DNA from: Candidatus Liptonbacteria bacterium
Lineage (GTDB): Bacteria; Patescibacteriota; Minisyncoccia; UBA6257; 2-01-FULL-56-20
NCBI GenBank assembly: GCA_023244935.1
Contig: JAHFLJ010000007.1
Span: forward strand, 1-40,217
DNA: 40,217 bases
Direction of reading: 5' to 3'
Position numbers and translations under genes: made by a program. Below, one piece after another: positions 1 through 40,217 of the stretch. The notes beneath the pieces were generated by a model that searched no databases, was not told the origin of the DNA, and saw nothing but the letters and a program-made list of their open reading frames with translations. Within the stretch, counting starts at the first letter, position 1. Each line of letters starts with the position of its first letter.

Positions 1-707
1 CCGATTCGTGTTCCCATCGGCAATCCCTCGAGCGGAGTAAACCCCATTGAAGTGTCAAAAGACTTTCCGGCTTTTAAGGCGGTAATACTTGAACCGCTAC
101 CTAAATGACAAATAATCGTCTTTTCTTTCAAGCTACCGGCTGTCTCCAACTTTTCTACCGCCGACATCAAAGAAATCCCATGATATCCGAATTTTCGTAA
201 TCCAAAAGTATTTGAAACGTTTCGCGGAAGACTATATTCTCGCGCGACTTCACTAAGTGCTACGTGAAAAGCGCTATCCGAAACTGCATATATCGGGACA
301 CGCTCAAGATGCAACTTTAATGATTGGATTTCGGCAATAATCGGACCAACATGAAGCGGAGCTCTCTCGGCGACATCTTTAAGTTTTAACTCGTAGTCCG
401 AGTCGATCAATGTATTCCTGGTGAAAAATTCTCCTGGAGCCACCACTCTCAACCCAATTGTAGCAATTTCACTCGTATCTTTTATAAATTTCTTGAATAA
501 AAAGAAGTTTAAAATAAATTTAACTCCATCCCGATAATCCTCCTCGGTTATCTCGTTCCTGCCAACTCCAATTACCCCACCCCATGAAAATAAAAACTTT
601 CCATCAATCTTTTCCAAATTCAACCGACAAATCTCGCTCTTCTCGGAATAAAGAGCGTATTTTTTAGACGAGCTTCCGTTATTTACCGCTAAATATTTCT
701 TTTCCAT
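1..707 (-). CDS. ackA: Acetate kinase, partial (C-terminus beyond window start)
   Basis: Reverse-strand reading from ATG at 707: [22 protein letters not shown]... [10 protein letters not shown] ... FGYHGIS ... [38 protein letters not shown], the acetate kinase signature. Overlaps the end of the phosphoketolase ORF by 19 bp. Confidence 0.93.
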   Translation of the reverse strand, partial: [235 protein letters not shown]

Positions 708-3025
708 TGCCAATTTTCTATTTCCGGCAGATCCACGCCGTTTTTCTTTATATACTCCCAATGCTCCTCCAGCTTTATAGCGATATTTTTATCTAACTCT
801 TGAGCTTTCTCTGAACTAATCTTACCTGATTTTTCCGCCAAAGCAAAAACCTCCTTAGCCAAATGATACCTGCTGGTTTTGTTTCTAACCTGCATATCAA
901 AAGGCGTCGTCGTAGAGCCATTTTCAATATATCCATGAACCGAAAATCTGGAGCCACTATCCCTGACGTCAAATAACATTTGCTTTAATGTCTGCGGATA
1001 CCCATGGAAATTAAATATAACCGGCTTATCTTTGGTGAATAAATCGTAAAATTTATCCTTGGAATTGATATCTTTAATAAATCCTTTCGCCGAAAGATGA
1101 ATGATATTTACAAATCTCAGCCGAATGTCCGGTAGTTCCCACTTAATCAAGTCGATCGCCGCAAGCGCTTCTTTGGTCAAGTAATCACCAATGCCGACCA
1201 AAACAAAATCCGGATTTTCATCGCTGGCAAAATCCCAAATCATTGCGCCGGCCTCCAATTCTTTCTCCGCCAACTCCGGAGTAAGCCATCTTGGCTCTTG
1301 CGTCTTCCCGGCCACCAACAAATTTATTTCCGAACGCGACTCCAGCATTTTTTTAATAACTGCCAAAGAGCTGTTTCCGTCCGCAGGAAAATATGCATTA
1401 GCAAAAGCGCCTTGTCGCTTTAAAATTCCGTCAATAAATCCTGGATTTTGATGAGAAAACCCATTATGCTCTTGCCTCCACCCTGAAGAAGTCAAAATAT
1501 AATTCAAGGATGGAATCTCTCCGCGCCAGTGAATTTCGCGCGCTACACTTAAAAACTTCGCATATTGATCAACCATACTGGAAACAATTTGAATAAATGC
1601 TTCGTATGACGCAAAAACCGCATGCCTTCCGGTTAAAACATATCCCTGCAAAAGTCCCTGCAAATTATGTTCGGATAAGCACTCCATCACTCGTCCGTCC
1701 GTTGCTAAATCTTTATCCCACTTCTCGATTGGCAATCCGAAAACCCTCTTGGTTGTTTTAAAAACTTCATCAAGCTTGTTCGAATAAGTTTCATCCGGCG
1801 ACATTAACCTAAAATTTTGGCTATCGGCATTTAACTCAAAAACTTTATTAAGATAAGCGCCAACGCGACGCATTGAACTTGAACCGATTGTTCCGGGAAT
1901 ACTGGCATCTTCCGAAAATTCTTCCGCAGATGGCAGAATCAACCTTTTAACCAAATTTCCTCCAAAGGCATGCCTACTCTCGCCAATCCTCTTCCCGGGA
2001 TTTGGCAAAATAGACTTTATATCTTCGACAAATCCCAAATCACCATCAAAAAGAGAATTAAAATCATACGATTCTAACCATAAGTGGAGCGCGTTCAACT
2101 CAACTTTCTCTGACTTGGCAAGTGGCGCAGTTACTTGATGTGACAAATAGTTCCCTTCAATTTTTTGCCCGTGTAACTTTTTAATACCGGTCCAACCCTT
2201 TGGAGTTTCTAAAATTATCATCGGAAATCTTGCCGGAACTTTTAATATTCCGCTCCGCGCAAAGTCCTGAATCTTTCTAATTTTTTTATACGCCTCGTCC
2301 AAAACCGCTTCCGCTTTTTCATAAATATTGTTCCCGGAAATAAACATCGGCTCATATCCGTAGCCGGAAAAAAGATCTTTCAAATCTTTTTTATTCATCC
2401 TTCCGAAGAATGTCGGTCCGGAAATTTTATATCCATTCAAATGTAAAACCGGCAAAACCGCGCCATCTTTTGCAGGATTAATCAACTTATTTAAATGCCA
2501 TGAAGTCGCGAGTGGTCCGGTTTCCGCTTCACCGTCACCAATCAAACAAAAAGTTATTAAATCCGGATTATCCAAAACCGATCCGTAAGCAGTTGAAAGC
2601 GAATAACCCAATTCCCCACCTTCCAAAATTACTCCAGGTGCGCCCGGATTACTATGACTCGGAAACCCATATGGCCAACTAAAATTTTTACAAATATACC
2701 CCAACCCCGCTTCATTTTGCGTGGCCTGCGGGTAATACTTACCCAGAGTCCCCTCTATAAATAGATTTGCCTGTAGCGCCGGAAATCCATGACCTGGGCC
2801 TAATATAAAAAGAGATTCAAAGTCATGCTTTTTAACCAGATAATTTAAATTCGCATATAAAAAATTTATTCCCGGACAAGTCCCCCAGTGACCCAATAAC
2901 CGTGGCTTAATATCCGCAAAGGTTAATCGCTTATTTAATAAAAAATTATCCTGCAAATATATCTGTGCCGCGGAGATATAATTCGCCACCCGTACGTATT
3001 TCTTAATTGCCTCAATTTCACTCAT
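689..3025 (-). CDS. xfp: Xylulose-5-phosphate/fructose-6-phosphate phosphoketolase
   Basis: 778 aa; LLGHWGTCPGINFLYANLN, GPGHGFPALQANLFIEG, YGFPSHSNPGAPGVILEGGELGYSLSTAYG, GDGEAETGP (ThDP motif), ending ENWQWKR. Confidence 0.96.
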   Translation of the reverse strand: MSEIEAIKKYVRVANYISAAQIYLQDNFLLNKRLTFADIKPRLLGHWGTCPGINFLYANLNYLVKKHDFESLFILGPGHGFPALQANLFIEGTLGKYYPQATQNEAGLGYICKNFSWPYGFPSHSNPGAPGVILEGGELGYSLSTAYGSVLDNPDLITFCLIGDGEAETGPLATSWHLNKLINPAKDGAVLPVLHLNGYKISGPTFFGRMNKKDLKDLFSGYGYEPMFISGNNIYEKAEAVLDEAYKKIRKIQDFARSGILKVPARFPMIILETPKGWTGIKKLHGQKIEGNYLSHQVTAPLAKSEKVELNALHLWLESYDFNSLFDGDLGFVEDIKSILPNPGKRIGESRHAFGGNLVKRLILPSAEEFSEDASIPGTIGSSSMRRVGAYLNKVFELNADSQNFRLMSPDETYSNKLDEVFKTTKRVFGLPIEKWDKDLATDGRVMECLSEHNLQGLLQGYVLTGRHAVFASYEAFIQIVSSMVDQYAKFLSVAREIHWRGEIPSLNYILTSSGWRQEHNGFSHQNPGFIDGILKRQGAFANAYFPADGNSSLAVIKKMLESRSEINLLVAGKTQEPRWLTPELAEKELEAGAMIWDFASDENPDFVLVGIGDYLTKEALAAIDLIKWELPDIRLRFVNIIHLSAKGFIKDINSKDKFYDLFTKDKPVIFNFHGYPQTLKQMLFDVRDSGSRFSVHGYIENGSTTTPFDMQVRNKTSRYHLAKEVFALAEKSGKISSEKAQELDKNIAIKLEEHWEYIKKNGVDLPEIENWQWKRNI

Positions 3026-3039
3026 CCCTAAAGTATACC

Positions 3040-3067
3040 AAAAAACTCCGCATTCTGCAGAGTTTTT
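3040..3067 (-). terminator. Rho-independent terminator-like hairpin between sortase and phosphoketolase
   Basis: aaaaaactccgcattctgcagagttttt, stem with one mismatch, T-tract on the minus strand. Confidence 0.6.
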
Positions 3068-3123
3068 GTATAATCATCAATCATTGATGATAAGTTATTA
3101 GTCGCGCCCACTCGCATATCGGT

Positions 3124-3777
3124 TTATAGCGCCTCCGTGTCTGTTAGCTTCGCCTGTACTAAATTACGCTTAGATGCATGGCCTATAGGATAACAAGTAA
3201 TCAAATCAACTTCCGCAAAATTAGTCGGCTTGGAGAGTTCCGCATTGGTTGCATCCGGAGTCATATAACTCACCGCAAAAACCTCGTAAGTTAGTTTTTG
3301 ATTCTTACTTAACACAAAAAACTTATCGCCTACTTTCATCTGCGGTAAAAGAGCAAAGACCGTCGCATAATTTCCCCGATACCAACTCGCGCGCGAGCTG
3401 TGTCCCAAAATAACCGAACGTCCTACTTTCTCGCTAATCGGCGCAGAATCCGGATAGATGCTAACCCCACCTTCCATTCCGGCAAGGATCGCCTTCGTTG
3501 AACCGTCCGCGGGAACAATAATCGGAGTGCGAGTATCTATCTTCGGCAAATATAACTCATATTCTCCGCTCTGTAACTGCTTAATTTCATTAGGATCGCC
3601 GGAAAATGTCAAGATATCACCGCCTTTCAAATCACTGCTGGCGAAAGGAGAGCTTAAAAAAAGCGCGTAGCGCAAATTTATAAAAAATGCTCCGCCGTTA
3701 AGAAGCAAATAAAAAAATAAACTCATTCCAAAAAATAAGATTAAAAAGATATTTAACTGTCTCAGGTGGGCTTTCAT
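3124..3777 (-). CDS. Sortase family transpeptidase
   Basis: 217 aa, N-terminal TM, catalytic His in VILGHSS, Cys in DLITCYP, Arg downstream (SKRNLV). Confidence 0.88.
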   Translation of the reverse strand: MKAHLRQLNIFLILFFGMSLFFYLLLNGGAFFINLRYALFLSSPFASSDLKGGDILTFSGDPNEIKQLQSGEYELYLPKIDTRTPIIVPADGSTKAILAGMEGGVSIYPDSAPISEKVGRSVILGHSSRASWYRGNYATVFALLPQMKVGDKFFVLSKNQKLTYEVFAVSYMTPDATNAELSKPTNFAEVDLITCYPIGHASKRNLVQAKLTDTEAL

Positions 3778-3779
3778 TT

Positions 3780-4793
3780 TTATTTTCCCTGCTCAATTGA
3801 AACGGTAGAGAAAGAAATTGGAGTAACTCTCGCGAACGCGGTAACTCCGGCTCCGTTAAATAAAACATATCCAAAAGCCAATACCAAGATTAAAGCTCTG
3901 AAAATTGTTGATGTCCCCATTTTAACTCCCCTAATTGCTATAAAGAACACGCCTATCACTGTCGCTAATATTGCGAATGCCGAAAATAATCGCATAAGTA
4001 TTTCTTTATTCACGAAGATTGCGATTGTTTTCAAAATTTCATCGTCGATTTTAGGGATGATATCTTGTTTTACTTGACTCTCACCTAGAACTTCTGGGTT
4101 TACGGCGATCTTTTCCGAAATACCGGGGTTTATATTTGAAACAGGAGGAGTAGTTTTAATCACCGGCACAGGTTTTGGTGGAGTTGCAGTCTTAACCGGC
4201 TGAGTTGTATTATATGGCTTGCCCGCTTCGACGCGAGGCGAACCAAAATATTGAGCCACCAAGATAGTGTCGCGACCGTCCAATATTCCATAGCCAACCG
4301 CTACGCCGATTTCCGAATAAAGCTTATTTAAAATATTTGCTCGGTGAGTAGGAGAATTCATCAATCCTTTATTTACATCCTCGGCGGTCACAAAATCTAC
4401 CGCCAAATTTTCTCCGGCAGCGAGATATTTATATCCGGCGCTTTTTATAAAATCCCAAGGAGTTTTATTCTCCGGAGATACATGCGCAAAATAATTATTA
4501 TTCAACATGTCCTGAACCTTTTGCTCAGCCGCATTGTTAAGTGTTGAATTAATTTTTAATTCACTAAGGCCGGCATTCTTCCGATCAAGATTTGCAAGCG
4601 CGATTATTTCTCCGGCAGAGTATCCTTTAGACCCGGCAAGCAATGCTACCTGTCTATATCTATAGACTGTCGGCGAAATTAAAAACGCCATAGCTATAAC
4701 AACTAACGGGAGAAAAACTTGCAAAGATAGTACGCTCGGTACAAATCCATTTTCCTCGGTTGGAATGAATATATTCCTTAGTGTTTTAAGCAT
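3780..4793 (-). CDS. CAP (SCP/PR-1) domain membrane protein
   Basis: N-terminal TM; ANLDRKNAGLSELKINSTLNNAAEQKVQDMLNNNYFAHVSPENKTPWDFIKSAGYKYLAAGENLAVDF...SPTHRANILN...EIGVAV; two C-terminal TM segments. Confidence 0.85.
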   Translation of the reverse strand: MLKTLRNIFIPTEENGFVPSVLSLQVFLPLVVIAMAFLISPTVYRYRQVALLAGSKGYSAGEIIALANLDRKNAGLSELKINSTLNNAAEQKVQDMLNNNYFAHVSPENKTPWDFIKSAGYKYLAAGENLAVDFVTAEDVNKGLMNSPTHRANILNKLYSEIGVAVGYGILDGRDTILVAQYFGSPRVEAGKPYNTTQPVKTATPPKPVPVIKTTPPVSNINPGISEKIAVNPEVLGESQVKQDIIPKIDDEILKTIAIFVNKEILMRLFSAFAILATVIGVFFIAIRGVKMGTSTIFRALILVLAFGYVLFNGAGVTAFARVTPISFSTVSIEQGK

Positions 4794-4913
4794 GACGTTT
4801 TTATTTTAACTTAATTTTTATGAGCAAGCCAGCATCGCCCCACAGTCTCGCCGTCTGGCGAATCGCCGAATCCGTAAGCCAACAAAGAAGACGGAACCAT
4901 GACGCGTCAAAAC

Positions 4914-7469
4914 TTATACGTCAGGAGCAGACTCGGCTTTCTTAATTGCAGATAATAAAGAATCGATTTCGGTCTTTGGTCTTACTGCTCGGAAAACTCC
5001 GCGCTCTTCCTCTTTCGGCTCAATCGGTTCGGACTTTTGAGCAACACTGATCGTGGCAAAAGAAACTTTACGTTTTTCCGGTCGGCTATAGAAAAAGTAA
5101 AAATACATTATAGCTGAAGCCATAAATCCTAAGCTGAGCACCCAAGGCATTATATCCTCCGGACCGGTAACGATATCTGCCGCACCCAAAACCTGTCCAC
5201 GATTCCTAAGCTGAATAGTCGCAAAAGCATTCTGATTATTAGAATTCATCGTAGCAACCGCCTGATTGGTTATCGTAACCGCAGGAGAGTTAAGTCCAAC
5301 AGTTGCCCTTAAATGAATTACTTTTTCTTCACCCGGATAAAGATTACCTAGAGAAGTTCCAAAATTAATTACACTATCGCTTAAGTAATAACCGTTATTA
5401 GTTGCGCTACCGTAAACATAATTCAAGTCGGATGGCAACAAGTCTTTCAAGGTCACTTCAGCGCTTGTATTCCCGCTGTTTCGAATTCTTATCTCAAATT
5501 CCAACAAATCGGCACTCTGCGCTTCAATTGAGTTAACGTAAACATTTTGATTAAGAGTCTTATTCAAAACGTTTTTAGTTATCTGAAAATAAGTATTATT
5601 TCCGGATATCGCATTCACACTCACATAACAAGTTGCGGTCTGACCGTTGCTGGTAACGGTAACATTTCTGGATCCGGCCGAATTAAATCTGGTGGAAAAA
5701 TTCTGACCGTTTCCGTAAGTTGTTTGAGCATCATATGCGCTCCAACTATAATTCCCATTTCCGCCACTGGCATAGAAATTTACGGAATCATTAACATTAA
5801 CAGTTTGATTCTGTGGCCCACAAGTTAAATTATTCTGAATTTGGTTAATAGTCACACTACAAGTAGCGGTTTGATCACCACTTGAAACTACTACCGTCCT
5901 AAATCCGGAATTTGAATATTGAGTTGAAAAACTTGAACCGTTTCCATAAGACGGAGATCCTTCACTGGCATACCAGTTATAAGTTCCGGTTCCGCCAGTT
6001 GCGGAAAAGTTCATATATGAACCGGTGTTTCCGCTTTGACTTTGAGGATTACAAGATAAAGTTTGCGAAGGCTGAGTGTTTACAATAACACTGCAAGTAG
6101 CGGTTTGATTTCCGCTGGTAACAGTTACAATTCTGGCGCCGATAGAAGCATACGAAGTCGAAAAACTTGAACTACTACCGGTCGATGGAGATCCGTCACT
6201 GGAAGACCAACTGTAAGTTCCGGTTCCGCCGGTTGCGGAAAAGTTCGCGGTTCCGCCAATCAATACTGACTGATTTGCAGGATTACATGACAAGGTTGGA
6301 ACCGGTGGCTCATTAACTAAAACATTACAAGTTTTAGTCTGATTTCCACTAGAAACCGTCACGATTTTATTTCCGGAAACAGAATAACTGGTTGAAAAAT
6401 TCTGAGAAGATCCCGAGGTCGGACTTCCGCCGGTTGCAGACCAACTATAAGTTCCGGTTCCGCCGGTTGCGGAAAAGTTCGCGGAACTGTTTATAAATAC
6501 AGACTGATTCTGAGGATTGCAAGATAAAGTTTGAGTTGGAAGCTCATTAACAACCACACTACAATTCGCTGTTTGGGATCCGCTTGAAACAACAACTGTT
6601 CTGGTTCCGATAGAATTATATATTGTGCTAAAGTTTGAACCATTCCCGATTGAAGGAGATCCATCACCTGAAGACCAACTGTAAGTTCCGGTTCCGCCGG
6701 TTGCGGAAAAGTTCGCGGTTCCGCCAATCAATACTGACTGATTTGCAGGATTACATGACAAGGTTGGAACCGGTGGCTCATTAACTAAAACATTACAAGT
6801 TTTAGTCTGATTTCCACTAGAAACCGTCACGATTTTATTTCCGGAAACAGAATAACTGGTTGAAAAATTCTGAGATGATCCGGATGTTGGACTTCCGCCG
6901 GTTGCGGACCAACTGTAAGTTCCGGTTCCGCCGGTTGCGGAAAAGTTCGCGGAACTATTTATATCTACCGTTTGATTCGCCGGACTACAGGTTAATTGTG
7001 GAGTAACGCCACAAAGCGGATTGGAAGTAAATTTATAATCCAATAAATTCTGACCCGGGAATCCGCCAGCCGCGTCACTTAGATGAGGCTGAACCTGCCC
7101 CTCGTATAAATCTACTTGAGTTCTACAGCTAGCGTTGTCAGCTATAAGCTGTCGAGTATGTCCTGGAGGCAAAGTTAAAGTCTCATAATCATGTAAAATC
7201 TGAGTATCCAACCAGCCGGGATTCCCCGGCTCGATGAATACTTCATACGTAGCAAGAGTAACTGTCTTGGCACAAGCCGAATGATTCGTAATAGTAGCAT
7301 GAGACTGAGCTCCGGAATAAGAAGTTATACTTCCGGTAAGAGCTCCGGCAAAATCACAAGAAGTTTGTGCATTTGCCGAGTTAATAGATCCAAATATGCT
7401 ACTAAAAATACCCACGATTATGAAAATGATAGCGATTGCTTTTAAATTGTTATTAATTATTTTATTCAT
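4914..7469 (-). CDS. Secreted surface protein with six Ig/PKD-like repeats, a DUF11-like domain and a C-terminal membrane anchor
   Basis: Likely start MNKIINNNLKAIAIIFIIVGIFSSIFG at 7469 (track start 7547) gives a signal peptide; repeats of (T)LSCxPxNQSVxxxxxANFSATGGTGTYSWS; tail ADIVTGPEDIMPWVLSLGFMASAIMYFYFFYSRPEKRK. Confidence 0.8.
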   Translation of the reverse strand: MNKIINNNLKAIAIIFIIVGIFSSIFGSINSANAQTSCDFAGALTGSITSYSGAQSHATITNHSACAKTVTLATYEVFIEPGNPGWLDTQILHDYETLTLPPGHTRQLIADNASCRTQVDLYEGQVQPHLSDAAGGFPGQNLLDYKFTSNPLCGVTPQLTCSPANQTVDINSSANFSATGGTGTYSWSATGGSPTSGSSQNFSTSYSVSGNKIVTVSSGNQTKTCNVLVNEPPVPTLSCNPANQSVLIGGTANFSATGGTGTYSWSSGDGSPSIGNGSNFSTIYNSIGTRTVVVSSGSQTANCSVVVNELPTQTLSCNPQNQSVFINSSANFSATGGTGTYSWSATGGSPTSGSSQNFSTSYSVSGNKIVTVSSGNQTKTCNVLVNEPPVPTLSCNPANQSVLIGGTANFSATGGTGTYSWSSSDGSPSTGSSSSFSTSYASIGARIVTVTSGNQTATCSVIVNTQPSQTLSCNPQSQSGNTGSYMNFSATGGTGTYNWYASEGSPSYGNGSSFSTQYSNSGFRTVVVSSGDQTATCSVTINQIQNNLTCGPQNQTVNVNDSVNFYASGGNGNYSWSAYDAQTTYGNGQNFSTRFNSAGSRNVTVTSNGQTATCYVSVNAISGNNTYFQITKNVLNKTLNQNVYVNSIEAQSADLLEFEIRIRNSGNTSAEVTLKDLLPSDLNYVYGSATNNGYYLSDSVINFGTSLGNLYPGEEKVIHLRATVGLNSPAVTITNQAVATMNSNNQNAFATIQLRNRGQVLGAADIVTGPEDIMPWVLSLGFMASAIMYFYFFYSRPEKRKVSFATISVAQKSEPIEPKEEERGVFRAVRPKTEIDSLLSAIKKAESAPDV
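6202..6406 (-). repeat. 205-bp perfect direct repeat, copy 1, inside the surface protein gene
   Basis: gaagaccaactgtaagttccgg...ggttgaaaaattctgag, identical to 6670-6874, offset 468 bp. Confidence 0.93.
6670..6874 (-). repeat. 205-bp perfect direct repeat, copy 2
   Basis: Identical to 6202-6406; offset 468 bp = 156 codons = two Ig-like domains. Confidence 0.93.
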
Positions 7470-7723
7470 CTTTTTATTTATGCACTTTTTAGGCACACTA
7501 AATTGTAGACATATTCTATCATTTACTAAGCTTTTTGTCAATACCACGAGCTGATGTGCAAGCCCATATGCGGTTTCTAGGTATCATTCAGATATGATTA
7601 TTTCTATGTAAAAACAATCAAAGAAGAACGTCCAAGGTGGATACTTCCAATATGTCGCAAAGAAGTCAGGCTTTGTGATTCTGCAAGGGCATCCAGAGAT
7701 GTATGAACCCATATTCCCCATAA

Positions 7724-7750
7724 AAATAAGCCCAAAAACAGGGCTTATTT
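7724..7750 (-). terminator. Rho-independent terminator
   Basis: aaataagccc-aaaaaca-gggcttattt, just downstream of the minus-strand 7772-8260 ORF. Confidence 0.75.
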
Positions 7751-7771
7751 CGTTTATTCGGCGAAGGGAGA

Positions 7772-8260
7772 TTACGCTAAATTCTTTGGTGCTGGTATTA
7801 CTTTTTTATCGAGGACCACTGCCGGCTTTGCAACTTCTTTCTTCTTCCCTTCCTTCGCCATAACTGCCGCTTTAATTTTCGCGATATCTTTACGTATCTC
7901 CCCTATTTCTTCCACCATATGCTTTATTTTATAATCCTCTAATTCTATATCCTGCTCGGTTTTCTGATCTATGCGCTTCTCTTCTTTAAGTCCGGAAACA
8001 ATAATTTGCTCTCCGATAAAGAATGAAATAAATGTGCCCGTAGCCAACATTACAATAACGCTGATTATCATTGAAGCAACCGGATGTAAGAACCAAAATC
8101 CGTATTGAATATAAAGCATATCCATCATATCCCAAACTCCCCGCCAAAAAATAACAACCGAAAAACCTCCAATTATTGCGTAAAGAATCGGATGCTTGCT
8201 TAAAGCGTGCCGAATTCTGTCCTCTCCTTTATCAAGAAACTTTAGTACCTTCTTAATCAT
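7772..8260 (-). CDS. Hypothetical membrane protein (2 TM plus coiled-coil/charged tail)
   Basis: 162 aa; two hydrophobic segments then a Lys/Glu-rich helix; followed by a terminator. Confidence 0.7.
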   Translation of the reverse strand: MIKKVLKFLDKGEDRIRHALSKHPILYAIIGGFSVVIFWRGVWDMMDMLYIQYGFWFLHPVASMIISVIVMLATGTFISFFIGEQIIVSGLKEEKRIDQKTEQDIELEDYKIKHMVEEIGEIRKDIAKIKAAVMAKEGKKKEVAKPAVVLDKKVIPAPKNLA

Positions 8261-8332
8261 TAATATAAATTATAATACAAAATTAATTTTCCGTTAAACC
8301 ACAGTAAACTATTTTTAATACAATCCGAAAAT

Positions 8333-8449
8333 TTAACCAGTCCAACTCAAACCATCAACAGGAGCAGAACTAGGAGTTGGCCAGAAGATTATAGCCAAGA
8401 CTATTAGTGCTACGACCAGCAAAACGATAATTATTGTTTTTGCATTCAT
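8333..8449 (-). CDS. Small single-TM protein (38 aa), not in ORF track
   Basis: MNAKTIIIVLLVVALIVLAIIFWPTPSSAPVDGLSWTG*; same strand, downstream of mscL. Confidence 0.45.
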   Translation of the reverse strand: MNAKTIIIVLLVVALIVLAIIFWPTPSSAPVDGLSWTG

Positions 8450-8515
8450 ACGCTCATTATACAAAATACAAACCCCGCGTATTACGAGGTTGTTCATAAC
8501 TAATTTAACAAAAAA

Positions 8516-8956
8516 TTAAAGACTCGAGGTGCAATTCGGGCACTTGGTAGCTTTAATTGAAATATGCGTAAAACAAAATGGACACTCCTTCGTGTTTGGC
8601 TCCGGCGGGATTTCCTCCTTCTTTAATTTGCTCAATTGTTTAATCACCATGAAAATCGCAAAAGCAATTATTATAAAATCGATGACTGAGTTTATAAACA
8701 TTCCATACCGTAAAGCAATCGCCGGCATATTCCCACTCGCAGCTCGAAGAACAAATTCTTTATTCGCAAAATCAACTCCGCCCATCAGAAGTCCGAGTGG
8801 CGGCATGATAATATCCGCGACCAAAGAACTGACAATTTTTCCAAAAGCCGAACCGATGATGACACCAACCGCCAAGTCAACAACATTCCCCTTCATTGCG
8901 AATGCCTTGAAATCACTGAATGTTTGTTTTGCTTTTTGCATATCAAAATTATACAT
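8516..8956 (-). CDS. mscL: Large-conductance mechanosensitive channel MscL with C-terminal zinc ribbon
   Basis: [48 protein letters not shown] (MscL TM1) ... [19 protein letters not shown]; tail [19 protein letters not shown]. Start may be 8941 (MQKAKQ). Confidence 0.93.
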
Positions 8957-9029
8957 TCTTCCAAGTAATTATAAAATATATGGCGCATTGAACACATTAT
9001 TATTCGTACACATTGGTAATTTCGTAACA

Positions 9030-9060
9030 CAAAAAAAGAGCCCCCGGTATTAGCGGGGGC
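9030..9060 (-). terminator. Rho-independent terminator
   Basis: aaaaaaagagcccccggtattagcgggggc, directly 3' of the minus-strand GC-rich gene ending at 9085. Confidence 0.8.
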
Positions 9061-9084
9061 GAAACGGAGCAGAGATAAAAGAAG

Positions 9085-9849
9085 TTACTGACGGAAAGTC
9101 GGGGTGGCGTAGCCGACGATGTCGATCGTGACGTGCGCTCGAAAATCTGCTCGTGGCCACTGCGACTTCACCTGAGCCTCAAGGCCCCAGAGCCCGGTGA
9201 ATCCACCGGGAAGTCGCTTCAGAGCGACGAACCCACGGATCTTCCCAACTGCCGTTTCGGGAAACGCTCCTTCGTTCAAGGCGAAAAGGAACGCCCGCTC
9301 TCCATTCATCGGATACCAATCCGGACTGTACGCCGTCCCGATGAAATCGAGAGTGGGGCCGTTATCGCCCCAACTCCACGGGTAGTTGTCCGCTTCCATA
9401 CGGACATCGAGCATGACCACGACTCCCTCCGCCGTCGGATAGGTCACCGACTGCGGAATCGATCCGCCGCACCTGATTCCACCCGGAAGCAGGTACTTGC
9501 GCGTCTCCCCGTTCACGAACGGACCGCCGTCCACTCGCGTATCGACGATGCGACACGGAGCAGTGGGGCGGAGAAACAGATTCTTGGGAACGCCGGCGAG
9601 ACTGATCACGGTGACCAGCCCCCACTTCCCAGCGATCTCTTCGGTGAGCATCGGCGGTACGGTCGACTCGAGAATCTTGATCTCCTGGTTGATGGTGTTG
9701 TCGATGCCGGCGGCGATGATCGCCTCGATGCTCGGAGCGACGGTAACCGTCGCGGGCTCCATCTGCGGAGCGCCGACACGGTCAGTTGCATAGCCGGTCC
9801 CGCTCACGGCGAGCAGAGCCAGAGCGATCAAAACGATGGACTTCTTCAT
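9085..9849 (-). CDS. Secreted hypothetical protein in a GC-rich gene
   Basis: Start MKKSIVLIALALLAVSGTGYA (signal peptide) preceded by aagaggagaagaga; contains FLRPTAPCRIVDTRVDGGPF; own terminator. Track start 9906 is probably too early. Confidence 0.75.
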   Translation of the reverse strand: MKKSIVLIALALLAVSGTGYATDRVGAPQMEPATVTVAPSIEAIIAAGIDNTINQEIKILESTVPPMLTEEIAGKWGLVTVISLAGVPKNLFLRPTAPCRIVDTRVDGGPFVNGETRKYLLPGGIRCGGSIPQSVTYPTAEGVVVMLDVRMEADNYPWSWGDNGPTLDFIGTAYSPDWYPMNGERAFLFALNEGAFPETAVGKIRGFVALKRLPGGFTGLWGLEAQVKSQWPRADFRAHVTIDIVGYATPTFRQ

Positions 9850-10028
9850 TCTCTTCTCCTCTTGTAAATTTCCGAGTGCCCGAGGCACTTCGGATGCTAT
9901 GCGCATATTACTATATTATTTCATTTTAGTCAAGCCACTCGCTGAATTCTACCTAAACCCATGCAACAAAAAACTCGCTCGCTGCCGTTTTAATGAAATT
10001 TCCAAGCTTCTCGCTCGTCAAATATTAT

Positions 10029-10574
10029 ATGCAAAACACAATACTTAAATTTTTATATGGAGCCATAGCAGTTGTCACAGTTTCAACCACCGGAATGGCA
10101 GTAACTAAAATATCTGCCGACTACCAAACCGCTAAGGCAAAAACTACAACTGCCGACGAAAACCAAACGATTTCAAATTTTTCCGAAAAAACAAATTTAA
10201 ACGAAAAATCGGAGAACATCAATCAACTCTCACAAAAGTCAACACAAACCAGTTCCCAAAACGAGCCGGAGTTCACCCTTGCGGAGCTTGCCACGCACGA
10301 CACAGCCGATAGCTGTTATATAGCCCACAATGGCACGGTTTATGACGTAACCAACGTTGCCTCTTGGACCGGATGCAACGACCACGGAGCAACCGGAGGA
10401 ATCGACATAACTCCGATTTTTCCACACCCAATAAGCTACTTAAATCCACTCAATAAAGTCGGCGTCCTCGTCGCTTCTACTGGACAAATAAACAAAAACA
10501 ATCAAAATAATAGTAATCCAATAAAATCTAAGAACGACGATAACGAACACGAAAATTATGAAAGTGACGACTGA
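10029..10574 (+). CDS. Signal-anchored cytochrome b5-like heme-binding protein
   Basis: MQNTILKFLYGAIAVVTVSTTGMAVT signal/anchor, then FTLAELATHDTADSCYIAHNGTVYDVTNVASWTGCNDHGATGGIDITPIFPHPISYLNPLNKVGVLV, cyt-b5-like core with His in NDHG and PHP. Confidence 0.75.
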   Translation: MQNTILKFLYGAIAVVTVSTTGMAVTKISADYQTAKAKTTTADENQTISNFSEKTNLNEKSENINQLSQKSTQTSSQNEPEFTLAELATHDTADSCYIAHNGTVYDVTNVASWTGCNDHGATGGIDITPIFPHPISYLNPLNKVGVLVASTGQINKNNQNNSNPIKSKNDDNEHENYESDD

Positions 10575-11883
10575 CAATTTAATAAATAAAAAAAAGCCAC
10601 AAATTGGCTGGACAATAATATTCGCCATACTTCTTATCGGAATTTCACTATGGATACTTTCCAAGCCGGCAGGTTTCTCTCTAGCCGACGACCCCTGGAA
10701 ATACCTTGGACAATTAACCGGAATTCTTGGCACGATACTCCTCTCGATAGAATATCTACTCTCGACTCGCGCTAAATTTATTGAAAAAATTTTCGGCGGG
10801 CTGGACCGCTCCTATGTAGCGCACCGGCTAATCGGAGGAATCGGATTTGTCTTAATCCTGTATCATCCGTTTTTCCTAAGCTTTGATTCCTCTTCCCTTC
10901 TTAGCGGATTAATGTTGCATTTTCTCCCCGGAGAAGTCTTGTCCTATAATCTTGGGATTTTTGCGCTATATGCATATACCGCTTTAATTTTCCTCACGGT
11001 TTATGTCCGCCTACCATACAATACCTGGAAAAAAACTCACACGTTTATGGGGGTTCCGCTAGTCATCGCCGCCTATCACATATTGACTATTGGAAGTGAT
11101 ATGGAAAATTATCTACCGCTCGAAATATTTATTCTAACCCTAGTTTCCATCGCAATCTGTTCTTATTTGTATAAAAGATTTTTATATGGAAGATTCTCCG
11201 GACAACATAAATATAAGCTTGAAAAAATTAATACCCTCGGAGAAATAGTTGAAATCAACCTAAAACCGGTCGGAGCACCGATGCAATTTATTGCCGGACA
11301 ATATGTATTCATAAAATTTACATCAAATGAAGTTGCTCCGGAACTTCACCCCTTTTCAATATCCTCCGCGCCAGGAGAACCAACAATCCGCATATCAATT
11401 AAAAAATTTGGCAATTTCACAAAATCACTTATTAATCTCAACGAAAATGATAACGTAACGCTCTATGGACCACATGGAGAGTTCGGGACTAAATCTTTAG
11501 AATCCGGGAAGCCGGAGATCTGGATTGCCGGAGGCATAGGAGTCACTCCATTTTTAAGCCTTCTCCGATATTACAGCCGACAAAACTCCGTAAAAAACAT
11601 CACCTTTTTCTATTGCGCCAAAAACACAAATGATTTTACCTATAAAGAAGAAATAAATTCACTCGCCTCTCACCTTGGCGGGATGAAAGTCATTTTTTAT
11701 GAATCCGACAAAAACGGGCATATTAATGGAAATAAAATAGAAGAAATGAGCGATGGTCTTCAAGGTAAAAAAATATTTCTCTGTGGCCCCAAGGGAATGA
11801 TGACTTCTCTCGTATCCGAGTTTGAGTCAAAAAAAATCCACCCACACAATATAATTTTTGAAGACTTCTCATTTTTAGAATGA
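10558..11883 (+). CDS. Ferric-reductase-like transmembrane flavocytochrome (heme-b TM domain plus FAD/NAD(P)H domain)
   Basis: Multi-TM N-terminus with His residues (VAHRLIGG, LYHPFF, KKTHTFMG, AAYHIL); FIAGQYVFIKF, HPFSISSAP (FAD), GGIGVTPFLSLLRYY and FLCGPKGMM (NAD(P)H). Confidence 0.88.
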   Translation: MKVTTDNLINKKKPQIGWTIIFAILLIGISLWILSKPAGFSLADDPWKYLGQLTGILGTILLSIEYLLSTRAKFIEKIFGGLDRSYVAHRLIGGIGFVLILYHPFFLSFDSSSLLSGLMLHFLPGEVLSYNLGIFALYAYTALIFLTVYVRLPYNTWKKTHTFMGVPLVIAAYHILTIGSDMENYLPLEIFILTLVSIAICSYLYKRFLYGRFSGQHKYKLEKINTLGEIVEINLKPVGAPMQFIAGQYVFIKFTSNEVAPELHPFSISSAPGEPTIRISIKKFGNFTKSLINLNENDNVTLYGPHGEFGTKSLESGKPEIWIAGGIGVTPFLSLLRYYSRQNSVKNITFFYCAKNTNDFTYKEEINSLASHLGGMKVIFYESDKNGHINGNKIEEMSDGLQGKKIFLCGPKGMMTSLVSEFESKKIHPHNIIFEDFSFLE

Positions 11884-12167
11884 AAACTATAAGGATATTA
11901 ATTTCAATCGCCGTCGCAAATATCGTGCTAGTTACAGGTCTGGCATATTTTTCTGCGCCGGCCAACCCGCCGAAATCCACAGATTCCCAAAACACGGCGC
12001 AATGCATCATAACCATAAGCGGAATAAAATATGACGTTCAGCCACTCCGCAAAAGTCATTCCGGAGGAGACATTTTTGTCTGTGACACCGACATGACCAA
12101 CATTTTCTTTGGCCAACACGACCAATCTCTGCTTAACAGAAAAATGCAAAAATACCGCCTTCCATAG
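11880..12167 (+). CDS. Minimal membrane-anchored cytochrome b5-like protein
   Basis: 95 aa; N-terminal TM; CIITISGIKYDVQPLRKSHSGGDIFVCDTDMTNIFFGQHDQSLLNRKMQKYRLP matches the HxGG ... D-x-T-x2-F-x2-H ... M-x2-Y pattern of b5 folds; ATGA overlap with the upstream gene. Confidence 0.6.
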   Translation: MKTIRILISIAVANIVLVTGLAYFSAPANPPKSTDSQNTAQCIITISGIKYDVQPLRKSHSGGDIFVCDTDMTNIFFGQHDQSLLNRKMQKYRLP

Positions 12168-12178
12168 GCGGTATTTTT
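12148..12178. terminator. Bidirectional terminator shared by convergent genes
   Basis: aaaaataccgcc-ttccata-ggcggtattttt overlapping the 3' ends of both 11880-12167 (+) and tyrS (-). Confidence 0.85.
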
Positions 12179-13412
12179 ACTTGAAAATAAAAAATTTTCG
12201 TTTGCCGACCCGAATTTTCTCGCCTACTGCAGGCGAATAATCTAAGCCTAATATATCGTCATCCGCCAAATTTCGAACCGATTTTTCGCCAAATAATCTT
12301 CGAATCTCTCCCTTGCTCTCGAATTGTCCGGTCTCGAAAAGTAGTTCCAAGACAGACACGCCGGCTTCTATTTTTATCGCAAAGCAATCTTCGTCTGAAA
12401 TTATCTCTTTAGAAAATTTTCTTTCAAATTTATCCCTCTCTTCCAGCCCCTTCTTTAAATCACCAAATTCCAAAGAAGAGATAAATGTTGCCAGTTGTTT
12501 CTTCGCCTCCATCGGCTCACGCGCGATAAATTCTTTTAGTTCTTCTATTTCGCTTTCGTGCACATCCGCAAAGCTTTTAAAATATATCAAAATTAATTTA
12601 TCCGGAATGCTCATTATCTTCCCAAATTTTTCCTCCGGACTTGCCGTCACCGCAATGTAATTCTCAAAACTCTTGCTCATTTTCCTGCCATCCCCGGAAG
12701 TCCCTTCAAGAATTGGCACAGTAAAAGCAACCTCTTCTTTAAGGCCATAAAACGGCATAATTTGCCTGGCTTGTTGAAAATTTAAAAGCTGATCAACTCC
12801 ACCAACTTCGATATCAGTTTTTAATTCCACCGAATCGATTGCCATAAGTATTCCGTAGCAGACTTCGGATAAACTTACACCCTGACCATTTTTCATTCTG
12901 GTCCTAAAATCATCCCTTTGTATAGCATCTGACAAATTAATTCTTTCCAAAATTCCAAAAAAATCACTTAACTTAACTTTCTCCAGCCAATCTGCATTAT
13001 GATGAATCTTCAGCTTGCCGGTTTTAATATATCTATCAACCTGAGCAATATAAGTTTTATAGTTATCTTTAATGTCGGCGTCAGTTAAAGACTTTCTGGA
13101 AGTTGTCCTTCCGGAAGGATCTCCAACTTTGGCGGTGAAATCTCCGATTATTAAATGAATTCTATGCCCGGCACGTAAAAACTGCCGCAAAACCATAACC
13201 GGAACCAAATGTCCTAAATGAATATCTTTTCCGGTTGGATCTATTCCCAGTTTAATGTTTAATTTTCTGCCGGATTGGAGAACCTCTCTTAAAGAATCTT
13301 TGGATAAAATCTGTTCCGCTTTTGGCATTAAAAATCCCAAAAACTCTTCGGGTGAAATTTTGTCCCAAGACTCTTTGCTTCTCTCTAGATATTTTTCGTC
13401 AAATCTTTTCAT
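12177..13412 (-). CDS. tyrS: Tyrosyl-tRNA synthetase
   Basis: KLGIDPTGKDIHLGHLVPVMVLRQF, GGVDQLLNFQQARQIM, GRKMSKSFENYI, C-terminal S4-like domain. Confidence 0.94.
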   Translation of the reverse strand: MKRFDEKYLERSKESWDKISPEEFLGFLMPKAEQILSKDSLREVLQSGRKLNIKLGIDPTGKDIHLGHLVPVMVLRQFLRAGHRIHLIIGDFTAKVGDPSGRTTSRKSLTDADIKDNYKTYIAQVDRYIKTGKLKIHHNADWLEKVKLSDFFGILERINLSDAIQRDDFRTRMKNGQGVSLSEVCYGILMAIDSVELKTDIEVGGVDQLLNFQQARQIMPFYGLKEEVAFTVPILEGTSGDGRKMSKSFENYIAVTASPEEKFGKIMSIPDKLILIYFKSFADVHESEIEELKEFIAREPMEAKKQLATFISSLEFGDLKKGLEERDKFERKFSKEIISDEDCFAIKIEAGVSVLELLFETGQFESKGEIRRLFGEKSVRNLADDDILGLDYSPAVGEKIRVGKRKFFIFK

Positions 13413-13438
13413 TCAAATGTCTACAAATTATATCAAAA

Positions 13439-14140
13439 CTATAGATGATATACCACGTCCTTCCTTTCAACTACCACCTCCCAACCCTTACGTTTAGCGT
13501 GAGTATATAGCTTACTGTTTGGGTTAAAACAAATTGGTCGATCCACCATTCTAAGAAGCGGAATATCGCTTTCCGAATCCCCCACGCCGACCGAGCTCTT
13601 CAAGCTTAACCCTTCCGTTTTTACCGCCAACTCCACTACTTTTGATTTGTCATTAACCAAATCCAAAAACAAAACTTTATTCTCAAATCGACCTTCGTCG
13701 GTGATTTTATAAATTCTTCCATAAACCTTGTTAAATCCTAAACTATGCGCAAAAACCTCAACAATCTCTTTTGGCGAATTTGAAATCGCCACCAAATAAT
13801 ATTTTTTCTTTTTTAACTCTTTAATCAAGTCTCGCGTGTATCGATAAACCCGATTTTTATGAAACGAAACCACCTTCTCCGCCACCTTCTCAAATTCCGA
13901 ATATTTCACTCCGGCAATATATTTATTATACGCGCGGATAACCGCCCAAATATATTTATCGTAAGTATCCTTTCTATCCAGCCAGCGCCTAAACGCTCCG
14001 GCATAAATATCCTTCGCGCCTTGCGGAAAAATTCCCTCTTGAATTAAACTTTCGGTAAGCTCAATCAAAAGACTGGAACGAAAGATTGTTCCGTCAATAT
14101 CGAAAAATGCCACTTTTTGCTTACTCTTAGTTCCCTTCAT
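13439..14140 (-). CDS. HAD-superfamily (SerB-like) hydrolase
   Basis: FFDIDGTIFRSSL, LVAISNSPKEIV, VGVGDSESDIPLLRMV; start probably MKGTKSK at 14140 rather than 14284. Confidence 0.85.
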   Translation of the reverse strand: MKGTKSKQKVAFFDIDGTIFRSSLLIELTESLIQEGIFPQGAKDIYAGAFRRWLDRKDTYDKYIWAVIRAYNKYIAGVKYSEFEKVAEKVVSFHKNRVYRYTRDLIKELKKKKYYLVAISNSPKEIVEVFAHSLGFNKVYGRIYKITDEGRFENKVLFLDLVNDKSKVVELAVKTEGLSLKSSVGVGDSESDIPLLRMVDRPICFNPNSKLYTHAKRKGWEVVVERKDVVYHL

Positions 14141-14255
14141 TTTTCGTCTAAACCTTAATTCTATTATATCATAAACTTTTGCCGATTGTGGCAAATCCTC
14201 AAATCTTTCCGTAAATCTATTTTGTATAACGGTCATACAACAATATCGACAAAAC

Positions 14256-15242
14256 CTACCTACCGTCAACACCGAACCTCGCAACCTCCTGCTTAATCAT
14301 CTGAAAAACTTTGTCCTCTTTTACATATTCATATAAAGCCCCCACATCAACCAACGATTCGCCGTTCCTATCCACCGCTGATTTTTTTTCGTTAAAAATT
14401 GTATCTATTTTTCTAGCCGCTTTATCGTAAATCCCCACCTCCTTGCCTCGATTCGTTTTTCTACAGTAATCGGCAAATGCATGAAGCTGAATAGACATCT
14501 CCAACAATATCACCATCTGGAAAAGTGATTTTGCAAAAGCATCTTGCGCCTCCGCAAATCTCTGCTTTGCGCCGGGATCTTTAACTTTCTGCGCGCGCAA
14601 ATAATCTTTCCGCGAAATAAAATTATAAACAACCTCTGCGGCCTTCTTCATTCCCTCACCGTCCACTCCGACAATCACCCTCGGAACTTTTGATAATTTC
14701 CCCTCGTATGTCTCGCTTTTAAAATATTTTACTTCCGAAAGTGTTTCCAGCTGAATCGATTTCTTAATCTTTGAAAATTTATCCGCGACACTATCTGCGC
14801 TTTGGGTTACATCCACACCAAAAACCATGTGCGAATCTGAAATCTCCTCGGTAAAGGTTATTATCCCATCAATCTTATTGGCAATGTCATCATACCGAGA
14901 AGACTTTTGTATCTCCGCGTCACCTCCCATCCAATCTCCCTCGTCAATTCCCTCAAATATTATTTCTTCAAAAAGTTCTCCGCGCCTTCTGCCCTTGGCT
15001 AATTCCGGATTTCGTTCTTCTTCCGCCCTAAAAATAGCCTCCATTTTCCCGACGTATTCTAAATCCCGGTCAACTATATCTTTTGAATAATATGAAAAAT
15101 CTCGTGGGTTTATCCTATCCTCCCCGCCGGAATTACGTTTTTTTTGCACTAAAACGTCATATAATTTTTCTTCGATTTCCGACATTCGCAACTCGCGCGC
15201 GTCCGCTTCTATTAAATTTTTCCCTCCAAAAGACTTTTCCAT
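14256..15242 (-). CDS. Hypothetical protein, possible PD-(D/E)XK-like core
   Basis: 328 aa; RRGELFEEIIFEGIDEGDW...SSRYDDIANKIDGIITF...VFGVDVTQSADSVADKFSKIKKSI. Confidence 0.65.
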   Translation of the reverse strand: MEKSFGGKNLIEADARELRMSEIEEKLYDVLVQKKRNSGGEDRINPRDFSYYSKDIVDRDLEYVGKMEAIFRAEEERNPELAKGRRRGELFEEIIFEGIDEGDWMGGDAEIQKSSRYDDIANKIDGIITFTEEISDSHMVFGVDVTQSADSVADKFSKIKKSIQLETLSEVKYFKSETYEGKLSKVPRVIVGVDGEGMKKAAEVVYNFISRKDYLRAQKVKDPGAKQRFAEAQDAFAKSLFQMVILLEMSIQLHAFADYCRKTNRGKEVGIYDKAARKIDTIFNEKKSAVDRNGESLVDVGALYEYVKEDKVFQMIKQEVARFGVDGR

Positions 15243-15243
15243 T

Positions 15244-16524
15244 TTATTTATTAAATAACGAATAGAACATAGCCACAGACGAAGCCAACATAATCACAAA
15301 AGTCAGCCAAACAAACACGTTCGATAACAATGAGCTTTTCCATTCACCCATAATTTTTTTATTATTCGCAACTCGCGCGATAATAAATATAAGCGGAACC
15401 GCCACAAGCCCGTTAAACACCGCGGTAAATACCAAAGCTTTAATCGGATCTATCCCAATAAAATTAATCGCCAATCCCACAAGCGTCGCAATTGTAATTA
15501 TTCCATAAAACCCATGAGCTCTTTTTAGTTTTAAATTTAAACCCTCTTTCCAGTTTAACGCCTCAGAAAGCGCGTAGGATGCCGAGCCGGACAAAACTGG
15601 AACCGCCAAAAGACCAAGACCGATAATTCCTGTCGCGAAAATAAGCTTAGCTAAATAACCGGCATTAGGAAAAGTTTGCACCAAAGGCTCCAGAGCCTTG
15701 GCCGCATCCGCGGCAGTTTCTATATTGTTTATTCCCGCAGAAAATAAAACTGTCCCGGCAACCACAATAATCGCCCAGGTGGCAAGTTGCGTAAAAATCA
15801 TCCCGACAAAATTATCAGTCCGCATATTCTTCATAAACTTTCCGGTCAAAGTCGGCGGAGCATTACGATGAGTCAGTCTTTTTTCTTTTTCCTCCTCCAC
15901 TTCTTCACTGGCCTCCCAAAAAAACATATAAGGAGAAATCGTCGTCCCTAATACTCCGGTGATTATAAAGAAAAATGAAAATGAAAATTCAAAATGCGGA
16001 ACGAAAGTCGCTCGTATAATTTCTCCCCAAGGATGGCTTATTAAAATCAACGTTAGCGGATATGCCAAAAGCGAAAGTGCCAGCCACTTCAAAATTTTCG
16101 CGTAATTTTTATATGAAACAAAAATTTCCAAAATTAAGACTATTGCCGTAAACATTATAGCCAGCAACGGGAACCCAATCGGTAAAACCAAATTTGCCGC
16201 CTCCGCCATAGCTCCAATATCCGCCCCAATATTTATTGTATTTGCAACCACCACCAAAAAAACCGTAAAATATAAAAGTTTTTTACTGTAATTTTCTTTA
16301 ATCACTTTCGCAATCCCCTTACCGGTAACCGCGCCAATCCTAGCGCAAGCCTCCTGGATGGAAACCATTAGCGGTAAAATAAAAATCGTAGTCCAAAGTT
16401 GCCCGTAACCAAATTGAGCACCGGTTTGAGTATACGTAGCAATTCCGGACGGATCATCATCTGCCGCTCCGGTAATCACTCCCGGCCCTAATTTTTTAAA
16501 AAATCTTCGTATTCCTCTAAACAT
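15244..16524 (-). CDS. NRAMP/SLC11-related metal ion transporter
   Basis: FKKLGPGVITGAADDDPSGIATYTQTGAQFGYGQLW, multi-TM, TTISPYMFFWEASEEVEEE. Confidence 0.88.
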   Translation of the reverse strand: MFRGIRRFFKKLGPGVITGAADDDPSGIATYTQTGAQFGYGQLWTTIFILPLMVSIQEACARIGAVTGKGIAKVIKENYSKKLLYFTVFLVVVANTINIGADIGAMAEAANLVLPIGFPLLAIMFTAIVLILEIFVSYKNYAKILKWLALSLLAYPLTLILISHPWGEIIRATFVPHFEFSFSFFFIITGVLGTTISPYMFFWEASEEVEEEKEKRLTHRNAPPTLTGKFMKNMRTDNFVGMIFTQLATWAIIVVAGTVLFSAGINNIETAADAAKALEPLVQTFPNAGYLAKLIFATGIIGLGLLAVPVLSGSASYALSEALNWKEGLNLKLKRAHGFYGIITIATLVGLAINFIGIDPIKALVFTAVFNGLVAVPLIFIIARVANNKKIMGEWKSSLLSNVFVWLTFVIMLASSVAMFYSLFNK

Positions 16525-16581
16525 AATTCTTTATTCAAGAATTATAACATAAAACAACTAATTATAGATTCTCTCCATAAC

Positions 16582-16607
16582 AAAAAAATCTCCCGCCTTA
16601 GCGGGAG
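16582..16607 (-). terminator. Rho-independent terminator
   Basis: aaaaaaatctcccgccttagcgggaga, directly 3' of 16620-16940 (-). Confidence 0.75.
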
Positions 16608-16619
16608 AAAAGAAAAAAA

Positions 16620-16940
16620 CTACCTACGACCGCAACAAATGGGTCGAGCCTGAGTGAGAGCATCGAGAGCCACGGGGTGGATATTCACCACGTGGACGAC
16701 GACCTTCAAATCACTCCTGGAGGCCTCCATGACCTCGCGGGCCAGCTCGGCGATCTCCTCATCGTTGGTCGCGAGTGCCTCCTCGCAGAGGAGGCAGATG
16801 TCCTCCGGACTCGGGTACTTCGCGGGGAGATTCTCCTGAGGGACGAACCGACCCCTCTTGCCGACGGAAACCACAGGCTCCCCCAAGCCTTCCGTCTCCT
16901 GAACGAAAAAAGCTGTTGACCGAGAATGCTTATTTCCCAT
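16620..16940 (-). CDS. Small GC-rich hypothetical protein
   Basis: 106 aa; preceded by gaaggaggatct-ATG and TTGACA...TTTAAT promoter; followed by a terminator. Confidence 0.65.
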   Translation of the reverse strand: MGNKHSRSTAFFVQETEGLGEPVVSVGKRGRFVPQENLPAKYPSPEDICLLCEEALATNDEEIAELAREVMEASRSDLKVVVHVVNIHPVALDALTQARPICCGRR

Positions 16941-16999
16941 AGATCCTCCTTCAATGAACGTATCCTAATTAAAAACTTATTTTAGCTATATGTCAAATT

Positions 17000-17587
17000 T
17001 TAACCCTTAATCCTAAAATATTTACTAACTCCGACGGACGGCTGTGCCGTCATCGGCTCCCCCGTTCTACGCTCGGCATAATTTACCAGAATAACCCCAT
17101 TACTCACCGAAATATTTTGCGGAGCAATTCTATCTCCTAAATATATACTATTTGTTCCCAAAACTTTTCCGGAAGATTCATCCGCTAAACCAACGGCAAC
17201 ATAATAAAAGATTCCACTACCGCCACCATCCTGAGAAATGAGCATGGCATAATCGTCAATTCCGTCTCCATCCAAATCCCCTTTTTGCGGAGCTCCGAAA
17301 ACTCGTACCACCGACTTCGTGGCCGAACCGGGAGCAACTGCTTCCTCAGCAACTCCATTCCGCAAAGTAACTTGCTTTCCGTCTATAGAATATGTCGCAT
17401 TCAAAGGATCCATCTCTACTGTCGCAATCATTCTATTAGCCAAGCGAGGAGAAATATCTCCAATCGATAAAACATAATTTTTCAAAATGGATAACTCGAT
17501 TATCTGCCACCACGAAAAAACAATTACCAACATAAGCAAACCAACAATCATCGCGTCTTTACTTTTTCTATTTAAATTTAATTTCAT
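17000..17587 (-). CDS. Membrane-anchored hypothetical protein, paralog of 19148-19729
   Basis: 195 aa; N-terminal TM; NATYSIDGKQVTLRNGVAEEAVAPGSATKSVVRVFG...DLDGDGIDDYAMLISQDGGGSGIFYYVAV...YLGDRIAPQNISV...VNYAERRTGEPMTAQPSVG. Confidence 0.75.
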   Translation of the reverse strand: MKLNLNRKSKDAMIVGLLMLVIVFSWWQIIELSILKNYVLSIGDISPRLANRMIATVEMDPLNATYSIDGKQVTLRNGVAEEAVAPGSATKSVVRVFGAPQKGDLDGDGIDDYAMLISQDGGGSGIFYYVAVGLADESSGKVLGTNSIYLGDRIAPQNISVSNGVILVNYAERRTGEPMTAQPSVGVSKYFRIKG

Positions 17588-17631
17588 TTTTTTATTATCT
17601 ATCCTATTTACCTTGAGCCCTGTCGAGTGGT

Positions 17632-17824
17632 CTATCCAGAACCTTCCGAAAGAATCCTTTCAACTAACTGTATAATTTCACTAACGTGTCTATTAATGAT
17701 ACTCGGCTCCCAATCCTGCATCCTGGCAATGAGCAACATAAAAACATATGGCCAATGCGTCCCGCACCATAACTGGAGTAACCGAATCGTCATTATTCAA
17801 ATCAACCCCATAGATGGTAGTCAT
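17632..17824 (-). pseudogene. Frameshifted small ORF
   Basis: ATG at 17824 gives MTTIYGVDLNNDDSVTPVMVRDALAICFYVAHCQDAGLGAEYH*; a +1 frame continues as SIINRHVSEIIQLVERILSEGSG* ending at 17632. Confidence 0.4.
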
Positions 17825-18011
17825 CTGTCCTAATTATATGCCAAATTACCAAAGCGCAATAGCCGGCATGTTGAAAAACATTTGCCTATCATTCCGGTCT
17901 CTAACCCTTCCCCAATATGCCATCTCAGCTTTAATCCGAGATTCAGTTTGAATTTTTTGTATCCCACATTTTATTCGTATAATTCGTACAAATTCGTAAT
18001 TTCTTAATCAT

Positions 18012-18044
18012 AAAAAAACACCCTATCCGCAACAACGGACAGGG
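18012..18044 (-). terminator. Rho-independent terminator
   Basis: aaaaaaacaccctatccg-caacaa-cggacagggc 3' of 18045-18269 (-). Confidence 0.65.
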
Positions 18045-18269
18045 CTAACTACCGATTGCCAGTCTCCTATCGCTATCTTCTCCGGCAAGCTTTCCCATCT
18101 CATATCCCAAAGAGTAACAGGGATCATCTGGATAAAGACAGAAACTACCTCTGAACCCGTGATTCCAGCCCCTGTGCCACTTTGGCAAATTATATGATTC
18201 CCTAGACGGAAACGGACAGCGCGCGTCATGATTTGGATCTTCAAAATTACAATAATGGCACCGCCCCAT
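18045..18269 (-). CDS. Small Cys/His-rich hypothetical protein
   Basis: 74 aa MGRCHYCNFEDPNHDARCPF...GYEMGKLAGED; preceded by acggaggaggcggcgg-ATG. Confidence 0.55.
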   Translation of the reverse strand: MGRCHYCNFEDPNHDARCPFPSRESYNLPKWHRGWNHGFRGSFCLYPDDPCYSLGYEMGKLAGEDSDRRLAIGS

Positions 18270-18313
18270 CCGCCGCCTCCTCCGTTTGCTGTGCTAATTA
18301 AATCTTATGCCGA

Positions 18314-18352
18314 TTAAAAAAACTATCAACCTGCGTGGTTAATAGTTTTTTT
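18314..18352. terminator. Terminator-like hairpin
   Basis: aaaaaaactatcaacctgcgtggttaatagttttttt. Confidence 0.5.
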
Positions 18353-18450
18353 ATTTTGTCTATGCTCGTCATTCCGGCCTCCGAGCCGGAATCTAGCTTT
18401 CATGTTTTACGTTCCACCTTCCGCATCCCACGTTCCAAGTTACACGTCTT

Positions 18451-19086
18451 TTACCGCGAGACCTTGATACTACTAGCCCTAATCGCCCCCTCTCCGGTCA
18501 ACACCCCATAAACCGTCACGCCTTCATCTACTTTCAAATCTTTTATTCCGATTTCTCCTTTGGAAGTTTCGATTATCGTAAAAACACCGGAAATGACATC
18601 TATATTTTTTCCGGCATTGTCGGAAATGGTTAATTCACCTGACCGCACCTCCACAATATTTCCATAAATTCTCACCTGCGAATTTACTTGCAAATTGTCT
18701 AAACTCCCGTAGCCCGACATCATCTGCCCAATTTTATAGCGCGTTCCCATTAATTGTTCTGTTTTGTAATTCCAATTTCCCATCATTCCGGTTCCTCGCA
18801 TCATCCCGGGGCCGTAAACCAAATCTCCATTGCCGACATATCCCAAAACTCTGGCGCCACCAACTGCCGCTCCGAGCGCAAACACAATACCTAAAATTAT
18901 CAACATTAAAATCATCCTAAAAATTACCGAGAATATTCTCCAGCCCCAGCTCCCGTGAGGTCTTTCCCAGTTTCCACCGCAACGCTTATTCAGCGCGCAG
19001 TTTGAACCGTTACAATCCACGCTTCCGCACTTCGCGCAAGATACACCTTGTTTAACTTCTTCGTTTTCAACCTTATTTATTTTCAT
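18451..19086 (-). CDS. Membrane protein with N-terminal Cys cluster and C-terminal OB-like/DUF5666-like domain
   Basis: 211 aa; SCAKCGSVDCNGSNCALNKRCGG, one TM, then VNSQVRIYGNIVEVRSGELTISDNAGKNIDVISG...VTVYGVLTGEGAIRASSIKV. Confidence 0.65.
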   Translation of the reverse strand: MKINKVENEEVKQGVSCAKCGSVDCNGSNCALNKRCGGNWERPHGSWGWRIFSVIFRMILMLIILGIVFALGAAVGGARVLGYVGNGDLVYGPGMMRGTGMMGNWNYKTEQLMGTRYKIGQMMSGYGSLDNLQVNSQVRIYGNIVEVRSGELTISDNAGKNIDVISGVFTIIETSKGEIGIKDLKVDEGVTVYGVLTGEGAIRASSIKVSR

Positions 19087-19147
19087 TTTATTATATTTTT
19101 AATTTACTATTTTATTTTCCGCGAAGCTACAAATTCTTTGTTACGTC

Positions 19148-19729
19148 CTATCTGGATTCCCCTTCAAAGTCCGGCACAACAATTCCCCACTGCCTAGTTT
19201 CCGGATCAAGTTTCAAATAAGCGCTCTTGCCCAAAGATGGACTCACAGTCATCGGCTCTCCGGGATTTCGATCGGCATAATTCACCACAATCACATTTTT
19301 ATGATTTGGATTCGGGCTTACATTAATCGTCTGTGGAGCAATTCTATCTCCCAGTAAATATCCATCCGAACCAACGTAACCTGCCGGAGTATTCAAAGCG
19401 GCAACCGCGTAAAAGAAAGTTCCTGACCCACCAGTCGTTTGAGTCAACAGAAATACCACATCCTCTCGTCCGTCGCTATTTAAGTCATATTTCAACTCAT
19501 TGCCAAAATATCGAGTAATAATTTTCGAAGCTGACCCTGGGGCCGCCTCAACTTCCGAAAGTCCGTCAACCAACGTAACCGATTTTCCATCGATTACATA
19601 CGTGGCATTTTTATCACTGGTCCCCAAAACCTGCACCCCGTTCTCATTCATCGGATTCGACCCAAAAACAAAATATCCCGCGACCAACAACACCACAACA
19701 ACCGCTAAAACAATATAAGGTTTCTTCAT
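19148..19729 (-). CDS. Membrane-anchored hypothetical protein, paralog of 17000-17587
   Basis: 193 aa; NATYVIDGKSVTLVDGLSEVEAAPGSASKIITRYFG...DLNSDGREDVVFLLTQTTGGSGTFFYAVAAL...YLLGDRIAPQTINV...VNYADRNPGEPMTVSPSLG. Confidence 0.78.
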   Translation of the reverse strand: MKKPYIVLAVVVVLLVAGYFVFGSNPMNENGVQVLGTSDKNATYVIDGKSVTLVDGLSEVEAAPGSASKIITRYFGNELKYDLNSDGREDVVFLLTQTTGGSGTFFYAVAALNTPAGYVGSDGYLLGDRIAPQTINVSPNPNHKNVIVVNYADRNPGEPMTVSPSLGKSAYLKLDPETRQWGIVVPDFEGESR

Positions 19730-20003
19730 CCTGTAGTGAAATTGCGACTTATTAGTTTTATTTTTCGCCGCAAAATATTAATTATTTTGACTTTTTTATT
19801 AATCTCGCGAACCACGCAAAGAATGCAAAATACCTAGTCACAATTCTACTACGGGATTCATTTTTTTATCATACCACAAAATTAATTATTTTACGAATAT
19901 CTACATAGTTCCGATTTATTTCGAAGTGCCATAGGTGTGTGAACTTATACCAACCCCCAAAAAAAACCGAATCCCCCGGCGCCCCCTCTCTTCCCCTTTT
20001 CAC

Positions 20004-20037
20004 AACATTCCAACATTCTCAAGAATGTCCGAATGTT
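20004..20037. promoter_or_regulatory. 34-bp palindrome A
   Basis: aacattccaacattct-ca-agaatgtccgaatgtt; 14 of 16 arm positions complementary. Confidence 0.75.
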
Positions 20038-20079
20038 GCCGTTTAATTTTTATTCCTCATCTCGCTCAAAAATTTTAAA

Positions 20080-20241
20080 TCACTTTTTCCTTCTCATCCG
20101 AATCAATCCATAAATACCACCGGCGAAAGCCATAGCTCCAAGCAACTGCCCTCCGGGACTGTCGTCATATCCACCATAGATGACCATAAAAATCCCGAAT
20201 GTCGTCGCTAAAACATAACCGAATATCTTGAATACTTTCAT
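20080..20241 (-). CDS. 53-aa membrane protein, not in ORF track
   Basis: MKVFKIFGYVLATTFGIFMVIYGGYDDSPGGQLLGAMAFAGGIYGLIRMRRKK*; lies between palindromes A and B. Confidence 0.6.
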   Translation of the reverse strand: MKVFKIFGYVLATTFGIFMVIYGGYDDSPGGQLLGAMAFAGGIYGLIRMRRKK

Positions 20242-20287
20242 ACCTAAAAATCATACCATCCTCACCCAAAATTAAAACCTCCTCCAC

Positions 20288-20321
20288 GACATTCGGACAT
20301 TCTTGAGAATGTCCGAATGTC
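20288..20321. promoter_or_regulatory. 34-bp perfect palindrome B upstream of the HTH gene
   Basis: gacattcggacattct-tg-agaatgtccgaatgtc; 16-bp perfect arms; overlaps the expected -35 region of the TATAAT at 20329-20334. Confidence 0.85.
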
Positions 20322-20340
20322 ATTATGGTATAATCCAAAC

Positions 20341-20628
20341 ATGAGCAAATTAAAAACAGCGAAGCAAATGGAGCGTCACCTCAAGGGCATGTCGAACCAC
20401 TACCGCATCGAAATTTTGCTGACTGTCGCCGAAAATCCAAATATCACACTCGATCGAATTACGGAACTAATCGGGGCAAATGAGAAGACATTGAGCGAAC
20501 ATTCGCGCCGCCTGGTCGCCGCCGGACTAATTAACAAACAATATCAGGGCAGATTCGTCGAGCATACCCTCTCTCCTTACGGCAAAACCTTTGTCTCGTT
20601 TCTCAGATCCTTCCAGCACTCAATCTAA
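20341..20628 (+). CDS. Winged-helix (ArsR-like) transcriptional regulator
   Basis: MSKLKTAKQMERHLKGMSNHYRIEILLTVAENPNITLDRITELIGANEKTLSEHSRRLVAAGLINKQYQGRFVEHTLSPYGK; ATG 20341 preferred over track start 20317 because TATAAT lies 6 nt upstream. Confidence 0.78.
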   Translation: MSKLKTAKQMERHLKGMSNHYRIEILLTVAENPNITLDRITELIGANEKTLSEHSRRLVAAGLINKQYQGRFVEHTLSPYGKTFVSFLRSFQHSI

Positions 20629-20660
20629 CATTCCAACATTCTGGAGAATGTTGGAATGTT
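20627..20660. promoter_or_regulatory. 34-bp perfect palindrome C overlapping the HTH stop codon
   Basis: aacattccaacattct-gg-agaatgttggaatgtt; 16-bp perfect arms. Confidence 0.85.
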
Positions 20661-20768
20661 GAATAACCCATTAAACCAAAGTCCAAAAAAACTTAGATTC
20701 TTGAATTTAGTGATTATCTTTGGTAGTGTTAACCTGTTCTTACAAAGAACGTTTTGACAACTCAATAT

Positions 20769-21081
20769 TCCGGCGTAGCTCAGTGGTAGAGCAAATCCCT
20801 GTGAACGAGTACGCAGCCTCCTGAAGTAATTCAGGTTGAAAACGAGGTGAATTCGGGGAAGCCCAAAAGTCGTAAGACCGGGTAATCCCGAGCCAAGCCA
20901 AATAATTATTTGGAAGGTGTAGAGACTATCCCTTTATGGGAGTACTGATAACAAAATTGTTATTGGGAAGCGCCTCGTCCCGCACTCTTTAAAAAGAACG
21001 GGAATGATATAGTCCATCCCTATTAGAAATTTTAGGATAAATGTAAGGATAAGGTCGTAGGTTCGAATCCTACCGCCGGAG
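20769..21081 (+). tRNA. tRNA-Asn(GUU) interrupted by a group I intron
   Basis: Exon 1 20769-20802 tccggcgtagctcagtggtagagcaaatccctgt; exon 2 21044-21081 taaggataaggtcgtaggttcgaatcctaccgccggag. Spliced: 7-bp acceptor, D-arm, anticodon loop CTGTTAA, T-arm GTAGG-TTCGAAT-CCTAC, discriminator G. One 27-43 A-A mismatch. Confidence 0.85.
20803..21043 (+). other. Group I intron (241 nt, no ORF) within the tRNA-Asn anticodon
   Basis: Exon ends in U and intron ends in G; IGS gcag pairs with exon ctgt; P2 cctgaa-gtaa-ttcagg; conserved-core strings ggtaatcccgagccaagcc (Q/R-like), ggaaggtgtagagacta (S-like) and atgatatagtcc (P7 3'). Confidence 0.87.
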
Positions 21082-21091
21082 CATAAGTAAT

Positions 21092-21116
21092 AAAAGATCC
21101 CTTTACGGGATTTTTT
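21092..21116 (+). terminator. Terminator of the tRNA transcript
   Basis: aaaagatccc-ttta-cgggatttttt. Confidence 0.75.
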
Positions 21117-21133
21117 ATTACTTCATTTTTTGA

Positions 21134-21280
21134 CCGGTAGGATTCGAATAGGAGAGGGGTCGGGAGAACGACAGTTCTCCCGTGTCGGAATCCCTAAAAA
21201 CCGAGACCTGCCTGCCGGTAGGCAGGGGTGTTTAGAAAATTTGCCGAGCAAATTTTGTTCGACTCCCTACCGCCGGAGCA
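21134..21280. repeat. Hairpin cluster bracketed by partial tRNA-Asn 3' end copies
   Basis: cggtaggattcgaa (21135-21148) is the exact reverse complement of tRNA 21062-21075; cctaccgccggagca (21266-21280) is an exact direct copy of 21069-21083; hairpins at 21162-21181, 21207-21226 and 21236-21256 lie between. Confidence 0.7.
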
Positions 21281-21290
21281 GAGCAAGAGT

Positions 21291-21324
21291 AAAAACACCT
21301 ATCAAAATCAAGATAGGTGTTTTT
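21291..21324. terminator. Strong terminator hairpin
   Basis: aaaaacacctatc-aaaatcaa-gataggtgttttt, 13-bp perfect stem. Confidence 0.8.
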
Positions 21325-21464
21325 ATTTGCCGCGAAGCAATGGCGGGCGGTGCTCTTATCCGTTTTCTTAATAAGCAAGGTGAATTTAGAAAACAGCAAT
21401 CCCGCACAGCGGGACGCTCGTCGGAGCTGAAGCAATTCAACCAAGCAAATCCCCTGCTCCCATA

Positions 21465-21505
21465 TTGACAATATTTAGAAAGCGACATATACTTAGGGAA
21501 CCTAA
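21465..21505 (+). promoter_or_regulatory. Sigma70-type promoter with overlapping palindromic operator
   Basis: TTGACA (21465-21470), 17-nt spacer, TATACT (21488-21493); ttagg-gaa-cctaa (21493-21505) overlaps the -10/+1. Confidence 0.75.
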
Positions 21506-21524
21506 ATATTAGGGTTACAAACAT

Positions 21525-21950
21525 ATGGTAAACAACCAAAATAACAAATCCCATTTAGGAAATCTATTGTTAGTTCTTCGAAAGAATATTCGCGAAAGCT
21601 TCCGAACAAAAAGACTAAAATATGATTTAACCTTTTCTCAAATGGAAGCCATGAGCTTCATCGGCCAATCCGGCAAAGAGACCATGGGAAGTATCGCCGA
21701 ATATTTAAAAATTACACCTCCCTCGGCGACCGAAATCATAACTGATTTAGAAAAAAAGGGATTAATCGCCAGAAAAGGAGATGAAAATGATCGACGTATA
21801 GTTTTTGTTGTCCCGACCGATACATCTAAAAAAATATGCTCGTCCATGCTCAGAGAAAAAGATCAAATTTTTAAAAAAATCATTTCAAAATTAAACGAAA
21901 AAGATAAAAAAAATCTTGAACGAATAATAAAAATACTTATCACAAAATAA
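21525..21950 (+). CDS. MarR-family transcriptional regulator
   Basis: LTFSQMEAMSFIGQSGKETMGSIAEYLKITPPSATEIITDLEKKGLIARKGDENDRRIVFVVPT. Confidence 0.88.
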   Translation: MVNNQNNKSHLGNLLLVLRKNIRESFRTKRLKYDLTFSQMEAMSFIGQSGKETMGSIAEYLKITPPSATEIITDLEKKGLIARKGDENDRRIVFVVPTDTSKKICSSMLREKDQIFKKIISKLNEKDKKNLERIIKILITK

Positions 21951-21954
21951 AAAT

Positions 21955-23043
21955 ATGAAACAACACATCAAATCTTTGCCTCATCACCCCAAAAAGGTAG
22001 TTATAATCTCCTTAATCATCGCGATATCTATCGGTACTTATGAATATATTAGAATAAACGCAAAAGCGAGCTCTTTGACTGCCGAAAAAGAAGTAACCAC
22101 TAGCGAAACGGTTTTGTCGTCAAGCAATCTAACCCTCGGTTTTTTGGCGGGTGGCAGAATTAAAGCAGTTTACGTCAAAGCTGGAGATGTAGTTAAAAAC
22201 GGTCAGATATTAGCAACTTTGGACGCCGAGAATGCGCAAGGGGCTCTTACTCAAGCCAGAGCGGCTTATGCTACCGCTCAAGCTAATTATCAAAAGATTA
22301 TTAACGGAGCCACGGGCCCCGCTATTGATGTGGCCAAAGCAGCTGTGCACACCGCGCAAGTTAATCTCGATGGTATAACCCAACAGCAGGAATTACTTGT
22401 AAAAAATGCTTATAGGAATTTGCTGAATTCAACGCCGGAAGCAGTCCCAAGCGAGCCGGTATCCGACTACATAGCGCCGATTATAAGCGGTAATTACTCA
22501 AAAGAGGTTGAAGGTAAAATAATTCTCTCAATTTATGCCACCGGGAATGGAAGTAATTTTTCCGCAGAAGGAATCACGGCAAGTAGTGGCGGAACTGTTA
22601 ACTCAACCACCCCGCAACCTATTGGCGACTCCGGACTATATATTAAGCTACCTGCCAATTTCAATACCTACACTAATGTTTCGCGTTGGGTAATAGAGAT
22701 CCCTAACAAAAAAGCTGCGAACTATGTTAGCAACAATAACGCCTACCAAGCCGCAATTGAGAACCGAAATCAAACAATAAAAAACGCTCAAGCGGTGCTT
22801 GACCAAGCTAACGCTTCTTTAGCCGCGCTCGTAAGCGCAGCTCGTCCGGAAGATGTGGCTGTTGCCAAGGCCCAAGTTGACAACGCGCAAGGCGCAGTAC
22901 AAATAGCTGAAGCCGCCTATAAAAATACCATCATCACTGCTCCTGCTGCCGGCACTATTATTTCCGTCAGTATTACTCCCGGACAGATAGCAACACCAAA
23001 CTCCCCGGCGATTGAATTCCTCGGAAATAAATCTTCAAATTAA
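21955..23043 (+). CDS. HlyD-family membrane fusion/adaptor protein with an insertion in the helical hairpin
   Basis: N-terminal TM; LGFLAGGRIKAVYVKAGDVVKNGQILATLD (biotinyl-lipoyl half), ITAPAAGTIISVSITPGQIA (second half). Confidence 0.86.
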   Translation: MKQHIKSLPHHPKKVVIISLIIAISIGTYEYIRINAKASSLTAEKEVTTSETVLSSSNLTLGFLAGGRIKAVYVKAGDVVKNGQILATLDAENAQGALTQARAAYATAQANYQKIINGATGPAIDVAKAAVHTAQVNLDGITQQQELLVKNAYRNLLNSTPEAVPSEPVSDYIAPIISGNYSKEVEGKIILSIYATGNGSNFSAEGITASSGGTVNSTTPQPIGDSGLYIKLPANFNTYTNVSRWVIEIPNKKAANYVSNNNAYQAAIENRNQTIKNAQAVLDQANASLAALVSAARPEDVAVAKAQVDNAQGAVQIAEAAYKNTIITAPAAGTIISVSITPGQIATPNSPAIEFLGNKSSN

Positions 23044-23054
23044 ATAATAAAAAA

Positions 23055-23705
23055 ATGGAAGAAAATACAATAAAAATTGAAAATAAAGATAGTATTCTTA
23101 AAAAACCCTGGGTTCAAAGTTTGATTTCAGCAATAGTGATTTTCGGACTGCTTGCCGTATTTTTATTTTGGCAGTTGGGGCAAAAAACAATATTGATAGA
23201 AAATTCTTATTTGGATGCGCCCGTAATAAATCTGGCTCCTTCCGCTCCCGGAACCCTTAATGCTTTATACGTCAAAGAGGGAGACAAGATATCCGAAAAT
23301 ACTCAGGTTGCTCTTATCGGCTCGCAAATTATTTTCACAAAAGAAAGCGGAATTGTTTCTAACGCTCCCCACTTGCTAGGATCATACTTTTCTCCGGGAC
23401 AAATTGTAGTCTCTATTGTCAACAATAAAGAAATGAAAGTTATCGGTCAGATTGAGGAAACAAAAGGATTAAGTGACATTACCGCCGGACAGCGCGCAAC
23501 TTTTTCCGTCGATGCTTTTCCGGGAAAAACCTACGAAGGCATAGTAGATCAAGTTAGCCCGGTTTCCAATGATAACGGTATAGTCTTTTCTATATCCGAT
23601 AAACGTCCGATTAAAAAATTCGATATAAAAGTGCGCTTTAATATTTCCGACTATCCTGAACTTAAAAGTGGAATGTCCGCGAAAATAACTGTTTACACCA
23701 AGTAA
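23055..23705 (+). CDS. Second, hairpin-less HlyD-like adaptor protein
   Basis: TM then APVINLAPSAPGTLNALYVKEGDKISENTQVALIGSQIIFTKESGIVSN...GQRATFSVDAFPGKTYEGIVDQVSP. Confidence 0.8.
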   Translation: MEENTIKIENKDSILKKPWVQSLISAIVIFGLLAVFLFWQLGQKTILIENSYLDAPVINLAPSAPGTLNALYVKEGDKISENTQVALIGSQIIFTKESGIVSNAPHLLGSYFSPGQIVVSIVNNKEMKVIGQIEETKGLSDITAGQRATFSVDAFPGKTYEGIVDQVSPVSNDNGIVFSISDKRPIKKFDIKVRFNISDYPELKSGMSAKITVYTK

Positions 23706-23706
23706 T

Positions 23707-25203
23707 ATGGCGGAGGAAAAAGACAAAAAAAAGGACACGAACTTACGTTGGTGGATATTGCTCACGGTTATCGTGGGAACCTTTTTAGGGCGACTAGATC
23801 AAACAATCGTCAACTTGGCTTTGCCAAAGATTATTAATGATTTCGGAATCACCGTCTCTTCCGCAGGTTGGATTGCAACCGCGTATATTCTGGCTAACGC
23901 CGTTTTCGTCCCTATTTGGGGAAAACTCGGCGACACACTCGGAAGAAAAAAAGTGTATATTTGGGGCTTTGTTATTTTTATCATCGGTTCAGTTTTGGCC
24001 GGACTCGCCTGGAACCTCTCGTCCATGATTGTTTTCCGTGTAATCCAAGCAATCGCAGGATCCGCCGACTATCCAACCGCGATGGCCATACTCGCAGTAA
24101 CATTCAAAGAAGGCAAAGAGAGAGCGCAAGCGCTCGGCATCTGGTCGGCCTCCTTTGCGGCGGCAGTAGTATTCGGACCATTAATCGGCGGACCACTTAT
24201 CGATAATTTCGGCTGGCGCTCAGTCTTCCTGATAAATCTCCCGATTGGAATTTTAGGCATTATTATGGCGATGCTCTTTATTAACGAATCCCGTTCCGAT
24301 ATAAAAACCAAGTTTTTTGATTGGTGGGGCGCACTTTCCTTGGGAGGCACGCTCTCGGCACTTGTTTTAGTGCTCGAAAAAGGGTCTACATGGGGTTGGT
24401 TCTCATCCGAAAGCCTGATTTGCTACTTCGCAATGGTCGTCCTTCTGGGATTATTTATTAAAATTGAAAACAAAGTTGCAGAACCGATTGTTGATCTAAA
24501 ATTCTTTAAAATTCCGGCATTCGTTAACGCGCTTACCAACAACTTCATTGTCTTTATGGGCATGATGGGTGGAGTTTTTCTACTGCCGGTTTTTGCACAA
24601 ACATTTTTAGGATACAACGCAACCGAAACCGGATTTCTGTTTATGCCAATGGCTATCGCTATGATGATTGCCTCTCCTATTGGTGGCTCACTTACCGGAA
24701 AAGTACAATCCCGCTACATAATATTTATCAGCACCCTTGTCGCCTCGCTCGGTATTTTCCTCTTCACCTTCCTGGATCCACGATCAACCGCAATCGACAT
24801 CATAATTCCATTATCCATTATGGCATTTGGGCTAGGATTCGGCATGGCTCAACGCACCAATATTATCGCTTCGGTCGTTCCTCAAAGCGAAATAGGCATC
24901 GCCTCATCCATCCTTGCTCTCGTGAGAAACATAGCCGGCGCGGTGGGAATAGCCATTTTTGCAACCATACTAAACAACCGAGTCGCTACCAACGTGCTCA
25001 CTATAAATAGTTTCAGTAAATTATACAGTCACATCCCGTTTCAAATTCAAAATTATATTGGCCTCATATCATTAAAAGCACAGATAAATGCATATCACTA
25101 CGTATTTTTGGTCGCATCAATTATAGTCTTTATTGGTTCGTTCACTATTCTTTTCCTTAAATTAAAAAACGAACGCACCGACATTAAAGTGCACGTTGAA
25201 TAA
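23707..25203 (+). CDS. MFS drug efflux transporter (DHA2, EmrB/QacA-like)
   Basis: LDQTIVNLALPKIINDFGI, WIATAYILANAVFVPIWGKLGDTLGRKKVYIWG, about 14 TM. Confidence 0.92.
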   Translation: MAEEKDKKKDTNLRWWILLTVIVGTFLGRLDQTIVNLALPKIINDFGITVSSAGWIATAYILANAVFVPIWGKLGDTLGRKKVYIWGFVIFIIGSVLAGLAWNLSSMIVFRVIQAIAGSADYPTAMAILAVTFKEGKERAQALGIWSASFAAAVVFGPLIGGPLIDNFGWRSVFLINLPIGILGIIMAMLFINESRSDIKTKFFDWWGALSLGGTLSALVLVLEKGSTWGWFSSESLICYFAMVVLLGLFIKIENKVAEPIVDLKFFKIPAFVNALTNNFIVFMGMMGGVFLLPVFAQTFLGYNATETGFLFMPMAIAMMIASPIGGSLTGKVQSRYIIFISTLVASLGIFLFTFLDPRSTAIDIIIPLSIMAFGLGFGMAQRTNIIASVVPQSEIGIASSILALVRNIAGAVGIAIFATILNNRVATNVLTINSFSKLYSHIPFQIQNYIGLISLKAQINAYHYVFLVASIIVFIGSFTILFLKLKNERTDIKVHVE

Positions 25204-25207
25204 ATAG

Positions 25208-25774
25208 CTAAAAAACAACCGGATTTTTTCTTAACTCTCTTCTTATTTCTAGATAATTCGGCACCACCTTCGCCACTAACCCCCAGAACATTTTAGAGTG
25301 ATTAAATTCTTTAAGATGACAAAGTTCGTGGACCACAATATAGTCCTGAACTTTTTCCGGCAGGAATATAATTTTATAATTAAAATTTAGATTCCCCTTC
25401 CGCGAGCAACTCCCCCAACACGTCTTCTGATTTCTAATGCTGATTCTATTATAGAGATATCCATATTTCTCGTTTAGTTTATTCACCCTGCCGGAAATAA
25501 TTGCACGTGCCTCCTCTTTATTTTTTAAGTAGTCAGCGCGAGTGCCATGCAAAACCAAACCGACATTACCGGTTCTAAATACCTCAAGCTTTGAAAGCAA
25601 CCAATCGGCTTTTTCTCTAATAAATTGCTCGACAAAAATTTCCCGCAAAAAACTCGGGATAGTTACCGCCACCGATCCATCAGGATGGACCGCCAAACGC
25701 ATCCTCCGCGAATTTCTATTTTTCCGCAAAGTATACGTAACGGTTTTATTTTTTAGAATTATTTGCTTTTCCAT
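25208..25774 (-). CDS. YgjP-like (DUF45/M48-related) metallopeptidase
   Basis: KTCWGSCSRKGNLNFNYKIIFLPEKVQDYIVVHELCHLKEFNHSKMFW. Confidence 0.9.
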   Translation of the reverse strand: MEKQIILKNKTVTYTLRKNRNSRRMRLAVHPDGSVAVTIPSFLREIFVEQFIREKADWLLSKLEVFRTGNVGLVLHGTRADYLKNKEEARAIISGRVNKLNEKYGYLYNRISIRNQKTCWGSCSRKGNLNFNYKIIFLPEKVQDYIVVHELCHLKEFNHSKMFWGLVAKVVPNYLEIRRELRKNPVVF

Positions 25775-25895
25775 AGAAACTTCTCTATATATAGAATATC
25801 ACACTCCTGACCTCTTTCCTCTCGCCAACGTTCTCAAAAATATTGCTTGTTGTTGCGAACTGCCCAAATTCGAAGGTTTATGCTACTTTTAATAC

Positions 25896-26519
25896 ATGAA
25901 CCGAACCAAAATAGTTTTGACGCTAGCTATTGTTACTCTGCTACTTTTTGTCTGCGTTTTCCTGTATGGAAAATATATTGGCAAAAACTCCGCGAAACTA
26001 GAACAGCCGATTGTCACCTCTCAAACTATTCTCGATAAAATAACCGATCAATATTTTCTGGTCACCAAAACAATCTTCGCAAACAGCAAAGCGGAAATCG
26101 AAACACCCAAAAGTAATAACTGGACCGATTTATTTACCGGCAAAAAAATCACGGTTAGCGGACTGATTCGAATTGATGTCGGCGTAGATATTAAAAATCT
26201 AAACGCCGAGAATATTATTGTAGATACCCGAAACAAACTAGTAACGATTAACCTACCGGCCGCGGAGATGCTCGACTCTTCCCTCTCCGGTGAAATTGAA
26301 GTTAATGTAGATAAATCGATTGTCGAAAAGCTAAAGGGACTTCTAAACGATACTCGAAATGACGATTATAATTTAGCTCTCCAGACACTAATCGATACCG
26401 CCAAAACTCAAGTGTTAACCGAAGCGGAGATATTTACCCAGGCCAGAACCGACTCAATAAAACTTGTGGAATTAATCGTAAAAAATACACTTACCGATTA
26501 TCAAGTTATCGTTAAATAA
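25896..26519 (+). CDS. DUF4230-family protein
   Basis: N-terminal TM; ITVSGLIRIDVGVDIKNLNAENIIVDTRNKLVTINLPAAEMLDSSL. Confidence 0.75.
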   Translation: MNRTKIVLTLAIVTLLLFVCVFLYGKYIGKNSAKLEQPIVTSQTILDKITDQYFLVTKTIFANSKAEIETPKSNNWTDLFTGKKITVSGLIRIDVGVDIKNLNAENIIVDTRNKLVTINLPAAEMLDSSLSGEIEVNVDKSIVEKLKGLLNDTRNDDYNLALQTLIDTAKTQVLTEAEIFTQARTDSIKLVELIVKNTLTDYQVIVK

Positions 26520-26524
26520 TAAAC

Positions 26525-26917
26525 ATGAATAAAACTATATTATATTTATTACTCGTAATAGCAATTGCCGGAGGAATTATTTGGTCGATAAGCAATAAAG
26601 CGAAACTTTTTCCTTTAAAACCAAGCACGCAAGCCACTTTTAGCTGTGACGGCAACAAATCAATCGATGTCGCATTCTACGAAGGAGAAATAATTAATGT
26701 TGAACCGGGAGAGCCGCCGATCCCAACCGGAAGCGTGAAGCTCAAACTCAGCGATGGGCGCTCACTGGAACTACCTCAAACCATATCCGCTTCCGGCGCA
26801 CGCTACGCCAATAGCGACGAATCATTCATCTTTTGGAATAAAGGAAATACGGCATTGGTATTGGAAAATAACATCGAAAAAAGTTACACCAACTGTATTA
26901 CTAAATCACAAGATTAA
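26525..26917 (+). CDS. MliC-like (lysozyme inhibitor family) membrane-anchored protein
   Basis: FSCDGNKSIDVAFYEGE...GSVKLKLSDGRSLELPQTISASGARYANSDESFIFWNKGNTALVLENNIEKSYTNC, matching the MliC pattern SASGARYxN...FWxKGxxAxLE...YxxC. Confidence 0.82.
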   Translation: MNKTILYLLLVIAIAGGIIWSISNKAKLFPLKPSTQATFSCDGNKSIDVAFYEGEIINVEPGEPPIPTGSVKLKLSDGRSLELPQTISASGARYANSDESFIFWNKGNTALVLENNIEKSYTNCITKSQD

Positions 26918-27045
26918 AAACGATACTGCGCTTCATCGGAATAATCTTATAATAATTTATGGGATTATGATATCGGCAACTCCGTAGCAATTTATTTAGC
27001 ACATATCCGAAGATCCCAGGCTACGGATTTTCACTATAATTATTC

Positions 27046-27077
27046 TTTTAAAAAATGCCGAAGGAATTACCTTCGGC
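27046..27077 (-). terminator. Rho-independent terminator
   Basis: aaaaatgccgaagg-aatta-ccttcggc, 3' of 27090-27377 (-). Confidence 0.8.
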
Positions 27078-27089
27078 AAGATGCAAAAA

Positions 27090-27377
27090 CTATTCGATAA
27101 AAAAAGCAAGGCTCTTCTGGAGGGACTGCCGTTTCGCCCTCAGATGAGCCACCAAACGACGAAGCCGTTGCTGTTCGCGAGGGATGTCCACCTGCATAGC
27201 AAGAAACTCATGCAAATCAAGCATCTGCTTCCCGAGCTCCTGCTCCTTCGCGTAGCGAGTCCGGAGGTCCTTGTTGACCTGGGCCAGAATCGCTAGGCTC
27301 ATCAAAATCGGCTCCATTTTGTGTTCTACTTTCTGGATTTTCTCCGCCAGAACCTTCCGAATTAAAATTTTGACCAT
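27090..27377 (-). CDS. Small GC-rich hypothetical protein, Arg/Leu-rich helical
   Basis: 95 aa; preceded by TTGACG...aggaggaagtcg-ATG; followed by a terminator. Confidence 0.6.
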   Translation of the reverse strand: MVKILIRKVLAEKIQKVEHKMEPILMSLAILAQVNKDLRTRYAKEQELGKQMLDLHEFLAMQVDIPREQQRLRRLVAHLRAKRQSLQKSLAFFIE

Positions 27378-27555
27378 CGACTTCCTCCTGTAATGAACTT
27401 AATCAATAATTTAACATAATCTAACAAAAACGTCAATAATTGGCGAGGTGAGTTCAAGAAACTATCGCAAAAGAACACTTTAATAATTTGACTGTGATGC
27501 TATAGTCAAAGATGTAAATCGATATAATCCCGCTCCGATTTGACGAAATAAATTA

Positions 27556-28041
27556 ATGATAAAACTGAATATCCAAAAATATTGGCACAAATTATTTGAA
27601 CTTGGAATCTTTCTAAAAAGCATTAATGGGGTCTGGGAAACGATCAGCGGTGTTTTAGTTTTAACACTTAGTAGAGCGACGTTAAACTCTTGGTTCTTGT
27701 CCGTCGCGCACAAAGAACTACTGGAAGATCCAAATGACATGCTTGTAGGTTTTTTAACTCGCTCCTTCAAGGCCCCTTCCGGGGACACCAAAACATTCAT
27801 CGCCGCTTATATACTTTTCCATGGCCTTTTAAACCTGTTTCTGGCAATTCAGTTATATCGCGACAAACATTGGGCGTATTTAGTGTCAATTGTAATGTCT
27901 CTCGCTTTTATCTCCTATCAAATTCACCGCATTGTCGCCTATCGCTCGCTCGTGCTTATAGCATTCACTATTTTCGATATAATTTTTATAATACTCTCCT
28001 GGCACGAATATAAGCACCACAAAAAAAGTATTTTGGCATAA
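27556..28041 (+). CDS. DUF2127-like membrane protein
   Basis: LFELGIFLKSINGVWETISGVLVL...AYILFHGLLNLFLAIQLYRDKHWAYLVSIVMSLAFISYQIHRI. Confidence 0.75.
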   Translation: MIKLNIQKYWHKLFELGIFLKSINGVWETISGVLVLTLSRATLNSWFLSVAHKELLEDPNDMLVGFLTRSFKAPSGDTKTFIAAYILFHGLLNLFLAIQLYRDKHWAYLVSIVMSLAFISYQIHRIVAYRSLVLIAFTIFDIIFIILSWHEYKHHKKSILA

Positions 28042-28044
28042 AAA

Positions 28045-28069
28045 TACCCAACAGATTATCTGTTGGGTA
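28045..28069 (-). terminator. Rho-independent terminator
   Basis: tacccaacaga-tta-tctgttgggta, perfect 11-bp stem, A-tract to the left. Confidence 0.8.
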
Positions 28070-28076
28070 CATCCAA

Positions 28077-28310
28077 TTAAAAACCTACAAGCTCAAGATC
28101 GTGTTTACAAGTATACCCGTACTCAAGACTGTATGCACACTTGCAAGTTGCCTGGCCGCCAACCCTAAACACCTTCCCGTCAACTACATAATAATCAAAA
28201 TTGTAAAGAAGAGTTCCTTCAATGCCCGCCCGCCTACAAGCGTCGGCCAGACTATCTCCCTTAAGTTCCCGAGGAAAACCAGCATACCAGTAAATCACAA
28301 ATTTACGCAT
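28077..28310 (-). CDS. Small hypothetical protein
   Basis: 77 aa MRKFVIYWYAGFPRELKGDSLADACRRAGIEGTLLYNFDYYVVDGKVFRVGG; preceded by gagaaggaggcgct-ATG. Confidence 0.6.
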   Translation of the reverse strand: MRKFVIYWYAGFPRELKGDSLADACRRAGIEGTLLYNFDYYVVDGKVFRVGGQATCKCAYSLEYGYTCKHDLELVGF

Positions 28311-28429
28311 AGCGCCTCCTTCTCCAGTTGCTGTATATAATATAAATTATTAGAAAATCAAAGTCTAACGCTTGCCTCCAAAATGTTGTATAATTTAATA
28401 AGTTCATTTAGCTAAACAGGAGGTGCCCC

Positions 28430-28684
28430 GTGGGTATCGGAATCCTCGTAACTATCGTTTTTGGAATAGCTTTTGGGGTAATCTACACATTAATGCATCT
28501 TTCCTGCTTCTTAAAAAGAAAATATCTCCGCGCCGAAAGCTGGATTTACAAACTTCTCACATTTTTTATGTGCGAATCCTGCAAGGAAGCGTGCGAGAGC
28601 CACACCAAGCTAATCTTCCGAGCACTTCTCTTTTCGGCAATTATCGCAGTCGCCGTCGGACTAACCAAATATTTCGCCGGCTAA
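28430..28684 (+). CDS. Small membrane protein (GTG start)
   Basis: Preceded by TATAAT and aggaggtgcccc-GTG; 84 aa with two TM and CESCKEACES. Confidence 0.6.
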   Translation: MGIGILVTIVFGIAFGVIYTLMHLSCFLKRKYLRAESWIYKLLTFFMCESCKEACESHTKLIFRALLFSAIIAVAVGLTKYFAG

Positions 28685-28697
28685 AATTACCGCTACG

Positions 28698-28721
28698 CCA
28701 TCCCCAAAGGATGGTTTTTTT
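28698..28721 (+). terminator. Rho-independent terminator
   Basis: ccatccccaaaggatggttttttt. Confidence 0.8.
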
Positions 28722-28739
28722 GTTAAAATATAGCTATAT

Positions 28740-31343
28740 ATGGAACCAAACAGAAATATACAAACTGACAATTTTTGGACAAAAACGATTGAAGAAACTT
28801 CAAAGAATCTTTTTACCGACGCGCAAAAAGGCCTGTCTCAAAACGAAACGGATCGGCGCCTACAAATATTCGGTGAAAATATGATCGAAAAAACAGAAAC
28901 AACTCCTGCTTTTTTTATTTTATTAAACCAGCTTAAAAGCCCTTTGATTTTAATGCTTTTAGTGGCCTGCGGAATTACTCTCTTTATTGGCCACCTTCGC
29001 GATGCAATTTTTATCTTCTCGGCGATAGCAGTTAATACTGTTCTTGGGTTCTATCAAGAATATAAGGCCGGAAAAGCAATATCCGAGCTCAAAACGTATT
29101 TGAAGCAGAGAGCCAGAGTCATTCGCGACGGAAAAGAATATGAAATTGATGCCACCTATCTTGTGCCCGGAGACATAATCCGAGTCTCTCAAGGCGACCG
29201 CATTCCGGCCGACGGCAGACTCATCTATATAAATGATTTGCAAATTGATGAAGCGATATTGACCGGAGAATCGCTACCAACATCAAAAACAGTGGAACCA
29301 ACTCGAGAAAACTCACCTCTCGGAGATCAAACATCGATGATCTTTGCCGGGACTCTAACCACGCAAGGGGTTGCCACGGCAATAGTTTGCAGAACCGGTT
29401 CCTATACCGAACTAGGAAAAATTGCCGAACTTGTGACCGCATCACAAAAAGAAGAAACACCACTTCAAAAATCTGTTAGAAAATTTAGTATTAAGGCTGG
29501 AATTTTCCTGGGAATCTTAACTATGATAGTTTTTGCCGTCGGCATATTTTTAGGACATTCATTCCTTGAAATGTTTTTAATTTCGGTTGCCGTAGCGGTT
29601 TCCGCGGTCCCGGAAGGGCTACCAATCGCCATGACTGTAATCCTCGCAACCGGGGTTCAGCGAATGGCCAAAAGGAAAGGTGTTGTTAGAAAATTAATTG
29701 CCGCCGAAGCACTTGGAAGTACGACCGTAATCTTAACTGATAAAACCGGAACTTTAACAATGGCAAAAATGGAGCTCGGAAAGATATTACCACTAGGCAA
29801 CGTTGGCGAAGACAATCTATTGGAAATGGCGCTGATTAACACCAATGTCCTCATCGAAAACAAAGCTGATAAACCTTCCGAATGGAGGATGACCGGCAGA
29901 ACAATAGAAACTTCCCTTGTAAGATCGACCGCGCTACGCGGAATATTTATTGATAATATAAAAAATAAAACGTCGATATTAAATACACTGCCTTTTAATG
30001 CCACGAATAAATTCTCTGCCTCGCTGATTAAACAAGACGGTCAACATATTCTGATATTTTTTGGTGCTCCGGACATTTTGCTAAAACACTCCAAGCTATC
30101 AGAAACAAACAAAAAAAATATAAACGAAACAATTAACAATCTAGCGGAATCCGGAGATCTTGTATTGGGAATAGCCACCCAAAAAATTGCGCCTAAAAAA
30201 GATTTTGATTTTTCAAAAGATTTAGAGTTAAAAAACCTTTCTTTTGAAGGACTAATAACTCTCAAGGATCCGATTCGGCCGAGCGTGAAAGAAGCTATAA
30301 AAAATGTAGAAGCGGCCGGAATAAGAATTATAGTGATGTCCGGAGACCACAAAGGAACAGCCGTTTCCATCGCCCGAGAAGCCGGTATAACTGTCAAAGA
30401 AAACGGAGTCTTAGACGCCACAGAGTTGCGTTATTTATCGGATGAAGATCTTGGGAAGAGACTAAGCCGGTTAAGTGTCGTTTCCAGAGTATCTCCATTG
30501 GATAAATTAAAACTTGTTAAGGCGTTTCAAGCTGCAGGGGAAGTAGTGGCAATGACCGGAGACGGAGTCAATGACGCGCCAAGCATTAGGCAAGCCGACA
30601 TAGGCATTGCTATGGGATCCGGCACGGAAGTAACCCGAGACGTAGCTGACCTAGTACTACTCGATGATAATTTTGAAACCATTGCAGCAGCCGTACAAGA
30701 AGGACGCCAAATTATGAGCAATATCCGCAAAGTATTGGTCTACCTATTATCCAATGTAGCCGACGGATTAATTTTAATCGGAGGCTCACTTATTGCCGGA
30801 GTGGCCATGCCATTAAATGCCCTACAAATTCTCTGGGTGAATTTCTTTACCGATAGCTTCCCGGCGGTGGCTTTTGCTTTTGAAAAAGACGGCAACGACT
30901 CACTAATCTTAATTAAAAAATCAAAATCCGAGCTGTTCAGTCCGCTCATGAAATTTTTGATTATCTTCGTCGGAATATCCACTAGCGCCTTGCTGTTTGT
31001 ATTATATTTATTGCTACTCAAAGCCGGTCATCCGGAAAATATTGTCCGTACTTTTATTTTCGCGAGTTTTAGCACCTATACACTTTTCCTTGTATTTCCG
31101 GTTAAAAATCTGGACAAAAGCATATTTAAATATTCTCCATTTTCAAATCGCTTCATGTTGCTTGGAATTGGAGCCGGAATGATTCTCACAATATTGGCCG
31201 TATATGCTCCATTCCTTCAGACAATATTTGAGACTGTCAGTCTTCCGCCGGTTTGGGCGCTCGGAGTCGTAGGAATCGGAGTTTTAAATATTCTGCTCAT
31301 TGAAATAGGAAAATGGATTTTCCGCCAAAAAATATTCAAATAA
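28740..31343 (+). CDS. Cation-transporting P-type ATPase (Ca2+ type)
   Basis: GDRIPADGRL, ILTGESLP, VPEGLPIAMTVILATG, ILTDKTGTLT, MTGDGVNDAPSIRQADIGIAMG. Confidence 0.94.
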   Translation: MEPNRNIQTDNFWTKTIEETSKNLFTDAQKGLSQNETDRRLQIFGENMIEKTETTPAFFILLNQLKSPLILMLLVACGITLFIGHLRDAIFIFSAIAVNTVLGFYQEYKAGKAISELKTYLKQRARVIRDGKEYEIDATYLVPGDIIRVSQGDRIPADGRLIYINDLQIDEAILTGESLPTSKTVEPTRENSPLGDQTSMIFAGTLTTQGVATAIVCRTGSYTELGKIAELVTASQKEETPLQKSVRKFSIKAGIFLGILTMIVFAVGIFLGHSFLEMFLISVAVAVSAVPEGLPIAMTVILATGVQRMAKRKGVVRKLIAAEALGSTTVILTDKTGTLTMAKMELGKILPLGNVGEDNLLEMALINTNVLIENKADKPSEWRMTGRTIETSLVRSTALRGIFIDNIKNKTSILNTLPFNATNKFSASLIKQDGQHILIFFGAPDILLKHSKLSETNKKNINETINNLAESGDLVLGIATQKIAPKKDFDFSKDLELKNLSFEGLITLKDPIRPSVKEAIKNVEAAGIRIIVMSGDHKGTAVSIAREAGITVKENGVLDATELRYLSDEDLGKRLSRLSVVSRVSPLDKLKLVKAFQAAGEVVAMTGDGVNDAPSIRQADIGIAMGSGTEVTRDVADLVLLDDNFETIAAAVQEGRQIMSNIRKVLVYLLSNVADGLILIGGSLIAGVAMPLNALQILWVNFFTDSFPAVAFAFEKDGNDSLILIKKSKSELFSPLMKFLIIFVGISTSALLFVLYLLLLKAGHPENIVRTFIFASFSTYTLFLVFPVKNLDKSIFKYSPFSNRFMLLGIGAGMILTILAVYAPFLQTIFETVSLPPVWALGVVGIGVLNILLIEIGKWIFRQKIFK

Positions 31344-31354
31344 ATTAAAATCAA

Positions 31355-32284
31355 ATGCTTAATAGTTTATTCATTCTGACAGTTTCATTATTCTTAGTCG
31401 TCAAGGGCGCAACCTTGGCAACAAAATATGCAGGAAAGTTAGCGACTGGCTTCAACCTATCGAAATATACCGTTGGATTTATTATTGTCGCCGTAATTTC
31501 AATCTTGCCGGAAACTTTTGTCGCAATTAATTCGGCCATCGAAGGATCCCCGTCATTTGGTCTAGGAGTCCTGTTCGGCGGGAATGTTGCGGATTTGACC
31601 CTTATATTTTCGATAATAATTCTCTTCGCCGGAAGAAATATTAAAATAGAAAGTAGTATTCTAAAAAACAACAAGATTTTTCCGGCATTGCTACTACTAC
31701 CTATCATACTTGGCTTAGACGGAAATTATTCTCGAATCGAAGGAGCTTCTCTTATTGTCGCGGGGGTAATATTTTATTATCTGTCGCTTAAAAAAGGCAT
31801 CGCTGGTATCTTGATAAAAAATGAAGAAAGCAGTCGATTTAAAAGCTCGATGATGCTTTTGCTCAGCCTGGCGCTACTGCTTATCGGATCACATTTTGCG
31901 GTAACTTCAGCCACTTCGGTTGCCGAATATCTAAAAATCAACCCGATATTAATCGGGATGTTTGTCGTTGGGTTAGGGGCCACAATGCCGGAACTGTTAT
32001 TCTCACTTAAGTCCGTCAAAAAGAATGATGATTCTCTTGCGGTTGGCGACATTCTTGGAACAGTCTTAGCCGATGCAACAATTGTTGTCGGAATCCTGGC
32101 GCTGATTAGCCCTTTTTCATTCCCTCAAAAAATAGTCTATTCAGCCGGAATATTTATGGTGACGGCATCCGTCATTCTTTTTCGATTTATGAATTCAGGA
32201 AAAAATATATCCAAAAAAGAAGCTATGTCACTTTTTATTTTCTGGTTAGCTTTTGTCATCGCGGAATTATTCTTAAGTAATTGA
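31355..32284 (+). CDS. Na+/Ca2+ exchanger (CaCA) family protein
   Basis: Duplicated alpha-repeat motifs ILPETFVAINSAIEGSPSFGLGVLFGGNVADLTL and ATMPELLFSLKSVKKNDDSLAVGDILGTVLADATIVVG. Confidence 0.86.
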   Translation: MLNSLFILTVSLFLVVKGATLATKYAGKLATGFNLSKYTVGFIIVAVISILPETFVAINSAIEGSPSFGLGVLFGGNVADLTLIFSIIILFAGRNIKIESSILKNNKIFPALLLLPIILGLDGNYSRIEGASLIVAGVIFYYLSLKKGIAGILIKNEESSRFKSSMMLLLSLALLLIGSHFAVTSATSVAEYLKINPILIGMFVVGLGATMPELLFSLKSVKKNDDSLAVGDILGTVLADATIVVGILALISPFSFPQKIVYSAGIFMVTASVILFRFMNSGKNISKKEAMSLFIFWLAFVIAELFLSN

Positions 32285-32330
32285 ACAGCTATTCCTTTAC
32301 AGCTAAAGCTTAAGTTGTATTATTAACAAT

Positions 32331-32561
32331 ATGAAACAAAAAACTGCCTTGATAACAATCTTCGCCGTCTCGATTTTCGGATTGATATTCTCCGGAGTTT
32401 TAACCTATCAGGAATTGTTTACCACAACAGCAGTCACCTGCCCCGCCCCTGGAGCACCAGGAACAGTCTTCGGCTATCCCGCGTGCGTTTACGGATTTTT
32501 TATGTATTTGATAATCTTAATAATTTCCGGCCTCGGCTTATTCAAAAAAAATAGCCCGTAG
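32331..32561 (+). CDS. Small two-TM protein with conserved-looking Cys pair
   Basis: 76 aa; SGVLTYQELFTTTAVTCPAPGAPGTVFGYPACVYGFFMYLIILI; TATTAT 7 nt upstream of ATG. Confidence 0.65.
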   Translation: MKQKTALITIFAVSIFGLIFSGVLTYQELFTTTAVTCPAPGAPGTVFGYPACVYGFFMYLIILIISGLGLFKKNSP

Positions 32562-32570
32562 AATCAAATT

Positions 32571-32747
32571 CTAAGGGCCAAATATTTTGTCGCGAACCTT
32601 TTCCCTAAAAGCGGTCTGCTCTTTGCACTTAGCCATCGCTGCCTTATAGCGACCGTTGCATTTTCTGCAATGCTTTATACCTAAAATGTCCGTATCATTC
32701 ACCTCAATATCCGATCGATTGCACCCATAACAATACCCCTTCGCCAA
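32571..32747 (-). CDS. 58-aa zinc-ribbon-like protein, TTG start, not in ORF track
   Basis: SD acggaggtgataa then TTG: (M)AKGYCYGCNRSDIEVNDTDILGIKHCRKCNGRYKAAMAKCKEQTAFREKVRDKIFGP*. Confidence 0.6.
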   Translation of the reverse strand: MAKGYCYGCNRSDIEVNDTDILGIKHCRKCNGRYKAAMAKCKEQTAFREKVRDKIFGP

Positions 32748-32839
32748 TTATCACCTCCGTAATTTGTTCTATCAACATATTACCCTACCATAAACAAAAT
32801 AACAAATTTTCGCGATAATTCTGGAAAAAATAAAAGTGG

Positions 32840-34270
32840 CTAGCTCAAGAATTCGATTATTGCTGAACCGGCGAAATATATATAAAAAACGGCGGCGCAA
32901 ACCATAACTGCATTCGTGAATAAATTTGGGCGCAACAGCTTATCCAATTTAAAATTATTTAAATAAATTAAAACCGGAATATAAATTGCCATAGTTATTC
33001 CGCCTAGAACGGCGCTAAGATTAAGCAAGGTTAACGGTTGCTTATACGGTAAAAGCAAAGCGGAGATTCCGACAATAATCGAAATTAATACATAATACAG
33101 AACGTGGGTTGAAACATTCTTTATCCCTTTCAGTCTTTCTTTAAATGGACCAACATGTGAATTAACATAAAGAATATCGGTAACAATTCTGGTAAAAGCG
33201 TCGATGACCGTCCACATCACCGAGAATAGCATCAAAAAAGTCATCGCCAAAAAGGTATTGTATCCGAACGTGCCCCAATTTTTTCCGAAAATATTTGCCT
33301 GCGCCACCGCAACTTGCAAGCCTTCAGGGATTGCTCCGAGAGGTTTTAAGACGACATAGGCATTCAAGCTCACTAAAAGCAAAGTGACAATCCCCAGAAG
33401 CCAAAAAATTACCGCCTGATCGATGAATACAAATCGCATCCACTTCTTCCATTTGCGCATATTATCCGGGTTAGGATCAAATTTATAACCCTTAAAAGAA
33501 ACTGCCTCCTCTTTGCCGGTTATCGGATTAATAATTCTTCCGACATATTTTCCCATCCCGATTTGCTTATCTCTATACCAAAGGGATACGCACAGGTTCA
33601 AAAGTCCTCCCGCGCCGGCAAAAACAATTGCTCCAAGTAAAACCGACATACTAAGTCCGGACGGCAACCCTCTAAAATTCGAAATATCGATAAATGCCTG
33701 CTTAAAATCGTTCAAACTTAAATTCAAAAAACTATTAATCAATAAAAGAATAAAAAAGGTCGGAACAATTATTTTCAAACTTTTTTCCAATATTCCATAG
33801 GCGGTTTTCCCGGAGAAAGTGAGCAATAAAACCAAGCCCAAGCTAAACCAAGCCCAGCCTAAATATGTTCCAAACCCGAATAATTCTTTCAAAGTTGTCC
33901 CCATTGCCCCCGCCCATCCCGGCCAAATATACATAAGAATTGCGGACAATAACCACAAAGGAGCAAACCATTTAAATATTCTGGAAGAAGACGTAAAAAA
34001 ACTTTCGCCGGTTGCGAGCGCGTGTCTCGCCACTTCTTTATTAATAAAATATTGAAATGTTAATCCTAAAAATGCCGCCCATAGGATACCCATGCCGAAA
34101 CGAGTAACTAAATTTGGCCATAAAATTAATTCTCCGGTTCCCACGGCCAACCCCATGACTACCACCCCAACTCCTAAAGCCTTGCTCCAGTGAGGAGGTT
34201 CCGGCAATTCTCGAAGCTCTCTTTCTTCGTAGTTTGAATCCATAAATAAATTATACATAAAATCAGCCAC
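32840..34270 (-). CDS. NRAMP-like transporter of a divergent subfamily
   Basis: WSKALGVGVVVMGLAVGTGELILWPNLVTRFGMGILWAAFLGLTFQYFINKEVARHALATGESFF; about 11-12 TM. Confidence 0.78.
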   Translation of the reverse strand: MADFMYNLFMDSNYEERELRELPEPPHWSKALGVGVVVMGLAVGTGELILWPNLVTRFGMGILWAAFLGLTFQYFINKEVARHALATGESFFTSSSRIFKWFAPLWLLSAILMYIWPGWAGAMGTTLKELFGFGTYLGWAWFSLGLVLLLTFSGKTAYGILEKSLKIIVPTFFILLLINSFLNLSLNDFKQAFIDISNFRGLPSGLSMSVLLGAIVFAGAGGLLNLCVSLWYRDKQIGMGKYVGRIINPITGKEEAVSFKGYKFDPNPDNMRKWKKWMRFVFIDQAVIFWLLGIVTLLLVSLNAYVVLKPLGAIPEGLQVAVAQANIFGKNWGTFGYNTFLAMTFLMLFSVMWTVIDAFTRIVTDILYVNSHVGPFKERLKGIKNVSTHVLYYVLISIIVGISALLLPYKQPLTLLNLSAVLGGITMAIYIPVLIYLNNFKLDKLLRPNLFTNAVMVCAAVFYIYFAGSAIIEFLS

Positions 34271-34271
34271 A

Positions 34272-34301
34272 AAAAAACCACCCGTTTTCGAGTGGTTTTT
34301 G
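34272..34301 (-). terminator. Rho-independent terminator
   Basis: aaaaaccacccgttttcgagtggttttt. Confidence 0.75.
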
Positions 34302-34309
34302 TAGAAGTC

Positions 34310-35170
34310 TTAGCGATTGCCTTGTAGTTTCCTCTGAAGCTCTTGAAGTTGCTTTAACATCTCATCAATCTTCTGTTGGCCTGAATTTTCGCTTGCGTTT
34401 TTAAGACTTTCAATTTTCTTTTCTACCTGCTTTTCAGATTTATCTCCATACTTTTCCCAAAGCTCAGTTCCCTTAACCGGACTGATTATCTCAGTTTGAT
34501 TATAATTCCTTAAAACTTCGGCAATTACAATTCCCGGCATATCTTTAGAAACTCGTCCCAAAACGCTAATTTCTTGCCCGACCAACACCTGAGTCGCAAC
34601 CGTATCCACTCTCTGCTCGGAACCGTTCTTCAAAATTACATTTCTCACATTTGAAAAATCAATTGTCCAAGACGTTCCCCAAACTTCGGCGACTAAAGTA
34701 GTGCTGGCAACACTCTTAACGATCAATCCTCTTCCGGTGAATCTTCCTTCCGGGTTGATACTGATTTCAGCCTTCCTGACAATCTGCTTTTCACAAACCG
34801 GAGGCAACTGACATCCGTTTTTGCTGGCTCGAGCAACTACTCTGCCACCTTGCGCAGTACAGCTAGCCGTAAACTGAGTCATCTCCGGCATAACCATCAT
34901 CGGACAGATAAACTTATCAGTTTTCTGACAAATTGGAGGAGGCAGACATCCGGAAGTTGCTTCCGGTTGGTACACTGTTCCACCCTCTGCGATGCACTTA
35001 ATTCTTAAAGCTGTAACGTCTACCGCCACAAAAGTCGGGCAGGCAGGTGTAGTTGTTGCGACAGTGCTGGTCGCGGTGCTCGTGCTGGTCGTAGTTGCAA
35101 CCTGAGCAGAAGCAATACCGGATACTACAAGCGCTCCGATAAACAACGCTATTATTAATTTATTTTTCAT
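34310..35170 (-). CDS. Secreted protein with two Cys-rich repeats and a DUF5666-like domain
   Basis: Signal peptide MKNKLIIALFIGALVVSGIASA (start 35170); CPTFVAVDVTALRIKCIAEGGTVYQPEATSGCLPPPIC and CPMMVMPEMTQFTASCTAQGGRVVARASKNGCQLPPVC. Confidence 0.72.
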   Translation of the reverse strand: MKNKLIIALFIGALVVSGIASAQVATTTSTSTATSTVATTTPACPTFVAVDVTALRIKCIAEGGTVYQPEATSGCLPPPICQKTDKFICPMMVMPEMTQFTASCTAQGGRVVARASKNGCQLPPVCEKQIVRKAEISINPEGRFTGRGLIVKSVASTTLVAEVWGTSWTIDFSNVRNVILKNGSEQRVDTVATQVLVGQEISVLGRVSKDMPGIVIAEVLRNYNQTEIISPVKGTELWEKYGDKSEKQVEKKIESLKNASENSGQQKIDEMLKQLQELQRKLQGNR

Positions 35171-35258
35171 TTTTTTATTGATTTGACCTATTTTGATTAA
35201 TTCTAACAAAAATATCACCTTCAAATAGACAGCCTGTTAATAACCTTTGCTATCAACA

Positions 35259-35288
35259 AAAACCGCCTCGACACACTATGTGACGAAG
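35259..35288 (-). terminator. Terminator-like hairpin
   Basis: aaccgcctcgacacactatgtgacgaagcgg, imperfect stem, 3' of 35318-39133 (-). Confidence 0.55.
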
Positions 35289-35317
35289 CGGATTCTGTTT
35301 TATTACACCTTTTACAC

Positions 35318-38300
35318 TTAGCTTATACTCTTTTCAATCTTGGAAACCGCAGTTTCTTTTTTCCTTTCTCGGAAAAATATCCAATAAATTATCAGTAACA
35401 GTATCAATAAAATCAACAACCATAACCATCCCCAGCCAAAATCTCGGAAGAAGCTGACAATATTCGCAAATCCACCATTTGATTTCACGGCTTCAACCAG
35501 CGCAGTCACGTAAACCGAGACAGAATTAAATTTACCTTTATCATCATTATAAGTTCCGGTTGTTCCGTACATTATTGTATCCCCAACTTTAACGTTTCCG
35601 GTTAATGAATTTTTTATAACCACGGTAGCCTGATAATCTTTCGGCACCTGTCCGACGTTGAAAGTAATGGTGTTCCCTTCTCTCGCGGAAATCGGATAAT
35701 TACTGCTAATAAAAGTTGTCTCAAGCGGAACAACCACCCTAAGGACGACGTTGTTCAAATCATATTTACAGTTATTTCTATAAACCAAAGAATATTCAAA
35801 CTCTTCGCCTTGTTTAACCGAGCCATCGGCAACGGTTGGCATAAGCACAAAACAACTCTGAACAACATCATTAATCACTACAACCGTAGAAGTCCCCTGC
35901 ACTATTGGTGGGTTAACGATAACCGCGCTTAAAGTTCTAAAATTCAATATTTCTCCGTAGCTTGTTCCGTAAGAATTTTGCACAACCGCCCGAAAATAAT
36001 AAGTTGTGCTAGGGACTAAGCCGGTTAAAGTATTTGAGATATTAACATACCCGATAACACTGCCGACCGGCTGAGAAACAGTCCTTAGCCCAAGAGAAAC
36101 CGTCGGTCCGTATTCAAACCATGAAGTTGCAACGCCACCATTTGGATTCACCGATCCATTAAGCAATGCTGAATTCCTGGAAATATAATTTGCTGACTTG
36201 GTAATCGCAAGTGGCATTGAACCGTTATTGTAATTGCCGGAAGTAGTAAAGCTTAATACTTGCCCATACCCAATTCCGTAACTATTTCTGGCAACCGCTC
36301 TAACGTAGTAGGTTGTGCCGGGAGATAAATTACTCACGTAACTATTAACATTCAAATTATAGCTTGAAACGTAAACGTTATTACTGGTGTAATATAGCGA
36401 ATTATAATTTATTCCGTATTCAAACCAAGCGGTTGCGCTACTGTCATTAGGAGTAACCGTTGAATTGAAATTAGCGGTATTTTGAGTTGTTCCGGTTGGA
36501 TTCAAAGTTTGAACATAAGGGACATTGCCGGTCCCACCTCCATTATTATTCGTAGTAAAATTTAAAATTGTTCCGTAAACTGTACCGGACTGATTTTGAG
36601 CGACAGCCCTAAAATAATAAGTGGTGTTGTAATTTAATCCGGAAAGCGATGAACTTATTGTCTGCCATCCGTTTGAATTACCGACACTCTGAAAGCCGGA
36701 AGTATATCCAAGTGACTGAGTCGTTCCATATTCAAACCAATAACTGGTATTACAATTATTCGAATTAACTTGCCCGTTTACCGTTGCATAATTATTTTGA
36801 ATGTTGGATGCAGGGCTAGTCTGAATATTCGGCTGATTGTTACAACCATTTCCTCCTCCACCATATACGTTTAAATTTGCATAAGCAGTCAGACCATTAT
36901 AATTTGCAGATATACTGGCATTGCCCTGAGAAACTCCCAAAAATTGACCTCGATTGGATTGGCTGGAAGCAATGTTCGGATTATTTGAAATCCAGTTTGC
37001 CGACCAGGTCACATCTTGTTCGGTTTGAGATCCCGATGCGCCATCCGCATCATATCGCGCTTGAAAAGTTGCATAAGCTCCTACCGATACAGAATAGTTT
37101 GCAGGAGTGATTGTTAGCGTCGCACTTCCTCCGCCCCCGCCATTATTATTAGTAGTAAAGCTTAAAATTAGACCATAAGAAGTATTGTATTGATTTTGAG
37201 CTGCGATTCGAAAGTAATAAGTTGTATTCGGCAAAAGCCCGGAAATATTTGCGTTAACATTTTGATTTGAATTTCCTGAACCAAGAGACTGACCAAAAGT
37301 TGCATATCCAAGTGACTGGCTGGTTCCATATTCAAACCAATAGCTGGTACTGTATCCATTTGGATTGACTTGTCCATTTAATATTGCCGAATTTTGCGAA
37401 ATGCCCGTGGCCGCATTTGTTTGCACAGTCGGCTGGCTCCCACCTGATCCTCCCCCCATGACCGTAAGCGTCGCATTAGCCGTAAGTCCGCCATAAATAG
37501 CAGAAACCGTTACGGTTCCGTTGGCAATGCCCGCAAATTGACCCTTGTTCCAACCCAAAGAAGCAATATTCATATTGCTTGAGTTCCAATTTGCAGAACC
37601 GGTTATATCATAAGAAGATTGCGCGCCAGTTGAACCATCCGGATCATATTGAGCTTGAAAATTTACCGACTGCCCAACTTGAACCGAATTCGAGCTTGGA
37701 GTGATTGTTAAAGTTGGAGTTGCCGGAGTATTTACACTGACATAACAATTTGCGGTTTGATTTCCGCTGGTTACGGTAACGGTTTTATTCCCAGAAGCTG
37801 AATAATAGGTTGAAAATGTTTGCGAATAACCTGCAGATGGATTACCGCCAAAAGCAGACCAAGAATAATTGCCGGTGCCACCGGTAGCTGTAAAGCTAAC
37901 TAAATTATTCACGTTAGTGGTTTGATTAACCGGAGAACAAGACAAAGTTGTCGGCGGTGGAGTAACGTCATTAACATTCACATAACAATTTGCGGTTTGA
38001 TTTCCGGAAGTCACGGTTACAGTTTTGCTACCGGATGTTCCGTATGAAGTACTGAAATTAGATCCGCTTCCCTGGAAAGGACTGCCGTAAGGACTAGTGG
38101 TCCAAGAATAAGAACCAGTTCCGCCAGTAGCCGAAAATGAAACTGTTTGATTAACATTCGCGGTTTGATTAACCGGAGAACAAGACAAAGTCGGAGGAGG
38201 GATTACTACGCTCTGGACATTGATCGTCTTGGTGCATGTCGCCCCAAACCATTCCACGTTTTCGTGAACCATCTTCCAATCAAATGGTTGAGATCCAATA

Positions 38301-39133
38301 GTCTGCGGAGCAACCGCGTCAAAAGTAAAAGTTACGGTTTGCCCCGGAGAAACAGTGTTAGTTAAACTAACTCTTCCAACTCCCCACCTTTGATTGTCCT
38401 GAGGATTTTGAGAGCCAAGAAAATATCCGTTGCTTGACCCAGGTGTCCAACTGGTCGTTCCGGTGTTCTTCATAGATACAGTCGCGGAAAAAGTTTGTCC
38501 GGCGGTAACTGTTGCCGGTGTCGAAATTCCTGAGCAAGATGAATTGCTTGTTCCACCACCTCCACCTCCGGTAGTTCCTTGCGTAGAAAATCTGACTACT
38601 AAATATCCCTGTGTCGGCCAGCCACCGTCGATATTTCCGATATTCACTCCGGATGCTGTCACCTCTGAACCATTTTGTCCGAAAGGCAATGGATCGGGAT
38701 TATTACTATCTTGATTCGGATAAAAAAATACGGAATTAAAAGTTAAGCCAGTTAAAGTTTGTCCGGCTGTAGGAACAACATTTACCGAACCATTTACCGC
38801 GCTGGCGTTATCTGCGGAAATAGCTCCATTAGCTGAAATACTTCCCCCGCTATAATTAAAGGAAAGTCTCAATTTTGTATTCGTAGCAGTAAATTGAGAA
38901 GTGTTGTGATAATAAAAAATAAAACTAATTACATCTCCGACGTTAACCCCACTTATACTGGGCGTCCAATTAACATTGGATCCCGGATTAGCTGTATAAT
39001 TTGAAACTCTTAAAGTCGCCTTATCTTGCGGATCATTATTAAAAACGGCAGATCCGGCGAATACGCTGAAAACCGGCGCGAGCACACCGAGGATGACTGC
39101 TAAACCCAAAACATTTGAAATAATTTTCTTCAT
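35318..39133 (-). CDS. Giant multi-domain surface protein: N-terminal DUF11-like, NBR1-type Ig-like, 2 Ig/PKD-like, 2 BIG2-like, 4 FN3-like repeats, C-terminal TM
   Basis: MKKIISNVLGLAVILGVLAPVFSVFAG signal; GTTSWTPGSSNGYFLGSQNPQDNQRWGVGRVSL...FDWKMVHENVEWFG; TLSCSPVNQT repeats; WFEYGTSQSL...TTYYFRAVAQN repeats; WGWLWLLILLILLLIIYWIFFRERKK. Confidence 0.85.
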   Translation of the reverse strand: MKKIISNVLGLAVILGVLAPVFSVFAGSAVFNNDPQDKATLRVSNYTANPGSNVNWTPSISGVNVGDVISFIFYYHNTSQFTATNTKLRLSFNYSGGSISANGAISADNASAVNGSVNVVPTAGQTLTGLTFNSVFFYPNQDSNNPDPLPFGQNGSEVTASGVNIGNIDGGWPTQGYLVVRFSTQGTTGGGGGGTSNSSCSGISTPATVTAGQTFSATVSMKNTGTTSWTPGSSNGYFLGSQNPQDNQRWGVGRVSLTNTVSPGQTVTFTFDAVAPQTIGSQPFDWKMVHENVEWFGATCTKTINVQSVVIPPPTLSCSPVNQTANVNQTVSFSATGGTGSYSWTTSPYGSPFQGSGSNFSTSYGTSGSKTVTVTSGNQTANCYVNVNDVTPPPTTLSCSPVNQTTNVNNLVSFTATGGTGNYSWSAFGGNPSAGYSQTFSTYYSASGNKTVTVTSGNQTANCYVSVNTPATPTLTITPSSNSVQVGQSVNFQAQYDPDGSTGAQSSYDITGSANWNSSNMNIASLGWNKGQFAGIANGTVTVSAIYGGLTANATLTVMGGGSGGSQPTVQTNAATGISQNSAILNGQVNPNGYSTSYWFEYGTSQSLGYATFGQSLGSGNSNQNVNANISGLLPNTTYYFRIAAQNQYNTSYGLILSFTTNNNGGGGGSATLTITPANYSVSVGAYATFQARYDADGASGSQTEQDVTWSANWISNNPNIASSQSNRGQFLGVSQGNASISANYNGLTAYANLNVYGGGGNGCNNQPNIQTSPASNIQNNYATVNGQVNSNNCNTSYWFEYGTTQSLGYTSGFQSVGNSNGWQTISSSLSGLNYNTTYYFRAVAQNQSGTVYGTILNFTTNNNGGGTGNVPYVQTLNPTGTTQNTANFNSTVTPNDSSATAWFEYGINYNSLYYTSNNVYVSSYNLNVNSYVSNLSPGTTYYVRAVARNSYGIGYGQVLSFTTSGNYNNGSMPLAITKSANYISRNSALLNGSVNPNGGVATSWFEYGPTVSLGLRTVSQPVGSVIGYVNISNTLTGLVPSTTYYFRAVVQNSYGTSYGEILNFRTLSAVIVNPPIVQGTSTVVVINDVVQSCFVLMPTVADGSVKQGEEFEYSLVYRNNCKYDLNNVVLRVVVPLETTFISSNYPISAREGNTITFNVGQVPKDYQATVVIKNSLTGNVKVGDTIMYGTTGTYNDDKGKFNSVSVYVTALVEAVKSNGGFANIVSFFRDFGWGWLWLLILLILLLIIYWIFFRERKKETAVSKIEKSIS

Positions 39134-39213
39134 TTTTGTTTTTATTATCATTTTTAGCTGAATATTATTCGGCTATTTTTGTGACCATATTCTACAATAT
39201 TGGCAAGAATAAG

Positions 39214-39366
39214 TCAATCCCGAAGGGATTGATCCCTGCCTGCCGGCAGGCAGGGAGTACCAACGGTGCTCGGTCTAAATTGTTATCAAATCCACGAGTA
39301 CCCTACTTCGCCCCGCCGGTGGCGGGGCTACGAAGGGTTATCGAGCACATATTATGTGCTCGATAA
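39214..39366. repeat. Cluster of four palindromes/hairpins
   Basis: tcaatccc-gaa-gggattga (39214-39232); ccctgcctgccggcaggcaggg (39234-39255); ccccgcc-ggt-ggcgggg (39311-39327); ttatcgagcacat-att-atgtgctcgataa (39338-39366). Confidence 0.8.
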
Positions 39367-39389
39367 AAAAATCCCCGCTTTCGCGGGGA
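39366..39389 (-). terminator. Rho-independent terminator
   Basis: aaaaaatccccgctttcgcgggga, 3' of 39406-40044 (-). Confidence 0.75.
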
Positions 39390-39405
39390 CATACAGACAA
39401 AAGAA

Positions 39406-40044
39406 CTAATTCTTGGGATCCGGAGCAGGACCTCCACCGGAGGACTTCTTCGAACCTCCTCCTGCAAGACCTACGATAACTACCCCAGCAAGGACACCAC
39501 CCAAGATATAAAGCCACGTTTTGGACTTTTTGCCAGGCTTAGGCTTGTCCGCAACTTTGGTCGTAACCGGCTGAGGTGCAGGAGCAGGATCATCCAGCTT
39601 CAGGTTGAGCTTTTTTACCGGCTCGGGCTCGACCACCTTCGGGGTTTCCTCGGCCGAAGGAAGGCACCTGAGCTCTCCGGTCGGAACCCAATCGGTTGGC
39701 TGAACAATCCCATTTCCGCATTTGCGAACGCGAAGCGCTCGCTTCGTAACCTTGTCCACGACGATTTCCTCGCCAAGACGGATAATCCCAAAAATACTCA
39801 CCCTAACCTTACCGCCCACTGCGCTCTTGTACTGCAGTCGAATAGGGACGGAATCTTCGTTCGAAACTACTGTACACTCCTTCTCCCAGTCCACAAACTG
39901 GGATTCATCCATCGCACGAACTCCGAGCTTGAAATAAGGGTACTCCTTACCACCAACTTTCTTCCCGGGGTTCTCCGCCGCCCACACGGGCGACGAAAGA
40001 TATACCGAAAGAAACACCGCAAGAATCTGTCGAACGAAGTTCAT
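39406..40044 (-). CDS. Secreted/membrane-anchored hypothetical protein
   Basis: Signal peptide MNFVRQILAVFLSVYLSSPVWAAE; Pro/Lys linker; TM WLYILGGVLAGVVIVGLAGGG; promoter TTGACT-N17-TAATAT and SD aaaggaggaaaa. Confidence 0.72.
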   Translation of the reverse strand: MNFVRQILAVFLSVYLSSPVWAAENPGKKVGGKEYPYFKLGVRAMDESQFVDWEKECTVVSNEDSVPIRLQYKSAVGGKVRVSIFGIIRLGEEIVVDKVTKRALRVRKCGNGIVQPTDWVPTGELRCLPSAEETPKVVEPEPVKKLNLKLDDPAPAPQPVTTKVADKPKPGKKSKTWLYILGGVLAGVVIVGLAGGGSKKSSGGGPAPDPKN

Positions 40045-40183
40045 TTCCTTTTCCTCCTTTTAATTGAACTGTCTATATATTACAATGTTTATCCAATTTA
40101 GTCAATTTTGTTAAAACCTGTGAAAAACCTATAATGTAATAGTTCACCAAATAAAACGTCATAATAATAAACAAAATAAAAAC

Positions 40184-40217
40184 ATGGATTTAAAAATCAA
40201 AAACTACCTCGGTATTG
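40184..40217 (+). CDS. Possible CDS start, truncated by window end
   Basis: ATG at 40184, MDLKIKNYLGI..., open to the end of the window. Confidence 0.3.
   Translation, partial: MDLKIKNYLGI

Follow-up and report, generated by a model that had tools for sequence, protein, structure and literature searches.

In the genome of this Candidatus Liptonbacteria bacterium, a single tRNA-Asn(GUU) gene was found; it is split between U35 and U36 (position 35/36 in standard tRNA numbering) by a group I intron devoid of an endonuclease gene, which would represent a homing element in decayed or minimal form. We give this reading a probability of about 95%. Positions refer to the window, i.e., the whole 40,217-nt stretch of DNA that was analyzed, and are collected in Table 1.

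Table 1. Features of the interrupted tRNA-Asn gene and of its intron (percentages are paired columns among relatives, compared with shuffled columns).
Feature	Positions	Strand	Evidence and remarks
5′ exon, tRNA-Asn(GUU)	20769–20802	+	Called by ARAGORN in the spliced sequence and when introns are allowed
P1 exon strand CUGU	20799–20802	+	U.G at the 5′ splice site; pairs with GCAG in 78/78
Group I intron, 241 nt	20803–21043	+	RF00028, junction enumeration, covariation in relatives; ends in omega-G, no endonuclease ORF
Internal guide sequence GCAG (P1 intron strand)	20813–20816	+	Same alignment column in 78/78
P2 hairpin CCUGAA-guaa-UUCAGG	20820–20835	+	96.8% vs 53% shuffled, 219 double changes
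P3 5′ strand (partner 20971–20978)	20842–20849	+	77% vs 67% shuffled, n = 78
P4 (20852–20857/20887–20892), P5 (20861–20864/20880–20883) and P5 extension	20852–20892	+	P4 95% vs 65% shuffled; P5 scarcely above shuffled columns (78 introns)
P6 and P6a	20892–20918	+	P6a 84% vs 56% shuffled, 162 double changes
P7 5′ strand GACUAU (partner 21009–21014, AUAGUC)	20924–20929	+	Position taken from the alignment to RF00028
P7.1-like and P7.2-like hairpins, between P7 and P3′	20930–20961	+	88% and 71% vs 75% and 43% shuffled
P8	20979–21002	+	89% vs 66% shuffled
P9	21019–21036	+	84% vs 62% shuffled
3′ exon	21044–21081	+	ARAGORN with introns allowed and spliced; in three other genera, the 3′ exon of intact alleles is identical to that of interrupted ones
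Hairpin resembling a terminator, with T run, immediately downstream of the tRNA	21085–21123	+	Consensus scan, 17 pairs; predicted

With default settings, ARAGORN returned no tRNA in the window. When introns were allowed, a tRNA-Asn(gtt) with a 241-nt intron was obtained, and the joined exons were likewise called tRNA-Asn(gtt). The 5′ exon (TCCGGCG...CCCTGT) carries the 5′ strand of the acceptor, the D arm, the 5′ strand of the anticodon stem and C32 U33 G34 U35; the 3′ exon (TAAGGATA...CGCCGGAG) carries U36 A37 A38, the 3′ strand of the anticodon stem, the variable loop, the T arm and the 3′ strand of the acceptor, and ends in the discriminator G73 at 21081. The two halves, the discriminator G, the host tRNA and the extent of the intron are thus as a sequence-only reading of this DNA had described them, with a 7-bp acceptor stem and a 5-bp T stem free of mismatches. 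The anticodon stem comprises four pairs and an A27-A43 mismatch that this reading had not mentioned. The spliced cloverleaf, the GUU anticodon, U1-A72 and G73 identify the gene as a tRNA-Asn(GUU). A model of asnS gave below-cut-off matches only. Upstream of the gene, a promoter scan on the tRNA strand found nothing. Two pieces identical to the tRNA-Asn 3′ end lie within 200 bases downstream, at 21134–21148 (minus strand, inverted) and 21267–21279 (plus strand), and are possibly remnants of duplication or integration.

The intron gave the single Rfam RNA match of the window (RF00028, 54.4 bits, E = 3e-11), only 4 bits above the curated gathering cut-off of 50. The group I class that had been proposed for it is also carried by a P1 with U.G at the 5′ splice site, by the terminal omega-G at 21043 and by a P3–P9 core comprising the P4–P6 and P3–P7–P8 domains, P3 and P5 being the weaker helices. 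Following the mechanism established for group I introns, the precursor would fold so that CUGU of the 5′ exon pairs with the internal guide sequence GCAG; a guanosine bound in P7 would attack after the U.G pair and the exon thereby released after omega-G, and the exons would be joined into the loop CUGUUAA with the anticodon GUU. The sequence-only reading pointed out that the anticodon itself is interrupted, which is not unusual: the group I intron of tRNA-Leu(UAA) likewise sits within the anticodon, at 34/35. Nor is its remark meaningful that unspliced RNA would misread as GUG (His), because the precursor lacks a proper anticodon loop; failed splicing would leave the cell without tRNA-Asn rather than with a misreading tRNA.

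The splice junction was placed by enumerating all eight placements that keep a 7-nt loop. CUGU/GAAC...AAUG/UAA (slashes marking the splice sites) was the sole one combining an exon-terminal U with an intron-terminal G. ARAGORN prints the position as 34–35; since the D loop has no nucleotide 17, the standard number is 35/36. The placements yielding Thr(UGU), Thr(GGU) or His(GUG) each break one or both of these group I rules, and the junction initially read from the letters holds. Among them, a tRNA-Thr(UGU) with its intron at 33/34 (CU/GU.../UGUAA) calls for closer attention, as it is what ARAGORN proposes for many relatives, in which sliding the junction by 2 nt gives a second placement likewise ending in G. 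For the present gene it is very improbable. In the window such an intron would end in A, and the guide sequence GCAG pairs with CUGU; the acceptor with U1-A72 and G73, which is that of tRNA-Asn, was found here and in all collected Asn relatives, and the genome holds a separate tRNA-Thr(UGU) and no other tRNA-Asn. Moreover, in three genera of the order (g163, g29 and g82) the 38-nt 3′ exons are identical in intact and interrupted alleles, and the intron boundaries are fixed because the intact alleles of the same genus read CUGUUAA.

The fold of the tRNA-Asn intron was then compared with 78 dereplicated relatives of at most 300 nt, by scoring pairing against shuffled columns. These introns had been selected with the exon CUGU among the criteria but irrespective of a match to GCAG, and the pairing between guide sequence and exon that the sequence-only reading had drawn is kept in every one of them. 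P2, P4, P6a, P8 and P9 covary, with many two-sided changes, far above the shuffles. P7, expected to be the guanosine-binding site, is nearly invariant and hence gives no covariation signal; as P3 and P5 covary weakly over the whole set, these three helices rest on the family model. In the window copy, P3 consists of eight pairs, one of them G.U, and P9 contains two U.U mismatches; a P5a drawn by eye found no support among the relatives. A second subtype, comprising 14 relatives, has no hairpins between P7 and P3′. Such hairpins, as present in the subtype of the window, may set it apart from subgroup IC3, the tRNA-Leu type.

The source genome is a 712-kb assembly, a 31-contig draft with a completeness given as 100%. 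Elsewhere in it, 39 tRNA genes scored above the RF00005 cut-off, none of them for Asn, and a 30-mer of the 3′ half of the tRNA-Asn occurred once in the genome with up to three mismatches allowed, which answers the question raised by the sequence-only reading of whether another tRNA-Asn gene exists. A second copy could lie in an assembly gap or could itself be interrupted. Usage of Asn codons is normal (461 of 6750 in the ORFs of the window), and splicing would be needed for translation if the assembly is complete. The same RF00005 set contained one CAU tRNA only, and Ser(GCU) and Ser(GGA) were not found; further interrupted tRNAs may be hidden in this genome.

Of 245 genomes of the order, 145 had group I introns according to RF00028. 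With strict tRNA-Asn patterns, an intact gene was found in 110 of the 245 and an interrupted one in 51, about 86 genomes matching neither pattern. Both alleles occurred together in 2 genomes, compared with 22.9 expected under independence (Fisher p = 7e-13, a value that treats related genomes as more independent than they are). This near-exclusion is as predicted if the working gene is replaced by a spliced one. It bears on the view that the locus is a nonfunctional tRNA pseudogene whose insertion has decayed, a view for which the A27-A43 mismatch, the narrow Rfam margin and the two tRNA 3′-end fragments just downstream might speak. With every tRNA arm and core helix intact, interrupted genes taking the place of intact ones across the order, and Asn codons in ordinary use in a genome with no other tRNA-Asn found, a pseudogene has only a slight chance of being the right explanation.

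The interpretation of the intron as a decayed or minimal homing element stems from its longer relatives. At 241 nt, the window intron is too short for an endonuclease ORF. By comparison, a motif search (C..C...HH) showed that 32 of the 36 Asn introns longer than 480 nt encode an HNH-motif protein (including loci L048, L073, L096, L127, L130, L140 and L168), and one more holds a related ORF; in the two ORFs tested against the Pfam HNH model, one match was obtained, slightly under the cut-off. The HNH ORF lies at the same site in the P1 loop, starts 20–50 nt past the 5′ splice site and mostly reads through the guide sequence, its conserved peptide TQLP corresponding to ACGCAGCTTCC, which includes GCAG. 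Directly ahead of its ATG, many long introns show a TATAAT- or TATACT-like box, a pattern that would suit a leaderless internal promoter for this ORF. In genus g163, an empty site is seen in one genome, short introns (220 and 225 nt) in two, and a 547-nt intron with an endonuclease ORF in another.

Beyond the order, species genomes of GTDB were scanned with a pattern joining omega-G to the 3′ half of tRNA-Asn. At least 119 loci were recovered, nearly all with an intron-bearing tRNA-Asn, mostly in Patescibacteria and also in cyanobacteria (Microcoleus, Tychonema, Hormoscilla and Oscillatoriaceae), Omnitrophota, Planctomycetota (Gemmatales), Stahlbacteria and Bacillota. RF00028 matched at 15 of 18 loci tested, including those of Microcoleus, Hormoscilla, Oscillatoriaceae, Gemmatales, Stahlbacteria and five Omnitrophota; no such confirmation was obtained for the Bacillota locus, where the contig stops at the gene. 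Bin contamination is possible for single MAGs, while several Microcoleus and Tychonema genomes agree with one another. The draft state of the source assembly could suggest a chimaeric contig or another assembly artefact. The recurrence of the same junction in the 51 interrupted genomes of the order and in independent assemblies of other phyla, named cyanobacterial genomes among them, makes this the least probable of the explanations considered, and the interrupted tRNA-Asn gene is real.

A tree built from 77 introns needed 3 changes of host label, against about 25 for shuffled labels. The introns cluster by host tRNA and hence mostly remain at their own site; the cyanobacterial and Gemmatales Asn introns fall near Phe introns with weak support. 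About 30 tRNA-Phe(GAA) genes of the order also carry group I introns (e.g., L055, L070, L087 and L105), the guide sequences of which (UUUGGGG) are unlike the Asn ones and which mostly form separate clades. Among the relatives, ARAGORN assigned 29 genes to Phe, 20 to Thr and 14 to Asn. The sliding junction leads to Thr(UGU) labels for many genes and to His or Tyr labels for some; by acceptor sequence and junction slide, most of the Thr labels and some of the Tyr and His labels correspond to Asn. Surveys relying on these labels therefore miscount the host tRNAs.

When tRNA T arms were searched for in the source genome, another interrupted gene came to light, a tRNA-Thr(GGU) with an intron of about 230 nt at 36/37, between U36 and A37 (contig C12:42682–42985; L301:1470–1773; L296:383–686). 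RF00028 misses this intron even at E-values up to 1, and its relatives too. Homologues were found in 30 of the 245 genomes of the order and in 15 of 384 genomes of the phylum; all those examined occupy the same place in the same tRNA, often between tRNA-Thr(UGU) and tRNA-Trp. They share a P1 (GGUGG/CCGCC) with U.G at the splice site in 20 of 20 and a terminal G; P2 and P5 covary, and P4 and P7-like pairs are invariant. The P3 register tried and P8 found no support in the covariation test, hence we only propose that this intron may belong to group I.

Reviews of bacterial tRNA group I introns list Leu, fMet, Ile and Arg genes as hosts (PMC4033280; PMC8450103). The introns of cyanobacterial and plastid tRNA-Leu(UAA), cyanobacterial tRNA-fMet and proteobacterial tRNA-Ile(CAU) and tRNA-Arg(CCU) are, like the present one, small, located in the anticodon loop and mostly ORF-less (PMC4033280; PMC8450103); tRNA-Asn 35/36 differs from them in host and junction, and the subtype of the window perhaps also in its hairpins between P7 and P3′. 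In the same group of bacteria, the CPR, group I introns are found in 16S and 23S rRNA genes, where they are frequently mobile and carry homing endonucleases (Tsurumaki et al., 2024; PMC11270868). Their endonucleases are mainly LAGLIDADG, whereas HNH motifs occur in the tRNA-Asn relatives. In the 23S rRNA gene of the source genome (L044, contig C17:20000–28000), three group I-like matches were seen below the Rfam cut-off. The 22–49-nt "group I introns" claimed in cyanobacterial tRNAs (PMC5733544) are far too short for group I. To judge by its title as cited in PMC12641178, a 2025 preprint (Nakagawa et al.) concerns tRNA group I introns with a "novel insertion site" in Patescibacteria; this title points to the same phylum-level group, intron class and tRNA hosts, and the preprint may cover the 35/36 site of tRNA-Asn, the 36/37 site of tRNA-Thr(GGU) or yet another. 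The sequence-only reading had been less familiar with tRNA-Asn as a host. Indeed, no paper describing one was found in the literature searched, which covered neither preprints nor most subscription journals; yet tRNA-Asn proves to be a frequent host, in about one fifth of the order and in other phyla. From sequence comparison, the intron belongs to a known class, in a host and at a site for which no description was found.

Tentatively, and at odds that we place somewhat below even, tRNA-Asn(GUU) 35/36 would be a widespread undescribed site in Patescibacteria, cyanobacteria, Omnitrophota and Planctomycetota, maintained through a homing cycle based on HNH endonucleases, with a P1-loop ORF that overlaps the guide and may own its promoter; the true count would be masked by tRNA finders, which label such genes Thr, His or Tyr. 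At the level of the organism, the only tRNA-Asn found in a minimal genome would rely on RNA splicing within the anticodon; the interrupted gene accounts for standard tRNA finders giving tRNA-Asn as absent, or under a wrong isotype, in genomes of this type. Besides, the empty, endonuclease-free and endonuclease-bearing alleles of a single genus form a compact set for intron homing in uncultured bacteria.
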